64,000 bases of DNA from positions 124,001 to 188,000 of the forward strand of contig JAJPYN010000019.1 in NCBI GenBank assembly GCA_021204905.1. Reading direction: 5' to 3'. Positions 1-64,000 of the stretch are shown here, one piece after another (position 1 is the first letter of the stretch; each line of letters starts with the position of its first letter). A program made the position numbers and the translations under genes. The notes below the pieces were generated by a model, which did no database searches, was not told the DNA's origin, and saw nothing but the letters and a program-made list of their open reading frames with translations. This stretch comes from Prevotella sp. (GTDB lineage Bacteria; Bacteroidota; Bacteroidia; Bacteroidales; Bacteroidaceae).

Positions 1-1553
1 GGCTTGATTTCGGTGCCTTTGCTGCCGGCGAACACTTTTTCTTCGAGATATTCGGCGAGGGAGAGGCTGCTTTTTACTTCGAAGAGCGGCAGTTCCTGCA
101 AGGCCGATGCGCCGGGATTACCTTTATTTATTGCATACGCCGCGAGGATTGCTATGCCCCATGCGCCGCCCTCGCCCGCCGTTGCCATCACCGAGATCGG
201 CGAATTGAGTGCTGCAGCAAGTACGCGCTGGCCCACGCCTTTTGTTTTGAACAGGCCGCCGTGCGCGGTGATTTTGTCGACGGCCACATGCTCGCTGTTG
301 AAGAGGATGTCGTTGCCGAGTTTGAGTACGCCGACGGAGGCATAGAGGTGCGCGCGGATGAGGTTGGCGAGGCTGAAATTGTCGTTTGCCGAGCGCAGGA
401 ACAAGGGTCGCCCGTCGGAGAGGCCCGCCACGGGTTCGCCGGAGATGAAGTTGTACGCCACGAGTCCTCCGCAGTCGGCATCGCCCGTCATAGCGTGGTT
501 GTAGAGCCGGCTGTAAATTTCGTCCATATCGACTGGCACGCCGAGCAGCTCCTGATATTCTTTGAATACGCTTACCCACGCATTCAGGTCGGATGTACAG
601 TTGTTGCAGTGGACCATCGCCACGGGACTGCCGTCGGGCGTGGTAACGATGTCTATCGCCTCGTATGGCTTCGACAGGGCTTTCTCCAACACTATCATCG
701 AGAACGACGATGTGCCTGCCGAGACGTTACCCGTGCGGGGACGCACCGCATTCGTGGCAGCCATGCCCGTTCCGGCGTCTCCCTCCGGCGGACAAAGCGG
801 TATGCCGGGCTGCAGATGTCCGGAGGTATCGAGCTTTTTCGCGCCGTCGGGCGTAAGGCACCCCGCGTTATCGCCGGCGAGAAGTATCTTCGGGAGGATG
901 GTTTTAAGGTTCCAAGGGATGCCTTTTTCTTCGGTTAAGCGGCTGAATTTCTCCAACATCGCGATGTCATACGTCTTCGATGCCGTGTCGACAGGCATCA
1001 TCCCTGACGCGTCGCCGATACCCAGCACGCGCTGCCCGGTGAGTTGCCAGTGGACGTAACCGGCGAGTGTGGTGAGGTAATCGATATTGTTCACGTGCTC
1101 CTCGCCGTCGAGAATGGCTTGGTAGACGTGGGCTATACTCCACCGCAGGGGGATGTTAAACCCGAACAAATCCGACAGTTCCGCCGCCGCGCGTCCCGTG
1201 TTGGTGTTGCGCCACGTGCGGAACGGGACGAGCAACAGTCCGTCCTTATCGAACGGCATATATCCGTGCATCATCGCGCTGATGCCTATCGCCGCAAGTT
1301 TTTCCAACTCCACGCCGTATTGTTCCGCGACGTCTTGCCGCAGAGAAGCGTAGCAGTCTTGCAGTCCGCTCCATATTGCGTCGATGCTGTATGTCCACAG
1401 TCCGTCGACTAATTGGTTCTCCCACGTGTGGCTGCCCTGCGCTATCGGGCGGTGTTCAGAGTCGATCAGCACCGCCTTGATGCGTGTCGACCCGAACTCT
1501 ATGCCGAGTACGGCACGTCCGGAAGTGATTGTTTGTTTCGCGTCTGAAGCCAT
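1..1553 (-). CDS. FGGY-family carbohydrate kinase, probable L-ribulokinase/xylulokinase (3' end beyond window)
   Basis: Manual reverse-strand translation from ATG at 1553: [46 protein letters not shown]..., open to the window edge; FGGY kinase N-terminus; adjacent to araA/araD. Missing from the supplied ORF track because it runs off the edge. Confidence 0.88.
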
Positions 1554-1557
1554 ATCG

Positions 1558-3087
1558 TCAGCAGAGAGCTTTATTCAACATATAATATACCTCGTTAGTG
1601 CGCAGCTCTTTTTTCAGCTCGCCGATGGTGGTATGCTTGCCGATGTGCACTATCTCGATACCCGCTATCTCGGCATAGTCCTCCCAATACTCCGCCGTCA
1701 GGTCGTAGGAGAACGCCGAGTGGTGTGTTCCGCCGGCGAGAATCCACGCTCCCGCTCCCGTCTCAAAGTCGGGCTGCGGTATCCACAGCGCGGAAGCGAC
1801 GGGCAGTTTTGGCAGGGGACGCGGCTTGATACATTCCACGTCGTTGACTATCAGGCGGAAGCGGTTGCCGAGATCCACCACCGTCGCCGTGCAGCCAAAG
1901 CCCTCCTTGGAGGTGAAGACGAGGCGTGCGGTGAGGCTCTTCCGTATGCCGATGCCGAGGAAATGCACCTCGAGACGCGGCTTATCGGCGGCAATAAGGG
2001 GACAAACCTCCAACATGTGGGCTTGCAGAATGGCACTCTGCTTGCCCGCGAAGTTGAGAGTGTAGTCCTCCAAGAACGAGCAACCGCCCGTCAAACCTTG
2101 ATTCATCACCCACACCGAGCGATAAAGCGCCGCCGTCTTCCAGTCGCCCTCCGCGCCGAAACCATAGCCCTCAGCCATCAGACGCTGCGAGGCGAGACCG
2201 GGTATCTGGTCGAAATGGCTGCCGTCAGTCTGCCCGAGGTCGTCGAAGTTCGTGGTGAAGCCTTTCGCGCCTTTATCCTTTAATATTGCCCGCAGCGCGA
2301 GTTCCGCTTTCGCCGAGTTCCATATCTTTTTATATTCCTCCGTGTTCGGATCTTCGAGAGCCGTGTCGTGGTCGTAGAGGGAGAAATAAACGGCGACGAG
2401 AGAACTGACATCCTCGTCCTTAACAGCCTTGTGATAGTCCATCAGTTCCGACACGGGACAGTAGTCGACATGGTAGCCGAGCCGCTGCTCCGCCTCCACT
2501 TTGTCGCCGTCGGTTACCGCCACGTTGTTCATCTGATCGCCGAAACGGAGGATGAGCATATCCCTGCTGTCCGCCCACGCGGCACACACACGCATCCACA
2601 CGGCTATTTTCCGTTGTGTCGAAGAGTCCTTCCAGTAGCCCACAACCACCTTGCGGCGTATGCGCATTCGCGTACAGATATGCCCGAACTCGCGGTCGCC
2701 GTGTGCCGACTGGTTGAGGTTCATAAAGTCCATATCCATCGTCTCCCACGGGATTTCCTCGTTGTACTGGGTGTGTAAGTGTAGCAGCGGCTTGTTCAGT
2801 TGTTGCAAACCGTGAATCCACATCTTTGCGGGCGAGAACGTGTGCATCCATGTTATAACGCCTATACAGCGGTCATCGTTGTTCGCTGCCCTGAAAATGT
2901 CCTCTACCTCCTTAGAGGAGTTGGCGGTCCCCTTGTAGATTACCTTCACCGGCAGCCTGCCGGAGGAGTTCAGTTCACTTACCATTGCGCCCGAGTGAGC
3001 GTCGACGGCAACGACCGCATCGCCGCCGTAAAGAAGTTGTGCGCCCGTTACGAACCACACTTCGTATTGGTTGAAAGCCTGTTCCAT
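1558..3087 (-). CDS. araA: L-arabinose isomerase
   Basis: ORF 1558..3129; likely start [21 protein letters not shown]; AraA-like throughout ([25 protein letters not shown]). Confidence 0.95.
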
Positions 3088-3103
3088 AGTGTTTTTTATT
3101 TTG

Positions 3104-3793
3104 TTATTTCTTCTGTCCGTAATAAGCATTCGGTCCGTGTTTGCGGCTGAAATGTTTCTCTATGAGCAGCGGGTTCATAGTTAAAGACGGGTTGATTGTC
3201 AGCGCGAGGTACGCCATTTTAGCCACCTGCTCCATCACGACGGCATTGTGCACCGCGTCAGCAGCATCCTTTCCCCAAGCGAACGGTCCGTGATTCTTCA
3301 CCAGCACGCCCGGTGTATGCACGGGATTCAGCCCCTCGAAGCGACGCACTATCACGTTGCCCGTCTCCGCCTCGTAAGCTCCCTCGACCTCCTCGCGCGT
3401 CATGTCGGCGGTGCAAGGTATGTCTTTGTAGAAGTAGTCGGCGTGTGTCGTGCCGATGTTCGGGATGTCCTTGCCCGCCTGAGCCCACGCCGTAGCGTAT
3501 GTCGAGTGGGTGTGCACCACGCCGCCGATGCCCTCGAATGCCTTATATAATATAAGATGTGTCGGCGTGTCGGACGACGGACGGAGCGTTCCCTCCACTA
3601 TCTTGCCGTCCAAATCCACCACTACCATATCCTCCGCCGTCATCTCGTCGTAGCTGACACCGCTCGGCTTAATCACCACCAAGCCCGTCGTGCGGTCGAT
3701 GGCGGAGACGTTACCCCAAGTGAAAATCACAAGCCCGTGCCGCACGAGGTCGAGATTGGCACGCAATACTTTCTCTTTAAGTTCTTCCAACAT
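3104..3793 (-). CDS. araD: L-ribulose-5-phosphate 4-epimerase
   Basis: [34 protein letters not shown]...; class II aldolase/epimerase; operon context. Confidence 0.95.
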
Positions 3794-3820
3794 ATCTCTT
3801 ATAGGAAATAATTGTATCTT

Positions 3821-5509
3821 TTACCAGAAATAGATATAGAATGCGACGGTGATTGCCACGATTATCACACTGTTGATGACATCCCATCGCGTCCAGCTGG
3901 CGCGTGTGGCGGCAATCTGCTCCGGCGTTGACGTGCCGAAGACGAGTCCGCGTATCTTCTCCTCCGACGGAGCCTTTGTGAGCATACTGACGATGATTAC
4001 GACGAGGCAACAGAATATGAGCATCACGCCGCAGAAGTAGAGCCAGTTGAAGTCGTAGAACACTGCCTTGAACCAATTATCACTCGCGTCGGTAGCGTTA
4101 CTATAATATACCTTCGCTCCGAGCCGCGTCAGACCGATGATAATACCCGACATCAAGCCCCACATACCGCCTTTCGCCGATGCACGCTTCCAGCAGATGC
4201 CGAGCAAGAACGCCGCAGCGATGCCCGGTGCAAGGACGCTCTGCACATCCTGCAGGTAATTATACAGCACGTTGCCCACACTGCGCATTACCGGTATCCA
4301 CAATATGCCGAGCAGGACGATAACCACCGTTGCCACCTGCCCGATACGGACGAGCGACTTCTCCGATGTCTGCGGGCGCAGCTTCTTATAGAAATCAATC
4401 GTGAACAACATCGCCGAGGAGTTGAACAGAGATGCTAACGAGCTCATCAGCGCGGCAAGGATACCGCACACGACAAGTCCCTTCACGCCCGCCGGCAACA
4501 GCTTTGCCACCAACGTCGGGAATGCCGCGTCGCTCATCGCAACACCGTTAGCGTCAACGGGGAGGAACGTTCCGCCGTTCTTGACGTTCAGCGCATAGGC
4601 AATCATACCGGGAATAAGGAAGATGAATACCGGCAATAGTTTGAGGTACGCGCCGAAGATTGTACCCCTGCGGGCTTCCCTCTCGTTTTTTCCCGACAGT
4701 ACGCGCTGTACGATATATTGGTCGGTGCACCAGTACCAGAAACCGATTACAGCACTTCCGACGAGTGCTCCGAGCCACGGATAGTCGGGGTCGCGCAAGT
4801 CGCGAATGAGGTCTGTCATGTGGTCGCCGTAGTCGTTCACGGGCTGTATGCGGCAAATCTCAAGCACTTGATCCCAGCCGCCGACGGCTTTCAACCCCAG
4901 TACGAGGATGATGACGGAGCCGAGCAGCAGGATGGGAGTCTGCAGCACAGACGTGTAGAGCACGCTTTTCATGCCGCCGATGATGGTGTATATTGCGGTA
5001 ATCACCACCAAACCGATTGCCGCAATCCAGAAGAAATCGACGCCCCACAACTCTTTTATGCCGAACACCTGTTGGAAGACGAGCCCCCCGGCATAGACCG
5101 TTACCGCCACTTTCGTCAGCACGTAGCTAATCAGAGAAATGACCGAGAGGATTGTGCGGCTCTCTTTGTTGTAGCGCCGCTCGAGGAACTCCGGCATTGT
5201 GTAGACCATCGAGCGGGTGTAGAACGGCACGAAGACCCAGCCCAAGATAAGTATCATCCAGCCCTGTATCTCCCAGTGAGCCATCGCCATCCCCGACGAG
5301 GCGCCCGCTCCGGCAAGTCCGATGAGGTGCTCTGATCCGATGTTCGACGCGAAAATGGACGCGCCGATGGCAATCCACGTGGCGTCGCGACCGCCGAGAA
5401 AATAATCCGTAGATGTGCTGTTCTTCTTGCTCAGCACATAAACAACGACCCCAATCAGCGCAATGCAGAACACGCCGATGACAATCCAATCAAGTGATCC
5501 CATAAACAA
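3821..5509 (-). CDS. Sodium:solute symporter (SSS family), probable Na+/arabinose (sugar) transporter
   Basis: 562 aa, multiple TM segments, SGLT-like motifs (GASIFASNIGSEHLIGLAGAGA); first gene of the ara operon. Confidence 0.9.
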   Translation of the reverse strand: MFMGSLDWIVIGVFCIALIGVVVYVLSKKNSTSTDYFLGGRDATWIAIGASIFASNIGSEHLIGLAGAGASSGMAMAHWEIQGWMILILGWVFVPFYTRSMVYTMPEFLERRYNKESRTILSVISLISYVLTKVAVTVYAGGLVFQQVFGIKELWGVDFFWIAAIGLVVITAIYTIIGGMKSVLYTSVLQTPILLLGSVIILVLGLKAVGGWDQVLEICRIQPVNDYGDHMTDLIRDLRDPDYPWLGALVGSAVIGFWYWCTDQYIVQRVLSGKNEREARRGTIFGAYLKLLPVFIFLIPGMIAYALNVKNGGTFLPVDANGVAMSDAAFPTLVAKLLPAGVKGLVVCGILAALMSSLASLFNSSAMLFTIDFYKKLRPQTSEKSLVRIGQVATVVIVLLGILWIPVMRSVGNVLYNYLQDVQSVLAPGIAAAFLLGICWKRASAKGGMWGLMSGIIIGLTRLGAKVYYSNATDASDNWFKAVFYDFNWLYFCGVMLIFCCLVVIIVSMLTKAPSEEKIRGLVFGTSTPEQIAATRASWTRWDVINSVIIVAITVAFYIYFW

Positions 5510-5563
5510 TTCATCGTTTTTAATTATCGTTCAAGGCCGCGACAGTTGCCGGCGGACTATTTG

Positions 5564-5571
5564 CAAAGATA
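5564..5571 (-). promoter_or_regulatory. Putative Bacteroidetes -7 element (TATCTTTG) upstream of the ara operon
   Basis: Reverse complement of caaagata matches TAnnTTTG; no clear -33 TTTG. Confidence 0.45.
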
Positions 5572-5644
5572 ATATTTTTTTCGCCGCCGACGGAAAGATA
5601 TTCAGCTAAAAATCAGGCCGGTGAAAGCGCAAAACATCGGTTAC

Positions 5645-5685
5645 AAAAAAAGGGATGCGCCGCGCTGACACATCCCCTTTTTACT
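5645..5685 (-). terminator. Rho-independent terminator downstream of the secreted-protein gene
   Basis: Reverse strand: GGGATG-TGTCAGCGCGGCG-CATCCC followed by TTTTTTT; roughly bidirectional (AAAAAAA on the other side). Confidence 0.75.
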
Positions 5686-5689
5686 TCGC

Positions 5690-5790
5690 AAATGCCTTTT
5701 TATTACAAATGCTTTATTTTGCAAATGCTTTATTTTACAAATGCTTTATCTCGCAAATGCCTTATCTCACAAATGCCGGTTTATTTCACA
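5690..5790. repeat. Degenerate ~16-17 bp tandem repeat (CAAATGCTTTATTTTG-type) at the 3' end of the 5781..7487 gene
   Basis: Plus strand: gcaaatgccttttta / ttacaaatgctttatttt / gcaaatgctttatttt / acaaatgctttatctc / gcaaatgccttatctc / acaaatgccggtttatttcacaag; about 6 units. Confidence 0.9.
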
Positions 5791-7487
5791 AGCACCTTCT
5801 TGCCGTCCTTCACCACGAGACCCTTCGTGCTGTCGCTCACGCGCTGGCCCGCGAGGTTGTACGTGCCGGCATACTTCGTCTTTGCTACCTGCTCCGGATA
5901 AGCGAGCACGCTGTTGATGCCGCTGGGCACTTCCGCGTTGCCCTGAATGATGATGACAGGCTGCGAGTCGGTGTAGCCCGCGCCGGTGAAATAAAGGACT
6001 GCGCTGCGACCTTCCATGTCCGACGGCAGTGCCTCCGTTTGGAACTCGATGAGGTAGTAACCGTAGTCGGAAAAGTCGTAAACGTTCTGGCCGGTGATCC
6101 AGTCGTTCTCCTCGTCGGTGTTCTGGGTAGTGATGTAAGAATAGTTCTCGTTGCCGTCCTCATCTTCCCAGTCGCGCACCGTCTCTACATAGACCGCGCC
6201 GAGGTTGTAATCGCTGTCTTCCATGCCGTAGGTGTTGCAGGTCTTGCCGTCGTCGGACATTTGGAGGATGGAGTAACCCGTAAAGCTGGTGTAGTCGTCC
6301 CAATAAAGCTCGTCCTCAGCCATAATCTTATCCATCATGCCGTTGAAAACGGGGCTCATGGCAAGGCCTTCATACCTCAGCTCAATCTCCTCGCCGTCGG
6401 AGGATATGCAATCGAGGAATATGTCGCCGTACTCGTTCTCGGGCAGGTAGGACATATCGTCGCATTCGTATTTCTGGAAGCCGGCCACGCCGAAGTCGAT
6501 GTTGGAATTGTCAAATCCCTCGATGATGATAGTTGACGGGTAGTCGATAGTGATAGGCTCGGTCATTTCGCCGAAGATTTCATCCGTTACCTTCTTGGTG
6601 AAGTTAAGGAAGCAGCAAGTGGTGGATGTTGAAGAGCCTGTTAACTGCACTGTCGCCCCTTCCGAGAAGTCGCCTTCACCTGCCGTGAGGGTCTCCATAA
6701 GTTTGCCGGTGTCGGTGTTGTAGATTTTCATTGTCACCATTGCACTATCCTTTGCTCCGACGCTGCCGTTGATGTTACCCATAACGTCGATGCTCTCGAC
6801 ATAAAGCGGCGATGCCGGTGCGGGGAACAGCTGGCCGACGCTTTCGCAGGTATAAGTTACGCCCTCATAGGTAACGGTGCCGGAACCTGTAAGATTGCCG
6901 TTATCCATTGACCCGAACACTGTCCATTCCTTGTTGTTGAAGAAGGCCATTTGGTCGATGTCATACGAAGCGAAGAGCATGCCCTCGTAGCCGCCGTATT
7001 CTGCGTCGAAATAGTAAGGATCCATCGTGTAATAGTCGGTCTTTGCCTGATCTCTCAACATCGGCGTATAGTAGCCGTAGCCCGGGTAGAGATAGGAGAA
7101 TTCAAAATCCGTCATCCCTGTGGTGTCATCCTCGAACTCATAGGTGCTGCTGTTGTAGAGCTGCCACGTTGAGGCCACGGTGGACATATTTGTATAGGCA
7201 TAGTTCTCTTCCCAAGCGGGAACGACGACGAAAGTCTGTATGTAGCTGTTCATCCCCTCATAAGTAGTTTCGTACATACTGCCTTCGGGCTTGGTGTAGT
7301 AGAGTCCCGTCTCTTGGGAGCGCGCGATGCCCTTGTTCACTGTCTCCGCCTTGTTGAGCACGGGAGCCTGCGCCTTCACCATCTTGGCGAAGTTGGCGGT
7401 CTTCATCCCTTCTTTGGAGACCTTCACTTGGGCAAACATAGCTGTTGACATCACTGCTGCCAACATGATAAGTAAAAATCGTTTCAT
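5781..7487 (-). CDS. Secreted protein with C-terminal sorting-like tail, last gene of the SusC/D locus
   Basis: Signal peptide MKRFLLIMLAAVMSTAMFAQ; C-terminus TYNLAGQRVSDSTKGLVVKDGKKVLVK typical of T9SS-like CTD tails. Confidence 0.8.
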   Translation of the reverse strand: MKRFLLIMLAAVMSTAMFAQVKVSKEGMKTANFAKMVKAQAPVLNKAETVNKGIARSQETGLYYTKPEGSMYETTYEGMNSYIQTFVVVPAWEENYAYTNMSTVASTWQLYNSSTYEFEDDTTGMTDFEFSYLYPGYGYYTPMLRDQAKTDYYTMDPYYFDAEYGGYEGMLFASYDIDQMAFFNNKEWTVFGSMDNGNLTGSGTVTYEGVTYTCESVGQLFPAPASPLYVESIDVMGNINGSVGAKDSAMVTMKIYNTDTGKLMETLTAGEGDFSEGATVQLTGSSTSTTCCFLNFTKKVTDEIFGEMTEPITIDYPSTIIIEGFDNSNIDFGVAGFQKYECDDMSYLPENEYGDIFLDCISSDGEEIELRYEGLAMSPVFNGMMDKIMAEDELYWDDYTSFTGYSILQMSDDGKTCNTYGMEDSDYNLGAVYVETVRDWEDEDGNENYSYITTQNTDEENDWITGQNVYDFSDYGYYLIEFQTEALPSDMEGRSAVLYFTGAGYTDSQPVIIIQGNAEVPSGINSVLAYPEQVAKTKYAGTYNLAGQRVSDSTKGLVVKDGKKVLVK

Positions 7488-7532
7488 TGTTTTCTCTTTT
7501 TGTTTTTATGTTAGTGAATGTTAAATGAATGA

Positions 7533-8879
7533 TCAGTTGAGGGTGAACACGAACCATGTGTTGCCGTCGGCGGAGGTCAGGCGCAGGTCGGTAAGGTCGA
7601 AGCGTGTCGTGGCGGCCTCGACGGTCATGCTTGTGCTCAGGGCGTCGAGCAGGCCCTTTATGCTCGGGATGGATGTGAGCACCGTTGCGCCTGTGCTGTC
7701 TGCCGGACCGGTGTACGCGAGCGTGCATACGTCGCCGTCGGTCTGATAGCTGAACTGATAGCCCACGGAGCCGGAGCGTCCGCTGCTGTTGCGGTAGTAG
7801 AGTGTGGCGAGCATGCCGTCGTCTTTCATCGACAGGCGCACATATTGCAAGGTGTATTTCATTGCGGAGAAGGCGCTGTACACCTCTTCGAACACGCTGC
7901 TTGCCGCGTCCGACATCTCCGACGTGCGGCGTATCTGCCATGTGCTGCCGTCCTGCATCTCGGAGAGGAAGAACTCGATCGGCACGGGTCCGCCAAGGGT
8001 GGTTGTCTCGTCGTCGGGGTCGATGAAGCAGTCTTGCTCCTCGTCGTAGACGAGCTCCTGCGTGGTGAAACCGTTAGGTGACTCAAACTCGTCGCGGAAG
8101 CGGAGGCAGTACTTGCCGTTGTGCTTCGTTACGAGGTAAGGGTGAAAGCTCTCGTTGGCGATGGCGTCGGTGCCGAACTCGTAGATGTTGGGTATGCCTG
8201 TCGACATGTCGTCCACTTCCATCTTGTCGCCGCCGACGGTGAGCAACAGGTAGTTGGGCGCCGACGATGAGAACATCGTGTTGTTGAAGTTGATCACGTC
8301 GTCGAGGTAAGCTTCGAAATCGGTGCCTTCCTCGAGCCGCGACAGGCGGATGTACATGCCGCGCTTCTTGCCTTTGAGCATTATGTATTCCGGCGCATCT
8401 TCTTCGGGCGCATCGACAACGATAAACTCATAATCGCCCTCGCAGCCGTAGCCTGTCTCGTCGGTGTCGGTGAAATCGATGTCCTCGGGGTCGGAGAAGG
8501 CGTGGATGCATTTGTTGTAGGAGTTGTATGTCAGCACCACGCCGTCGTCGGTAATCACTTCCCACGCCGAGGTGTCTTCAAGGTAGACGTTGCCGGAGAA
8601 ATCATTGTTCATCGCCACGCGCACGGAGCCGTCGGTGAAGAAGTTGTTCAGCAGGAGGTAGCCCAAGCCGTAGGGCGCTTCGGTGTCGTCGATGGCGTAA
8701 TATTCCATTGCCCATCCGCCGGGCGAGGACTCCAGCCTTGCCGTAGCGTCCGCCGCGCCCTGTGTGAGGCGTTCGGCTGCGGAGCCGGAGAAGATGTCGG
8801 CCTCTTCGTTGCTGCACCCGGCGAAGAGCATTGTCAAGGCGAGCAGTGCCAAGGCGTATGTTTTATGTTGCATATTCAT
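7533..8879 (-). CDS. DUF4302-like lipoprotein
   Basis: Lipobox LTMLFAGCSNEEADIFSGSAAERL; position after SusD and a zinc metallohydrolase lipoprotein; family assigned from memory. Confidence 0.75.
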   Translation of the reverse strand: MNMQHKTYALALLALTMLFAGCSNEEADIFSGSAAERLTQGAADATARLESSPGGWAMEYYAIDDTEAPYGLGYLLLNNFFTDGSVRVAMNNDFSGNVYLEDTSAWEVITDDGVVLTYNSYNKCIHAFSDPEDIDFTDTDETGYGCEGDYEFIVVDAPEEDAPEYIMLKGKKRGMYIRLSRLEEGTDFEAYLDDVINFNNTMFSSSAPNYLLLTVGGDKMEVDDMSTGIPNIYEFGTDAIANESFHPYLVTKHNGKYCLRFRDEFESPNGFTTQELVYDEEQDCFIDPDDETTTLGGPVPIEFFLSEMQDGSTWQIRRTSEMSDAASSVFEEVYSAFSAMKYTLQYVRLSMKDDGMLATLYYRNSSGRSGSVGYQFSYQTDGDVCTLAYTGPADSTGATVLTSIPSIKGLLDALSTSMTVEAATTRFDLTDLRLTSADGNTWFVFTLN

Positions 8880-8898
8880 AGTCGGTTTATGTCGTTTG

Positions 8899-10140
8899 TC
8901 AAGGTTGCAAAGCCTTGTATTGGTTCACTTGGTCGAGCAGCGTCTCCATAAGCGTCTCCGAGGGGTTGTCGTCCGCCGGACTGACGAGCGCGTTGATATA
9001 GTTGCCGTCGGCATCGAACACGAAATCGCCGTTGTCGTCGGTTACCCATTGTCTGCGCTGCACCTCGTCGCGAATCTCGTCGAGGTCGGCATTGAAATAG
9101 TCGGCGAGGTAGGTCTTGCACATGTCGAGCTTCTGCTCAATGATTGCCCTGCCGTCGATGCCGTCGGTCTCGAGGTAGACAATCTCGCCGTCGGAGGAGA
9201 GGATGGGGTTGTCGTCGGCATCGCGCTGGATGAGCTTGCGCTCGATGTTATACTGCGACGCCTTGCCTGAGGAGTACGACTCCACCGACATGTAATAGCC
9301 TATCGAGTCGCGGTTGGCCAAGCCTTGGTTCACCTTTGTCACGAGCGCATCGAACTCCGAAGCGTCGACGACGGTCTCTTCCCAGTCGTAGGAGGCGGTG
9401 TTGAGCAGCCCTTCCCACGTCTTGTAATCCTTGACGATATAGTTGGCGATGACCTCCACCCAGTCCTCGCTCGCCCCGGATGAGGCGTAGGTGGAGACGA
9501 ACCCGTGCGCGGCGCACACCGAGTCGGAGGCTGTGGACCAGTTGATGGCGTCGTACAGGCCGTTGGAAAGTATCTGGAACGACGTGGGGTAAGTGTAGTT
9601 CTGCGCGAGGATATGCGAGAACTCGTGGTGCATCGTCTTAAAGAATTTCTCGTTCATCTGGTCGATGTTTTCCACGTCGAGGTTGTTGGCGTTGTAGAGC
9701 GTTACCTTCAAGCCGCCTTCGGCATAACCGAGCGTCTCCGTACCCGACGAGGGGTTGTATGCCGGCGAGCCGATGACGTGGATGATGCGCGGGCTGTATG
9801 TTTTCAGGAAGTCGTCGCTGACGCATTTCTTATAAACGTCGTACCACAGGTATTTCGCCAGCACGGCCAGCTCGGTGCTCTTCTCGTAGGTGGCCGGCAC
9901 AAGGTTTTTCTGCATGTCCGAGCCGATGTCCTCCATCTTGTAGATATAGCGCAGGTTGTACGGTTCGAGGAAATTCACCTTGATGAACGTGTCGAGGGGG
10001 AAGGTGTACGACGAGCGGTCGAGGTAGTACTCCGTCGTGTCGAAGATGGATTCGGTGAAGTCGTCGTCGGAGCAGGCAATGAACCCAACCGGAAGCAGCA
10101 TCGCCGCCGCGAGAGCTATTATATGATGTTTTGCTTGCAT
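8899..10140 (-). CDS. Substrate import-associated zinc metallohydrolase lipoprotein (TIGR04549-like)
   Basis: Lipobox LLPVGFIACSDDD; HExxH in MHHEFSHILAQNYTYP; adjacent to SusD. Confidence 0.85.
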   Translation of the reverse strand: MQAKHHIIALAAAMLLPVGFIACSDDDFTESIFDTTEYYLDRSSYTFPLDTFIKVNFLEPYNLRYIYKMEDIGSDMQKNLVPATYEKSTELAVLAKYLWYDVYKKCVSDDFLKTYSPRIIHVIGSPAYNPSSGTETLGYAEGGLKVTLYNANNLDVENIDQMNEKFFKTMHHEFSHILAQNYTYPTSFQILSNGLYDAINWSTASDSVCAAHGFVSTYASSGASEDWVEVIANYIVKDYKTWEGLLNTASYDWEETVVDASEFDALVTKVNQGLANRDSIGYYMSVESYSSGKASQYNIERKLIQRDADDNPILSSDGEIVYLETDGIDGRAIIEQKLDMCKTYLADYFNADLDEIRDEVQRRQWVTDDNGDFVFDADGNYINALVSPADDNPSETLMETLLDQVNQYKALQP

Positions 10141-10167
10141 ATATTCTGTTTTATGTCGTTGTCCTTG

Positions 10168-11886
10168 TTACTCGCTGTAGCACTTTGCCTCGCTGTCCAT
10201 GCTCATCTCCGTGCCTGTCAGCGGCCGCGAGCTTGCCAGTCCGGCGGCGATCACCTCCTGCGGGATCTCTATGGCGCGTCGCGAGTCGTCCCACGTGAGC
10301 TTGTATTCGGTGTTGTCCGAGCCGACGTAATGCGAGTATTCGATGCCGAAGCGTTTAAGGTCGAAGAAGCGCCAGCCTTCCTCCCATGTCTCGAAGCGGC
10401 GGAAGTCGTTGAGGCAGTTCATATAGGGCACCACGCTTGCGGGTACTACGAAATCGCTGCTCATGTTCTTCGTGAAATCCCAGTTCTCGTAGCAGTTGGT
10501 GTTCGTCGACACGGAATAATAGCTCTCGATCAGCGCCCTTGTCAGCGGCACGAGCGCATTGCTTGCAGTGTAAATGGCGGTGTTCGCGTCGGAGAACTGC
10601 TGGCGGCTGTCGTCGTAGGCGATGAGGTCCTCCACGGCGCCGTCGATGTCCTGATGGTCTTTCGAAAGCAGCTTCGCCTCGGCGCGGTCGAGCAGCAGTT
10701 CCGTTGCAGTAAACTCGCGGCGGATGACGTGCGCGTAACCTATGCCGGACACCTTGTCGGTGTATTGGAACGTCTCGGCAATCTTCGCGCAGGTGAAGCC
10801 GTAGTCGGTGTCGGAGAGGTAGAACGTGAAGCCCGCCACGTAGGCCGTCGGGTAGAGGTACCACCGCGAGTTGGCCGTGGTGTGGTAGATGGTGCCCACG
10901 AGCGCGTCGCCGGAGCAGGAATAGCGGTAGCCCACCGACTTGCGCCATTGCAGCGAGTAGGTAGGAATGAGCAGCAGGTTGTTATTGATTGACGCGCTCT
11001 GCCATGCCGTGGCGTAGTCGTCGGAATAGACGCAATCGTCGAAGCCGGAATAGTCCATCAGCTTGCCCGAGAGCATCGATGTGCCTTCGCCAAGGACGGC
11101 GTTGGCGTGCTCGATGACCTTGTCGTAGTCGCGTTTGTAAAGGTAGAACCGTGCGGCGAAGGCGTGCGCGGCATTAACGTTGAAATGCCATTTCGGCACG
11201 GTGTAGTTGTCGTCGCTGATGTCTGCCAAGCCCGCTTCAAGGTCGGCCTCGATATTGTTGTAAACATCGGTAACGGTGCCGCGCTCGTACGACGGCATCA
11301 CGGTGTCTTCCGACTTGGTGATATACGGCACGCCGATGTCGTTCTTGCTCGCCTCGTCGTCTTTATATGCTTGCGAGAACATGTTGACGAGGATGAAGTG
11401 GCTGTATGCGCGGATGAGCAGGGCCTCGGCGCGCGCGGCTTTGAGCTTCGTGGTCATCACGCCGCCGTTCTCCTCGGTGAGCGTTTCAATCGACTCAAGC
11501 GCGAGGTTGGCCGTGGCGATGGCGTTGTAAAGGCCTTCCCACACCACTGTCGGCGAGTCGGTCGAGGTGGATGATTTACCTGCATCGAAGCGGAAGATCT
11601 CGTCGTCGATGCGCTCGTAGGAGGAGAGGTTGTAATGCACGAGCACCTGCTTGGCGTCGGGGTTCGGGGGATAATGCGGCGCGTTGTTGTCGATCATGTT
11701 GTCCGACGACAGCTCGGCGATCTGCCCCCAGTTGCCGTCGGGGTAGGCGCTGACGAGGAGCGACACCACCTTGTCTTCGCTGTCAATATCCACGCGCTCG
11801 TCGGGCTGCTGGTCGAGGAAATCGCTGCACGACACCGTTGCCAGCGCCACTGTCAGCGCGAACATTATATTGTTGAAGTATCTCAT
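10168..11886 (-). CDS. SusD/RagB family nutrient-binding outer membrane lipoprotein
   Basis: Lipobox VALATVSCSDFLDQQPDERVD; SusD-like composition; directly downstream of SusC. Confidence 0.93.
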   Translation of the reverse strand: MRYFNNIMFALTVALATVSCSDFLDQQPDERVDIDSEDKVVSLLVSAYPDGNWGQIAELSSDNMIDNNAPHYPPNPDAKQVLVHYNLSSYERIDDEIFRFDAGKSSTSTDSPTVVWEGLYNAIATANLALESIETLTEENGGVMTTKLKAARAEALLIRAYSHFILVNMFSQAYKDDEASKNDIGVPYITKSEDTVMPSYERGTVTDVYNNIEADLEAGLADISDDNYTVPKWHFNVNAAHAFAARFYLYKRDYDKVIEHANAVLGEGTSMLSGKLMDYSGFDDCVYSDDYATAWQSASINNNLLLIPTYSLQWRKSVGYRYSCSGDALVGTIYHTTANSRWYLYPTAYVAGFTFYLSDTDYGFTCAKIAETFQYTDKVSGIGYAHVIRREFTATELLLDRAEAKLLSKDHQDIDGAVEDLIAYDDSRQQFSDANTAIYTASNALVPLTRALIESYYSVSTNTNCYENWDFTKNMSSDFVVPASVVPYMNCLNDFRRFETWEEGWRFFDLKRFGIEYSHYVGSDNTEYKLTWDDSRRAIEIPQEVIAAGLASSRPLTGTEMSMDSEAKCYSE

Positions 11887-11928
11887 TTCGGTCTGCTTTC
11901 TATATTTTTTTATCCCTTTTCTTCTGCC

Positions 11929-14900
11929 TTAGATGCCCAGCCGCAGCGTGAACGTGAACTGCTTCGACAGCGGCGTGGCCACACCGCCGGAATTGACGAA
12001 CTCCGGGTCCTGCCCGTTGAGCTTCTTGTCGGCGTAGAGCAGGAAGAGGTTGGTGGCGTCGAGCTTGAGCGATGCCGAGCCGAGCCCTATGCGGTTGAGG
12101 AAGTTCTTCGGCACGTCGTAGGTGAGCGAGATGTCTTTCAGACGGATGAAACTGCCTTTCGCCACACGCTCGGTAGAGTAGTTGTAAGCGCTGTAAGCAT
12201 ACGACAACTGGCTGTCGTTATAGTACTGCCTGACGCTGGCGATGGCCGGGATGTTGGTGTAGTTCTCGTCGCCGGATTTCACCCAGCGGTTCTTAAACTC
12301 CTTCGGCATGGCCGACATGTCGGAATACGATGATGAGAACACGTCGTCGAGGCGCACCACGTTACCGAATGCGTAGGTGAAGAAGATGTTCAGTCGCCAG
12401 TTTTTATAGGTGAGCGTGTTGTTGAAACCGCCAGTGTACGGCGCCTCCGTCGGCCCTTCATAAACGAGGAAGTCGAGGTTGTCGTACTCCTGGAAATTGA
12501 TGTCGGTGGTGGTTACTTCGCCGTTCTCGTTGATGAACATCGGGATACCCTCATCGTTCAGCCCCACGAACGGGATGGAGAACAGCGCCGACACGGGGTA
12601 GCCCTCGCGGTAGTGGCCCGCCGCCGTCGATGTCGAGCTTGTGCCGGTTACGAGGTCCATCACTGCCGAGCGCGATTTAAGGTCGGTGATGGTGTTTGTC
12701 GCGTAGGAGAACGTGAAGTCGGTGGTCCAATCGAAGTTCTCCGTCTTGATATTCGTTGATGAGAGGGTCAGCTCCACGCCGTGCGATTTCATCGTTGCCA
12801 CATTGGCGTATTTCGATATGAAACCGCCGACACCCTGCGTCTGTATTTGCCCGATGAGGTCGTAGTTCTGCCGCCAATAGATATCCATATTCAGGTTCAA
12901 CCTGTTGCGCAGGAAACCGAGGTCGAAGCCGATGTTCAGCTCGTGCTTCTTCTCGTAGGTAAGCTCCTTGTTGGCGAGGTCGTCGAGGTAAAGCTCGGTC
13001 TCAATCTGGTCGGCCTCCGGGCGCCACGCGTTCTGCGAATAGATGACGGGCAGCGCATTAGTTACCCACGACGGACCGCTGTCGGCCGTAAGGGAGTACG
13101 AGATGCGCGCGGTGAAATGCGAGATAGCCTCGTTGGTGTTCTCCATCAGCGTCTTAAAGAATTCCTCTTCGTGCGCGTTCCAGGCGCCGGACACGTTCCA
13201 CGTGGGCAACCAGCGTGCGCTGCGGCTGCGGCCGAGCTTGTTCGTACCTTCGTAGCGGCCGGTGAGGTTGATGGTGTAACGCCCTTCATACGAGTAGCTG
13301 CCGCTGAGGAAATAGGCAAGGTTGCGCGTCCATGATTTGCTGAACGAGGTCAAAATCGTGCCTTCCTCCTTCGCCTGTTTGTAAAACTCCGGCGTGATGG
13401 TAACGAGGCGGCCGTTGTCGTAATCCACACCGTAATCGGAGTGCGACATCTGGTCCTTGCTCGTTTTGTTCACCTCCATTCCGGCGAAGAGGTTCATGAT
13501 GTGCGTGTCGTTCCAGACGCGGTTATACTGCGCCGTACCGCGGAAGTCGAACTGCTTTACGGAGTAGTCGTCGCGGATGTAGATGCCGCCGGTCGGCATA
13601 ACCGAAATCGGCAGCGCGTTGGTGTTGTCGGGGTCGGTGTAGAGGTAGCGGTTGTTGTACATCACGTTCGGGTCGTCGACGCCGGCGCGGTAAGCCTCGG
13701 CCTGATTTGACGAGTTGAGGATGAAGTGCTCCTGCGTGCTCTTCTGAACGCGGTAGGCCGCAAGTCCGTGAAATTCAAGGCCTTGGATGGGTTTCCAGTT
13801 GATCTCGCCCTGATATTTCATATCCGACACTGACAGGTCGATATAGTTGTTTTCCAACTCGTGGAAGATGTTGAAATCGGCGTAGTTGCGCGTGTAGGTC
13901 TCGTTCGGGTCGAGCGTGCGCGAGGTGTTCATCGCGTAACTGAACGGGTTGATGTCGAAGCTGCGGTTCACCGTACCCGTAACGATGTCGGTGGAGCGTG
14001 CCAGCGTGCCCGGAGCTTTCTGGTCGCGGTAGGAGCCGTTGGTGAGCAGCGTTACCGACAGCCATTTCGAGAGGTTGAACGTGGCGTTCATGTTCGCCGT
14101 GTAGCGTTCCACCGAGCTGTCGAGCGTCCAGCCGGGGTCGTTCATCACCGACACCGACGCGTAGAGGTTGGCCTTGTCCGTACCGGTGGAGATGCTCACG
14201 GAATGGTTCTGCATGATGTTGTTGTTAAACAGCAGGTCGAACCAGTCGGTGTTGCGGAACTCGGCCTCTTGCAAATAGCTGTTCATCGCCGCGTCGGTGT
14301 AAGGCAGGCCGAACTGCCCGTTTGTTGCGTCGTACTGCGACATGAGCGTGTACATCTTGCCGTAAAGGCCTGATGTCGAGCTGTTTGCCAGCGTTGAAAA
14401 TTCGAGCCAGCCCTTCGCCGCCATCTCTTTGTAGATGCCCATCTGCTCTTGCGAGTTGCAAATATTATAATCGCTGTAACTCGGCTTCAAACGGTAAGTA
14501 AACTCACCGGTATAATTCACCGTGCTGCGTCCGGCCTTACCGCGCTTCGTAGTGATTACCACGACGCCGGCCATCGCGCGCGCACCATAAATAGATGTGG
14601 CGCTACCGTCTTTCAACACTTGGAAACTCTCGATATCGTCGGCGCTCAAGCCCGAGATGGCGTTTGAGATAAGCGTTACCGCATCGCCCGAAGAAAGGTC
14701 GTCGGAACTGACATCCACCGCGTCTTCCTGTATCACGCCGTCGATGACCCACAGCGGCTTCGAGTTGCCGTAGATAGATGTCGCGCCGCGCACGCGGATC
14801 TTCGGTGCCGTACCGAACGTGCCGGACACGTTTTGCAGCGACACGCCCGCGACACGGCCCTCAAGGGCGCGGCTCACATCAGCCACACCGTCGAGCCTCG

Positions 14901-15282
14901 CTTTGTCGGCGTCCACCTTCGACGTGGCGCCCGTGAACAGACGCTTGTCCATCTTTTGCATACCCGTTACCACAACCTCGTTGATCGACTGCGACGACGG
15001 CTCCAGCTCGATGGTCATCCCGTCGGAGGCCTTCGTCTCTTTTTTCTCGTAACCGACATAGGTGACAACCACCGTCTTGCCGGCCGCGGAGTAAAGCGTG
15101 AATTTGCCGTTAATATCAGTGATTACTCCCGTTTTCGTGCCTTTCAGCATGACGGACGCGCCGATAACGGGCTCTCCGAATTCGTCCACCACGGTACCGC
15201 TCACGTTGCCGCCCTGCGCGAAGGCACACGCTGCCGCAAGAGCAAACGTTACCGTTAGAAATAACTGCTTCAATATTCTCAT
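11929..15282 (-). CDS. SusC/RagA family TonB-linked outer membrane protein
   Basis: GTVVDEFGEPVIGASVMLKGTKTGVITDINGKFTL (carboxypeptidase-like domain), plug domain RVRGATSIYGNSKPLWVIDGV, C-terminal beta-barrel ending FTFTLRLGI. Confidence 0.97.
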   Translation of the reverse strand: MRILKQLFLTVTFALAAACAFAQGGNVSGTVVDEFGEPVIGASVMLKGTKTGVITDINGKFTLYSAAGKTVVVTYVGYEKKETKASDGMTIELEPSSQSINEVVVTGMQKMDKRLFTGATSKVDADKARLDGVADVSRALEGRVAGVSLQNVSGTFGTAPKIRVRGATSIYGNSKPLWVIDGVIQEDAVDVSSDDLSSGDAVTLISNAISGLSADDIESFQVLKDGSATSIYGARAMAGVVVITTKRGKAGRSTVNYTGEFTYRLKPSYSDYNICNSQEQMGIYKEMAAKGWLEFSTLANSSTSGLYGKMYTLMSQYDATNGQFGLPYTDAAMNSYLQEAEFRNTDWFDLLFNNNIMQNHSVSISTGTDKANLYASVSVMNDPGWTLDSSVERYTANMNATFNLSKWLSVTLLTNGSYRDQKAPGTLARSTDIVTGTVNRSFDINPFSYAMNTSRTLDPNETYTRNYADFNIFHELENNYIDLSVSDMKYQGEINWKPIQGLEFHGLAAYRVQKSTQEHFILNSSNQAEAYRAGVDDPNVMYNNRYLYTDPDNTNALPISVMPTGGIYIRDDYSVKQFDFRGTAQYNRVWNDTHIMNLFAGMEVNKTSKDQMSHSDYGVDYDNGRLVTITPEFYKQAKEEGTILTSFSKSWTRNLAYFLSGSYSYEGRYTINLTGRYEGTNKLGRSRSARWLPTWNVSGAWNAHEEEFFKTLMENTNEAISHFTARISYSLTADSGPSWVTNALPVIYSQNAWRPEADQIETELYLDDLANKELTYEKKHELNIGFDLGFLRNRLNLNMDIYWRQNYDLIGQIQTQGVGGFISKYANVATMKSHGVELTLSSTNIKTENFDWTTDFTFSYATNTITDLKSRSAVMDLVTGTSSTSTAAGHYREGYPVSALFSIPFVGLNDEGIPMFINENGEVTTTDINFQEYDNLDFLVYEGPTEAPYTGGFNNTLTYKNWRLNIFFTYAFGNVVRLDDVFSSSYSDMSAMPKEFKNRWVKSGDENYTNIPAIASVRQYYNDSQLSYAYSAYNYSTERVAKGSFIRLKDISLTYDVPKNFLNRIGLGSASLKLDATNLFLLYADKKLNGQDPEFVNSGGVATPLSKQFTFTLRLGI

Positions 15283-15376
15283 ATTTAATTATAATAAACG
15301 CTTCAAAGAAACGCCGCACACGCGCGAATCAGCCGCCGCAGCAAAGCCTTGAACCGTCTCATTTCATTGTCAGCGA

Positions 15377-15406
15377 CAAAGGTAAACGCTTTTTTTTATT
15401 GTCAAA
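15377..15406 (-). promoter_or_regulatory. Putative promoter of the SusC/D operon (TACCTTTG, 18 nt, TTTG)
   Basis: Plus strand caaaggta at 15377-15384 and caaa at 15403-15406, i.e. reverse-strand -7 TACCTTTG and -33 TTTG. Confidence 0.6.
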
Positions 15407-15519
15407 AGAAAAACGCGAAATAAGATGATTTTCGTCCGAATTTTAACTCTTTCGCAAGCGGTTCGAAAGCAAATGCGCACGATTGCCGACAAAGTGATAA
15501 AAGGCGGTGCGGCGAACCT

Positions 15520-15625
15520 AAGGCAGCATTCGGCAAAGGGCTGGCGGCGGTTTAAGGCAAGGGGCTGGCGGCAATTTAGAAAAAGGCAATTGACAGTTTA
15601 AGAAAAAGGGCGGGCTGCCGTTAAA
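15520..15625. repeat. Imperfect ~26-30 bp tandem repeats (GGCAAgGGGCTGGCGGC..TTTAA type)
   Basis: cggcaaagggctggcggcggtttaa / ggcaaggggctggcggcaatttagaaaaa / ggcaattgacagtttaagaaaaagggcgggctgccg. Confidence 0.7.
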
Positions 15626-15692
15626 AAAATGGAACTACATTAATTAATTGTAATAAACGGCGGCGGCGGCGCGGATATTCGTTTTCATTGCT

Positions 15693-15700
15693 TACTTTTG
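15693..15700 (+). promoter_or_regulatory. Putative -7 element (TACTTTTG) upstream of the DivIC-like gene
   Basis: Matches TAnnTTTG; supports the downstream start at 15731. Confidence 0.45.
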
Positions 15701-15730
15701 CGCATTGCCGTTTGTGCGGCGAACGGGAAA

Positions 15731-16069
15731 ATGGCATGTTTCGACAACATCTGGAATGTCCTCGGCAGGTACAAGCACCTCATCATCATCGTGGTGGGAC
15801 TGCTCTTCGTCGGCGTGCTGAGCGACACGAGCCTGCGCGCGCTGATGAAGCTCGACGCCGAGAAGCGCAACCTGCAAGCGGAGGTCAATTACTACATTGT
15901 CAAGCGGCAAGAGGCCGAGCGGCAGTTGAACGCCTTGCAAAGCAGTCGCGAGGCGGTGGAGAAGGTGGCCCGCGAGCGCTATTTCATGAAGTACGACGAC
16001 GAGGACGTGTTCGTGCTGAGCAGCGAGCTGGACAACGGTCAGGAAGAAGGTTTTTCGTATGCAAAATAA
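15731..16069 (+). CDS. FtsB/DivIC-type septum formation protein
   Basis: MACFDNIWNVLGRYKHLIIIVVGLLFVGVLSDTS... single TM plus coiled coil, EKVARERYFMKYDDEDVFVL; start chosen downstream of the -7 element. Confidence 0.85.
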   Translation: MACFDNIWNVLGRYKHLIIIVVGLLFVGVLSDTSLRALMKLDAEKRNLQAEVNYYIVKRQEAERQLNALQSSREAVEKVARERYFMKYDDEDVFVLSSELDNGQEEGFSYAK

Positions 16070-16188
16070 GTTACGTCGTTCGTACAAAGCAAAGTAAATT
16101 GCATCGTTCGTACAAAGCAAAACAAACTACATCTTTCGTACTAAGCAAGATAAAAAATCGTCGTTCGTATGGAGCAAAATGATATTCG
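16051..16188. repeat. ~28 bp tandem repeat, five copies, joining the divIC stop to the next gene's start
   Basis: TTTTTCGTATGCAAAATAAGTTACG / TCGTTCGTACAAAGCAAAGTAAATTGCA / TCGTTCGTACAAAGCAAAACAAACTACA / TCTTTCGTACTAAGCAAGATAAAAAATCG / TCGTTCGTATGGAGCAAAATGATATTCG. Confidence 0.95.
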
Positions 16189-16606
16189 TCCGTTAACACG
16201 CATGCAGTCGGCGCTGTTCGTCGCGGGCGGCGTGCTGATGGTGGCCGGCATGGGCTGCTTCGTGCTCATCCGCACACCGCAATGGGCGCAGATAGCTCGG
16301 CTGTGGGCGGCGGTGGCATACCTCGCCGGAGCGGTGCTCTTCGCCGTGTTGCAGATTATGCAGAGCTATCGCGGCGGCGACTTTGTGATAAAACGCTTGA
16401 AGAACATTATGACGATGGCCGATCTGCTGTTCGTCCTCGCCGGCGTGCTGATGATCGACACATGCACCGAGTTCCTGCGACAGCTGTTCAGCAACCCGGT
16501 CAATTATTTCAACTACCTCTACAACAAATGGCTCGTGGTGCTCCTCGTGGCCGTCGTGCTTGAATTATATTCCGTCAACCGAATTTCCTATAAACTGAGA
16601 AAATAA
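16169..16606 (+). CDS. Conserved integral membrane protein
   Basis: 145 aa with several hydrophobic segments; start codon lies in the last copy of the 28-bp repeat. Confidence 0.8.
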   Translation: MEQNDIRPLTRMQSALFVAGGVLMVAGMGCFVLIRTPQWAQIARLWAAVAYLAGAVLFAVLQIMQSYRGGDFVIKRLKNIMTMADLLFVLAGVLMIDTCTEFLRQLFSNPVNYFNYLYNKWLVVLLVAVVLELYSVNRISYKLRK

Positions 16607-16651
16607 CTTTTACCTAAGGCATTGGAACACAATCCTTTACGCCGCAAAATT

Positions 16652-17398
16652 ATGAAACAGGGCTTATCGATAATAACCGTTTTGGCCGGGCTTGCCGCAG
16701 TGGTCTCCTGCGCCAGTTCGTACAACATCCACGGTTCGTCGAACATCTCGACGCTCGACGGCCGCATGCTTTATTTAAAGGTGCTCGACGGCGATGAATT
16801 CCGCGATGTCGACTCCTGCGACGTGGTGCACGGCCAGTTCTCGTTCCACGGCACGTACGACTCGGTTTACATGGCCAACATCTTCATGGAAAACGAGCAA
16901 CTCATGCCCATCGTCGTTGAAGGCGGCAACATCAAAGTGCAAGTGGACAATGCCGATGTCGTGGTCGACGGCAGTCCGATGAACGACAAGCTGTTCGGCT
17001 TCCTCCGCCAGTACAACCAGATCATCGGCGAGCAGGCCGACCTTGTCCACCGCCACGACCAAGCCATCATGGACGGCAGCAACATGAACACCGTTTTGCG
17101 CGAGCTGCAAATGGAAGACATGCGCCTGTCGATGAAAGAAGATTCGCTCGTAACAGGCTTCGTGAAAGAGAATTACGACAACTGCCTCGGACCCGGCGTG
17201 TTCTTCCTCACCACCATCGGCTACGATTACCCGCTGCTCACGCCGTGGGTGGAGGACATCATGAGCCGCGCCACCGACTATTTCAAAAGCAATCCCTACG
17301 TGCGCACGTATTATCAAAAGGCGCTCGAGAACCAGCAGATAATGAACGGATTGCTCGAAGCGCCGTCGTCGCCTTACGCCACGCAGCCACAACCCTGA
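16652..17398 (+). CDS. DUF4369-like lipoprotein
   Basis: MKQGLSIITVLAGLAAVVSCASSYNIHGSSNISTLDGRMLYLKVLDGDEFRDVDSCDVVHGQFSFHG; lipobox and DUF4369-like N-terminal domain. Confidence 0.8.
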   Translation: MKQGLSIITVLAGLAAVVSCASSYNIHGSSNISTLDGRMLYLKVLDGDEFRDVDSCDVVHGQFSFHGTYDSVYMANIFMENEQLMPIVVEGGNIKVQVDNADVVVDGSPMNDKLFGFLRQYNQIIGEQADLVHRHDQAIMDGSNMNTVLRELQMEDMRLSMKEDSLVTGFVKENYDNCLGPGVFFLTTIGYDYPLLTPWVEDIMSRATDYFKSNPYVRTYYQKALENQQIMNGLLEAPSSPYATQPQP

Positions 17399-17416
17399 AC
17401 ACCCTTTCTGCACGAT

Positions 17417-18742
17417 ATGAAATTGCTTGTGGCGGGCGGCACGATTGTCTCGGAAGGACGGCAATTTGAAGGCTGTCTCGCCGTCGACAACGGGCGCATA
17501 ACGGAAATCACGGAAGGGCGCGCACCACAAGGGAAATTCGACGTAACAATCTGTACTGCAGGCAGTTACGTGCTGCCCGGCGTGATCGACAGTCATGTGC
17601 ATTTCCGCGAACCCGGCCTGACGCAAAAGGGCGACATCGAAAGCGAGAGCCGCGCAGCCGTTTATGGCGGGGTAACCTCCTTTTTCGACATGCCGAACAC
17701 GCTGCCGCAAACCGTTAGTAACGAAGCCTTAAACCAAAAATTCGCCCTTGCCGAAAACAAAAGTTACGCCAATTATTCGTTCTTCCCCGCCGCAACTGCA
17801 ACCAACCTTACATTTCTGCAAACCGTTGAAACCCAGCGCATTCCGGGTATAAAGTTGTTCATGGGCGCATCCACCGGCGGCATGCTTGTCGACAGCCCGG
17901 CCGACCTTGAACGCATCTTCCGCCTCGCTGCCGAACGCGGCCTCACCCTCGTGGCGCATTGCGAGGACAGCGCGGTGATCGAGCGGAACATGCAGCGTTA
18001 TAAAGCGGAGTGCGGCGCCGACCCCGACATCAGCCTGCACCCTGAAATCCGCAGCGCAGAGGCGTGCCTCGCATCGTCGTCGTTAGCCGCGCAATTAGCC
18101 GCAAAATTCGGCACGCACCTGCACATCGCGCACATCTCGACGGCGGGAGAATTAGCCCTTCTCGGCGGCTGCATCTCGGGCGAAATTTGCACATCCTACC
18201 TCCTCTTCGACGAGCGCGACTACCGGCTGAAAAGGTCAATGATTAAATGCAATCCCGCGATAAAAACGGCCGCGGACAAAGCGGCGCTGCGCAAGGCTGC
18301 GAAGGACAGGCTCGTCGCGACAATAGCCACTGACCACGCCCCGCACCTGTTGGGCGAGAAGCAGGGCGGTGCGGCGCGCGCGGCGTCGGGCATGCCGATG
18401 GTGCAGTTCTCCTTGCCCGCCGTGCTGACCGTTGCCGACGAGGAGCGCATGCCCCTTACAACCGTCGCGGAACTGATGTCGCATTCGCCGGCGAGGCTGT
18501 TCGGCGTGAAAGAGCGCGGCTTCCTCCGGCCGGGCTTCAAGGCCGACATCGCTGTGGTGCGGCGCGAGAAATGGCGCGTGGACAGGAGCTGCGTGCAAAG
18601 CAAGTGCGGCTGGAGCCCGATCGAAGGCATGGACCTTTCTTGGCGGGTAACGCACACCATTTGCAACGGCAATCTTATTTACAACGACGGCGCTTTCGAC
18701 AACCGTTTCCGCGGCGAAGAAATAATGTTCGAAAGGCATTAA
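17417..18742 (+). CDS. pyrC: Dihydroorotase
   Basis: VLPGVIDSHVHFREPGLTQKGDIESESRAAVYGGVTSFFDMPNT; TDHAPH motif. Confidence 0.96.
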   Translation: MKLLVAGGTIVSEGRQFEGCLAVDNGRITEITEGRAPQGKFDVTICTAGSYVLPGVIDSHVHFREPGLTQKGDIESESRAAVYGGVTSFFDMPNTLPQTVSNEALNQKFALAENKSYANYSFFPAATATNLTFLQTVETQRIPGIKLFMGASTGGMLVDSPADLERIFRLAAERGLTLVAHCEDSAVIERNMQRYKAECGADPDISLHPEIRSAEACLASSSLAAQLAAKFGTHLHIAHISTAGELALLGGCISGEICTSYLLFDERDYRLKRSMIKCNPAIKTAADKAALRKAAKDRLVATIATDHAPHLLGEKQGGAARAASGMPMVQFSLPAVLTVADEERMPLTTVAELMSHSPARLFGVKERGFLRPGFKADIAVVRREKWRVDRSCVQSKCGWSPIEGMDLSWRVTHTICNGNLIYNDGAFDNRFRGEEIMFERH

Positions 18743-18790
18743 TTTCGCGCGGCAAGCATTATTTTTCGCTCGAAAGGCATTAATTTTGAA
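18727..18790. repeat. ~20 bp tandem repeat at the pyrC stop codon
   Basis: ttCGAAAGGCATTAATTTcg / cgcggcaagcattatttttcg / ctCGAAAGGCATTAATTTtg; the first copy contains the pyrC TAA. Confidence 0.85.
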
Positions 18791-18793
18791 GGC

Positions 18794-19507
18794 GTGATAA
18801 AGCACTTCGACATATCGGAATTGCGGCGGCACATCGCGTGGGACTACCTCTTCTTCGCGTGGGGCGTGGCGCGCGCCAGCGACAAGGAGAAGGATGCTCT
18901 GCGCGGCGATGCGGAGCGGTTGCTCGACCGTTGGGAAGGCCTGTGGCGAGTGCATGCTACGGCAAATTGGTTCACTGCCAACTCGCGCGGCGACGACATC
19001 ATCATCGAAGGCAAAACGTTCCCGATGTTAAGGCAGCAAAACGACAAATTCATGTGCCTCGCCGACTATGTGAAACCCGTTGGCAGCGGCGACGACAAGG
19101 TGGGGCTGTTCGCCACGACGACCGATGCCGGCATACCTGAATTAACGTCCGCCGAACCTTACGAAAGGATGCTTGCACAGACCCTCGCCGACCGTCTCGC
19201 CGAAGCCGCGGCCGAAGAGGTGAGCGTTGATTTTCCGGGCCTGCGCTGCGCCCCGGGTTACCCGTCGATGCCCGATCTGAGCATCAATTTCCTCATCGAC
19301 GGTCTGCTCGGTTTCGCGCACATCGGCATCGAACTCACCACGTCGGGGATGATGAACCCGCACGCCTCCGTCTCGGGCATCATTTTCCCCAACCCGCAGG
19401 CCGCATTTTTCGAGATACGCAGCGTGGGCGACGACCAAATTTCGGACTATGCCTCGCGGCGCGGGATGGCTGCGGGCGATGTGCGGCGCTTCATTCGCCT
19501 GGGCTGA
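18794..19507 (+). CDS. Stand-alone cobalamin-dependent methionine synthase activation (SAM-binding) domain protein
   Basis: GLRCAPGYPSMPDLSINFLIDGLLGFAHIGIELTTSGMMNPHASVSGIIFPNPQAAFFEIRSVGDDQISDYASRRGM aligns from memory with the MetH activation domain (RPAPGYPACPDH...LTES.AM.PAASVSG..F.HP.A.YF.VG.I..DQ..DYA.R.G). GTG start. Confidence 0.85.
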   Translation: MIKHFDISELRRHIAWDYLFFAWGVARASDKEKDALRGDAERLLDRWEGLWRVHATANWFTANSRGDDIIIEGKTFPMLRQQNDKFMCLADYVKPVGSGDDKVGLFATTTDAGIPELTSAEPYERMLAQTLADRLAEAAAEEVSVDFPGLRCAPGYPSMPDLSINFLIDGLLGFAHIGIELTTSGMMNPHASVSGIIFPNPQAAFFEIRSVGDDQISDYASRRGMAAGDVRRFIRLG

Positions 19508-19522
19508 GCGCAAAGGAATTTT

Positions 19523-20272
19523 ATGCTAATGAGAGCGATGAAAATACTTTACAGAATCTACCAAATCATCATCCTGCTGCCCGTCGGCATCGTGGCAACC
19601 ATCCTCACGGCCACAATCACGATTATCGGTTGCGCGCTGGGCGGCAATCGCGTGTGGGGCTATTACCCCGGCAAATGGTGGTCGGTGCTGGTGGTGAGGC
19701 TGGCGCTGCTGCCGGTGAGCATCGAGGGACGCGAGAAGTTGCAGAAAGGGCAGAGCTATGTCTTTTGCAGCAATCATCAGGGTGCGTTCGATATTTTCCT
19801 GATTTACGGTTTCCTTTGCCGTAATTTCAAGTGGATGATGAAGGAGTCGCTGCGCAAGATTCCCTTTGTAGGCAGGGCCTGCGCCGCAGCGGGGTTCATC
19901 TTTGTCGACCGCGGCCGACCGGCGAAGATGAAGCATGTCTACGAGGTGGCGCGGGGCACGCTCAAAGACGGCATGTCGCTGCTCGTTTTCCCCGAAGGGC
20001 ACCGCACGCTCACGGGTAAGGTGGGGCCGTACAAGCGCGGCGCATTCACCCTCGCCGACGAGCTGCAACTGCCCGTTGTACCGCTGACAATCAACGGTTC
20101 GTTCGAGGTGCTGCCGAACAGCGGGCGCCTGCATTTTCTCGTGCGGCACCGTCTCCGCCTCACCATCCACGAGCCCATCCTGCCCGTGTCGCGCGGTCCG
20201 GAGAACTTGCAGCGCATGGAGGAGTTAAGCAGGCTGGCGACAATTTCAGCCTTGGACGAGCAATATAAATAA
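19523..20272 (+). CDS. plsC: 1-acyl-sn-glycerol-3-phosphate acyltransferase
   Basis: NHQGAFDIF (NHx4D-like) and FPEGHRT motifs. Confidence 0.92.
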   Translation: MLMRAMKILYRIYQIIILLPVGIVATILTATITIIGCALGGNRVWGYYPGKWWSVLVVRLALLPVSIEGREKLQKGQSYVFCSNHQGAFDIFLIYGFLCRNFKWMMKESLRKIPFVGRACAAAGFIFVDRGRPAKMKHVYEVARGTLKDGMSLLVFPEGHRTLTGKVGPYKRGAFTLADELQLPVVPLTINGSFEVLPNSGRLHFLVRHRLRLTIHEPILPVSRGPENLQRMEELSRLATISALDEQYK

Positions 20273-20314
20273 TTCGCCGAAAGGGAGTTGCAACTATTTG
20301 AAACCCAATAAGTT

Positions 20315-21052
20315 ATGTCCGACAGCATCGTAATTATCCCCACTTACAACGAGAAGGAGAACATCGAAAAAATCATCCGCGCCGTGATGGCTTTGCCGAA
20401 GGATTTCGACATCCTTGTCATCGACGATAACTCGCCCGACGGCACGGCTGCCATCGTCAAGCGGCTCATCGGCGGCGAGTTCGCGGACAGGCTGTTCATC
20501 ATGGAGCGCGCAGGCAAACTCGGGCTCGGCACAGCTTACATCGCCGGCTTCCGATGGGCGCTCGAGCGTAGTTATCAGTATGTGTTCGAGATGGACGCCG
20601 ATTTCAGCCACAACCCGAAAGACCTGCCGCGCCTCTACGCAGCGTGCGCCGAAGAAGGGTTCGACGTGGCGGTGGGCTCGCGCTACATCTCGGGAATCAA
20701 CGTGGTGGACTGGCCGCTGGGACGCATCCTGATGTCGTACGGCGCGTCGCTCTACGTGCGCCTGATTACGGGCATCGGCGTGCACGACACCACGGCGGGC
20801 TTCGTGTGCTACCGGCGGAGGGTGCTCGAAAAGATGGAGTTCGAAAAGATCCGTTTTAAGGGTTACGCGTTCCAAATCGAAATGAAATACACGGCGCACA
20901 AGATGGGCTTTAAGATAAAGGAGGTGGGCGTGGTGTTCGTCAACCGCAAGGATGGCGCGAGCAAGATGTCGGGCGGCATTTTCAGTGAAGCGCTCATCGG
21001 CGTCATCCGCATGCGATGGGACGGTTTTTTCAGGAAATACCCCAAAGCCTGA
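20315..21052 (+). CDS. Polyprenol-phosphate mannosyltransferase-like GT2 (DPM1-like)
   Basis: IVIIPTYNEKENIEKIIRAV, DDNSPDGT, EMDADFSHNPKDLP, GSRYISG. Confidence 0.92.
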   Translation: MSDSIVIIPTYNEKENIEKIIRAVMALPKDFDILVIDDNSPDGTAAIVKRLIGGEFADRLFIMERAGKLGLGTAYIAGFRWALERSYQYVFEMDADFSHNPKDLPRLYAACAEEGFDVAVGSRYISGINVVDWPLGRILMSYGASLYVRLITGIGVHDTTAGFVCYRRRVLEKMEFEKIRFKGYAFQIEMKYTAHKMGFKIKEVGVVFVNRKDGASKMSGGIFSEALIGVIRMRWDGFFRKYPKA

Positions 21053-21076
21053 GGTTGCCGCGCTTTACTTAAACCA

Positions 21077-24000
21077 ATGGAACTCAAAGACTTACAACAA
21101 CTTTATTCCCACTCTCCGCAAGTTGCGGCCGCGCGAAAGGCATTTGGTTCGCCGAAGGAAAAGGTTGTTTTTTTGAAAGGTCTCGCCGCCGGCGCCTTGC
21201 CTGTGGCGCTCTCCGCAATCTATTCGCCCGCGCGCACGATGCTGCTCGTTATGGCCGACGAGGATGCCGCGGGTTACGCCTACAACGACCTCTGCCATTT
21301 GCTCGGCGGCGCGAACGTGCTCTTTTTCCCGTCGGCCTACAAGCGTGCGGCACGTTTCGCCCAGCGCGATGCGGCCAACGACGTGCTGCGTACGGAAACG
21401 CTCTCGCGCCTTGCGGGAACCGACGCGGAACGGCCTTTAATTGTAACTTGCCCCGCCGCGCTGGCCGAATTAGTTGCTGAGAAAAAAGACGTTTCGGAGA
21501 AATTAATCAACCTGCGCGTCGGCAGCGGGGAGAGCATCACCGCCCTTGAGCGCCGTCTCGCCGACCTCGGTTTCACGCGCACCGACTATGTTTACGAACC
21601 CGGACAGATGGCCGTCAGAGGCAGCATCGTCGACGTGTTCGGTTATTGCTGCGAACTGCCTTTCCGCATTGACTTTTTCGGCGACGAAATCGACAGCATC
21701 CGCACCTTCGAGCCCGACACGCAACTATCGAAAGAGCGCACGTCGGAGGCGCGGATCCTGCCCTCGTTAGCGGCCGGCGGCGCGAATGTGCCCTTCCTGC
21801 GGTTCCTGCCCGATGACAGCCTCATCATCGCCGCGGACTTCGCTTTCGTGAGCGATAAAATCGGGCAAATCTACGACGGCGGCTTCTCAATTCAGGCTGT
21901 GAAAGAAAAGCTCTCGGAAGCTAATGAAACCGAACAAGACGAGGTGCTGCGGCGGCTGAGCAAGGAGAACCTTCTTTGTCCGCAGCCCCTGTTCACAAAG
22001 GAGTTAAGCCGCTTCCGCCGCGTGGTGTTCGGGCAGCATCAGCCTCGCGCGCCGCACACGGAGATCGCGTTCGACATCACGCCGCAACCGCTGTTTCACA
22101 AAAACTTCGAGCTGCTCAGAACGTTGCTCGCGGACTATCAAGCGAAGGGTTACCGCACCTGCATCCTTTCCGACAGCAGTAAGCAGCACCGCCGCCTCGC
22201 AGAGATCCTTTCCACGCAGGAGCAGACGCCGGCCATCACGCTGCCTGTTGCCGTGAACGGCGTGCTTCACGAGGGTTTCGTCGACAACGATTTGAAGAGC
22301 TGTTTTTTCACCGACCACCAGATCTTCGACCGTTTCCATAAGTATAACCTCAAGTCCGACCGCGTGCGCACGGGCAAGGCGTCGCTGACAATGAAGGAGT
22401 TGCAGGAGCTTGCCCCGGGCGACTATCTTGTGCACATCGATTTCGGCATCGGGCGCTTCGGCGGACTGGTGCGCAAGCCTACGGACAAAGGTTACATTGA
22501 GGAGATACGGCTCGTCTACCAGCGCGGCGACATTGTTGATGTTTCGATTCATTCGCTTTACAAAATCTCGAAATACCGCAGCAAAGACACGGGTGAACCG
22601 CCGCGGTTGTCGACGCTCGGCACCGGCGCGTGGGAGCGGCTCAAAGAGAACACGAAGCGCAAGATTAAGGATGCCGCACGCGATTTAATCAAGCTTTACG
22701 CCAAGCGCCGCAGCGAGAAGGGTTACGCCTTCGGGCCGGACACCTATTTGCAGCAGGAGCTCGAGGCCTCGTTCATCTACGAAGACACGCCCGACCAGCT
22801 CGCCGCCACGCAAGCGGTGAAGAGCGATATGGAGGCTGCGCGCCCGATGGACCGCCTCATCTGCGGCGACGTGGGCTTCGGCAAGACGGAGATAGCCATC
22901 CGCGCTGCGTTCAAAGCCGCATGCGACGGCAAACAGACGGCCGTGCTCGTACCGACGACAGTGCTCGCCTTCCAGCATTTCCAAACCTTTTCCGAACGCC
23001 TGAAAAGCCTTCCCGTAAAGGTGGAATACCTCTCGCGCGCACGCTCTGTCAAAAAATCGAAAGAGATCCTCGCAGAGTTAGAACAAGGCAAGGTCGACAT
23101 CCTCATCGGCACGCACAAGATGATTAGCGAGGCGGTGAAATGGCACGACCTCGGCCTGCTCGTCATCGACGAAGAACAGAAGTTCGGCGTGAGCGTGAAA
23201 GAGAAGCTCCGCAAGCTGAAAACAAACATCGACACCATCACGATGACCGCCACGCCCATACCGCGCACCTTGCAGTTCTCGCTCATGGGAGCGCGCGATA
23301 TGAGCATCATGCGCACGCCGCCGCCCAACCGCTACCCCATCGAGACCACCGTCGCCGTGTTCGACAAGGAGACCGTTCGCGAAGCCATCAACTTCGAGAT
23401 GAGCCGCAACGGACAAGTCTTTTTCATCAACGACCGCGTGAGCAACCTGCCCGAAATCGCCGCGATGATCCGCCGCGAGGTACCCGACTGCCGCCTCGCC
23501 ATCGGACACGGACAAATGAACAGCGAGGAGCTCGAGAAAACCCTCATCGCCTTTATCAACTACGATTACGACGTGCTGCTCGCCACAACCATCATCGAGA
23601 ACGGCGTCGACATCCCAAACGCGAACACCATCATCATCAACGACGCCCACCACTTCGGCCTGGCCGATCTCCATCAGATGCGCGGACGCGTGGGACGAAG
23701 CAACCGCAAGGCCTTTTGCTACTTGCTCGCACCGCCGTTGGCCGCACTGCCCGACGATGCCGCGCGACGCCTCACCGCCCTCGAGACATTCGCCGACCTC
23801 GGCGCGGGGTTCGCCCTGTCGATGCAGGACCTTGACATCCGCGGCGCGGGCAATCTGCTGGGCACCGAGCAGAGCGGGTTCATCGAAGACCTCGGCTACG
23901 AGGCGTACCAAAAGATTCTGAATCAGGCAGTTACGGAACTGAAAAACGACGAGTTCCGCAGCCTCTACGCCGGCGAAATAAAAAAGGGCGCGGCCGTCAG

Positions 24001-24469
24001 CGGAGAGGAATTTGTCGACGATTGCACCATCGAGAGCGACCTCGAAATGTACTTCCCCGACAGCTACGTGCCCGGCTCGTCCGAACGCCTGACGCTCTAC
24101 CGCGAGCTCGACAACATACAAACCGACGCCGAGCTCGAGGCCTATCGCAAAAGGCTGAACGACCGCTTCGGACCGGTGCCGCACGAGGGCGAAGAGCTAA
24201 TGAATGTTGTGCTTCTCCGGCGTTTGGGCAGGCGGTTGGGGTGTGAAAAAATTATGCTTAAACAAAGTCTGCTCAACATGCAATTCGTCAGCCGCCACGA
24301 CTCGCCCTACTACCAAAGCCGCACCTTCGGCAACGTGCTCGCCTACGCCACAGCCAACCCGCGCCGCTGCCAGTTGAAAGAGGTGAAAGGCCGCCGGTTG
24401 CTGCATATCGCAAACGTTACCACCGTGAAAGAAGCTGTCGGCATATTGCGCTGTATTTCAAGTAGTTAG
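21077..24469 (+). CDS. mfd: Transcription-repair coupling factor
   Basis: 1130 aa; DRLICGDVGFGKTEIAIRAAFKA, DEEQKFGV, TATPIPRTLQFSLMGARDMS, QMRGRVGRSNRKAFCYL. Confidence 0.97.
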   Translation: MELKDLQQLYSHSPQVAAARKAFGSPKEKVVFLKGLAAGALPVALSAIYSPARTMLLVMADEDAAGYAYNDLCHLLGGANVLFFPSAYKRAARFAQRDAANDVLRTETLSRLAGTDAERPLIVTCPAALAELVAEKKDVSEKLINLRVGSGESITALERRLADLGFTRTDYVYEPGQMAVRGSIVDVFGYCCELPFRIDFFGDEIDSIRTFEPDTQLSKERTSEARILPSLAAGGANVPFLRFLPDDSLIIAADFAFVSDKIGQIYDGGFSIQAVKEKLSEANETEQDEVLRRLSKENLLCPQPLFTKELSRFRRVVFGQHQPRAPHTEIAFDITPQPLFHKNFELLRTLLADYQAKGYRTCILSDSSKQHRRLAEILSTQEQTPAITLPVAVNGVLHEGFVDNDLKSCFFTDHQIFDRFHKYNLKSDRVRTGKASLTMKELQELAPGDYLVHIDFGIGRFGGLVRKPTDKGYIEEIRLVYQRGDIVDVSIHSLYKISKYRSKDTGEPPRLSTLGTGAWERLKENTKRKIKDAARDLIKLYAKRRSEKGYAFGPDTYLQQELEASFIYEDTPDQLAATQAVKSDMEAARPMDRLICGDVGFGKTEIAIRAAFKAACDGKQTAVLVPTTVLAFQHFQTFSERLKSLPVKVEYLSRARSVKKSKEILAELEQGKVDILIGTHKMISEAVKWHDLGLLVIDEEQKFGVSVKEKLRKLKTNIDTITMTATPIPRTLQFSLMGARDMSIMRTPPPNRYPIETTVAVFDKETVREAINFEMSRNGQVFFINDRVSNLPEIAAMIRREVPDCRLAIGHGQMNSEELEKTLIAFINYDYDVLLATTIIENGVDIPNANTIIINDAHHFGLADLHQMRGRVGRSNRKAFCYLLAPPLAALPDDAARRLTALETFADLGAGFALSMQDLDIRGAGNLLGTEQSGFIEDLGYEAYQKILNQAVTELKNDEFRSLYAGEIKKGAAVSGEEFVDDCTIESDLEMYFPDSYVPGSSERLTLYRELDNIQTDAELEAYRKRLNDRFGPVPHEGEELMNVVLLRRLGRRLGCEKIMLKQSLLNMQFVSRHDSPYYQSRTFGNVLAYATANPRRCQLKEVKGRRLLHIANVTTVKEAVGILRCISSS

Positions 24470-24551
24470 AACTAATCCTTCTGCAAATTAAAACCTTTGA
24501 AACGAACTAAATATTAAACCCTTTGAAACGAACCGGACTTTTATCCTCGAG

Positions 24552-24592
24552 TTAGTTGCCGCTTCGCGAAGCAGGCCCGTAGTAGCAACTAA
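24552..24592. repeat. Copy of the dispersed TTAGTTGCTACT element, inverted-repeat form
   Basis: TTAGTTGC (24552-24559) ... GCTTCGCGAAGC palindrome (24561-24572) ... AGTAGCAACTAAG; GCAACTAA at 24585-24592 is the exact reverse complement of the left arm. Confidence 0.85.
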
Positions 24593-24620
24593 GACCTTCT
24601 TTCAAATTTAAAAAAGTCGG

Positions 24621-24720
24621 ACCTTAATAATCAGTATTAAATTCGTTCGAACCTTAATAATCAACTTCAAATTAGTTCATACCTTAATAATTTAAATCAT
24701 TTCAAACCTTGATAATCCTC
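24621..24720. repeat. 30/30/25 bp tandem repeat ending on the TTG start of the downstream symporter
   Basis: ACCTTAATAATC at 24621, 24651 and 24681 (last copy ends ..AATTT); ACCTTGATAATC at 24706, where TTG 24709-24711 is the start codon. Confidence 0.92.
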
Positions 24721-26127
24721 GCGACAATCATCCTTTACTTCGCGCTGCTCACCCTTTACAGCCGCGCCGTCTCGCGCCGCGCACGCAACGCCTCGTTCTT
24801 CCGCGCAGACAGGCAATCGCGGTGGTACCTCGTGGCGTTCGGCATGATCGGCGCAAGCATCTCCGGCGTGTCGTTCGTCAGCGTGCCCGGCATGGTCTCC
24901 GCCATCGGCATGACCTACATGCAGACCTGCCTCGGCTTCATCGCCGGCTACATCGTCGTCGCGTTCGTGCTGCTGCCGGTTTACTACCGCCTCAACCTCA
25001 CCTCGATCTACGGCGCGCTCCTCTCCAGCGGCAGGCAGGCATCAATCACCGGCGCGTGCTTCTTCTTCCTTTCCGAGCTCACCGGCGCGGCTGTAAAATT
25101 CTTCGTCGTATGCGCCGTTTTACAGCGCTTCGTGCTTGAAAAGACAGGCATACCCTTTCCGGTAACGGTCGTCCTGCTCGTGCTGCCGATATGGCTTTAC
25201 ACGCGGCGCGGCGGCATAAAAACGCTTGTCAGGACCGACGGCATACAGACGGCGTGCATGCTCGCGGCGCTGTGCGTGATAATTTTCAAGGCGGTCGGCG
25301 CGCTGGACATGAGCCTGCCCGAAGCCTTCCGCGCCGTGTGTGCCGACAGCCGCGCGCGCTGGTTCGTGTTCGACGACGCCTTCTCGACGCAGTATTTTTG
25401 GAAACAGTTTCTTTCCGGCGCGTTCATCGTGATTGTGATGACGGGCTTAAACCAGAATGTGATGCAGAAAAACCTCACCTGCAAAACGCTCGGCGAGGCG
25501 CAGAAAGACATGTGCAGCTACGGCGCGGCGTTCGTGCCGGTCAACCTGCTGTTCCTCTCGCTCGGCGTGCTGCTGGCGCTGCTTTGCGAGAAAGAAGGCT
25601 TGCCTGTTCCTTCGGGCGACAATCTGCTGGAATCCTTCGCTGCCACAGGGCGTTTGGGCCGTCTCGCCACGGTGTGCTTCACGCTGGGCATCGTCGCGGC
25701 ATCGGCCTCCACCGCCGACTCGGCCCTGACGTCGCTCACCACCTCTTTCTGCGTCGATATTTGCGGCAAGGAGGACGACGAACGGCTAAGGAAACGCGCG
25801 CACTTAGCAATAACAATCCTCTTCGCGGCGGTGATAATTGCTGTCGGCGCGGTGAAAACGACGAGCGTCATCGACACGATTTACACCCTCTGCGGCTACA
25901 CCTACGGTCCGCTGCTGGGCATGTTCGCCTTCGCACTGTTCACGCGCCGCCGGCCGAGGGCTTGCCTTTTGCCCTTCATCGCCGCGGCCTCGCCCGTTTT
26001 GTGCTACTTAATAAACATGCTTTGCGAGAAATTCGCCGGCTATCGTTTCGGCTACGAATTGCTCATTCTCAACGGCCTTCTCACCTTCGCCGGACTGCTC
26101 TTAACAAGCGCGAGACGGCGGTTATAA
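24709..26127 (+). CDS. Sodium:solute symporter (SSS family)
   Basis: 472 aa polytopic; GMIGASISGVSFVSVPGMVSAIGMTYMQ; TTG start. Confidence 0.9.
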   Translation: MIILATIILYFALLTLYSRAVSRRARNASFFRADRQSRWYLVAFGMIGASISGVSFVSVPGMVSAIGMTYMQTCLGFIAGYIVVAFVLLPVYYRLNLTSIYGALLSSGRQASITGACFFFLSELTGAAVKFFVVCAVLQRFVLEKTGIPFPVTVVLLVLPIWLYTRRGGIKTLVRTDGIQTACMLAALCVIIFKAVGALDMSLPEAFRAVCADSRARWFVFDDAFSTQYFWKQFLSGAFIVIVMTGLNQNVMQKNLTCKTLGEAQKDMCSYGAAFVPVNLLFLSLGVLLALLCEKEGLPVPSGDNLLESFAATGRLGRLATVCFTLGIVAASASTADSALTSLTTSFCVDICGKEDDERLRKRAHLAITILFAAVIIAVGAVKTTSVIDTIYTLCGYTYGPLLGMFAFALFTRRRPRACLLPFIAAASPVLCYLINMLCEKFAGYRFGYELLILNGLLTFAGLLLTSARRRL

Positions 26128-27054
26128 CGCTGCGAGAAAACGCTCGGCCTCCAGCGCGGCCATGCACCCCGAACCCGCTGCGACGACGGCCTGGCGGTAG
26201 TGCGGATCGGCGCAATCGCCCGCGGCAAACACGCCGGGGATATTCGTGCGCGGCGTGCCGGCGACGGTCTTGATGTAACCGGCCTCATCGGTGTCGAGCA
26301 ACGGTTTAAAAAGGTCGGTGTTGGGCTTGTGGCCGATGGCGAGGAAGAAGCCGTCGATGGCAATATCCACTGCCTCTTCGCGGTCGGTACCCATAAATTT
26401 CAGCAGGTGCGCGCCCTCGACGCCGTTCTCGCCGAACAGGCCGACGGTGTTATGGTTGAAAAGGATCTCGATCTTCGCGTTCTCTTCCACGCGGCGGCGC
26501 ATGACATCCGATGCGCGGAGGTAGTTTTTGCGGACAATCATGTAAACCTTTGCGCACAGGCCGGCGAGGTAGATGGCCTCTTCGCACGCGGTATCGCCGC
26601 CGCCGACGACAGCCACCGTCTTTTTGCGGTAGAAGAAGCCGTCGCAGGTGGCGCAGGCGGAGACGCCTTGTCCGGCATATTTCTTCTCGTCGTCGAGGCC
26701 GAGGTATTTCGCCGACGCGCCCGTGGCGATGATCACCGTTTGCGCCTCAATCTCGCGGCCGCTGTCGTCGACGGCGCGGAAAGGCCGTTTTGAGAGGTCG
26801 ATGCGCTCGATACTGCCGTCGCGGATGTCTGCGCCGAAGCGTGCGGCTTGGCGGCGGAGGTCGTCCATCATCGCGTTACCGTCGATGCCGTCGGGGTAGC
26901 CGGGGAAGTTCTCCACGGTGGTGGTTTGCGTGAGTTGTCCGCCGGGCTGCATGCCGCAGTAGAGTACGGGCGCGAGGTTGGCGCGTGAGGCGTAGATGGC
27001 TGCGGTGAAGCCTGCCGGTCCGCTGCCGATGATTAAGCATTTTGCCTGTTCCAT
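26122..27054 (-). CDS. trxB: Thioredoxin-disulfide reductase
   Basis: IIGSGPAGFTAAIYASRANL, SACATCDGFFYRKKTVAVVGGGDTACEEA (CxxC and NADPH-binding). Confidence 0.96.
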   Translation of the reverse strand: MEQAKCLIIGSGPAGFTAAIYASRANLAPVLYCGMQPGGQLTQTTTVENFPGYPDGIDGNAMMDDLRRQAARFGADIRDGSIERIDLSKRPFRAVDDSGREIEAQTVIIATGASAKYLGLDDEKKYAGQGVSACATCDGFFYRKKTVAVVGGGDTACEEAIYLAGLCAKVYMIVRKNYLRASDVMRRRVEENAKIEILFNHNTVGLFGENGVEGAHLLKFMGTDREEAVDIAIDGFFLAIGHKPNTDLFKPLLDTDEAGYIKTVAGTPRTNIPGVFAAGDCADPHYRQAVVAAGSGCMAALEAERFLAAL

Positions 27055-27062
27055 TTTCTCGG

Positions 27063-27115
27063 GGGTGAATTAAATTTTTGCGAAGGGTGAATTAAATTTT
27101 TGCGAAGGCCGGATT
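27063..27115. repeat. 22 bp tandem duplication upstream of trxB
   Basis: GGGTGAATTAAATTTTTGCGAA at 27063-27084 and identical at 27085-27106, followed by a decayed partial copy (GGCCGGATTAAAAAAA). Confidence 0.93.
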
Positions 27116-27117
27116 AA

Positions 27118-27165
27118 AAAAAGCACCCCGCCGCACGATTGCTCGCCAACGGGATGCACCTTTCA
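27118..27165 (-). terminator. Rho-independent terminator downstream of rpmE2
   Basis: Reverse strand: GCATCCCG ... CGGGGTGC followed by TTTTTTT (one mismatch in the stem). Confidence 0.7.
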
Positions 27166-27218
27166 AATAGTTTGATATTATGAAAAACTTTCTTCTTGTT
27201 CCGAAGCGGGCCGCGGGT

Positions 27219-27470
27219 TTATTTCTTGATTTTCCCGTAGCGGTTCATGAAGCGGTCGACGCGTCCGGCGGTGTCGACGAGCTTGCTCTTGCCGGTGTAG
27301 AACGGGTGCGAGGAGGATGAGATCTCGACCTTCACCATCGGGTAGGTTTCGCCTTCGAACTCGACGGTCTCGTTGGTTTTGCACGTTGATTTTGTGAGGA
27401 ACATATCGCCGTTGGACATGTCTTTGAACACGACGGGGCGATAGTTGTCAGGGTGGATGCCTTTTTTCAT
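27219..27470 (-). CDS. rpmE2: 50S ribosomal protein L31 type B
   Basis: [32 protein letters not shown]...[30 protein letters not shown]. Confidence 0.97.
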
Positions 27471-27540
27471 TGTCTTTGGAATCGTTGTTTGTTGTTTGTT
27501 TTTAAGAATGCGCCGGCGTGCGACGCCCATAAACCGGGCG

Positions 27541-27576
27541 CAAAGGTATAAAAATTTTCGTATGCCGCGCAACAAA
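27541..27576 (-). promoter_or_regulatory. Putative promoter of rpmE2
   Basis: Reverse-strand TACCTTTG (27541-27548); TTTG at 27573-27576, spacing 24. Confidence 0.5.
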
Positions 27577-27636
27577 TCGGAAGATTTTTTGTTTGGGGTC
27601 CGGGCCGGCTGCCTTTTGCGCGAGCGGAGTTTGCGA

Positions 27637-27720
27637 TTAAAAAAAGTTTATCTTAGTTGCTACTGTAATCCGACTCAATTGTGCGGCACGAGCGCAGCCT
27701 TGGTTGTCGCCTGCGTTTAA
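27637..27720. repeat. Copy of the dispersed TTAGTTGCTACT element
   Basis: AAAAAAAGTTTATCTTAGTTGCTACTGTAATCCGACTCAATTGTGCGGCACGAGCGCAGCCTTGGTTGTC, near-identical to 53471-53542. Confidence 0.93.
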
Positions 27721-27743
27721 AATTTCGTCGGTTTCTTTTGGCA

Positions 27744-27777
27744 TTTGTTTACATTATGTTACCTTTGCCACTGATAT
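27744..27777 (+). promoter_or_regulatory. Putative promoter of the TlpA-DUF6029-Omp28 cluster
   Basis: TTTG (27744-27747) and TACCTTTG (27770-27777), spacing 22. Confidence 0.5.
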
Positions 27778-27833
27778 ATGCCGCGAAATGTTAACGGCGC
27801 GCACATTTTTTCGAAAAAACGAACATTTAGGAT

Positions 27834-28319
27834 ATGAAGAGAATTTTGTTATTCGCCATAGCGGTTTTTGCCCTTTGCCTTAACGCGGGCGCGCAACTGC
27901 CGTCGGTTTCGCTCAAAGACATCAACGGCAAGACTGTCGACACGGCGCAGCTTTCCAACGACGGACGGCCTTTCATCATCAGTTTCTTCGCCACATGGTG
28001 CAAGCCTTGCAACCGCGAACTGTCAGCTATAGCTGAGGATTACGAGGACTGGCAGGAGGAGACGGGCGTGAAGCTTTTCGCCGTGTCGATTGACCAAGCG
28101 CAGAACATCAACAAGGTGAAGCCGCTGGTGGACAATCACGACTGGCCTTACGACGTGCTGCTTGACCCGAACAGCGATTTCAAGCGCGCGCTAGGCATTC
28201 AGATGATCCCTTACACGCTGATTGTCGACGGCAAAGGGAACATTGTTTACAAGCACAACGGTTACACCGAGGGTGCGGAGCAGGAGGTGCTCGAGAAGGT
28301 GAGGGAACTGGTTGAATAA
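27834..28319 (+). CDS. TlpA-family thioredoxin-like protein, secreted
   Basis: Signal peptide; FFATWCKPCNREL (WCxxC) redox motif. Confidence 0.92.
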   Translation: MKRILLFAIAVFALCLNAGAQLPSVSLKDINGKTVDTAQLSNDGRPFIISFFATWCKPCNRELSAIAEDYEDWQEETGVKLFAVSIDQAQNINKVKPLVDNHDWPYDVLLDPNSDFKRALGIQMIPYTLIVDGKGNIVYKHNGYTEGAEQEVLEKVRELVE

Positions 28320-28342
28320 CGCACCGCAAACATTTTTAACGG

Positions 28343-29986
28343 ATGGCTATCCCCTTGAAAATCAGGCTTTTAACACTGCTGTGGCTCGCCGCTTTCCCCG
28401 TGTTGGCGCAGGAGAAGGACAATAAGGTTACGGTGAGCGGCAGCGTGATGAGCGACATTCTCATCCCTCAGGACGACAAGAAAATCGGCACCGAGGAGAC
28501 CGACGACTGGGCCGAGACGAACACCTACGCCGACGTGAGCATAATGAGCAAATATGTTGACGCCGGCGCGCGCTTCGAGTTCACGCAATACCCGTTGCCG
28601 GGCTTCGAACAGAAGTTCAAGGGCTGGGGCGTGCCGAATGTTTATGTTAAAGGAAAATACAAATGGGCGGAGCTGACACTCGGCACGTTCTACGAGCAGT
28701 TCGGTTCGGGTTTCGTCCTGCGGACCTACGAGGAGCGCAGCCTCGGCATCGACAACTCGCTCTTGGGCGCGCGGCTGGTGATGAAACCTTACAAAGGCAT
28801 CACTATTAAAGCGCTTTCGGGCAAGCAACGCCGCTATTGGGCAATCAACCACAGCCTTGTGAGCGGTGCGGACATTGAACTGGGGCTCGAAGAATGGATT
28901 AAGCCGATGCTCGACAAGGGCACGTTCCTCACGCTCGGCGCCTCGTGGGTGAACAAGCACGAAGGGCAGGAAGACATCATGACCGACGCCACGCACAAGC
29001 TCAACCTGCCCGAATATGTCAACGCGTTCGATGTCAGGGCGAACCTGCAGACGGGCGGCTTCGGCATACTCGCCGAGTACGCGTGGAAAACGGAAGACCC
29101 GTCGTTCGACAACGGTTACATCTACCGCAAAGGCAACGTGGCGATGCTATCGGCATCCTATTCGCAGCGCGGCCTGAGCGTTCTCTTGCAGGCAAAGCGC
29201 TCGGACAACATGTCGTTCCGCAGCCGCCGCGGCATAACGGGCATCTCGTCTTATATCAACCACATGCCCGCGTTCACGATGGAGCACACCTACACGCTCG
29301 CCGCGCTCTACCCCTACGCCACCAACCCCGACGGCGAATGGGCTTATCAGGCGGAGGTCGGGTACAAATTCAAGAGGCACACCTTCCTCGGCGGAAAGTA
29401 CGGCACGGATATTAAAGTGAACTTCTCCCACGTGCACGCCATTGAGCACAATGTTAAAGACGGCGGCGCAGCGGGCACGGACGGTTACGGCTCGGCGTTC
29501 TTCAAATGGGGCGACGGCACGTATTATCAGGACATCAACGTACAAATCGAGAAGAAATTCACAAAGTCGTTCAAGCTCAACCTGATGTACATGAACCAGT
29601 TCTACAACAAGACGATTGTAGAGGGTGAAGGGGGTATGATACACTCAGACATCTTCGTGGCCGAAGGCAAATATCAATTTAACAAAAAATTCACCCTGCG
29701 CGGCGAGTTGCAATACCTCACCACCGCCGACGACCAGGGCGACTGGCTCTTCGCATTGCTCGAACTGTCGATGCTGCCCCACTGGATGTTCACCGTCTCC
29801 GACGAATACAACTGCGGCGAGACCAATGTCCACTACTATCAAGGCTACGTTACGTTCAACTACGGAGCGCACCGCCTGCAACTCGGTTACGGCCGCACGC
29901 GCGCGGGGTACAACTGCTCCGGAGGCGTGTGCCGCTATGTGCCGGCAAGCAAAGGCGTTACGCTGTCGTACAACTATAATTTCTAA
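28343..29986 (+). CDS. DUF6029-like outer membrane protein
   Basis: Signal peptide then VSGSVMSDILIPQDD..., beta-barrel-like, ends in an aromatic residue (SYNYNF); gene order TlpA-DUF6029-Omp28. Confidence 0.7.
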   Translation: MAIPLKIRLLTLLWLAAFPVLAQEKDNKVTVSGSVMSDILIPQDDKKIGTEETDDWAETNTYADVSIMSKYVDAGARFEFTQYPLPGFEQKFKGWGVPNVYVKGKYKWAELTLGTFYEQFGSGFVLRTYEERSLGIDNSLLGARLVMKPYKGITIKALSGKQRRYWAINHSLVSGADIELGLEEWIKPMLDKGTFLTLGASWVNKHEGQEDIMTDATHKLNLPEYVNAFDVRANLQTGGFGILAEYAWKTEDPSFDNGYIYRKGNVAMLSASYSQRGLSVLLQAKRSDNMSFRSRRGITGISSYINHMPAFTMEHTYTLAALYPYATNPDGEWAYQAEVGYKFKRHTFLGGKYGTDIKVNFSHVHAIEHNVKDGGAAGTDGYGSAFFKWGDGTYYQDINVQIEKKFTKSFKLNLMYMNQFYNKTIVEGEGGMIHSDIFVAEGKYQFNKKFTLRGELQYLTTADDQGDWLFALLELSMLPHWMFTVSDEYNCGETNVHYYQGYVTFNYGAHRLQLGYGRTRAGYNCSGGVCRYVPASKGVTLSYNYNF

Positions 29987-29991
29987 GCGCG

Positions 29992-30837
29992 ATGAAGATT
30001 TATTTTTATGCCTTTTCCGCCATAGTCGCCGCGGTGACGCTCGCCGCTTGCAGCAATATCGACGAGGACGAGCGCCTCATCTACGTCCAACCGGCGGACG
30101 TGGCGAAGCACGTGCTCATTGAGGATTTCACCGGTCAGGCCTGCGTGAATTGCCCGGCGGCATCGGAGCTCATCGCGCAAATGCAGGAGGAATACGGCGA
30201 AGAGAACATCATCGCGGTGGGTCTGTACAGCGGTTCGTTCGGACAAAACATTAGAGGAGATTTTTATCCGCTCACTACCGAATTAGGCAATTATTACTAC
30301 AACCTTTACGGCGTGAGCGAGCAGCCTAGCGCGATGATCGACCGCCACGGGGTGAACAGCAATTACGCGACGTGGCCGGCGGAGGTTTATAATTGCATTC
30401 AGGATTCGGCGAAGGTGAAGCTCGACATCACCAACAGCTACGACGCGGCGACGCGCACCGCAGACATCACCGTTTCTGCCCTTGCCGTAAAGGACATCAG
30501 CGGCACGTTGCAGGTGTGGCTCACCGAAGACAACATCATCAGTTGGCAATACATGAGCGACGGTTCGGCAGACGCAGCCTATGTGCACAACCACGTGTTC
30601 CGCACCGCCGTGAACGATCGCGACGGCGACAGTTTCAACGTTAGCGAAGGCACTACGCAGACGCGGACATTCAGCATAACGCTCGATGAGGATTGGGCGG
30701 CAGAGAACGTCTCGGCGGTGGCCATAGTGTCCGATGCCGGCGGCGTGGTGCAGAGCGTCAAGGCCCCGATAATCGCGAAGGATGAGGACGACAGCACTGA
30801 GCAGGAAGCCGAAGAAGAAGTAAACGATAACGAATAG
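29992..30837 (+). CDS. Omp28-related outer membrane lipoprotein
   Basis: Lipobox AVTLAACSN; LIEDFTGQACVNCPAASELIAQMQEEYG is typical of Omp28-related proteins. Confidence 0.85.
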   Translation: MKIYFYAFSAIVAAVTLAACSNIDEDERLIYVQPADVAKHVLIEDFTGQACVNCPAASELIAQMQEEYGEENIIAVGLYSGSFGQNIRGDFYPLTTELGNYYYNLYGVSEQPSAMIDRHGVNSNYATWPAEVYNCIQDSAKVKLDITNSYDAATRTADITVSALAVKDISGTLQVWLTEDNIISWQYMSDGSADAAYVHNHVFRTAVNDRDGDSFNVSEGTTQTRTFSITLDEDWAAENVSAVAIVSDAGGVVQSVKAPIIAKDEDDSTEQEAEEEVNDNE

Positions 30838-30882
30838 CGGGAAGCCGGAGAAGAATCAGATAACGAATAAACAGATATTAGT

Positions 30883-31536
30883 ATGAAAAAAATTACACTT
30901 TTACTCATCGCCGCCGCATTCCTTTGCACGACGGCAAACGCGGACGACATCAACACCTCGTTGCAGTTCGCCTACTCCGACGGCACCACCGTACCCGACG
31001 GCAGCGAGATAACCGTCACTTCCGCAATCGAAGACGAATTCAAGGGCGAGATAGAGCTGCCTTCCGGCCTTTACATCCTTAACACCACCGACGACACCTG
31101 CGGCGTGGGAATGACCATCACCGTGAGCCGCCTCGACAACGGCGCGCTGCAGTATTGCCTGCTGGGTTCGTGCAAGAGTACCACGGAATTGATTGACAAT
31201 GTCTCGGCCGGTACGGGGCTGTTGAAGGCGGGCGCGATGGACGACCTTATGACGGAGTATATCCCGGAAGATTACGGCACATGCACCGCCACGCTGACCA
31301 TCGGCGTCTATGAAGCCGGCATTATCGGCGCGGGGGATTACATCGGCGAAGGCCCGACCATCACGGTCAACTTCGTTTACGACGACACCTCGCTCGGCAT
31401 CACCGATGTTGCCGTTGCCGACAGCGAGATCACGGGCTATTATTCCGTCTCGGGCGAGAAGCTCTCCGCACCGCAGAAAGGCGTGAACATCGTCAAATAC
31501 GCCAACGGCCAAACCGTGAAGACGATAAACAAATAA
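30883..31536 (+). CDS. Secreted protein with C-terminal sorting-like tail
   Basis: Signal peptide MKKITLLLIAAAFLCTTANA; C-terminus GYYSVSGEKLSAPQKGVNIVKYANGQTVKTINK. Confidence 0.75.
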   Translation: MKKITLLLIAAAFLCTTANADDINTSLQFAYSDGTTVPDGSEITVTSAIEDEFKGEIELPSGLYILNTTDDTCGVGMTITVSRLDNGALQYCLLGSCKSTTELIDNVSAGTGLLKAGAMDDLMTEYIPEDYGTCTATLTIGVYEAGIIGAGDYIGEGPTITVNFVYDDTSLGITDVAVADSEITGYYSVSGEKLSAPQKGVNIVKYANGQTVKTINK

Positions 31537-31566
31537 GGCGGCGGGCCACAGGCTATTTTCACACAG

Positions 31567-31605
31567 CCGGCTGCGGATTATCCTTTCCGTGGCCGGTTTT
31601 TCGTT
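31567..31605 (+). terminator. Rho-independent terminator
   Basis: CCGGCTGCGGA..ttatcct..TCCGTGGCCGG followed by TTTTTCG; imperfect stem. Confidence 0.6.
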
Positions 31606-31652
31606 AATGCTTTTTTTAGTTAGCGCCGCGCAGTTAAATTATCCTTTTTTCC

Positions 31653-31683
31653 TTTGGGCATATCGCGAAAAAAAGTAACTTTG
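31653..31683 (+). promoter_or_regulatory. Putative promoter of the M6 peptidase gene
   Basis: TTTG (31653-31656), 19 nt, TAACTTTG (31676-31683). Confidence 0.65.
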
Positions 31684-31706
31684 GGAACAAATTACCTGCC
31701 GGTGCT

Positions 31707-33518
31707 ATGAAACGTTTTTCTTTATCCCTCGCCTTTGTGCTTCTCGCGGCGGTTATGGTGCGCGCCGTGCCCGCAAAGAAGGGCGTGAGCAGGACGGCGG
31801 AGCTGGCCGGCGGGGAGGCGGTGCTGACCCTTTGCGGCGACGAGTATGCGCATTGGTGGGAGGACGAACAGGGCAACGCATACTTTGTGAATAAAAATGC
31901 AGCCAAGCCTGTCGCTTCGGCGGAACTGGCGCGCGTGAAAAGTGCAGGGCGGCAGCGTATGGCGGCGCAAAATGCAAGGCGGCAAAAGCGGTTGGCGGCA
32001 TTTCGCGCGGCAAACATCAAAGAACAAACAAGCATTAGGCAAACAACTAATTCGAGCGGCTTCGGGCAATCGACAACGATAAGCCGCGGCAGGCAATTGA
32101 CAACGACGGAGCAAGCGTATTCGGGTACGAAGCGCGGCCTTGTGATTTTGGTTAATTTCAACGATTTGGCGATGGCGGACTCTGCGGCGCAGGACGCTTT
32201 CAACCGGATGTTCAACGAGGCGGGCTATTCGGAGAACAGGCATATCGGCAGCGTGGCGGACTATTTTTCCGACCAGAGTTACGGGCAGTTTGACATCGCT
32301 TTCGACGTTGCCGGACCCGTTACTATGTCGCAGGACTATGCTTATTACGGGCAGAACGACCGCTACGGCGACGACTTGTATCCTTGCACGATGGTGGCTG
32401 AGGCGTGCCGGCTTGTTGACGACGATGTCGATTTTTCGAATTATGACTGGGACGGCGACGGCGAAGTGGAGCAGGTATTTATCGTTTATGCGGGTTACGG
32501 CGAGAATGCCGGTGCGTCGGCGTCGACTATCTGGCCGCACGAATGGACGCTCAGCGAGGGTTATGATTACGACGACGGCGATGGGGCGTTGACGCTCGAT
32601 GGTGTTACGATTGACACGTATGCCGTAACGTGCGAGTTGGCCGGAACAACAGGGTCGACGCTTGCGGGCATCGGCGTGGCATGCCATGAGTTTTCGCATT
32701 GCCTCGGTTTCCCGGACTTCTACGACACGTCCTACTCCGGCGGATGGGGCATGCAGGCGTGGGATCTGCTCGACAGCGGCAGCTACAACGGACCGTATTC
32801 CAATGGCGAGGTGCCGGCGGGATACACCGCTTACGAGCGTTGGGCGGCGGGTTGGCTTGAGCCTGTTGCGCTTGCAAGCGAGATGAATGTTGAGGCGATG
32901 GAGCCTTTGAACGACGCGCCCGAGGCGTATGTTTTGTATAACGCCAACGATTCCGACGAGTTTTATTTGCTTGAAAACCGCCGCGCTGACAGGTGGTTCG
33001 CCTTTGTGCAAAGCTATTCCGCGCCGTCGGGACTGCTCGTGCTCCACGTTGACTACGATGCCGACGCGTGGGAAGAGAACACGCCGAACGACGATGCCGA
33101 CCATCAGCGGATGACAATCATACAAGCGAACAACGAGAAAGGCACTTATCGCTGGTCGAGTTACTCCATCACGCGCGACCAATACGCGGGACATCCCTAT
33201 CCTTATGCCGACAACGACTCGCTCACGCGTTTCTCCACGCCCGCCGCAACACTCTACAACACCAACACCGACGGCACGAATTATATGTCGCCCGGCATCT
33301 ACGACATCACGCTGAACGAGGACGGTACGATAGCTTTCAACTGCGGTAACGCCGAGCAGGACGACGAGACAGACGGCATTAGCAACGTCCCCGCCGGCGA
33401 AGAAGCGACGGCAGCCAAGCGCATTTTCAGCCTTTCGGGCTATTATCTCGGCACCGACCTTTCGCCCCTGCCCGCCGGCATTTACATAAGAAACAACCGA
33501 AAGATAATCCGACAATGA
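31707..33518 (+). CDS. M6 family metalloprotease (immune inhibitor A-like), secreted, CTD tail
   Basis: GIGVACHEFSHCLGFPDFYD (HExxHxxGxPD); propeptide region; C-terminus IFSLSGYYLGTDLSPLPAGIYIRNNRKIIRQ. Confidence 0.92.
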   Translation: MKRFSLSLAFVLLAAVMVRAVPAKKGVSRTAELAGGEAVLTLCGDEYAHWWEDEQGNAYFVNKNAAKPVASAELARVKSAGRQRMAAQNARRQKRLAAFRAANIKEQTSIRQTTNSSGFGQSTTISRGRQLTTTEQAYSGTKRGLVILVNFNDLAMADSAAQDAFNRMFNEAGYSENRHIGSVADYFSDQSYGQFDIAFDVAGPVTMSQDYAYYGQNDRYGDDLYPCTMVAEACRLVDDDVDFSNYDWDGDGEVEQVFIVYAGYGENAGASASTIWPHEWTLSEGYDYDDGDGALTLDGVTIDTYAVTCELAGTTGSTLAGIGVACHEFSHCLGFPDFYDTSYSGGWGMQAWDLLDSGSYNGPYSNGEVPAGYTAYERWAAGWLEPVALASEMNVEAMEPLNDAPEAYVLYNANDSDEFYLLENRRADRWFAFVQSYSAPSGLLVLHVDYDADAWEENTPNDDADHQRMTIIQANNEKGTYRWSSYSITRDQYAGHPYPYADNDSLTRFSTPAATLYNTNTDGTNYMSPGIYDITLNEDGTIAFNCGNAEQDDETDGISNVPAGEEATAAKRIFSLSGYYLGTDLSPLPAGIYIRNNRKIIRQ

Positions 33519-34747
33519 TACCGCGAAAACTCATATTATTCCTCTTGTTGCTCGCGCTGCCATGCTGCGTGTTGACGGCGCAGACCGACCGCAAGGCATG
33601 GAAGAAGAACGTCAGGCACCAGCTCTCCGCGGCGCGGACGAACATAAAGAACGGCACCAACCTCGACGATGCGGAACAATCAATGCGCACGCTGCTTCTC
33701 GACAGTGCCAACATCGACAACGAGAAGATCTGGCTCACGCTGTTCGACGCATTGAAGAAGCGGCACGACCAGCTGAACGAGAACCTCTATCTGAAACAGC
33801 AGTCGGACACGGCGCAGTTCCTTTCCAACACGCTGCACCTCTTCGGCGTGCTCGAGAGCATGGACTCTATCGACGCCAGGCCCGATGCCGACGGCGTGTC
33901 CCGCCCGCATTTCCGCGCCAAGCATGCCGCATACCTTTTTCCTTACCGCAAAAACCTTTACGGCGGAGGCGGGTATTTCCTTAATAAAAAGGATTATGCG
34001 GCAGCGTATGAATTTTTCGACAGCTTCGCAGACTGCAGCGTGCAACCGCTTTTTTCGGGGTACGACTTCGACGAGCGGCAACTGTATGAGGCGGCATTCC
34101 GCGCCGTTTACTGCGGTTATAAGCTGCGGCGTTGCGACATCATAGACAAGTATTCGGCGCTCGCCCTGCGCGACACCGTCAACGAGGTGTACGTCTTGCA
34201 ATATATGGCGGAGGCGTGCGCTATGCACGAAGACAGCGGGGCATACCATCGCGCGCTGCTCACGGGCTTTAACAAATACCCCGGCAGCCAGTATTTCTTC
34301 AAGCATCTCGCCGTCTATTACAGCCGGGGCAACCAATACGGCGACCTCCTCCGCATCTCCGACGAGCTGCTTGCCGGCAAGCCTGACGATGTACCGGCAA
34401 TGACAGCAAAGAGTGCGGCGCTGCTCCATTTGGAACGCTACGACGAATGCATCGCCGTCAGCGACGACATCATAGCCCGCGACACGACAAAGGCGGCACC
34501 ATACGCTAATGCCGGGTTGGCGTATTACAACAAGATCCTCGCGCTCGAGGCCAAGAACAGAAAAAGCAAAGCGGAGCTGCTCGCGCTCAACGAGTTGTAC
34601 AAGAAAGCCCTGCCCTACTTCGAGCGGTACCGCAGTCTGGCGCCCGACGAGAGCGACGGCTGGGGCACGCCGCTTTACAACATCTACTACAACTTGAATA
34701 TGGGCGAGAAGTTCGACGAGATAGGCAGGCTGTTGCAGCGCGAGTGA
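33515..34747 (+). CDS. Tetratricopeptide-like secreted protein
   Basis: Signal peptide; helical repeat-rich; ATGA overlap with the upstream M6 peptidase gene. Confidence 0.75.
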   Translation: MIPRKLILFLLLLALPCCVLTAQTDRKAWKKNVRHQLSAARTNIKNGTNLDDAEQSMRTLLLDSANIDNEKIWLTLFDALKKRHDQLNENLYLKQQSDTAQFLSNTLHLFGVLESMDSIDARPDADGVSRPHFRAKHAAYLFPYRKNLYGGGGYFLNKKDYAAAYEFFDSFADCSVQPLFSGYDFDERQLYEAAFRAVYCGYKLRRCDIIDKYSALALRDTVNEVYVLQYMAEACAMHEDSGAYHRALLTGFNKYPGSQYFFKHLAVYYSRGNQYGDLLRISDELLAGKPDDVPAMTAKSAALLHLERYDECIAVSDDIIARDTTKAAPYANAGLAYYNKILALEAKNRKSKAELLALNELYKKALPYFERYRSLAPDESDGWGTPLYNIYYNLNMGEKFDEIGRLLQRE

Positions 34748-34798
34748 ACCGCCCGTAGACAAAGAAGACAAATCATAAACCAAACAAATTATAAGCCT

Positions 34799-35866
34799 AT
34801 GAAAAAGTATAATTTTAATGCGGGACCGTCAATCCTCCCGCGCGAAGTGATAGAGCAGACGGCGCAGGCATGTCTCGACTTCAACTCTTCCGGACTGTCG
34901 CTGATGGAAATAAGCCACCGTGCCAAGGATTTCCAGCCTGTGGTAGATGAGGCTATGGCGCTCATCAAAGAGTTGCTCGACGTGCCCGAGGGTTATTCGG
35001 TATTGTTCCTCGGCGGCGGCGCAAGTCTGGAGTTCTGCATGGTACCCTACAACTACCTTGAGAAGAAAGCGGCATACCTCAACACGGGCGTGTGGGCAAC
35101 CAAGGCGCAAAAAGAAGCAAAAGGCTTCGGCGAAGTTGTAGAGGTGGCATCGTCGAAAGACCGTAACTTCACTTACATCCCGCGCAACTTCGCCATACCC
35201 GCCGATGCCGATTATCTGCACATCACAACCAACAACACTATCTACGGCACCGAGCTGCTTACCGACCTCGACTCGCCCGTGCAGATGATTGCCGATATGT
35301 CGTCGGACATCTTCTCCCGCCCCGTCGACGTGAGCAAGTACGCCTGCATCTACGGCGGCGCGCAGAAAAACCTCGCTATGGCAGGACTGACGTTTGTCAT
35401 CATCAAAGAGGACACGCTGGGCAAGGTGAGCCGCTATATCCCGACGATGCTCGATTATCGGACGCACATCAAGAAAGGTTCGATGTTCAACACCCCGCCG
35501 GTAGTGCCCATCTATTGCGCACTGATGAACCTCCGTTACATGAAGGCGCACGGCGGCGTGAAGGCGATGGAGAAGCTGGCGATAGAGCGCTCGGCAATCC
35601 TCTATGAAGAGATCGACCGCAACCGCATCTTCGTCGGCACGGCGGAAGAGGACAGCCGCTCGCGAATGAACATCACGTTTGTATGCAAGCCGGAGTACGC
35701 CGAGTTGCAGGACGAGTTCCTCGCCTTCGCCACGTCAAAAGGCATGGTGGGCGTGAAAGGCCATCGCGACGTGGGAGGCTTCCGCGCATCGTGCTACAAC
35801 GCAATGTCCATTGAGGGTTGCAAGGCACTCGTTTCTTGTATGAAAGAGTTTGAGGCGGCACACTAA
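34799..35866 (+). CDS. serC: 3-phosphoserine/phosphohydroxythreonine transaminase
   Basis: [57 protein letters not shown]. Confidence 0.97.
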
Positions 35867-35899
35867 AAAGACGGATTAAATTAACAAAGACTACTGATT

Positions 35900-36814
35900 A
35901 TGAAAGTATTAATTGCAACAGAGAAGCCCTTTGCAGCAGTCGCCGTGGAGGGCATACGCAAAGAGATAGAGGGTGCGGGACACAAACTGGCGCTGCTGGA
36001 GAAGTACACCGACAAGGCGCAACTGCTCGAAGCGGTGAAGGATGCCGACGCGCTCATCATCCGCTCGGACAAGGTGGATGCCGACGTACTTGACGCTGCA
36101 AAGAAACTGAAGATTGTGGTACGCGCCGGCGCGGGGTACGACAACATCGACCTTAACGCGGCTACGGCGCATAATGTTGTGGCGGAGAACACGCCGGGAC
36201 AGAACTCTAACGCCGTGGCGGAACTGGTGTTCGGACTGCTCGTCTTTGCCGTGCGCAATTTCTACAACGGCAAGGCGGGCACCGAGCTCAAAGGCAAGAA
36301 ACTCGGCATACTCGCTTTCGGCAACGTCGGACGCAACGTGGCGCGTATCGCGAAAGGCTTCGGCATGGACATCCTCGCCTACGATGCCTACTGCCCCAAA
36401 GAGGTGATAGATGCTGCGGGCGTGGAAGCGGCAACATCGCAGCAAGAGCTCTTCGAACAGTGCGACATCGTTTCGCTCCATATCCCCGCCACGCCGGAGA
36501 CGCGAAAGAGCATCAACTACGACCTCTGCGCCAAGATGAAGAAAAACGCAATCATCGTCAACACGGCACGCAAGGAGGTGATCGACGAGGACGGACTGAT
36601 CAAACTGATGACCGAGCGCACAGACCTGAGATACATCACCGACATCATGCCCGACGCCGATGCCGACTTCAAAGCGTTCGAAGGCAGATATTTCTCCACA
36701 CCGAAGAAGATGGGAGCGCAAACGGCAGAGGCGAACATCAACGCGGGAATAGCGGCGGCAAAGCAGATAAACGCGTTCTTCGCCACGGGAGACACGAAGT
36801 ATAAAGTGAATTAA
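35900..36814 (+). CDS. serA: 3-phosphoglycerate dehydrogenase
   Basis: VVRAGAGYDNIDLNAATAHNVVAENTPGQNSNAVAELV; NAD-binding and catalytic motifs; next to serC. Confidence 0.95.
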   Translation: MKVLIATEKPFAAVAVEGIRKEIEGAGHKLALLEKYTDKAQLLEAVKDADALIIRSDKVDADVLDAAKKLKIVVRAGAGYDNIDLNAATAHNVVAENTPGQNSNAVAELVFGLLVFAVRNFYNGKAGTELKGKKLGILAFGNVGRNVARIAKGFGMDILAYDAYCPKEVIDAAGVEAATSQQELFEQCDIVSLHIPATPETRKSINYDLCAKMKKNAIIVNTARKEVIDEDGLIKLMTERTDLRYITDIMPDADADFKAFEGRYFSTPKKMGAQTAEANINAGIAAAKQINAFFATGDTKYKVN

Positions 36815-36849
36815 AACCCTCGTTACCACTAACCTTTACAATCTTTTTT

Positions 36850-38097
36850 ATGGCAAAAATCAAACCATTCCGGGGCATCCGACCGCCGAAAGAGCTTGTC
36901 GAACGTGTCGAGTCGCGACCCTACGACGTCTTAGACAGCGAGGAGGCGCGCGCCGAAGCCGGCACAAACGAGATGTCTTTGTATCACATCATAAAGCCGG
37001 AGATCGACTTTGAACCGGGCACAAGCGAATACGACCCGCGTGTCTACGAGCGTGCCAAGGAGAATTTCGCGCGGTTCCAACAGAACGGTTGGCTCGTCAA
37101 AGACGCGAAAGAGCAGTATTATATCTATGCCCAGACAATGGGCGGCAAGACGCAATACGGGCTCGTGGTCGGGGCTTACTCCGGCGATTACACCTCCGGC
37201 GTGATAAAGAAACACGAGCTGACGCGCCGCGACAAGGAAGAAGACCGGATGAAGCACGTGCGCATCACCAACGCCAACATCGAACCGGTGTTCTTCGCCT
37301 ACCCCGACAACGAGGTGCTCGACGCGCTCATCAAGCGTTACGCCGCCACGCAACCGGAGTATGATTTCATAGCGCCGATCGACGGGTTCCGCCATCAGCT
37401 GTGGATTGTAAGCGACGACAACGACATCGCAACCATAACTGCCGAGTTCGCGAAGATGCCTGCGCTGTACATAGCCGACGGACATCACCGCAGTGCGGCG
37501 GCGGCACTTGTCGGGGCGGAGCGTGCAAAGCAGAACCCCAATCACAAGGGCGACGAGGAGTACAACTACTTTATGGCGGTTTGTTTCCAGGCAAGTCAGT
37601 TGACCGTACTCGACTATAACCGCGTCCTGAAAGATCTCAACGGTCTTTCTTCAGAGGAATTTATCGCGCGCATAAGAGAGAATTTCGACGTGGAGGATAC
37701 GGGTACGGAGATCTACAAACCCGCGCGCCTGCACGAGTTCTCGCTCTATCTTGACGGGCATTGGTGGCGCTTGACGGCGAAGGCAGGCACCTACGACGAC
37801 AGCGACCCGATAGGCGTGCTCGACGTCGACATCTCCTCGCGCCTCATCTTGCAGGACATCTTGCAGCTCGGCGACCTCCGTTCGTCGCAGCGTATCGACT
37901 TCGTTGGCGGGTTAAGAGGTTTGGGCGAGCTGAAAAGGAGAGTGGATTCAGGCGAGATGAAAGCAGCTCTTGCCCTCTTCCCGGTTTCGATGAAGCAAAT
38001 AATGGACATCGCCGACAGCGGGAAGATAATGCCCCCGAAGGCGACGTGGTTTGAGCCGAAACTGCGCTCCGGCTTGGTTATCCATTCGCTGGAATAA
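36850..38097 (+). CDS. DUF1015 family protein
   Basis: MAKIKPFRGIRPPKELVERVESRPYDVLDSEEARAEA; YIADGHHRSAAA; serC-serA-DUF1015 order is common in Bacteroidales. Confidence 0.93.
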   Translation: MAKIKPFRGIRPPKELVERVESRPYDVLDSEEARAEAGTNEMSLYHIIKPEIDFEPGTSEYDPRVYERAKENFARFQQNGWLVKDAKEQYYIYAQTMGGKTQYGLVVGAYSGDYTSGVIKKHELTRRDKEEDRMKHVRITNANIEPVFFAYPDNEVLDALIKRYAATQPEYDFIAPIDGFRHQLWIVSDDNDIATITAEFAKMPALYIADGHHRSAAAALVGAERAKQNPNHKGDEEYNYFMAVCFQASQLTVLDYNRVLKDLNGLSSEEFIARIRENFDVEDTGTEIYKPARLHEFSLYLDGHWWRLTAKAGTYDDSDPIGVLDVDISSRLILQDILQLGDLRSSQRIDFVGGLRGLGELKRRVDSGEMKAALALFPVSMKQIMDIADSGKIMPPKATWFEPKLRSGLVIHSLE

Positions 38098-38118
38098 AGC
38101 TGCGGCAAGCGTCGGAGG

Positions 38119-38706
38119 ATGGTTGCGGACAGCTACACGACAATAAAAGGCAGTGCGGAGGGATACTTCACTGACAAGCGGAGCCGTTTCTACGCTTTTG
38201 CGCACCACGTCGGGACGGCTGACGAAGTGAAGGTTCTGCTGGCGGAATACCGCAGGAAATACCACGACGCGCGGCACGTCTGCTGGGCGTACAGGCTCGG
38301 TCCCGACGGCGCGGAATACCGCTACAACGACGACGGAGAGCCGTCCTCAACCGCCGGCAAACCCATCTACGGACAACTCGTGAGCCGTAATCTGACCGAC
38401 ATAGCAGTGTTCGTGGTTCGCTATTACGGCGGCATCAACCTCGGCACAAGCGGCCTGATCATCGCCTATCGCGAGGCTGCGGCGGACGCGCTCGCCAAGG
38501 CGCAAACGGAAGAGTGCTTCGTCGAGACAACGACAGATTACACTTTCCCCTACCCCGCCCTCGACCGCGTGATGAGGGTCGTTCGCGACACCGGCGCGCG
38601 GATCGTTTCGCAGAATTACGACACCACCTGCAGCGTGCGCTTGGCCATACGCAGCAGCAAAGCCTCACTTTTGAAGAAAAAGTTGGACGACATCGCTTTC
38701 AGTTAA
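38119..38706 (+). CDS. YigZ/IMPACT family protein
   Basis: CWAYRLGPDGAEYRYNDDGEPSSTAGKPIYGQL...VVRYYGGINLGTSGLI. Confidence 0.93.
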   Translation: MVADSYTTIKGSAEGYFTDKRSRFYAFAHHVGTADEVKVLLAEYRRKYHDARHVCWAYRLGPDGAEYRYNDDGEPSSTAGKPIYGQLVSRNLTDIAVFVVRYYGGINLGTSGLIIAYREAAADALAKAQTEECFVETTTDYTFPYPALDRVMRVVRDTGARIVSQNYDTTCSVRLAIRSSKASLLKKKLDDIAFS

Positions 38707-38727
38707 CTACTTAGTTTTCAATCATTT

Positions 38728-39552
38728 ATGAAAATCATCGCCGACAGCGGCAGTACAAAAACCGAGTGGCTCGTGGCCGACGGCAACAAACCTGTCGAGC
38801 GGTTCGTTACGAGCGGTCTCAACCCGTTGGTACTCGGCATCGACAGCTTCCGCGAGAGCCTGCGCAACGAGCTGCTGCCGCGCCTGTGGGGGTACGCGAT
38901 AACGCAGGTCGAGTTCTACGGCGCGGGGTGCACGCCCGAGATGGAGGCGGAGGTCAGCAAGGTTTTCACCGACCTGCTCGGCGCAACAGACATCATCGTC
39001 AAGAGCGACCTCATCGGTGCGTGCCGCGCTTTGTGCAAAGGGCAAGAGGGCATCGTCGCCATCTTAGGCACAGGTTCGAATTCGTGCCTCTTCGACGGCG
39101 AGAAAATCGTCAGTCAGACGCCCTCGCTCGGGTATATTCTCGGCGACGAAGGGTCGGGTGCGGCGCTCGGACGACTGTTCCTTAACGCGCTCTACAAAGG
39201 CCGTCTGCCAGCACATATCGGCGAGGCGTTCAGGAATGCGACGGGCCTTGCGCAGAGCGACATCATCCTCCGCATCTACCGCCAGCCGCGCGCCAACACC
39301 TTTCTCGCCTCGTTCGCGCCGTTCTTGAAACAATGGTGCGGCGAAAGGGCGGTAAGGGACCTCATCGTGTCGAACTTCCGTGATTTCTTCCGCGTGAACA
39401 TCCGCCCCTACCGCCGGCCGGACCTGCCCGTGGGCTGCGTGGGAAGCATCGCCCTGCATTTCTCGCCAATGCTCCGCGAGGCCGCACAGCGCGAGGGATA
39501 TGCCGTCGGCGACATCGTCTCTTCGCCCCTCTATTCGCTGCTCGCGCCTTAA
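38728..39552 (+). CDS. BadF/BadG-type ATPase (N-acetylglucosamine kinase-like)
   Basis: MKIIADSGSTKTEWLVADG; GIVAILGTGSNSCLFDG; LGYILGDEGSGAALGRLFL. Confidence 0.9.
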   Translation: MKIIADSGSTKTEWLVADGNKPVERFVTSGLNPLVLGIDSFRESLRNELLPRLWGYAITQVEFYGAGCTPEMEAEVSKVFTDLLGATDIIVKSDLIGACRALCKGQEGIVAILGTGSNSCLFDGEKIVSQTPSLGYILGDEGSGAALGRLFLNALYKGRLPAHIGEAFRNATGLAQSDIILRIYRQPRANTFLASFAPFLKQWCGERAVRDLIVSNFRDFFRVNIRPYRRPDLPVGCVGSIALHFSPMLREAAQREGYAVGDIVSSPLYSLLAP

Positions 39553-39577
39553 AACAAAGGACTTTGCCGGCGTTTTA

Positions 39578-39608
39578 TTTGACTTTTAGCGGCGTTTTTT
39601 TAACTTTG
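39578..39608 (+). promoter_or_regulatory. Putative promoter of hflX
   Basis: TTTG (39578-39581), 19 nt, TAACTTTG (39601-39608). Confidence 0.65.
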
Positions 39609-39619
39609 CCAAAGCGTTT

Positions 39620-40903
39620 ATGAAAGAGTTTGTTACAAGCGAAAGGGCGGAGACGGCAATCCTCGTGGGGCTGGTTACGCCGGAGCAGGACGAGGCGAAG
39701 ACGAAGGAATACCTCGACGAACTGGAGTTCCTTGCCGAGACGGCGGGCGTGCGCGTGTTGTGCCGCTTCACGCAGAAAATCGCATCGCCCAACAGCACCA
39801 CCTACGTAGGGCGCGGCAAGCTCGACGAGATAAAGGAATATATCCGCTCATCATTAGATAAGGCTAAGGACGGCATTCTGAAACCTAACGGCGAAGAATA
39901 TGAAGCGCCCGACATGGCAATCTTCGACGACGAACTTTCGCCCCGACAGCTGCGCGTCATCGAGGCGGAACTCAACATAAAAATCCTCGACCGCACAAGT
40001 CTCATCCTCGATATATTTGCTATGCGCGCCCGCACGGCAGAGGCCAAGACGCAGGTGGAACTGGCTCAAAACCGCTATATGCTGCCCCGTCTGAGACGTC
40101 TGTGGACACATCTCGAGCGACAGGCGGGCGGCTCCGGCGGAGGAGGCGGCAAAGGTACGGTAGGTCTGCGCGGACCGGGCGAGACGCAGCTCGAGATGGA
40201 CCGCCGCATACTCACGCAGCGCATAGCCCTTTTGAAAGAACGTCTCGTAGAGATAGACAAGCAGAAGACGACGCAGCGAAAGAACCGCGGACGGCTCATA
40301 CGCGTGGCATTAGTAGGTTACACAAACGTCGGGAAATCAACGATAATGAACCTTCTTGCCAAGACGGAGGTATTTGCCGAGAACAAACTCTTTGCCACGC
40401 TCGACACCACAGTGCGCAAGGTGGTGGTCGACAACCTGCCTTTCCTGCTCGCCGACACCGTGGGCTTCATCCGCAAACTGCCCGCCGACCTCGTCGATTC
40501 CTTCAAGTCGACGCTCGACGAGACACGCGAAGCCGACCTGTTAGTGCATATCGTGGACATCTCCCACCCCGATTTTGAAGAGCAGATGACCGTCGTCAGC
40601 CGCACGCTGAAAGAGCTGGGCTGTGCCGACAAGCCGCAGATGACCGTGTTCAACAAGATAGACAACTACCGCTGGACGGCGAAAGAGAGCGACGACCTCA
40701 CACCGGTGAAGAAAGACGAGATACCCCTCGACGAGCTGAAACGCACGTGGCTGGCACGCCTTAACGACGACTGCATCTTCATCTCCGCCACGCAACGAGA
40801 GAACATCGAAGAGTTCCGGACGATGCTCTACCGCCGCGTGCGCGAGCTGCACGTGGAGAAATACCCCCACAACGACTTCCTTTATCCCATTCCCGAAGAT
40901 TAA
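39620..40903 (+). CDS. hflX: GTPase HflX
   Basis: GSGGGGGKGTVGLRGPGETQLEMDRR; VALVGYTNVGKSTIMN; DTVGFIRKLP. Confidence 0.96.
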   Translation: MKEFVTSERAETAILVGLVTPEQDEAKTKEYLDELEFLAETAGVRVLCRFTQKIASPNSTTYVGRGKLDEIKEYIRSSLDKAKDGILKPNGEEYEAPDMAIFDDELSPRQLRVIEAELNIKILDRTSLILDIFAMRARTAEAKTQVELAQNRYMLPRLRRLWTHLERQAGGSGGGGGKGTVGLRGPGETQLEMDRRILTQRIALLKERLVEIDKQKTTQRKNRGRLIRVALVGYTNVGKSTIMNLLAKTEVFAENKLFATLDTTVRKVVVDNLPFLLADTVGFIRKLPADLVDSFKSTLDETREADLLVHIVDISHPDFEEQMTVVSRTLKELGCADKPQMTVFNKIDNYRWTAKESDDLTPVKKDEIPLDELKRTWLARLNDDCIFISATQRENIEEFRTMLYRRVRELHVEKYPHNDFLYPIPED

Positions 40904-40915
40904 CTTTACCACGAT

Positions 40916-42757
40916 ATGCGACTACTTACCGACAGGGAAATCACCACGCTGAAAGCGCAGGGTTGCACGGCGGAGGACTGGACCGCCATCAGTGTGAGCG
41001 AGGAATTCACGCCCGACTACATCCGCGCTGTCGACTTCTTCGGCGAGATACAATTGGGCGTCTTCGAGAAAAGCATCGAAGTAGGCAGCGGTTTTTCGAA
41101 GCACTCGGGCATCTCGCACGCCACCCTGCGCAACGTCATCATCGGCGACAACTGCCTCATAGAGCACATCGGCTGCTACATCAACAACTATCGCATCGGC
41201 GACGACTGCCTCATCTCCAACGCGGCAACCGTCGAGACCACCGAAGGCGCAACGTTCGGCGAAGGCACAATAATATCCGTACTCAACGAGGCCGGTAACG
41301 GTAACATCCTCATTTACAGCGGATTAACCTCGCAGATGGCAAGTATGATGGTGAAATACGAGTGCGACCGGGAGTTCACCTCCAAACTAAGGCAACTCAT
41401 TCGTGCCGAGATAGAACCTGCAAGCGCGGGCGGGGTAATCGGCAACCGCTGCCGCATAGTAAACACGCAGAACATCGTCAACTGCATCATCAGCGACGAC
41501 TGCGAGATCGACGGTGCGTGCCGCCTGTCCGACTGCTCCCTGCGCAGCCTGCCCGATGCGCCTGTCTACATCGGCTCCGGCGTGATTTGCGAGAATTCGA
41601 TCATCCTCGACGGCACAAGCATCCTTAATTCCGCCAAGTTAGAAAACTGCTTCGTCGGCGAGGCGTGCCTTATAAAAAACGGGTTCACGGCGGAGAACTG
41701 CGTGTTCTTCGCCAACGGCGACATGGCCAACGGCGAGGCCTGCGCGGCGTTCTGCGGACCGTTCACCACCTCGCACCATAAGAGCACGCTGCTCATCTCC
41801 ACAGCCACATCGTTCTTTAACGCCGGCTCGGGAACAAACTTCTCCAACCACGCCTACAAGATGGGGCCCGTCCACCACGGCACCCTCGAGCGCGGCGCGA
41901 AAACAGCCAGCTCGACGCATATCCTCCTGCCCGCGCAGATCGGTCTGTTCTCCGTGTGCTTCGGCAAAATTTACAACCACCCCGACACGCGGCGCCTGCC
42001 CTTCTCCTACATCTTCGGCACAGGCAACGGCTGTACCGTCATCCCGGGCAGAAACATCATCTCCGCCGGCCTCTTCCGCGACATCCGCAAGTGGCCCAAG
42101 CGCGACAAACGCACAGCCGCCGGACGCTGCTCCATAGTTAATTTCGACCCTCTGCCGCCGCTCGCCATAAGCCGCATCATCGCAGCCAAACGCACGCTCG
42201 AGGACCTGCAACGCTCCGCCGCCGAGCAACTGCCTGCTTACGAATTTCAAAACTGCGTAATAAAGGCCTCGTCGCTCCGCAAGGGCATTGAATACTACGA
42301 CCTTGCGCTTAAAATATTCTTCGGGAAAGCAATCGAAAACCTCGACTTAACGCCGCTTGAAGGCAGCATAGGCGACGGCGAATGGAGCGACCTCGGCGGA
42401 ATGCTCCTGCCCCTAAGGGAAGAGCTGCGCATTGTGGACGAGGTGAAAAACGAAACGATAACATCGGCCTCGGAAATCCTCGAACGCTTTAAAACAATCC
42501 ACGCAAATTACGCCGAATACCGCCGCGCATGGAGCTTGCGCCTTCTTTGCGAGTATTTCGGTGTCAGCGAAATCACTGAGGAACTTGCAGTAAAGATTCG
42601 TGAGGATTACCTCGAAGCCCGCCGCACGTGGATAAACGAGATCCGCCGCGACGCCCTCCGCGAGTTTGACCTCGGCGATGTGCCCGACGACACCCTGAGC
42701 GCCTTCCTTAGCACCCTCGACCAAGCCCTCCCCGGCGACGCGAAACAAGATATTTAA
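40916..42757 (+). CDS. DUF4954 family protein (left-handed beta-helix/hexapeptide-like)
   Basis: 613 aa; repeated hexapeptide-like NVIIGDNCLIEHIGCYINNYRIGDDCLISNAATVETTEG; family from memory. Confidence 0.8.
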   Translation: MRLLTDREITTLKAQGCTAEDWTAISVSEEFTPDYIRAVDFFGEIQLGVFEKSIEVGSGFSKHSGISHATLRNVIIGDNCLIEHIGCYINNYRIGDDCLISNAATVETTEGATFGEGTIISVLNEAGNGNILIYSGLTSQMASMMVKYECDREFTSKLRQLIRAEIEPASAGGVIGNRCRIVNTQNIVNCIISDDCEIDGACRLSDCSLRSLPDAPVYIGSGVICENSIILDGTSILNSAKLENCFVGEACLIKNGFTAENCVFFANGDMANGEACAAFCGPFTTSHHKSTLLISTATSFFNAGSGTNFSNHAYKMGPVHHGTLERGAKTASSTHILLPAQIGLFSVCFGKIYNHPDTRRLPFSYIFGTGNGCTVIPGRNIISAGLFRDIRKWPKRDKRTAAGRCSIVNFDPLPPLAISRIIAAKRTLEDLQRSAAEQLPAYEFQNCVIKASSLRKGIEYYDLALKIFFGKAIENLDLTPLEGSIGDGEWSDLGGMLLPLREELRIVDEVKNETITSASEILERFKTIHANYAEYRRAWSLRLLCEYFGVSEITEELAVKIREDYLEARRTWINEIRRDALREFDLGDVPDDTLSAFLSTLDQALPGDAKQDI

Positions 42758-42776
42758 CCCGCCAAAACATTCAATT

Positions 42777-43244
42777 ATGACTAACGAAAACCTGATGCGG
42801 GAGGCCATCCGTCTCTCCGAAGAGAACGTCAGCAACGGCGGCGGACCGTTCGGCGCAGTCATCGCCAAAGACGGCAAAATTGTCGCTACGGGCGCGAACC
42901 GCGTAACCGCCGAGAACGACCCCACCGCCCACGCGGAAGTGAACGCCATACGCGCCGCGGCAAAGAAGCTCGGCACGTTCGACCTCAGCGGCTGCATCAT
43001 ATTCTCCTCCTGCGAGCCTTGCCCGATGTGTCTCGGCGCAATCTACTGGGCGAAAATCAGCCGGCTCTTCTTCGGCAATAATAAAGCCGACGCGGATGCC
43101 ATCGGGTTCGGCGACGCGTTCATCTACGACGAGCTTGCCCGCCCTTTAAATAAAAGAAAACTAACCGCCGAGACACTCCTTGCCGACGAGGCGAAAAAGG
43201 CGTTCCGCATGTGGGCGGACAAGGACGATAAAACGCCCTATTAA
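42777..43244 (+). CDS. Nucleoside (guanine-type) deaminase
   Basis: PTAHAEVNAIRAA ... SSCEPCPMCLGAIYWAKI (HAE and PCxxC zinc motifs). Confidence 0.94.
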   Translation: MTNENLMREAIRLSEENVSNGGGPFGAVIAKDGKIVATGANRVTAENDPTAHAEVNAIRAAAKKLGTFDLSGCIIFSSCEPCPMCLGAIYWAKISRLFFGNNKADADAIGFGDAFIYDELARPLNKRKLTAETLLADEAKKAFRMWADKDDKTPY

Positions 43245-43250
43245 CCCGCC

Positions 43251-45374
43251 CTACTTCACGCCGTTATCATCATCCCTGTTGTAGAGCTTGCGGCTGCCGG
43301 CATTATATTTGCGCCCATAGCTGAACTTGTAGGCGAGGCTGAAATAAATCATATTGCCGTTGTTTTTGATGTAAGTATGACCGACGCTTTTGTAATATTG
43401 GCTCAGGCACTCGTCATAATAATCGTAGCCCTTCGCATAGCCGAGCAAAAGCACGCCGAGCCCCGCCTCAAAGCCCTTATATTTATACGAAGCAGCGAGC
43501 GTGGAAGTGTTTTCGCCGCCATCAATATCCTCGCCCCAAAGCGACCTGTCCGCCGTTCCGAAAGCGTAACCGACATCCCAGTTGCCCAGCATCAGCTCAG
43601 CCGAGCAACCCCATTGCCAGTAGTTATAGGTATGCAGGTAGTTGTTGCCGTGGCTTCTGAACGTTGAGAAAGAGCCGTAGGCTTTCAGGTCAAGGATGTC
43701 TTTTATTGCGTGGAACGTGAAATCCAATTCCTGGTAGCTTTGCAAGAAGTTCTTCTGATTCTCTGACTTTGTTATAATCATATAAGAGCCGTCGTCCTGC
43801 AGTTCCGGATATATCGACGAAGCAATAGGGCGCGAGGAGTAGCTGAGCGAGCCGTAATAGTTCAGGGAGAATGTCTCTGTATCCCAATCGAACGACAGCG
43901 AATTCTTGTTCTGCCACCATGGCTTGAGGTACGGGTTGCCGTCGCTGGCTGTGAGGTCGTCTTCTTGCTGTCTAACGTCACTAAGGTCAGACAGAGAAGG
44001 TGTTATTTCAGATAGTCTGCTCGACAATCTTATAGATGTGTTTTTGGAAGGACTGTATTTCAGAGATAGCTGCGGGCGGAAAGTCCATTTGTTGAAACCG
44101 ATATCTTCCTGGTAAACCCTGTTGTAACTTGCCCCGACACCCAGCGAATAATTAAGTTTCCACAGAGAGCCTTGCAGCCCCGTGAAGAAATATAGTTTTT
44201 GGGAATTGAGCACGGCATCGGTGTTCACGTTTCCTGTATAGTCGTTGTTGGTATGACTTATGGTATATTCGGCTCCTGCAGACAGCACTTCCTTTTTCAT
44301 TGTCTTTGAATAGATGGCTTCTGTGATAAGCGAATATTTCTTACCGTCGGTGGTGTAACTGTAATCGTTGAGCGGGGCGCTCTGCATCGACTGTTCTGCC
44401 GATTGGTCATAGAGATAGTCCTTCATCAGATAAGCGTAGTCTGTGCCGATATATGTTCCCACAGCATTCAGGGCGATGTTCTGGTTGTGGGGCATATTGA
44501 GCGAATAGTAGATGTCGATTGCCGGCGTTTGTGTTCCGTCTTTTATTATGTTGAACAAGTAGAGGTCGGGTTGTCCCGTCTCCTCAACTATTTTGTTAAC
44601 GCCGCGTTTCGGAGAGTTGTAGTTGTTGAACTTAAAAGCTATGTTCAACGTGTATTTGTCGGGCTCGGCAAGGTTGTATGATATTTGTAAGTCGTTTGTG
44701 GCGTACATGAAAGGGGTGTTCAGACCGATATAGTTCTTGTCGTGTACCGTGCCGTCAGGGAAATTATATGTGGTGTAGCTGCTGTACCGCCGCTTGTCGT
44801 ATTCACGGTAAGAGAAGTCGTAATTGATACTGAACTCCGACTTTTTATAGTTGAACTTGAAATAAGCGTCGGTGTTGTTGAAGCCTGTGGCGAATGCCTG
44901 ATCGGTGCTTGCGCCGCCCGCACAACCGGAATATCTGCGCCTGACGACATAATTGATAACTGCGGCGAGGTTGTCGTCGGAATAGCGCACGCCGGGGTTG
45001 TCGATATATTCCACCCTTATCACCTCATCGGGCAGAAGGGATATGATGTCTTGCAACTCCGCCTTTATGTCGTTGATACGTATCTGCACGTCGCCGCCAC
45101 GTGTAGAACTGATTTTCCTCTCGGCAACGTTCACCTTGATACCGTTTAGAGACAGCTTGTCCAACAGGTCGTAACCGTTTGACGAGTGTTTCACTATCGT
45201 CTTTGAGGGAATGTACAGTTGGCGGTCAACCTTGTTGATTATTCTTACGCCGTTGACAGTTATCTCGTTGAGTATCAGTGTTGTATCAAGTGCCAAGCTG
45301 TCGGTTTGCGCCGGCGAAGAAGTGTAAACGGCAACGAGAACCGACATTAAAATTATCGCCTTTCTCATAATCAT
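43251..45374 (-). CDS. TonB-dependent-receptor-like outer membrane beta-barrel protein
   Basis: Signal peptide; plug-like [55 protein letters not shown]; barrel-like remainder. Confidence 0.85.
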
Positions 45375-45397
45375 TACGCGAATTTACGAAAAAACAG

Positions 45398-45405
45398 TAT
45401 CTTTG
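45398..45405 (+). promoter_or_regulatory. Putative -7 element upstream of fumarase
   Basis: TATCTTTG; no clear -33. Confidence 0.5.
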
Positions 45406-45442
45406 CAAAGGAAACACATTAAAAACAATCAAACTATTAGTT

Positions 45443-47074
45443 ATGAGTACTCAAAACCAAACCCCCGCCTTTCATTATGCCCCGATGTTCCAGTTGGGCG
45501 AAGATACTACCGAATACCGCCTTATTTCCAAGGCCGGCGTGTCGCTCTCGGAGTTTGAGGGCGTGCCGGTTCTGAAAGTAGCTCCCTCCGCGCTCGAGTT
45601 GCTCTCCTCTCAGGCTTTCCACGACGTGAATTTTATGCTCCGCCGCGCTCACAACCTTCAGGTGGCAGCTATACTGAAAGACCCCGAAGCGTCTGAAAAC
45701 GACAAGTATGTAGCGCTCACGATGCTGAGGAATGCAGAGGTGGCGTGCAAGGGCAAGCTGCCTTTCTGCCAAGACACGGGCACGGCAATCATCCACGCGG
45801 AGAAGGGTCAGCAGGTGTGGACGGGCTATGACGACGAGGAGCCGTTGGCAAAGGGCGTGTACGACACCTATACCGCCGACAACCTGCGCTATTCGCAGAA
45901 CGCGCCGCTGACGATGTACGACGAGGTGAACACCCGTTGCAACCTCCCCGCACAGATAGACATCGAAGCCGTGCAGGGTATGGAATACCGCTTCCTCTGC
46001 GTGGTCAAGGGCGGCGGCTCGGCAAACAAGACCTACCTCTATCAAGAGACCAAGGCACGCATACAGAACCCCGGCACGCTCATCCCCTTCCTTGTGGAGA
46101 AGATGAAGAGTCTCGGCACCGCCGCCTGCCCGCCCTACCACATCGCCTTCGTCATCGGCGGCACCTCGGCAGAGAAGAACCTGCTCACCGTGAAACTCGC
46201 CTCGACAAAGTTCTATGACTCTCTGCCGACGACGGGCGACACTACGGGACGGGCGTTCCGCGACACCGATTTAGAGCGTCAACTCCTCGAAGAAGCCCGC
46301 AAGATAGGCTTCGGAGCACAGTTCGGAGGTAAGGCGTTTGCACACGACATCCGCGTCGTCCGTCTGCCCCGCCACGGCGCATCGTGTCCCATAGGCTTGG
46401 GCGTATCGTGCTCCGCCGACCGTAATATCAAGGCGAAAATCGACAAGGACGGCGTATGGATAGAGAAGATGGACGACTCTCCCTACGAGCTCATCCCCGA
46501 AGACCTGCGGCGTGCCGGAGAGGGAGATGCCGTGAAGATCAATCTCGACCAACCGATAAGCGAGGTATGCCGTGTTCTTTCGAAATACCCCGTCGCAACA
46601 CGCGTAAGTCTCAACGGGACAATCATCGTAGCACGCGATATTGCCCACGCGAAGATCAAGGCGCGTCTCGATGCAGGAGAGGGTATGCCGCAGTATTTTA
46701 AGGACCATCCCGTGCTCTATGCAGGTCCGGCAAAGACACCGGCGGGGATGCCCTGCGGCTCGATGGGACCCACCACCGCCAACCGTATGGACCCCTACAC
46801 CGACGAGTTCCAAGCCGCAGGAGGCTCGCTTGTGATGATAGCTAAAGGCAACCGCACACAAGCCGTAACCGACGCCTGCCGCAAGCACGGAGGCTTCTAT
46901 CTCGGCTCAATCGGCGGACCCGCAGCACTCCTGTCCTCTGAGAACATCAAGAGCATCGAGTGCGTCGAATACCCCGAACTGGGCATGGAGGCGATATGGA
47001 AGATCCGCGTAGAGGACTTCCCCGCGTTCATCCTCGTAGACGATAAGGGCAACGATTTCTTCAAACAGTTTTAA
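45443..47074 (+). CDS. Class I fumarate hydratase
   Basis: 543 aa; [59 protein letters not shown]. Confidence 0.95.
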
Positions 47075-47108
47075 ATACAATAAGGATAAAGCAATTATCG
47101 TGCAAACG

Positions 47109-47139
47109 TTTGGAGAAAAATAAATTATTATTACCTTTG
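47109..47139 (+). promoter_or_regulatory. Putative promoter of tRNA-Lys
   Basis: TTTG (47109-47112), 19 nt, TACCTTTG (47132-47139). Confidence 0.7.
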
Positions 47140-47179
47140 CACTCGCTTTGCAAAAAAGCAGACGCAATTTTATTAGGTA

Positions 47180-47252
47180 GATCCGCTAGCTCAGTTGGTA
47201 GAGCACAACACTTTTAATGTTGGGGTCTTGGGTTCGAGCCCCAAGCGGATCA
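47180..47252 (+). tRNA. tRNA-Lys (TTT)
   Basis: GATCCGC/GCGGATC acceptor; anticodon arm CAACA-CTTTTAA-TGTTG; T-arm TTGGG-TTCGAGC-CCCAA. Confidence 0.97.
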
Positions 47253-47263
47253 CCGGACGAAGG

Positions 47264-47298
47264 CTTTCTTTATTGAGAGCCTTTTTCTTTTTTTGCGC
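47264..47298 (+). terminator. Rho-independent terminator after tRNA-Lys
   Basis: AAGGCT TTCTTTATTGAG AGCCTT TTTCTTTTTTT. Confidence 0.75.
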
Positions 47299-47718
47299 CC
47301 CGCGCGCTGTTTGCTGCCGGCATTGATTTTCGCGCCCTTTTATTTGCATAATCCTCGCCGTTCCACTACTTTTGCCGTCGCATTCGGCCTCGCGCCTTGT
47401 GCAAGACATATTGGCAAAAGCGCATTTTCGCTTTATTCTGACTGTGTGAAATCGGACACTTCACAAAAGTATAGGTTCAGAGTATCGAGACAAAATGCCT
47501 TCCTTGGTTTTGTATTCGTGTATTTATTCATGGAATACATCCGAGTGAGGTTGTTTCGATTACCTTGTTTAATTCATTAGGGGAAGTCCAAGCCCAACGT
47601 TCAATAGATGAGGCAGAATGTTGACCTCACTTTTCTTTTATGCCTTAACCAAAACAAGTAAAACTATTTCCGCTTCTGCGGGGTCTCAGGAGCAACAAAT
47701 TAAAAACTATCAATTTTT

Positions 47719-48213
47719 ATGAAGAAAATTTTAATGTTAATTGAAATTGTTGCTTGTTCTTCGGTCGCTGTGGCGCAGGAGAAGAAAGAAGTTACGATTA
47801 AGGCGGGGACGATAGTTCCTTTGGAAGCCGTTAATGCAGTAAGGGCTTCAAAGGTGCATGTCGGGCAGTCTGTTGATTTTCGTGTTACGAGGGATGTACT
47901 CGTCGACGGAGAGGTTGCCATACCGAGCGGCACTTTGGCGAAAGGCACGGTATACGAAGCTCAATGCAATTCGTGGTGGGGAACGAAAGGTCGGCTTGGT
48001 ATCAAACTGCGCAACCTTACCACTGCCAACGGCGAAGTGCTTTATCTCACCGGTTCCGACGTTAACATCACCGGTAAAAATCGCACGCCGTTATCGGTTG
48101 TAACATTTATTTTCGTGTGGCCTTGCTGCTTCATCCACGGCTCGAGAGCAGAAATGCCGGTCGGCTATGAGGTTGATGCGGAATTAGCAAGCACGGCGAC
48201 AGTAACACTCTGA
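47719..48213 (+). CDS. Secreted hypothetical protein
   Basis: Signal peptide MKKILMLIEIVACSSVAVAQ; KEVTIKAGTIVPLEAVNAVRASKVHVGQSVDFRVTRDVLVDGEVAIPSGTLAKGTV. Confidence 0.75.
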   Translation: MKKILMLIEIVACSSVAVAQEKKEVTIKAGTIVPLEAVNAVRASKVHVGQSVDFRVTRDVLVDGEVAIPSGTLAKGTVYEAQCNSWWGTKGRLGIKLRNLTTANGEVLYLTGSDVNITGKNRTPLSVVTFIFVWPCCFIHGSRAEMPVGYEVDAELASTATVTL

Positions 48214-48364
48214 AATTCAATAAATTACCTTTTCGATTTTGAAACAACAAGTAGGTGATTTAAACTGCACGGCAACCAAATATGCGCATCTCATATCGGG
48301 GTGCGCATACTTTTTTATTCAGTGTTTATCGTGCAAATGAGGGAAAAACATCGGCTATCAGACA

Positions 48365-48405
48365 CGAAAAAGAGACGCTGCAACGTGAATTAAGCTGCGG
48401 CGTCT
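48365..48405 (-). terminator. Rho-independent terminator downstream of the EF-G paralog
   Basis: Reverse strand: GAGACGCCGCA gcttaattcacgt TGCAGCGTCTC TTTTTCG; 11-bp stem. Confidence 0.8.
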
Positions 48406-48492
48406 CCAATGGATTTTGTATGTTGCGTACCTGCCGGCACACCTAATAAGTCATCATTTATTAGAACGCGTCGGGGTTCGGCACGGCAATAC

Positions 48493-50652
48493 TTACTCCT
48501 CTTCGGCGAGCTCGGCCTCGTGGGCTTTGATGAGTTCGTTCTGTATGTCTGTGGGCACGAGCTCGTAGGAGGCGAAGGAGGTGGTGAAGGATGCCCGTCC
48601 GCCGGTGATGGAGCTAAGCGCTACGGAGTAGTTGGAGAGTTCCTTTTGCGGGATGCGTGCGGAGAGTTTCTGGTATCCGCTTTCTGCGTCCATGCCCATG
48701 ATTATTGCGCGGCGTCCTTGCAGGTCGCTCATCACGTCGCCCATACAGTCTGCCGGGACGAGCACCTCGAGGTTGTAGATGGGTTCGAGGATTTTCGGGC
48801 CGGCGTTCTTGAAGGCTTGTGCGAAGGCGTTGCGTGCGGCGAGCATGAACGAAAGCTCGTTGGAGTCCACCGGGTGCATCTTACCGTCGTAGACGATTAC
48901 TCTGACGTCGCGGGCATACGAGCCTGTGAGCGGTCCGCGCTCCATACGCTCCATCACGCCTTTCAGGATTGCCGGCATAAAGCGCAGATCGATAGCGCCG
49001 CCGACGACGGAGTTCATAAACACGAGCTTGCCGCCCCATTCGAGGTCGATTTCTTCCTTGCTCTTGATGTTCATCTTAAACTCCTGATTTCCAAACGTGT
49101 ACGTCGTCGGGTCGGGCATGTCGGGGGTGTAAGGCTCGATGATGAGGTGCACCTCGCCGAACTGTCCCGCGCCGCCTGACTGCTTCTTGTGGCGGTAGTC
49201 GGCACGCGCCAGTTTGGAGATTGTCTCGCGGTAAGGTATCTTCGGCTCTTCGTAAGTTACTTGTATTTTCTCGTTGTTTTCAAGCCGCCATTTCAGCGTG
49301 CGGAGGTGGAACTCGCCCTGTCCGTGCACGATGGTCTGGCGCAGCTCTTTACTTTGTTCGACAACCCACGTCGGGTCTTCCTGCCGCATCTTGACGAGCG
49401 CCGCCATCATCTTCTCCGTCTCGGATGTGCTTACGGCTTTTATTGCGCGGGAGTATTTCGAGTTGGGGTATTTGATGAAGTTGAAGCTATGGTCGGCATC
49501 CTTGGCATTGAGCGTGTTACCGGTTTTAACATCTTTCAATTTAACGGTGCAACCGATGTCGCCGGCTTTCATCTCGGGCACTTCGAAACGGTTTTGCCCG
49601 GCGCAGCAATAGAGCGTGCTGATACGTTCCTTCGAGCCGCGGTCGGCGTTGGTCATATCGTCGCCGGCGTGAATGGTGCCGCTCATCACTTTGAAATACT
49701 GCACCTCGCCGATGTGGGGCTCTACGGCTGTCTTGAAGAAGAACACCGATGTCGGCGCTTTATCGTCTGCCGGCACTTCCTCGCCTTGCGCGTCTTTCAC
49801 CACGGGCATATCCGACACGAACGGCACGACGTTGCCAAGGAACTCCATCAGACGGCGCACGCCCATATCGCGCGCGGCATCGACGCAGAACACGGGGTAC
49901 ATCGAGCGTGTTGCCAGCCCTTTGCGTATGCCTTCGCGCAGCTCGTCCTCGTTGAGCTCCTCCGTCTCGAAGAACTTCTCCATAAGCGCCTCGTCGTTCT
50001 CCGCAGCAGCCTCGACTAATGCCTTATGCAGCTCGGTGGCCCTGTCCAACTCGCCGGCGGGAATGTCCTCGATTGTCGGTTTGCCGCCCTCGGGTCCCCA
50101 CGAATATTTCTTCATCAGCAGCACGTCGATGAGCGCATTGAAATCCGGCCCCTCGTTGAGCGGATACTGCACCTGCACCACCTTGTTTCCAAAACTTTCG
50201 CGAAGCCGCTCCACGATGGTGTGGTAGTCGCACTTGTCGCTGTCGAGCTGGTTGATGAGGAAGATGACGGGCTTGCCGAGCTTCTCGGTGTAGCGGAAAT
50301 GGTTCTGCGTGCCCACCTCGGGACCGTACTGGCCGTTGATGAGGATGAGCGTCGTGTCGGTTACGTTAAGCGCGGTGATGGCTTGGCCCGCGAAATCGTC
50401 GGCGCCCGGGCAGTCGATGATGTTCAGTTTCTTGCCGTTCCATTCGCAATGGAAAACCGTCGAGAACACCGAATAGCCGTATTCATGCTCCACCGGGAAA
50501 TAGTCGCTCACGGTGTTCTGCTGCGAGATGCGCCCGCGCCGTTTGATGATGCCGCACTCGTAAAGAAGCGTCTCGGTGAGGGTCGTCTTGCCCGCACCGT
50601 CATTGCCGAGGATGGCAATATTCTTGATTTCGTTTGTCTGGTAGACCTTCAT
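48493..50652 (-). CDS. Elongation factor G paralog (EF-G2-like)
   Basis: 719 aa EF-G architecture; altered P-loop AILGNDGAGKTTL and G3 motif DCPGADDF in place of DTPGHVDF. Confidence 0.93.
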   Translation of the reverse strand: MKVYQTNEIKNIAILGNDGAGKTTLTETLLYECGIIKRRGRISQQNTVSDYFPVEHEYGYSVFSTVFHCEWNGKKLNIIDCPGADDFAGQAITALNVTDTTLILINGQYGPEVGTQNHFRYTEKLGKPVIFLINQLDSDKCDYHTIVERLRESFGNKVVQVQYPLNEGPDFNALIDVLLMKKYSWGPEGGKPTIEDIPAGELDRATELHKALVEAAAENDEALMEKFFETEELNEDELREGIRKGLATRSMYPVFCVDAARDMGVRRLMEFLGNVVPFVSDMPVVKDAQGEEVPADDKAPTSVFFFKTAVEPHIGEVQYFKVMSGTIHAGDDMTNADRGSKERISTLYCCAGQNRFEVPEMKAGDIGCTVKLKDVKTGNTLNAKDADHSFNFIKYPNSKYSRAIKAVSTSETEKMMAALVKMRQEDPTWVVEQSKELRQTIVHGQGEFHLRTLKWRLENNEKIQVTYEEPKIPYRETISKLARADYRHKKQSGGAGQFGEVHLIIEPYTPDMPDPTTYTFGNQEFKMNIKSKEEIDLEWGGKLVFMNSVVGGAIDLRFMPAILKGVMERMERGPLTGSYARDVRVIVYDGKMHPVDSNELSFMLAARNAFAQAFKNAGPKILEPIYNLEVLVPADCMGDVMSDLQGRRAIIMGMDAESGYQKLSARIPQKELSNYSVALSSITGGRASFTTSFASYELVPTDIQNELIKAHEAELAEEE

Positions 50653-50804
50653 AGATTTTATTGATTTTGTTATTTGTTAATACTTACCGAGCTGCGAATT
50701 TATCTGTTTTCGGGCAATTATCAAAGAAAAGCGGCGAAAAAGGCTGCTCACCCGCGGGGAATAACTATTTTTGCGCGGCGGTTAAAACCCTCAAAACCCT
50801 TCTC

Positions 50805-51908
50805 GTGGCAGGCCTCTACGCACATATCCCGTTTTGCACCTCGCGCTGCATCTATTGCGCCTTCTGCTCGTCGACAAAGCTTAATCTGCGCAAAAAATAT
50901 GTCGATGCGCTGCTGAAAGAATATGCCTTGCGGAAAAGCTATCTCGGCGGCGAAAAAATCGAAACCATCTACCTCGGCGGAGGCACGCCAAGCGTACTAA
51001 ACACAAGCGATCTGGCGCGTTTGCTCGATGCTTTTTCAAAGGATGCCGATGCCGAAGAAATCACCGTCGAATGCAACCCCGACGACATCTCGCGCAATTT
51101 TGCGAAAGAGCTTGCGGCAATGGGCGTGAACCGCGTGTCGACGGGCATTCAGACATTCTCGCCCGAGCGGTTGCGCTTCCTTCGCCGGCGGCACACGGCG
51201 GAACAAGCAATTGCCGCGGTCGGCTTTTTGCGCGAAGCAGGCATTGAAAATATCAGTATCGACTTGATGTTCGGCTTCCCCGGACAGACTGTTAACGAAT
51301 GGCTGTGCGATGTGAAAAAGGCTGTCGAACTCGCGCCCGAACATATCTCCGCCTATTGCCTGTCCATCGAACCCGGCACGCCCTTGCACGCGATGTTAGT
51401 TCGCGGCGAATTAAACGAAGCAGACGATGAATCTTGCCGCGAGATGTACTATTTGCTTAGCGACATAGTAGCAACTAAGACCTTCGAACACTACGAAATC
51501 AGTAACTTCTGCCGGCCGGGCTTCCGCGCCAAGCACAACAGCGGTTACTGGCACGGCGCGCGCTACCTCGGGCTCGGCGCTGCGGCACATTCCTACGACG
51601 GCCGCTCGCGCCAATGGAACACGAGCAACATTGAGGCTTACATCGACAGCATCGAGCGCGGACTATTGCCTTTCGAGCGCGAAGTATTATCCGCCGACGA
51701 GCGTTATAACGATCTGATTACCACCGCTTTACGCACCTCCGACGGCATCGCCCTCGACAATGATTTTTACGGCCGGGATTACCTCCTTTCGCAAGCCCGA
51801 CCATTGCTTGCCCGCGGCCTGCTCGAAGTAATCGACAATCGATTGCGCCTGACGCGCGAAGCCCTCTTCACTTCCGACAGCGTCCTCGCCGAACTGGTTA
51901 AGGTGTGA
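50805..51908 (+). CDS. hemW: Radical SAM protein HemW (coproporphyrinogen III oxidase-like)
   Basis: GLYAHIPFCTSRCIYCAFCS; YLGGGTPSVL; HYEISNFCRPGF; GTG start inferred after TATTTTTG (50766-50773). Confidence 0.92.
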   Translation: MAGLYAHIPFCTSRCIYCAFCSSTKLNLRKKYVDALLKEYALRKSYLGGEKIETIYLGGGTPSVLNTSDLARLLDAFSKDADAEEITVECNPDDISRNFAKELAAMGVNRVSTGIQTFSPERLRFLRRRHTAEQAIAAVGFLREAGIENISIDLMFGFPGQTVNEWLCDVKKAVELAPEHISAYCLSIEPGTPLHAMLVRGELNEADDESCREMYYLLSDIVATKTFEHYEISNFCRPGFRAKHNSGYWHGARYLGLGAAAHSYDGRSRQWNTSNIEAYIDSIERGLLPFEREVLSADERYNDLITTALRTSDGIALDNDFYGRDYLLSQARPLLARGLLEVIDNRLRLTREALFTSDSVLAELVKV

Positions 51909-51915
51909 GCGGCGG

Positions 51916-52371
51916 CTATCGCTCGAGGTCGCGCAACAACGCCGTGCACCCTGCGGCGCAATCGGCCCACGCGGCATCGAAATCGCCGGTGTACCACGGG
52001 TCGGCAATGTCGCGCGGGTGGTTTGTGTAGTCGAGCAAGAGCCTGATTTTCCCGTCGGGGTCGCCCCCGCAGATACGCCGCATCTGGCGCAGGTTACTGC
52101 CGTCCATACCGATGATTAAATCGTAATAATCATAGTCCGCACGGGTGAGTTGCCGCGCCTGTCTGCTCCCGCAAGCCACACCGTGCTCGGCCAATTTCCT
52201 TCGCGCCGGCGGATAGACGGGGTTGCCCGTCTCCTCGGTGCTCGTGGCGGCCGACGCTATCTCGAACTCTGCGGCGCGCCCGGCCTGCAACGCCAAATGT
52301 TTCATTATAAACTCCGCCATCGGACTGCGGCAGATGTTTCCATGGCATACAAATAAAATTTTCGTCTTCAT
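51916..52371 (-). CDS. Low molecular weight protein-tyrosine phosphatase
   Basis: ILFVCHGNICRSPMAEFI; C-terminal DIADPWYTGDFDAAW. Confidence 0.96.
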   Translation of the reverse strand: MKTKILFVCHGNICRSPMAEFIMKHLALQAGRAAEFEIASAATSTEETGNPVYPPARRKLAEHGVACGSRQARQLTRADYDYYDLIIGMDGSNLRQMRRICGGDPDGKIRLLLDYTNHPRDIADPWYTGDFDAAWADCAAGCTALLRDLER

Positions 52372-52423
52372 AAATCGGCGGCAAAGTTAGCCTTTTAGCC
52401 GGCACCGCCAACGAAAACGGCGA

Positions 52424-53401
52424 TTAATTTCGCGCGGCATGCTTCCTTCCTGCGGCGATGAGCTCGACGGCGTTCACCGTGTTTTGCCAAAGGATGTAGC
52501 AGCCCGGACCGACCGCCGCGAGGGGATGAAGGAAGACGGTGGCTATCCAGATCGACGTGGCGGTGTTCTTCTGGCCGAGCGCCTGACCGCAGTCGACAGC
52601 CTTGCCCAGATGGCGCCCCACGAAGCGGCCGACGGCGAACTGGATGAGGCATACGGCGAGGCTCAGCAGCGCGATGGTGATCAGGATATGAATGGGTATG
52701 GCGCCGAGCGAATCGGCAATATTTTTCGCCGTGGTGCCCGAAACAATGATGAGCGAGCAGCCCCAGAGATAATAACTCAAATCAGGCACGCCGGCGATAA
52801 TCCGGTGCAGGCGCGGCCAACAGTGTTTTAAGGCGAAGGCCAGCGCCATCGGCAGAAGCAGCACGCAACTGACGCGCCACAGGATGCGCACGAACAGCGG
52901 TCCGAACGAGAGCACCTCGCCGGCGCTCCCCGCAGGCAACATCGGCAGGAAGAGCGAGATGACCAGCGCGGAAAAGATGTTCGACAAGAAGGTGAACGAC
53001 GTGCTTTCCTCCAAGCTGCCGCCGAGCTTGGCCGTAACCACCGGTGCCGCCGCGGCGCACGGGCTCACCACGCAGACGAGCATCGACTCGAGCAGGATCA
53101 AGCCGCCGCCGCTGACGTTCATGCTGCGCACCACCCACACGAGCAGTACCGCGAACGCCAGTTGCACTAGCGCCGCCCAGAGGTGCCACACCACGGGCAG
53201 CAGTTTGCGGAAATCGACGCGGCAGAAGGTGGTGAACAGCACGAGCGACATGCACACGGGCAGCACGTTATTGTTGTGCGGGGCGTACCACGCGGCAACG
53301 CCCTCGAGCGCGCGCACGTTGTGAAACAGCAGGAACACCGCCACGCCGCACGCCATCGCCGCGGGCAGCATCCAGTCGCCTATCAACCGCTTCATCCTCA
53401 T
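52424..53401 (-). CDS. Bile acid:sodium symporter (BASS)-like transporter
   Basis: Polytopic 325 aa; VVSPCAAAAPVVTAKLGGSLEESTSFTFLSNI; GQALGQKNTATSIWI. Confidence 0.82.
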   Translation of the reverse strand: MRMKRLIGDWMLPAAMACGVAVFLLFHNVRALEGVAAWYAPHNNNVLPVCMSLVLFTTFCRVDFRKLLPVVWHLWAALVQLAFAVLLVWVVRSMNVSGGGLILLESMLVCVVSPCAAAAPVVTAKLGGSLEESTSFTFLSNIFSALVISLFLPMLPAGSAGEVLSFGPLFVRILWRVSCVLLLPMALAFALKHCWPRLHRIIAGVPDLSYYLWGCSLIIVSGTTAKNIADSLGAIPIHILITIALLSLAVCLIQFAVGRFVGRHLGKAVDCGQALGQKNTATSIWIATVFLHPLAAVGPGCYILWQNTVNAVELIAAGRKHAARN

Positions 53402-53433
53402 CGCCTTAACGCTTTCGAAAAAGATTCTTCTTG

Positions 53434-53441
53434 CAAAGTTA
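53434..53441 (-). promoter_or_regulatory. Putative -7 element of the BASS-like gene
   Basis: Reverse-strand TAACTTTG. Confidence 0.45.
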
Positions 53442-53470
53442 ACACATTGAACCGACTTTCGCGAAGAAAG

Positions 53471-53545
53471 AAGAAAAAAGTTTATCTTAGTTGCTACTGT
53501 AATGCGGCTCAGTTGTGCGGCGAGAGTATCAGCCTTAGTTGTCCG
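53471..53545. repeat. Copy of the dispersed TTAGTTGCTACT element
   Basis: AAGAAAAAAGTTTATCTTAGTTGCTACTGTAATGCGGCTCAGTTGTGCGGCGAGAGTATCAGCCTTAGTTGTCCGG. Confidence 0.93.
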
Positions 53546-53635
53546 GTTCGTTTCAACTTCATTCGGTTCGTTTCAACTTCATTTCAATTTCATTTCAACT
53601 TCAATTCAACTTCATTTCAACTTCAATTCATTTTT
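53542..53635. repeat. Simple tandem array of GTTCGTTTCAACTTCA / TTTCAACTTCAA units
   Basis: CGGTTCGTTTCAACTTCATT CGGTTCGTTTCAACTTCATTTCAATTTCATTTCAACTTCAATTCAACTTCATTTCAACTTCAATTC. Confidence 0.93.
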
Positions 53636-53742
53636 TTGACAACCCAAAGGTGTTAACGGCACTTTGAAAAAAGTTTAACGTCGGGCTTCGCGCAGTTTAT
53701 ATTCCGCCGATTTTTCTTATTTTTGCCGCAAACAACAACGAA

Positions 53743-54546
53743 ATGTTCTCTTTCATCTCTTTCGGCAGCGGCAGCAGCGGCAATTGCTACTACCTTTTCA
53801 ACGAGCAGGGCGGGCTGTTCATCGACGCGGGCATGAGCCTCAAAGCTGTCAAGAAGCATTCCGCGGCGGCGAACATCAACCTCTCTGCGGCGCGGTTTAT
53901 CCTTGTTACTCACGACCACGCCGACCACGTGAAATATGTCGGTCAGCTGAGCAATGTGTTCGGGCTGCCGGTGTACGCCACGCCGACTGTTCACGAGCAC
54001 ATCGACAAGAACTATGTGGTGAAGCAAAAGGTGGACCGTCAGCGGCGGATGAACATCACTACGGGCGAGCCTTTCGAGTTGCTCGGCATGCGCATTAACA
54101 CCGTCATCGTGCCGCACGACAGCAGCGAGAATATCGGCTATAAGATTGAATATGAGGGCGTTACGTTTGTCCTTCTCACCGACATCGGGCATGTTACGCC
54201 GGAGATGGAGAGGCTCATCGGCGAGGCTAATTATCTCGTCATCGAGGCCAATCACGAGGTGGAGAAGCTCAAGCAAGGGCGCTATCCCGAGATGCTCAAA
54301 CGGCGCATCCTCTCCGATGTGGGCCACCTGAGCAACCACGACTGCGGGCAGACCATCGCGCGGTGCGGTACGCCGAAGTTGAAGCACGTGTGGCTGTGCC
54401 ATCTGAGTTACGACAACAACGACCCGGAGCTGGCGCGCTACACCGTTGAGGGCGTGCTGCGCGAATACGGCATTGCGCCGGGCAAGGACTTCGTACTCGA
54501 CATTCTCAAACGCCGTTCGCCCAGCGCGGTTACGCTGATGGATTAG
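53743..54546 (+). CDS. MBL-fold metallo-hydrolase (YycJ/WalJ-like)
   Basis: SFISFGSGSSGNCYYLFNEQGGLFIDAGMS; VTHDHADHVKYV; CHLSYDNND. Confidence 0.93.
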   Translation: MFSFISFGSGSSGNCYYLFNEQGGLFIDAGMSLKAVKKHSAAANINLSAARFILVTHDHADHVKYVGQLSNVFGLPVYATPTVHEHIDKNYVVKQKVDRQRRMNITTGEPFELLGMRINTVIVPHDSSENIGYKIEYEGVTFVLLTDIGHVTPEMERLIGEANYLVIEANHEVEKLKQGRYPEMLKRRILSDVGHLSNHDCGQTIARCGTPKLKHVWLCHLSYDNNDPELARYTVEGVLREYGIAPGKDFVLDILKRRSPSAVTLMD

Positions 54547-54570
54547 TAGCTACTAAGATAAACTTTTTTC
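54543..54570. repeat. Short copy of the dispersed element overlapping a stop codon
   Basis: TTAGTAGCTACTAA (14-nt perfect palindrome) followed by GATAAACTTTTTTC. Confidence 0.85.
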
Positions 54571-54592
54571 GAAAAAACACTCGGCGACTACG

Positions 54593-55447
54593 ATGCGTGC
54601 CTGCGCGAAAATCAACCTCGGCCTGAACGTTGTAGAACGCCGCAACGACGGTTTCCACAACATCGAGACGGTGTTCCTGCCCGTCCCGCTCTTCGACACG
54701 CTCGACATCGGCGACGACGCTTCGCCCGGCATCCCTTGCCTGCTCGACATCACCGGCGACGCCATTGATTGCGACAAGAAAAAGAACCTCGTTGTCCGCG
54801 CTTACGACCTTCTCGCGCAAGATTTTTCTTTGCCGAAAGTAACCGTTACGCTCAACAAGCGCATCCCCGCCGGTGCGGGCCTCGGAGGGGGCTCGAGCGA
54901 TGCCGCCGCCACCTTGCGCTTGCTTAACGAACATCTTTCGCTCGGTTTGACCGTGAAACAAACGGAGCGTTATGCCGCCGCGCTCGGTGCCGACTGCCCG
55001 TTCTTCGTAAGGTCGCAAACGGCGTACGCGGAAGGCATCGGCGACAAACTGTACGTCATCCCCGGCATTCGCAACAAGCTCTGCGGACTGCGCATGGCCA
55101 TAGTCAAACCGCCGGTCAGTGTCTCAACGCGCGAGGCCTACGCCGCCATCACGCCGCGCCGCCCGGCACGCCATTGCCTTGACATCGTGATGCAGCCTGT
55201 TGAGACGTGGCGCGATTTACTTATTAACGATTTCGAAGAGCCTGTCTTCGCGCGGCATGGCGAGCTGTCAGAGATTAAGACGACGCTCTACCGCCTCGGC
55301 GCCGTTTACGCCTCGATGACCGGTTCGGGCAGCGCCATCTACGCCTTTTTCCCGACAAGCAGCAGCATCGGCAAACTGCAATTGCGCCGCATCTTCCCGG
55401 AGTGCTTCGCCACGATGGTGAGCATCCGCCGCGACGCCGAAATTTGA
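54593..55447 (+). CDS. ispE: 4-diphosphocytidyl-2-C-methyl-D-erythritol kinase
   Basis: ACAKINLGLNVVERRNDGFHNIETVF; PAGAGLGGGSSDAAATLRLLN. Confidence 0.96.
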   Translation: MRACAKINLGLNVVERRNDGFHNIETVFLPVPLFDTLDIGDDASPGIPCLLDITGDAIDCDKKKNLVVRAYDLLAQDFSLPKVTVTLNKRIPAGAGLGGGSSDAAATLRLLNEHLSLGLTVKQTERYAAALGADCPFFVRSQTAYAEGIGDKLYVIPGIRNKLCGLRMAIVKPPVSVSTREAYAAITPRRPARHCLDIVMQPVETWRDLLINDFEEPVFARHGELSEIKTTLYRLGAVYASMTGSGSAIYAFFPTSSSIGKLQLRRIFPECFATMVSIRRDAEI

Positions 55448-55453
55448 ATTTTT

Positions 55454-55972
55454 ATGGACAACAAAAACGAGCTTTTTCCTATTGTCGACGCCGAGGGCAC
55501 CGTTGTGGGCAGCATAACGCGCGGCGAGGCTCACGGCGGCGGCAAGGCGCTTCACCCCGTGGTGCATCTTCACGTTTTCAACAGTCGCGGCGAGCTGTTT
55601 TTGCAGAAGCGTCCGGCGTGGAAAGATGTGCAGCCCGGCAAGTGGGACACGGCCTGCGGAGGGCATGTCGACTATGGCGAGACGGCGGAAGAGGCGTTGC
55701 TGCGCGAGGCTGTCGAGGAGCTTGGCATCAGCGGGTTCCGCGCGCGGTTTCTCGGCAAATATGTTTACGAAAGCGCGAACGAGAAGGAGCTTGTTTACGT
55801 CAACGCCACCCTCTTCGACGGACCTGTGAAGCCTGACCCTGACGAGCTCGACGGCGGCCGCTTTTGGACTAAGGACGAGATTGCCGCGGCCATCGGCACA
55901 AACATCCTCACGCCTAATTTCGAGAGCGAGTACGCGCGGTTTTTCGGGTCAGGCAACGGGCAACTGAGTTGA
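55454..55972 (+). CDS. NUDIX hydrolase
   Basis: GHVDYGETAEEALLREAVEELGI (Nudix box). Confidence 0.94.
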   Translation: MDNKNELFPIVDAEGTVVGSITRGEAHGGGKALHPVVHLHVFNSRGELFLQKRPAWKDVQPGKWDTACGGHVDYGETAEEALLREAVEELGISGFRARFLGKYVYESANEKELVYVNATLFDGPVKPDPDELDGGRFWTKDEIAAAIGTNILTPNFESEYARFFGSGNGQLS

Positions 55973-56040
55973 GAGGCCGGCAGCCCGGGGCAATTGACAA
56001 CTATGGGACTAACAAAAACGAGCCACACCGGAGAATTTGG

Positions 56041-56195
56041 TATGGTTCGTTTCGTTTCAATTCGATTCGTTTCGTTTCAATTCGATTCGTTTCGATTAAC
56101 CTTTCGTTTCAATTCGATTAACGTTTCGTTTCGGTTAAACTTTCGTTTCAATTCGATTAACGTTTCGTTTCGGTTAACCTTTCGTTTAAATTCCT
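56041..56195. repeat. Tandem array of GTTTCGTTTCAATTCGATT units with a 39-bp higher-order period
   Basis: CTTTCGTTTCAATTCGATTAACGTTTCGTTTCGGTTAA[A/C] at 56101-56139 and 56140-56178; shorter GTTTCGTTTCAATTCGATTC units upstream. Confidence 0.95.
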
Positions 56196-56207
56196 TTTGA
56201 AAAGGAG

Positions 56208-56281
56208 TAGCGCGGGGGGGCCACGATCCCTCGACCTCCGGATTATGAATCCGACGCTCTAACCAGCTGAGCTACCGCGCC
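56208..56281 (-). tRNA. tRNA-Met (CAT)
   Basis: Reverse strand: GGCGCGGTAGCTCAGCTGGTTAGAGCGTCGGATTCATAATCCGGAGGTCGAGGGATCGTGGCCCCCCCGCGCTA; anticodon CAT; unusual T-arm. Confidence 0.9.
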
Positions 56282-56310
56282 AAAGGGTGCGTTTTTTGCG
56301 AACGCGGATG

Positions 56311-56342
56311 CAAAGGTAACTTGTGAGGAGCGATTTTGCAAG
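56311..56342 (-). promoter_or_regulatory. Putative promoter of tRNA-Met
   Basis: Reverse-strand TACCTTTG (56311-56318) with a TTTG-like CTTG at about 20 nt. Confidence 0.5.
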
Positions 56343-56373
56343 AAACCGGCGCACTTTTTTCCGCGGCCAATCA

Positions 56374-56405
56374 TTTGCCGGTGTGTGGGGAAAGTTTTAC
56401 TTTTG
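56374..56405 (+). promoter_or_regulatory. Putative promoter of the PBP1A gene
   Basis: TTTG (56374-56377), 20 nt, TACTTTTG (56398-56405). Confidence 0.65.
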
Positions 56406-56438
56406 CATAACGTGCGCGGCGCGGTATTTCTTTCAGCT

Positions 56439-58787
56439 ATGCGGAAGGCTATAATCATTTTTCTTTGGGCATTGCTTGCGGCGGTTGTCGTGAGCGCCGC
56501 CGGTGTGTTCTTCGCCATTTGGAACGGGTGGATAGGATATATGCCCGACTTGGAGGATTTGCAGAATCCTATCAGCAAGAGTGCTACACAGATCATCTCG
56601 TCAGACGGCAAATTGCTCGGCACGTGGAGCTATAACAAGGAGAACCGCGTTATTGTAGACTATAATGAAATCTCCGAGAACGTCATCAAAGCGTTAGTTG
56701 CCACGGAGGATGCGCGTTTCTATGACCATTCCGGCATCGACTTCCGCGCCTTGCTGCGTGCCGTTGTGAAGCGCGGAATGTTCGGCAGCGAGAGTGCGGG
56801 CGGCGGGTCGACCATCACGCAACAGTTGGCAAAACTCGTTTATACGCAGCGTGAAGGCATCGCGCACAACAGTACGGAGCGCCTTATGCAGAAGCCTATC
56901 GAGTGGGTGATAGCCGTCAAGCTCGAACGCTATTATACGAAAGAGGAGATCCTCGCGCTATATCTCAATCAGTTTGATTTCCTCCATAACGCCGTCGGCA
57001 TTAAGACTGCGGCGAACACGTATTTCTCTAAGGAGCCGTCGGAGCTGACAATCAACGAGGCGGCGTTGCTCGTGGGGCTGTGCAAGAACCCGTCGCTGTT
57101 CAACCCCGTGCGCTATCCCGAGCGTGCCACACAGCGGCGCAATGTTGTTTTGCAGCAGATGCGCAAGGAGAAATACATCACCTCCGCCGCCTACGACAGC
57201 CTCGCCGCAGAGCCGATAATGCTGCATTTCCGCCGCACGGACCATAAAGACGGCATCGCGCCTTATTTCAGGGAGTTCCTCCGCCAGTGCCTTACGGCGG
57301 ACAAGCCCGTGCGCGAGAACTATCCCGAATGGAACTACCGGCAGTTCGTGTCCGACTCTATCGCTTGGGAAAACGACCCGATGTACGGATGGTGCAAGAA
57401 GAACAGGAAGCGGGACGGCACGCCGTATAATATATATGAGGACGGTTTGAAGGTGTTCACCACTATCGACACGCGCATGCAGCAGTATGCCGAGGAGAGC
57501 GTCGAAGCGCATGTCGGCAAGTATCTGCAGCCCGCTTTTGACGCGGGAAACCGACACAAGCCCAATGCTCCGTTCACCGACCAGCTCACCCCAAGCGAGG
57601 TGGAGGCTATCATGAATCGTGCCGTGGTGCAGAGCGAACGCTACAACGTGATGCTGTCGGCAGGCTATTCGAAAGAGGAGATCCTCGCATCGTTCCACAA
57701 GAGAGTGCCGATGACGGTCTTCTCGTATAAAGGCGAGATTGACACGGTGATGACCCCGCTCGACTCCATTCGCTATTACAAATCGTTCCTGCGCGCGGGT
57801 TTCATGTCGATGGACCCGACAACCGGATATGTTAAAGCGTACGTCGGCGGGGTGAACTATCATTATTTCATGTATGATATGGTGTCGACGGGGCGCCGTC
57901 AAGTGGGCTCCACTATCAAGCCGTACCTCTATTCTCTTGCTATGGAAAACGGGTTTACGCCTTGCGACGAGGCACCTAACGTGCAGCAGACATATATCGT
58001 TGCGGGTCAGGCGTGGACACCGCGCAACTCCTCTAACGCCCGTTATGGCGAGATGGTAACGCTCAAATGGGGCTTGGCGCAGTCTAACAATTGGATATCC
58101 GCTTATCTGATGAGCCGCCTCTCGCCCGAGCAGTTTGTCGCGCTGTTGCGGGCATACGGCATCGACAATCCCGACATCCACCCGTCAATGTCGTTATGTC
58201 TCGGTCCGTGCGAGGTGAGCGTGTCGCAGATGGTGAGCGGATACAGCGCTTTCGTGAACCACGGCATCCGCACGTCTCCCGTATTCGTTACCCGCATAGA
58301 AGACAGTGAGGGCAACGTCCTTGCGGAGTTTTCCCCGCGTATGAACGAGGTGATTTCCGCCGATGCCGCCGACAAGATGCTCACGTTGCTGCGTGCCGTA
58401 GTGGATGAAGGAACGGCGCACCGAGTGCGGTTCAAGTATAATATTGAGGGGGAAATAGGCGGCAAGACGGGCACGACAAACCGCAACTCCGACGGCTGGT
58501 TTATGGGTTTCACGCCGCAACTGGTGTCGGGCTGTTGGGTAGGCGGCGAGGATCGCGACATCCATTTCGACTCGATGGTCTACGGACAAGGCGCGTCGAT
58601 GGCGCTGCCGATTTGGGCGTATTATATGCAGAAAGTGTATGCCGACCCGTCGTTAGGCTATTCCCCCGCCGTGAGGTTTGACCTGCCGGAGGATTACGAC
58701 CCGTGTGCCGCGACGGGAGAGGACGACTTTTCTCCCGATGAAGAGGACGACATGTCGGGCATAGACATAGAGTCGGTCTATGAATAA
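56439..58787 (+). CDS. Penicillin-binding protein 1A (transglycosylase/transpeptidase)
   Basis: VATEDARFYDHSGIDFRALLRAV; GGGSTITQQLAK; RQVGSTIKPYLYSLA; GGKTGTTNRNSDGWFMGFTP. Confidence 0.96.
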   Translation: MRKAIIIFLWALLAAVVVSAAGVFFAIWNGWIGYMPDLEDLQNPISKSATQIISSDGKLLGTWSYNKENRVIVDYNEISENVIKALVATEDARFYDHSGIDFRALLRAVVKRGMFGSESAGGGSTITQQLAKLVYTQREGIAHNSTERLMQKPIEWVIAVKLERYYTKEEILALYLNQFDFLHNAVGIKTAANTYFSKEPSELTINEAALLVGLCKNPSLFNPVRYPERATQRRNVVLQQMRKEKYITSAAYDSLAAEPIMLHFRRTDHKDGIAPYFREFLRQCLTADKPVRENYPEWNYRQFVSDSIAWENDPMYGWCKKNRKRDGTPYNIYEDGLKVFTTIDTRMQQYAEESVEAHVGKYLQPAFDAGNRHKPNAPFTDQLTPSEVEAIMNRAVVQSERYNVMLSAGYSKEEILASFHKRVPMTVFSYKGEIDTVMTPLDSIRYYKSFLRAGFMSMDPTTGYVKAYVGGVNYHYFMYDMVSTGRRQVGSTIKPYLYSLAMENGFTPCDEAPNVQQTYIVAGQAWTPRNSSNARYGEMVTLKWGLAQSNNWISAYLMSRLSPEQFVALLRAYGIDNPDIHPSMSLCLGPCEVSVSQMVSGYSAFVNHGIRTSPVFVTRIEDSEGNVLAEFSPRMNEVISADAADKMLTLLRAVVDEGTAHRVRFKYNIEGEIGGKTGTTNRNSDGWFMGFTPQLVSGCWVGGEDRDIHFDSMVYGQGASMALPIWAYYMQKVYADPSLGYSPAVRFDLPEDYDPCAATGEDDFSPDEEDDMSGIDIESVYE

Positions 58788-58831
58788 GGATTTATATAGG
58801 CGCCGGCTTTCAGACGCGTATCATCTCTTTT

Positions 58832-61381
58832 ATGATTTATCCTGCTGACTTTGAGGCGAAAATTGGCTTCTCGCGAATACGTGCGATGCTGCGTGAGGCG
58901 TGTATGTCGACACTGGGCGAGGAGAAAGTCGACAGCATGCAGATGATGTACTCTACGGCTGAGATACGCGAAAAGTTGGTGAGAGTGAGCGAGTTGCGCC
59001 TATTGCTGGCGGAGCGTGAGGATTTCCCGCTGACATATTACTTCGACATGCGGCAGAGCGTGAGCCGTCTGCGAATAGAGAACACGCATCTCGACGAGAG
59101 GGAACTGTTCGACTTACGCCGCTCCCTAGACACCATCCACACAATAAAGACAATCCTCGTGCCGGCGGAGTTCCGCTTGGGCGATGAGGTGAAATATCCT
59201 CATTTGCAGATACTTGCCGAGGAGGTGAGCAGCTTTCCCGAGATAGTAAGACGCATTGACGGCATACTCGACAAATACGGACGGCTGCGCGACACGGCAT
59301 CTCCCGAACTGCAAAGGATACGCCGCGAACTGAAACAAGCGGAGGGCAGCGTCTCGCGAACATTATATAATATATTGCGTCAGGCACAGCAAGACGGACT
59401 TGTCGACAAGGATGCCGCACCGACATTGCGCGACGGCAGACTGGTGATACCCGTCTCGCCGGCAATGAAACGCCGCATACCCGGCATAGTCCACGACGAG
59501 AGCGCTACGGGAAAGACGGCATACGTAGAGCCGACAGAGGTGGTGGAGGCGAACAATAAGCTGCGGGCATTGGAGGCGGAAGAGAAGAAAGAAACGGTCA
59601 GAATACTCACCGAATTTGCCAAAGTGCTGCGCCCCGACGCACGTTATATCGCGGCATCATACGACCTGTTGGCACACATCGATTTCCTCAGAGCCAAGCT
59701 GATAGTGGCGGAAAAATACGGCGGGATAGAGCCGGAAGTGGCGGACCGACCGCTAATAGACTGGGTGGAGGCGCGTCATCCCCTCTTGCAGGAGACGCTC
59801 GAGAAAGCGGGAAGGAAGATTGTACCGCTCGATATAAGCCTTAGCGAAGAGGGCAGAATACTCGTCATATCGGGACCTAACGCGGGCGGCAAGTCGGTGT
59901 GCCTCGAGACGGCGGGACTGTTGCAGTATATGCTCCAATGCGGTTTGCCCGTACCGATAAAGGATAACTCCCGTTGCGGCGTATTCTCCGACATAATGCT
60001 CGACATAGGCGACGAGCAGAGCATAGAGAACGACCTGTCCACCTACTCCTCACATCTGCGCAATATGAACCGTATGATGCGCAGCGCGTCGCCGAAGTCG
60101 CTGATGCTGATAGACGAGTTCGGCGCGGGCACGGAGCCGCAGATTGGCGGGGCGATAGCCGAGGCGATACTCACCCGGCTGTGGGAGAAAGGCACGTTCG
60201 CCGTCATCACAACCCACTATCAGAACCTGAAACATTTCGCCGACAATCACGAGGCAGTGGTCAACGGCGCAATGCTCTACGACCGCAATCGTATGCAGGC
60301 GCTGTTCCAACTGCAAATCGGGCGGCCCGGCTCGTCGTTTGCAATAGAGATAGCAAGGCAGACGGGTGTGCCCGAAGACGTGATACAGATGGCGGCGGAC
60401 ATAGTGGGACAAGACTATATCCAGGCGGATAAATACCTCCAAGACATCGTGCGCGACAAGCGTTATTGGGAAGCCAAGCGGCAGACAATCCACCAAAGGG
60501 AGAAGGATATGCAGCGCGCCATCGACCGCTACGAGACATCCCTCGCCGACATAGAGCGGCAGAGGAAAGACATTCTCCGGCGGGCAAAGGAGCAGGCGGA
60601 GGAGATTCTGCAAGAGAGCAACCGCCGCATAGAGAACACCATCCGCGAGATACGCGAGCAACAGGCGGAGAAAGAAGCCGTAAAGAAGATGCGCGAGGAG
60701 CTTGATACCTTCCGGCAGGAGGTGCAGGATATTGATACGAAATCCGCAGATGATGCCATTCAGAAGAAGATAGAGCAGATTACGGCGCGGCGGGAGCGGC
60801 AAAAGAAGCGCAAGGCGGAGCGGCAAAAGACAGCGGCGGACAGCACCAAACAGCAGCCCGAACAGCCGTCCGCAACCGAGATGCAGATAGTTTCGGGCGA
60901 CAGCGTGAGGATGAGAGGGCACGAGAGTGTCGGTACGGTGGAGAAGACCGACGGCAAAACGGCAACGGTCATCTTCGGGGAAATGCGGACGAAAGTGCCA
61001 GTCCGGCGGTTGGAGAAAGCCGATAACGCCGCCGGCAACGTATGCAAGCCCGACACGGCGGGAACCAAGCACACCGACCTGAACACGATAAGCGTCTCAC
61101 ATGCCACACGCGCCACGATAGACGAGCACCGCAAGGCATTCCGGCAAGAGATTGACGTGCGCGGCATGCGGGGCGACGAAGCGATGAACGCCGTGATGTA
61201 TTTCATCGATGACGCCATCCTCGCGGGCGTCAGTCAGGTACGTATCCTGCACGGCAAGGGCGACGGCATACTCCGCCAGATTATCCGCGACTACCTCGCC
61301 ACCGTGCCCGGCATAACCTCCTTCCGCGACGAGCATGTCCAGTTCGGCGGCGCAGGCATCACCGTCGTTGATTTTGAATGA
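58832..61381 (+). CDS. mutS2: Endonuclease MutS2
   Basis: VISGPNAGGKSVCLETAGLLQYM; LMLIDEFGAGTEPQIGGAIAEAIL; C-terminal Smr domain (VDVRGMRGDEAMNAV...VRILHGKGDGILR, read as IDVRGMRGDEA). Confidence 0.96.
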   Translation: MIYPADFEAKIGFSRIRAMLREACMSTLGEEKVDSMQMMYSTAEIREKLVRVSELRLLLAEREDFPLTYYFDMRQSVSRLRIENTHLDERELFDLRRSLDTIHTIKTILVPAEFRLGDEVKYPHLQILAEEVSSFPEIVRRIDGILDKYGRLRDTASPELQRIRRELKQAEGSVSRTLYNILRQAQQDGLVDKDAAPTLRDGRLVIPVSPAMKRRIPGIVHDESATGKTAYVEPTEVVEANNKLRALEAEEKKETVRILTEFAKVLRPDARYIAASYDLLAHIDFLRAKLIVAEKYGGIEPEVADRPLIDWVEARHPLLQETLEKAGRKIVPLDISLSEEGRILVISGPNAGGKSVCLETAGLLQYMLQCGLPVPIKDNSRCGVFSDIMLDIGDEQSIENDLSTYSSHLRNMNRMMRSASPKSLMLIDEFGAGTEPQIGGAIAEAILTRLWEKGTFAVITTHYQNLKHFADNHEAVVNGAMLYDRNRMQALFQLQIGRPGSSFAIEIARQTGVPEDVIQMAADIVGQDYIQADKYLQDIVRDKRYWEAKRQTIHQREKDMQRAIDRYETSLADIERQRKDILRRAKEQAEEILQESNRRIENTIREIREQQAEKEAVKKMREELDTFRQEVQDIDTKSADDAIQKKIEQITARRERQKKRKAERQKTAADSTKQQPEQPSATEMQIVSGDSVRMRGHESVGTVEKTDGKTATVIFGEMRTKVPVRRLEKADNAAGNVCKPDTAGTKHTDLNTISVSHATRATIDEHRKAFRQEIDVRGMRGDEAMNAVMYFIDDAILAGVSQVRILHGKGDGILRQIIRDYLATVPGITSFRDEHVQFGGAGITVVDFE

Positions 61382-61439
61382 ACCTTGAAAATTATTTAGT
61401 ACCCGAAACCAATCCGCACTGAAACCCTGACCCCGCTGC

Positions 61440-61510
61440 GTCGGGTTATAGTAGCTAATCGCGAAGCGCTGTCGAAGTGCAACGGAGAGAGAACTAAGAT
61501 AAACTTGCTT
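61440..61510. repeat. Diverged copy of the dispersed element with GCGAAGCGC hairpin-like core
   Basis: ATAGTAGCTAATCGCGAAGCGCTGTCGAAGTGCAACGGAGAGAGAACTAAGATAAACTTG. Confidence 0.75.
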
Positions 61511-61534
61511 CCGAAATTAATTCGCTCCTGAAAA

Positions 61535-62479
61535 TTATTTCACCAGCCGCAACCACTTCTTGCAATCGAACTTCGCCTCGGCGCGCCGCTCCACGTCTTT
61601 CGGGAGCTTTGAGAAGAAGTTGATGCCCGTGCGCGCCTCAACGCTGTCCACCGTTACGGCATAGCTCGCGACGGGCCGGTTGCTCTCGTCGTTGTTCATT
61701 ATGAAGCCAATCGCTTCGGCGCTATTGTCGCCCGTCCACCGCAGGACGACCTTAAAAAACTGCTTCGGCACCATCACCTTGTTTTTGCCGATGGTCTTGT
61801 AGGTCTCGCCCTTCTCGATGATCGGGCCGCAAACGATGTAGATGCTGTCGTACGCCACCGCCCACTTGCGGCACAGCGTCTCGAGCTCTTCCCAGTCGCC
61901 GGCGTTGAGCGTGTGGGTCTGCGGGCACATATTGCTGAAGAGGAAGCACTGGTTCATCGCCTCGCGCGAGTACTTGCAGTCGGCCGAAGGGCATTGGTGG
62001 CCGCGGTCGTAGCCGGAGCCGCGGTAGTCGCTGTCGAGCGCGATGGGCCCTTTCTTTATTGAGAAGTCAGGCTGGAAATCATTGGCACGTTTCTCCGTAC
62101 CTTGCGTCCGCTCTTTCGTGAGCACCCACGCCACCCAGTTGGGCACGCGCCGCTGCTTGTTGTACGACAGGGTGAAGCCTTCGTGAATGACAATCTCCTC
62201 GTCGCGGTCGGTGAGGTATGCGGGGATCTCGAGCCCTTTGGCTCGCACCTGCCCTCGCGAAGTTTTTTCCGGCTTTATCTTAATTGCTACTGCAGTCCCT
62301 TCGCCGCCCTGCGCCGCGCCATCCTCAGTTGTAAGTGTTCGGTTCGTTTCAACATTAGTCGAATTCGTTTCAACCTTAGCCTCTTCCTTACGGCTGTTGG
62401 CATACGACATGGCGACGGCAATGATGATTATCACAATCCAAAGGACTGCCTTGCCGCGCGGCGTGTTCTTCTTTTTCAT
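61535..62479 (-). CDS. DNA/RNA non-specific endonuclease, membrane-anchored or secreted
   Basis: N-terminal TM VLWIVIIIIAVAMSYA; YDRGHQCPSADCKYSREAMNQCFLFSNMCPQTHTLNAGDWEELE (DRGH motif). Confidence 0.94.
   Translation of the reverse strand: MKKKNTPRGKAVLWIVIIIIAVAMSYANSRKEEAKVETNSTNVETNRTLTTEDGAAQGGEGTAVAIKIKPEKTSRGQVRAKGLEIPAYLTDRDEEIVIHEGFTLSYNKQRRVPNWVAWVLTKERTQGTEKRANDFQPDFSIKKGPIALDSDYRGSGYDRGHQCPSADCKYSREAMNQCFLFSNMCPQTHTLNAGDWEELETLCRKWAVAYDSIYIVCGPIIEKGETYKTIGKNKVMVPKQFFKVVLRWTGDNSAEAIGFIMNNDESNRPVASYAVTVDSVEARTGINFFSKLPKDVERRAEAKFDCKKWLRLVK
62266..62376. repeat. Copy of the dispersed element plus GTTCGTTTCAAC repeats inside the endonuclease CDS
   Basis: GGCTTTATCTTAATTGCTACTGCAGTCCC...CTCAGTTGTAAGTGTTCGGTTCGTTTCAACATTAGTCGAATTCGTTTCAACCTTAG. 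Confidence 0.85.
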
Positions 62480-62567
62480 AAGCTTCGCATTAACAGTTAT
62501 TTTGCCGTAAAGTTAACGATAATCCTTTTCTTTTCTGCCCTTTTCATTACTTTTGTAAATCAAAAAA

Positions 62568-63266
62568 ATGCGTATGCGAATAGACATTATCAGCGTGTTC
62601 CCGACGATGTTCGAGGGCTTCTTGGGCGAGTCGATAGTCGGCAGGGCGCGGCGTAAAGGGCTTGTCGACATACATTTGCATAATCTGCGCGACTACACCA
62701 CCGACAAGTGGCGGCGCGTCGACGACTATCCCTACGGCGGCTTCGCGGGGATGGTGATGCAGATTGAGCCGATCGACCGTTGCATCACGAGCCTCAAGGC
62801 CGAGCGCGACTACGACGATGTGATTTTCACGTCGCCCGACGGCGAGCGGTTTAACCAGCACGTGGCGAACGACCTTTCTTTGGCGGACAACCTCATCCTG
62901 CTCTGCGGGCATTACAAAGGCGTGGACCAGCGCGTGCGCGACCATCTTATCACGCGCGAGATTTCCGTCGGCGACTATGTGCTCACGGGCGGCGAGCTTG
63001 CTGCGGCGGTCATCACAGACGCTGTGGTAAGGCTGCTGCCGGGGGCTGTGGGCGACGAGCAGAGCGCGCTCTCCGACTGCTTCCAAGACGACCTCCTCGC
63101 AGCGCCGATCTACACCCGTCCGGCGGAATATAAAGGTTGGAAAGTGCCCGAAATTTTGCTCTCCGGCCACGAGGCAAACATCAAGGAATGGGAGCTGAAC
63201 GAGGCGATGGAGCGCACGAGAAAGCTGCGGCCGGACCTGCTTGAAGGCAATCAGGAAACGAAATAA
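62568..63266 (+). CDS. trmD: tRNA (guanine37-N1)-methyltransferase
   Basis: [61 protein letters not shown]. Confidence 0.97.
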
Positions 63267-63278
63267 ATAAATGCAACA

Positions 63279-63710
63279 ATGCTCCGGAGAACACTCATCT
63301 TATCCTTGTCTTTGCTCGTTGCCCTTGCTGCAAACGCGCAAAGCGGCAGGCCGTTCGAGCGAACCGTTTATTGCGACGATTTCAACATCTTCATCGTGAT
63401 GAATTTCTACGACAAAAACATCACCATCGCCGGGCAGGAATTCATGGGCGAGATGGACGGTTACATCGGCGACAAAGAGGATTTCCGCGCGTGGTTTATC
63501 CTCGACAGCAGTCTTGTCAGCGACGATGAGGCCACGCTCGACATCATCAACACCGAGGGCAGCGAGGACCTCACAGCCACCCTGACGCACAACGCCGACG
63601 GCACGTTCACGCTGCGGCAGACCAGCGGCGCCGTACTGAAAATCGCGCGCGGGCAGAAGTGGCAGAAGTTGCCGAAAACGCTCGTATTCACAACTAAGGC
63701 GAAAGAATAA
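63279..63710 (+). CDS. Secreted hypothetical protein
   Basis: Signal peptide MLRRTLILSLSLLVALAANAQS; 143 aa. Confidence 0.75.
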   Translation: MLRRTLILSLSLLVALAANAQSGRPFERTVYCDDFNIFIVMNFYDKNITIAGQEFMGEMDGYIGDKEDFRAWFILDSSLVSDDEATLDIINTEGSEDLTATLTHNADGTFTLRQTSGAVLKIARGQKWQKLPKTLVFTTKAKE

Positions 63711-63721
63711 ACCGCCGGAAG

Positions 63722-63752
63722 TTTGGCCGTTTGGCAGATTGCATTAACTTTG
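63722..63752 (+). promoter_or_regulatory. Putative promoter of the NfeD-like gene
   Basis: TTTG (63722-63725), 19 nt, TAACTTTG (63745-63752). Confidence 0.6.
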
Positions 63753-63827
63753 CCTTCGGGCGATTTGAAATCAAGACAAACCCTTTTCTTTCGCCTGAAC
63801 AAACCTTTTAAAACAACAGCAAATAAA

Positions 63828-64000
63828 ATGTTTGAATACCTTGCAAACAACCTGTGGGCACTATGGCTTTGCGTCGCCGTGGTGTGCCTCATCATCGAGC
63901 TCACCTCGTTCGATTTCTACGTAACATGCTTCGCCATCGGAGCACTGGGCGGCTTGCTCGGCGCACTCCTCGGCCTGCCGCTGTGGGCGCAGGCATTGCT
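63828..64000 (+). CDS. NfeD-like membrane protein (3' end beyond window)
   Basis: ATG at 63828: MFEYLANNLWALWLCVAVVCLIIELTSFDFYVTCFAIGALGGLLGALLGLPLWAQAL. Confidence 0.8.
   Translation, partial: MFEYLANNLWALWLCVAVVCLIIELTSFDFYVTCFAIGALGGLLGALLGLPLWAQAL

Follow-up and report, generated by a model that had tools for sequence, protein, structure and literature searches.

A ~105-bp multi-box sequence at about 150 places in one Prevotella genome, possibly a recognition signal that evolved in place

Does the short sequence at positions 53471-53545 of this 64,000-nt stretch of Prevotella sp. DNA (the whole stretch is called the window hereafter) belong to a mobile repeat, or does it represent something else? 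The first-pass annotation had noted a near-identical copy elsewhere in the window. It proposed a possible undescribed, dispersed family, the two copies being near-identical over ~65 nt, and inferred a 'REP/MITE-like non-autonomous element'. We analysed the family in the window, in the genome of origin and in other genomes.

A dispersed family in the genome of origin

The two copies at 27.6 and 53.5 kb are real, with 91% identity across 53 nt between window positions 27640-27692 and 53474-53526. Searching the window for the 19-mer core with at most three mismatches yielded four matches, against 0.01 expected from shuffles. In the genome of origin (G000; 1.96 Mb, 19 contigs), an 18-mer core with at most two mismatches gave 92 matches and its reversed control gave 0, while BLAST with a 96-nt unit returned ~40 copies, many of them full-length at 74-84% identity. 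Stretches around the core matches, ~490 kb in total, were taken, and 108 copies were aligned. A sequence-only profile of 109 positions, called R1, was built from 47 copies. It has 153 matches in the genome at E<=1, about 150 of which are below 0.02, i.e. one site per 13 kb. All seven sites of the window listed in the first-pass annotation were recovered with this profile. The dispersed family is thus a real one, undescribed and restricted to this lineage, and its copies beyond the window greatly exceed 10.

Anatomy of the sequence

The core GTTTATCTTAGTTGCTACT is part of a ~105-nt multi-box sequence, conserved from a GCGAGCGGAGTTTG box ~30 nt 5' of the core to GTTTCAA ~60 nt 3' of it. The element is therefore longer than the ~65 nt first noted. 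In 5' to 3' order, the boxes are GCGAGCGGAGTTTG, an A-rich run, the core TTATCTTAGT(T/C)GCTACT, RTAATCCCGGCTCA, TGCG, CAGCCTTAGTTG and a 3' box that reads TCGGGTACGTTTCAA or variants thereof. They keep a fixed spacing: the 3' box is present with 103 of 116 cores, and nearly all of these boxes end 57-62 nt past the core. The repeats of GTTCGTTTCAA type described earlier as linked to some copies are indeed present; however, they are not a separate type of repeat, they are the 3' box of the same motif. The information content of the whole sequence is ~77-83 bits, of which the core contributes 28.6 and the 3' box 17.3, where ~15 bits would suffice for locating 150 sites. At some sites the 3' box is iterated in tandem, and some cores or 3' boxes are repeated at periods of 11-22 nt. 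Tandem core arrays with 22-nt and 19-nt periods were observed at C7:4902-5006 and C7:about 59850-59990 of the genome. The sites of the window are collected in Table 1.

Table 1. Sites of the multi-box sequence in the window
Positions	Strand	Description	R1 match or other basis
53446..53558	+	Full site (starting copy)	74.4 bits at 53470-53558
53446..53558, parts	+	A-run 53474-53479; core GTTTATCTTAGTTGCTACT 53480-53498	Sequence
53446..53558, 3' side	+	Linker with GTGCGG, CAGCCTTAGTTG, 3' box TCCGGTTCGTTTCAA; tandem 3'-box iterations to about 53640	
27619..27722	+	Full site: GCGAGCGGAGTTTG box, A-run, core, linker, 3' box TCGCCTGCGTTTAAA	77.8 bits
24522..24620	-	Alternative pre-core word AGGTC, 3' box TCCGGTTCGTTTCAA; intergenic, after a gene with a TRCF domain (mfd-like; Pfam)	37.3 bits
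51411..51482	-	Inside hemW (50661-51908)	28 bits and orthologue alignment
54492..54583	-	Over the C-terminus and stop codon of an MBL-fold gene (53743-54546)	32.8 bits
61392..61532	-	Interrupted core (TTAGTT^..GCTACT), 34-nt insert CTCTCTCCGTTGCACTTCGACAGCGCTTCGCGAT; 3' box variant TCGGGTACTAAATAA at 61392-61406	61433-61527, weak because the core is interrupted
62269..62354	+	Inside a DNA/RNA non-specific endonuclease gene (61535-62479, -), in the N-terminal low-complexity segment; antisense frame VETNRTLTTEDGAAQGGEGTAVAIKIK, outside the Pfam domain (aa 85-294)	49.8 bits
55988..56054	+	Probable site: alternative core GGGCAATTGACAACTATG, 3' box TATGGTTCGTTTCG	Weak, 56037-56061

The last site of the table is followed by a dense array of GTTTCAA/TTCGATTAACG, which extends to about 56200 and ends at a tRNA gene (56208-56281, -).

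We also looked for structure in the sequence. No consensus secondary structure emerged, RNAalifold giving four uninformative pairs. Folding z-scores are flat along the element, with no 40-nt window folding better than dinucleotide shuffles, and an Rfam search of the window returned tRNAs only. A structured RNA element or hairpin was thus rejected, given the lack of covarying pairs, Rfam match or fold. A coding triplet phase of the words was looked for and is absent.

Sites in conserved genes

Four sites lie in genes coding for conserved proteins, namely HemW, CysK, the MBL-fold protein and an intact alpha-2-macroglobulin (A2M), which were compared with 29, 15, 20 and 23 same-genus orthologues, respectively. 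None of them has extra length at the boxes, the comparison being limited for A2M by a variable loop that precedes the 3' box. In all four, the boxes replace conserved codons at a fixed spacing of ~58 nt. Where the relatives of HemW read ..LTAAGYEHYEISNFA, the protein of this species reads ..IVATKTFEHYEISNFC, with no change in length (in a fuller view, LIDKLTAAGYEHYEISNFA in same-genus orthologues versus LLSDIVATKTFEHYEISNFC in this species), and the 3' box lies at the right distance, where it encodes LNEADDESC. In CysK, NPNVKIIAVEP has become NEKIVLVATEP and the near-invariant GPHKIQ has become GSHAIQ, with the native residues between them retained. The C-terminus of the MBL-fold protein aligns without indel, and A2M has FILVATVNTGYF in place of the FxLPxxGLTGxF of its relatives. 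Across the four proteins, mismatches affect 10 of the 21 columns inside boxes that are conserved in at least 80% of the orthologues, versus 84 of 513 such columns outside (p=0.001). In conserved genes, the boxes thus arose in place as codons were replaced, with no sequence inserted. The insertions that empty orthologous sites would reveal were not seen at these four coding sites, which show box substitutions instead of added length.

Shared descent and features of mobile elements

An old non-autonomous mobile element of the MITE or REP type, spread by insertion and since diverged, would account for dispersed, mostly intergenic copies of ~105 nt with a related full-length consensus, as well as for occasional pair duplications and palindromic double sites. 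We nevertheless regard such an origin as very improbable, as the four conserved proteins have no added length at the boxes and several other features argue against it. Terminal inverted repeats are absent from ordinary copies in the alignment of 108 copies, with only three palindromic double sites; there is no hairpin, and no transposase with matching ends was found. Furthermore, sites do not share non-consensus letters beyond chance (39,851 observed over all pairs versus 40,845 expected). They thus do not appear to be descended from one another, with the exception of a handful of pairs that are true duplicates, notably the palindromic double sites at 32 kb/43 kb of C9 and the pair C4:4804/38427. 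The variance of pairwise identity exceeds that of column shuffles, as a mobile element might also have it; this wider spread probably reflects how well individual sites match the consensus. The first-pass label of a REP/MITE-like element is therefore not sustained.

A RAYT-type transposase sharing the termini of the element had also been envisaged. The sole Y1_Tnp gene of the genome (Y1/RAYT superfamily), a 150-aa open frame at C17:99152-99493, has no copy of the sequence within 1.5 kb, and the link to RAYT proteins was rejected on that basis. Pairs of facing cores 1.8-2.4 kb apart look IS-like; this candidate was rejected because the genes that they flank are unrelated.

Like REP/BIME elements, the family is dispersed, lies mainly between genes and exceeds 100 copies, with inverted pairs among them (PMC2817692). 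In contrast with REP/BIME and RAYT systems, it lacks the GTAG/GTGG-headed folding palindrome that is the hallmark of REPs, the hairpin and a RAYT gene flanked by copies, and it was acquired in place in genes. BrickBuilt of Porphyromonas is described as a transposable element that has inverted repeats and contains a minisatellite (PMC4596501). Bacteroidales MITEs such as this one resemble the present family in being dispersed repeats of the same broad bacterial group with tandem sub-repeats; however, our sequence shows none of the termini or insertion behaviour.

Alternative words and interrupted cores

Copies vary by alternative multi-letter words at fixed positions (TCGGGTACG, TCGCCTGCG, TTTGGTTCG); for instance, TCTTAG is preceded by TTA or AGG. 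Mutual information is strong only among adjacent columns and distant modules assort independently, no long-range covariation among the columns being found. At some sites, among them the one at 55988 in the window, a different core stands with the usual 3' box. In addition, four cores are broken by inserts, all at one position (TTAGTT/TTAGTTG ^ GCTACT), which gives the core centre the look of a site of insertion or recombination. The inserts are of two kinds. An identical insert of 34 nt is present in the window at 61433-61527 (-) and at C11:22382-22524 (C11:22463), and one of ~66-73 nt, also found elsewhere, interrupts the cores at C2:22275-22456 and C4:40680-40854. The copy at 61.4 kb, which had been called split, is thus genuine, and its appearance is explained by the 34-nt insert.

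The inserts, alternative cores and iterations suggest that tracts are replaced besides point mutation. They keep alive a model in which short modules from a genomic lexicon (19-22-nt cores, GTTTCAA boxes, alternative cores and small cassettes) are exchanged among loci by microhomology-mediated recombination, or by site-specific recombination at the core centre, so that the sites are mosaics. Words with purely local dependence, the shared interruption point with its two kinds of insert, alternative cores with the same 3' box and tandem core arrays would all fit such exchanges. However, the native codons retained between the boxes of CysK and A2M would require two tracts at exact spacing, and no recombinase was found; we thus consider this model improbable.

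A second small dispersed sequence, (TTGCCCGATAAATCGGTCATCATC)GGCTGCACTCGGCAAA...CTCTCG(T/C)TTGCACGATAATT, was observed both alone and inside cores of the family (C6:76943, C8:1818, C6:49438 and C10:17876).

Genomic context and match quality

The sites are mostly intergenic. They lie on both strands, and their spacing is near random with few sites less than 1 kb apart. Those between convergent genes amount to 41 of 86 intergenic sites versus 62 of 216 gaps, in a gene-context sample drawn from stretches around sites and hence biased toward them. The median R1 match is 63 bits for intergenic sites, 52 for sites in disordered coding segments and 31 for those in folded ones; intergenic sites differ from those in structured and other coding sequences with p=1e-4. 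Match quality thus drops with protein constraint. In unstructured coding segments, the antisense reading of the sequence produces VETNPTTKA..VATKIIPA-like peptides in unrelated proteins.

These data bear on a further possibility, that of a binding site for a chromosome-organising or regulatory protein of the Noc, MatS or KOPS class, maintained by direct selection at each locus without uptake of DNA. KOPS, MatS and Noc sites are dispersed, number tens to hundreds and arise in place both between and within genes, and the present sites resemble them in both dispersal and mode of evolution. A number of ~150 copies would fit such systems better than it fits uptake sequences. The occurrence of sites on both strands and their enrichment between convergent genes are also compatible with this role, and local letter dependence without long-range covariation could reflect the footprint of a multi-contact protein. 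In contrast, the known sites are short single boxes of 8-17 bp, as opposed to a long multi-box site with ~80 bits over 105 bp. Moreover, the density of sites differs only mildly among contigs (p=0.04) with no evident origin/terminus pattern, and no candidate for a protein reading the sequence was found. We rate this possibility as rather unlikely taken by itself, and nearly as plausible as an uptake signal.

Distribution in other genomes

With R1, three genomes of the same genus (1.2 Mb in total) gave no match below E=0.1, and 99 same-genus genomes searched with stricter filters gave none at E<=0.001. An exact 20-base core pattern searched in ~85,000 species representatives (GTDB) gave three isolated matches, none with a 3' box, which we took as chance rather than as real sites. 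When one mismatch was allowed, 15 of 397 other same-genus genomes had a 16-base match, and only two of the 15 had more than two such matches. The sequence is thus confined to one species among those searched. The genus is deep, with orthologues just 50-63% identical, so that absence from relatives does not by itself date the sequence. Viral contigs contain no match to the exact core pattern, and a phage origin was rejected on these grounds.

We also searched for genus-wide 'dialects' by k-mer over-representation in 400 kb from each of three relatives. No dominant dispersed signal was found in two of them (G016 and G010), and the third (G040) yielded a CRISPR array and a clustered word repeat. 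In 20 stretches sampled from the latter genome (L184-L203), the CRISPR-like repeat GTTTTAATCATACCTTTATGGAATTGAAAT has about 88 copies, and two stretches (L188 and L190) contain modular repeats, ATCTGCGAGAGAATA accompanied by CTGCG words, which are frequently paired in inverted orientation and clustered in a few regions. In contigs C1 of two other same-genus genomes, G121 and G210, TATCTTATTTGCTACT occurs six and four times on one strand, respectively; an example at L171 has a promoter-like location just upstream of an ORF, without a 3' box.

A possible recognition signal

We consider it about an even chance that the family is a species-specific, ~105-bp multi-box DNA recognition signal that evolved in place at about 150 places, and not a mobile repeat. 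In-place acquisition at fixed spacing, the independence of the sites, the gradient with protein constraint and the lack of structure all favour a sequence recognised in its double-stranded form. The restricted distribution and the near-random spacing of the sites on both strands also fit such a signal. The reader would be a dedicated protein or complex contacting several helical turns, and a directional pressure would pull many loci toward the same consensus. By analogy with the USS of Haemophilus and the DUS of Neisseria, this pressure would most likely be molecular drive from biased uptake of signal-bearing DNA; alternatively, it may be direct selection for a chromosome-organising binding site. 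The reading machine could thus serve DNA uptake, chromosome organisation or another function. The genome has comEC, which is weak support for uptake because most bacteria have this gene.

USS and DUS are ~10-30 bp long, with ~1,500-6,000 copies per genome, about one per kilobase. In contrast, the sequence described here has several boxes over ~105 bp with alternative multi-letter words. Its ~150 copies in 1.96 Mb, about ten times sparser, count against uptake, as do an information excess far above that expected for USS or DUS and the facts that no reader protein was found and that no genus-wide system of dialects is apparent. Simple drive does not explain the precise core inserts and replaced cores either. 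Length, low density, excess information and word structure therefore speak against a simple equation with USS or DUS.

There are nonetheless similarities. USS 'evolve by point mutations, i.e. they are not inserted elements' and are scarcer where coding sequence is constrained (PMC7811141). The substitutions at the four coding sites and the weaker, depleted matches in constrained coding sequence correspond to these properties. Acquisition by point mutation, occurrence on both strands and mostly outside constrained coding sequence, lineage-specific forms, and more information than locating the sites requires are all shared with USS and DUS (PMC7811141, PMC3630211). A more specific reading is possible, and we advance it tentatively: a composite ~105-bp signal of position-specific alternative words, substituted into ~150 loci where it overrides conserved enzyme residues, and read by an undescribed multi-contact DNA-binding machine.

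Two families of naturally competent Proteobacteria are known to have in-place signals that alter conserved enzyme residues. A recognition signal in Bacteroidota, if confirmed, would extend this phenomenon to a much longer form built of spaced alternative words; as a self-recognition signal, it would be the first of a long, multi-box kind and also the first in the phylum. In the open-access literature, we found no described uptake-type signal in Bacteroidota. Riemerella columbina, a member of this phylum, is reported to prefer its own DNA in uptake; the study detected nothing beyond A-rich k-mers, and no signal was established (PMC7965970). The sequence would also offer a concrete motif for a phylum in which self-preferring uptake has been reported without one. 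If its role were architectural instead, it would be an unusually information-rich site, usable to fish out its DNA-binding protein. It resembles a species 'watermark' more than a jumping element.

Other repeats in the window

Two short tandem repeats were observed elsewhere in the window, one with a 16-nt period at 5696-5775 (CTTTATTTTGCAAATG) and the other with a 28-nt period at 16061-16144 (GCAAAATAAGTTACGTCGTTCGTACAAA). Promoter-like TAnnTTTG sequences and gene content would be in keeping with a bacterium of the Bacteroidota.

Follow-up and report, generated by a model that had tools for sequence, protein, structure and literature searches.

How a dispersed piece of DNA came to encode part of a nuclease, and what that piece of DNA is, are the questions raised by the coding sequence (CDS) at 61535..62479 (−) in the window, by which we mean the whole 64-kb stretch of Prevotella DNA analysed. 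The CDS encodes a 314-residue DNA/RNA non-specific endonuclease (Endonuclease_NS, E = 4e-60, residues 85–294) with an N-terminal hydrophobic segment. An earlier note proposed that the linker of this protein is encoded by an element also found at 53470–53558, and that the element had been inserted in frame at a tolerant site, in the manner of the Rickettsia palindromic elements (RPEs). The match between the two sequences is borne out by an exact 18-mer that is absent from shuffled sequences. The two copies named in that note are a small part of a family of about 148, and several members of the family lie in conserved genes that can be aligned with orthologs residue by residue.

The element-encoded linker of the endonuclease

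The nuclease-linker copy occupies 62263..62376 (+), the gene being read from the reverse strand, and scores 55.5 bits over 62263–62355 with a family model that has this copy among its 79 training rows. Its core arm lies at 62274–62291 (+). In the window, the 18-mer core TTTATCTTARTTGCTACT is found without mismatch at 27647, 53481 and 62274 (+) and with a single mismatch at 54545 (−), and it has 0 matches in shuffles. The D arm GGTTCGTTTCAAC (62341–62353, +) is followed by a duplicated D arm AATTCGTTTCAAC (62362–62374, +), shifted by 21 nt. Read on the reverse strand, GGTTCGTTTCAAC and its shifted copy give VETNRT and VETNSTN, so that the 21-nt duplication of GTTCGTTTCAAC described earlier is seen as stated. 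This copy has a bipartite (two-arm) score of 50.8, the score having been trained on intergenic copies alone, and 10 Mb of simulated DNA reached no more than 9.8.

The nuclease gene was compared with its orthologs, in all of which the linker is hypervariable, unrelated, low-complexity sequence. The distance from the N-terminus to the aligned domain is 32–112 residues in the orthologs, one fused outlier apart, and 72–93 residues in the protein itself, whose linker is somewhat longer than in most orthologs. The proposal of an insertion implied an indel with boundaries at about 62266 and 62376; none is definable in the ortholog alignment, because the ortholog linkers vary freely in length and sequence. 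As the length of the linker overlaps those of orthologs and there is no indel with fixed boundaries, the nuclease case fits insertion and substitution alike.

Architecture of the element

Alignment of the copies reveals a directional, multi-block element of about 105 bp, comprising a left block, a core, a B block, a C block and a D arm. Specifically, the left block GCGAGCGGAGTTT (also given as GCGAGCGGAGTTTG) is followed 31–32 nt downstream by the core ATCTTAGTYGCTACT, while the CGTTT of the D arm GTCGSSTWCGTTTCAA begins 62–66 nt past the core. The B block, around CGGCTCA..TGCGG, and the C block, around CAGCCTTAGTTG, are both variable. Each block is drawn from a few alternative words, which are mixed among copies. 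The two arms shared by coding copies are the core TCTTAGTTGCTACT and, about 63 nt on, CGTTTCAA.

Searches of the whole genome with the core, allowing up to two mismatches, give 92 matches and 0 for the reversed control, and D-arm searches give 122 matches versus 3 for the reversed control. Further copies with other cores (GGGGCAATTGACAACTATG, GGGGCTGGTTTGAACTATG and GATTAGTAGTTGCTACT) were reached via the D-arm searches. Cores are almost never present without the D arm, and perfect copies of the 16-nt core outnumber singly mismatched 16-mers (50 versus 39). Single copies start with GCGAGCGG and finish with CGTTTCAAC. They carry no terminal inverted repeats, the core being present at both ends only in a few opposed, overlapping pairs, and the only hairpin found in the single element is one of 4 bp. 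In addition, RNAalifold and mutual information, applied to 79–97 copies, reveal no covarying pairs, only short-range correlations between blocks.

Copies in the window and across the genome

The genome searched (G000) is a single metagenome-assembled Prevotella genome of 1.96 Mb in 19 contigs, 93% complete, and statements about the whole genome are based on searches and on stretches fetched from it. The family model finds at least about 148 copies genome-wide, or one per 13 kb, a lower bound because 150 candidates per genome were scored. The model is built on sequence only. Its E-values were obtained with a shortened calibration, and congener DNA served as the check on them.

Seven copies lie in the window by the family model. 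Apart from the nuclease-linker copy, three are intergenic: 24522..24621 (−, 38.7 bits); 27616..27723 (+, 78.3 bits), which has all blocks including the left block GCGAGCGGAGTTTG; and 53470..53558 (+, 72.5 bits), the intergenic copy of the earlier note, followed by a D-arm-like repeat tail to about 53630. The others are a copy inside hemW (51411..51480, −, 27.3 bits), a copy with core AGTAGCTACT overlapping the 3′ end of CDS 53743–54546 (54492..54584, −, 32.6 bits), and a copy (61399..61529, −, 18.1 bits) in which the short insert CTCTCTCCGTTGCACTTCGACAGCGCTTCGCGATTA separates the two parts of the core, ATCTTAGTT and GCTACT. At 55960..56200 (+) there is a further, probable copy, which has GGGGCAATTGACAACTATG as its alternative core and carries a long D-arm repeat tail. 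A weak candidate at 32060–32175 (+), within CDS 31707–33518, has the alternative core CAATTGACAACGACGG, coding for QLTTTEQ, and, where the conserved VILVNFND is encoded, a D-like GGTTAATTTCAACG.

By the approximate gene calls of a simple program based on codon scores, 121 of the 148 copies across the genome are intergenic and 27 lie inside coding sequences; coding sequence makes up about 91% of the window. The genes flanking the intergenic copies are tandem in 54 cases, convergent in 47 and divergent in 20. Both strands are used equally (77 + and 71 −), and copies between tandem genes show no preferred direction (28/26). In a sample centred on copies, intergenic spaces that hold a copy are longer than those that do not, with medians of 212 versus 80 nt between convergent genes and 281 versus 33 nt between tandem genes. 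Copies are not spaced significantly more evenly than at random, and their density is uneven between contigs (heterogeneity p = 0.012). Contigs C13 (169 kb) and C19 (104 kb) have densities four- to fivefold below those of C7, C9 and C6.

Some opposed copies form close pairs. At three related loci (C9:32034–32147, C9:43623–43736 and C7:146311–146424), a stretch of about 130 bp holds two overlapping opposite-strand copies, both with a core and a D-like arm of their own. Allele-like non-consensus words with sharp ends are common to groups of intergenic copies, and three intergenic copies at C6:49–55 kb share non-consensus words. The 36-nt insert CTCTCTCCGTTGCACTTCGACAGCGCTTCGCGATTA, identical in sequence, interrupts the core at one and the same position in the window copy at 61399–61529 (−) and in the copy at C11:22381–22526, the flanks of the two being unrelated. 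A second dispersed repeat, GGCTGCACTCGGCAAAACAAGTAAACTTGATTGCTCTCGTTTGCACGA, a related longer insert, splits the cores at C2:22273–22456 and C4:40680–40857; it also occurs elsewhere in the genome, including near the Y1 transposase gene. Tandem arrays of 20–22-nt core units or 11–22-nt D-arm units run off element copies (C7:4843–5004; window 53559–53640 and 56048–56200), as if the ends of the copies promoted local duplication. Furthermore, a short inverted repeat, GCGTGCCGATAGGTACGCGAC, possibly a REP family, recurs near the sole IS200-like/RAYT gene (C17:99152) and downstream of several element copies. A RAYT/REP origin of the element itself was rejected, the single Y1_Tnp gene having no copy nearby.

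Coding copies in conserved genes

About 27 copies are read in frame in unrelated genes, in at least four frames and on both strands, with 20 of the 27 antisense to their gene. Element-derived peptides (VETN.., VATK[IT], VPDxD and ILVAT) recur in about 27 genes, as had been anticipated for the first two. The coding copies contribute mostly to C-terminal tails, N-terminal extensions, signal peptides and linkers, in genes that include RplQ (tail), FtsE (tail), RluD, LigA, DnaX, IF2, RsmH and GyrA/ParC-like; these and all other gene names except that of the nuclease were read from the sequence and from ortholog or PDB matches. The earlier idea that the element occupies tolerant sites therefore holds for most coding copies and fails for those within folded domains.

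Four genes provide evidence on how such copies arose. The HemW (coproporphyrinogen III oxidase-like) CDS at 50661..51908 (+), whose start codon is uncertain, contains its copy at 51411–51480 (−) in a conserved domain, where it encodes the peptide LNEADDESCREMYYLLSDIVATKT and is ungapped in 10 of 10 orthologs. The element region of CysK is ungapped in 8 of 8 orthologs, and likewise against solved cysteine synthases (PDB chains). A membrane protein (C1:65795) is ungapped versus its closest ortholog, with a 3-residue gap in a distant one, and an alpha-2-macroglobulin-like (A2M-like) protein (C7:214601) shows 0–3 residues of gap versus its orthologs. The bipartite scores of these copies are 60.6 bits for A2M, 59.0 for the membrane protein, 41.5 for HemW and 40.4 for CysK, compared with the simulated-DNA maximum given above and −3.7 in 775 kb of congener DNA.

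In HemW, CysK and A2M, ordinary host residues are kept between the arms, and conserved residues are replaced within them. Specifically, a G found in 10/10 orthologs is T in the HemW arm, the V of VEP (8/8 orthologs) is T in the CysK arm, and the P of LP (9/9 orthologs) is V in the A2M arm. With the alignment ungapped, the host middle kept and the arm residues overwritten, the copies are therefore not an inserted 105-bp piece. Judged from these alignments, the element sites in HemW, CysK, the A2M-like protein and the membrane protein arose by substitution, the evidence covering this limited number of genes. The in-frame insertion proposed earlier is contradicted in them, and the RPE-like nature of the element, which as a single unit is non-palindromic and without covarying pairs, is not supported.

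Two further candidates were left out of this set. The GH95 copy (C10:81070) scores 30 bits by the model and −0.8 by the independent two-arm score. The GH97 copy (C10:15829), with an alternative core, is ungapped versus PDB chains; it is uncounted, as its D arm falls outside the aligned part.

Restriction to one species among the genomes sampled

The core is absent from 23 congeners and has one single-mismatch match only among 16 genomes of the same order. At E ≤ 0.001, the family model matches 1 of 299 genus genomes, the window's own, and 0 of the 298 others, in a run with stricter filters. The best family-model score in seven congener genomes is 16.1 bits. Among named relatives, the nearest one found is a Prevotella MAG (L099/G076), which contains no copies. 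We rejected it as a near sister: it shares 84% identity in the nuclease, but its other genes are only about 46–67% identical, so that the age of the element family is not tightly bounded. No comparably over-represented 13-mer was found in 400 kb of the relative G004. Phage and plasmid collections give no match to the element, and viral collections only core-length matches of 17–22 bits in AT-rich viral contigs. The genome with the element encodes a ComEC homolog, as do congeners without the signal.

A possible recognition signal spread by molecular drive

Our best explanation, which we hold tentatively, is that the element acts as a long DNA recognition signal, built of several blocks and spread by molecular drive, in the manner of uptake sequences; the uptake-like function is one that we infer from the sequence evidence. 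A protein preferring DNA with both arms, most simply part of the DNA-uptake or recombination machinery, would cause alleles carrying the signal to replace alleles without it. The signal would build up wherever it is tolerated, mostly between genes and otherwise in linkers, tails and signal peptides, and would sometimes be written by direct substitution inside folded domains. Drive by two-arm recognition would thereby work like the uptake signals of Pasteurellaceae and Neisseriaceae. On the same tentative footing as this whole reading, the nuclease linker would be one tolerated place for the signal, not an inserted exon, and the element would behave more like a recognition mark than a jumping element.

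The uptake sequences of Haemophilus and Neisseria (USS and DUS) have a core of 9–12 bp, occur at about one copy per kb with rather even spacing, and are shared with relatives in the genus or family. To our knowledge, biased uptake with recombination is the sole well-established substitution-based writer of a genome-wide motif with such properties, and we know of no USS/DUS-like self-recognition sequence in Bacteroidota. Like USS and DUS, the element is genome-wide, species-typical and over-represented (92 matches versus 0 for the reversed control). Redfield et al. list as features of USS and DUS the equal use of both strands, a mostly non-coding location, an excess of perfect copies, opposed close pairs and an origin by substitution (PMC1626085). 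The element matches this list in copy number, ungapped coding copies, strand balance, preference for non-coding DNA with some coding copies, more perfect copies than expected versus mismatched ones, and opposed pairs. The ungapped copies parallel the gap test on coding copies by which Haemophilus USS were shown not to be insertions (PMC1626085).

The element differs from USS and DUS in being about 105 bp long in several blocks, in its density of 1 per 13 kb without significantly even spacing, in the alternative words used for each block within one genome, and in being found in 0 of 298 other genus genomes. Given this length, sparsity, modularity and absence from relatives, we therefore do not file it as a member of the USS/DUS class. 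Several observations count against drive itself: the roughly tenfold length together with the use of alternative words for the core, C block and D arm within a single genome; the low density, uneven between contigs, with spacing not significantly even; and the presence of ComEC in signal-free congeners. In addition, the near-absence of cores without a D arm argues against gradual point mutation, which should leave half-made sites, and the longer copy-bearing intergenic spaces and the shared non-consensus words suggest that part of the family arose by copying or insertion. Both modes, substitution and copying or insertion, may operate. It is conceivable, if doubtful, that the element represents a new class of genome-wide signal, modular and two-armed, about 100 bp long, with interchangeable words and confined to one Prevotella species, that replaces host bases, even in conserved codons, spares the sequence between its arms and is driven by recognition machinery.

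Alternative explanations

A non-autonomous mobile repeat, MITE- or RPE-like, could have been copied and pasted into intergenic DNA and tolerant protein regions, with the conserved-domain copies arising by secondary gene conversion or repair; we regard this as possible but rather unlikely. It has to account for the presence of both arms, without change of length and with the host middle kept, in HemW, CysK, A2M and the membrane protein, and it has in its favour the intergenic copies, with their common allele-like words with sharp ends, their longer spaces, their tails and tandem arrays of units, the identical split core at two loci with unrelated flanks and the nearly constant association of core and D arm. 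Single copies lack terminal inverted repeats, which also sets them apart from MITEs, and show neither RNA nor hairpin structure; the 93% complete assembly yielded no long or autonomous copy, and none of the copies lies beside the single Y1 transposase locus. RPEs are palindromic insertions, whereas the element shows no insertion in conserved genes, is non-palindromic, and is read in several frames and on both strands. It resembles RPEs in its size class, its in-frame occurrence in many unrelated genes and its recurrent peptides, RPEs being dispersed elements of about 100–150 bp with these same properties (PMC10969869). The BOX, ERIC and Correia elements are likewise modular, about 100 bp long, mainly intergenic, species-restricted and near gene ends; the element is distinguished from them by single copies without terminal inverted repeats, by substitution-made coding copies and by its two-arm logic. 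A transposon flanked by two copies was rejected, since the DNA between opposed copies about 2 kb apart consists of ordinary genes (GAPDH, chorismate synthase and others).

It is improbable that the element is the target of a DNA-binding protein, whether one that organises the chromosome or another, with functional selection preserving every site. The fixed multi-block architecture with its tight spacing (left block 31–32 nt and D arm 62–66 nt from the core), the equal use of both strands and the lack of promoter association would suit such a site, but at each of some 150 redundant sites selection would need to be stronger than that on the conserved residues of HemW, CysK and A2M. Moreover, the density is uneven, the information content has no helical periodicity (10.5 bp, block-shuffle P = 0.61), and, with no site in the rest of the genus sample, only one species would have the protein–site pair.

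A transcribed RNA element or transcriptional control site, to which the fixed orientation of the blocks and the frequent location just after stop codons (median 25 nt from the core-side end to a stop codon) might point, is very improbable, given the lack of covarying pairs, an Rfam search without a match to the element, the 20 of 27 coding copies that are antisense to their gene, the excess of convergent (47) over divergent (20) intergenic regions and the lack of a common function among neighbouring genes.

Implications

On either the drive or the mobile-repeat reading, recurrent linker peptides such as VETN..VATKI can be artefacts at the DNA level, not protein motifs. A mobile repeat, if that is what the element is, would be one that imprints itself without net insertion, beyond standard insertion models. 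If the element is instead a recognition signal spread by drive, Bacteroidota would have a self-recognition DNA signal far longer than those of the two families with established signals, and a force acting at the DNA level would be strong enough to overwrite conserved residues of HemW, CysK and A2M. Such a signal would provide a handle on gene exchange in Prevotella.
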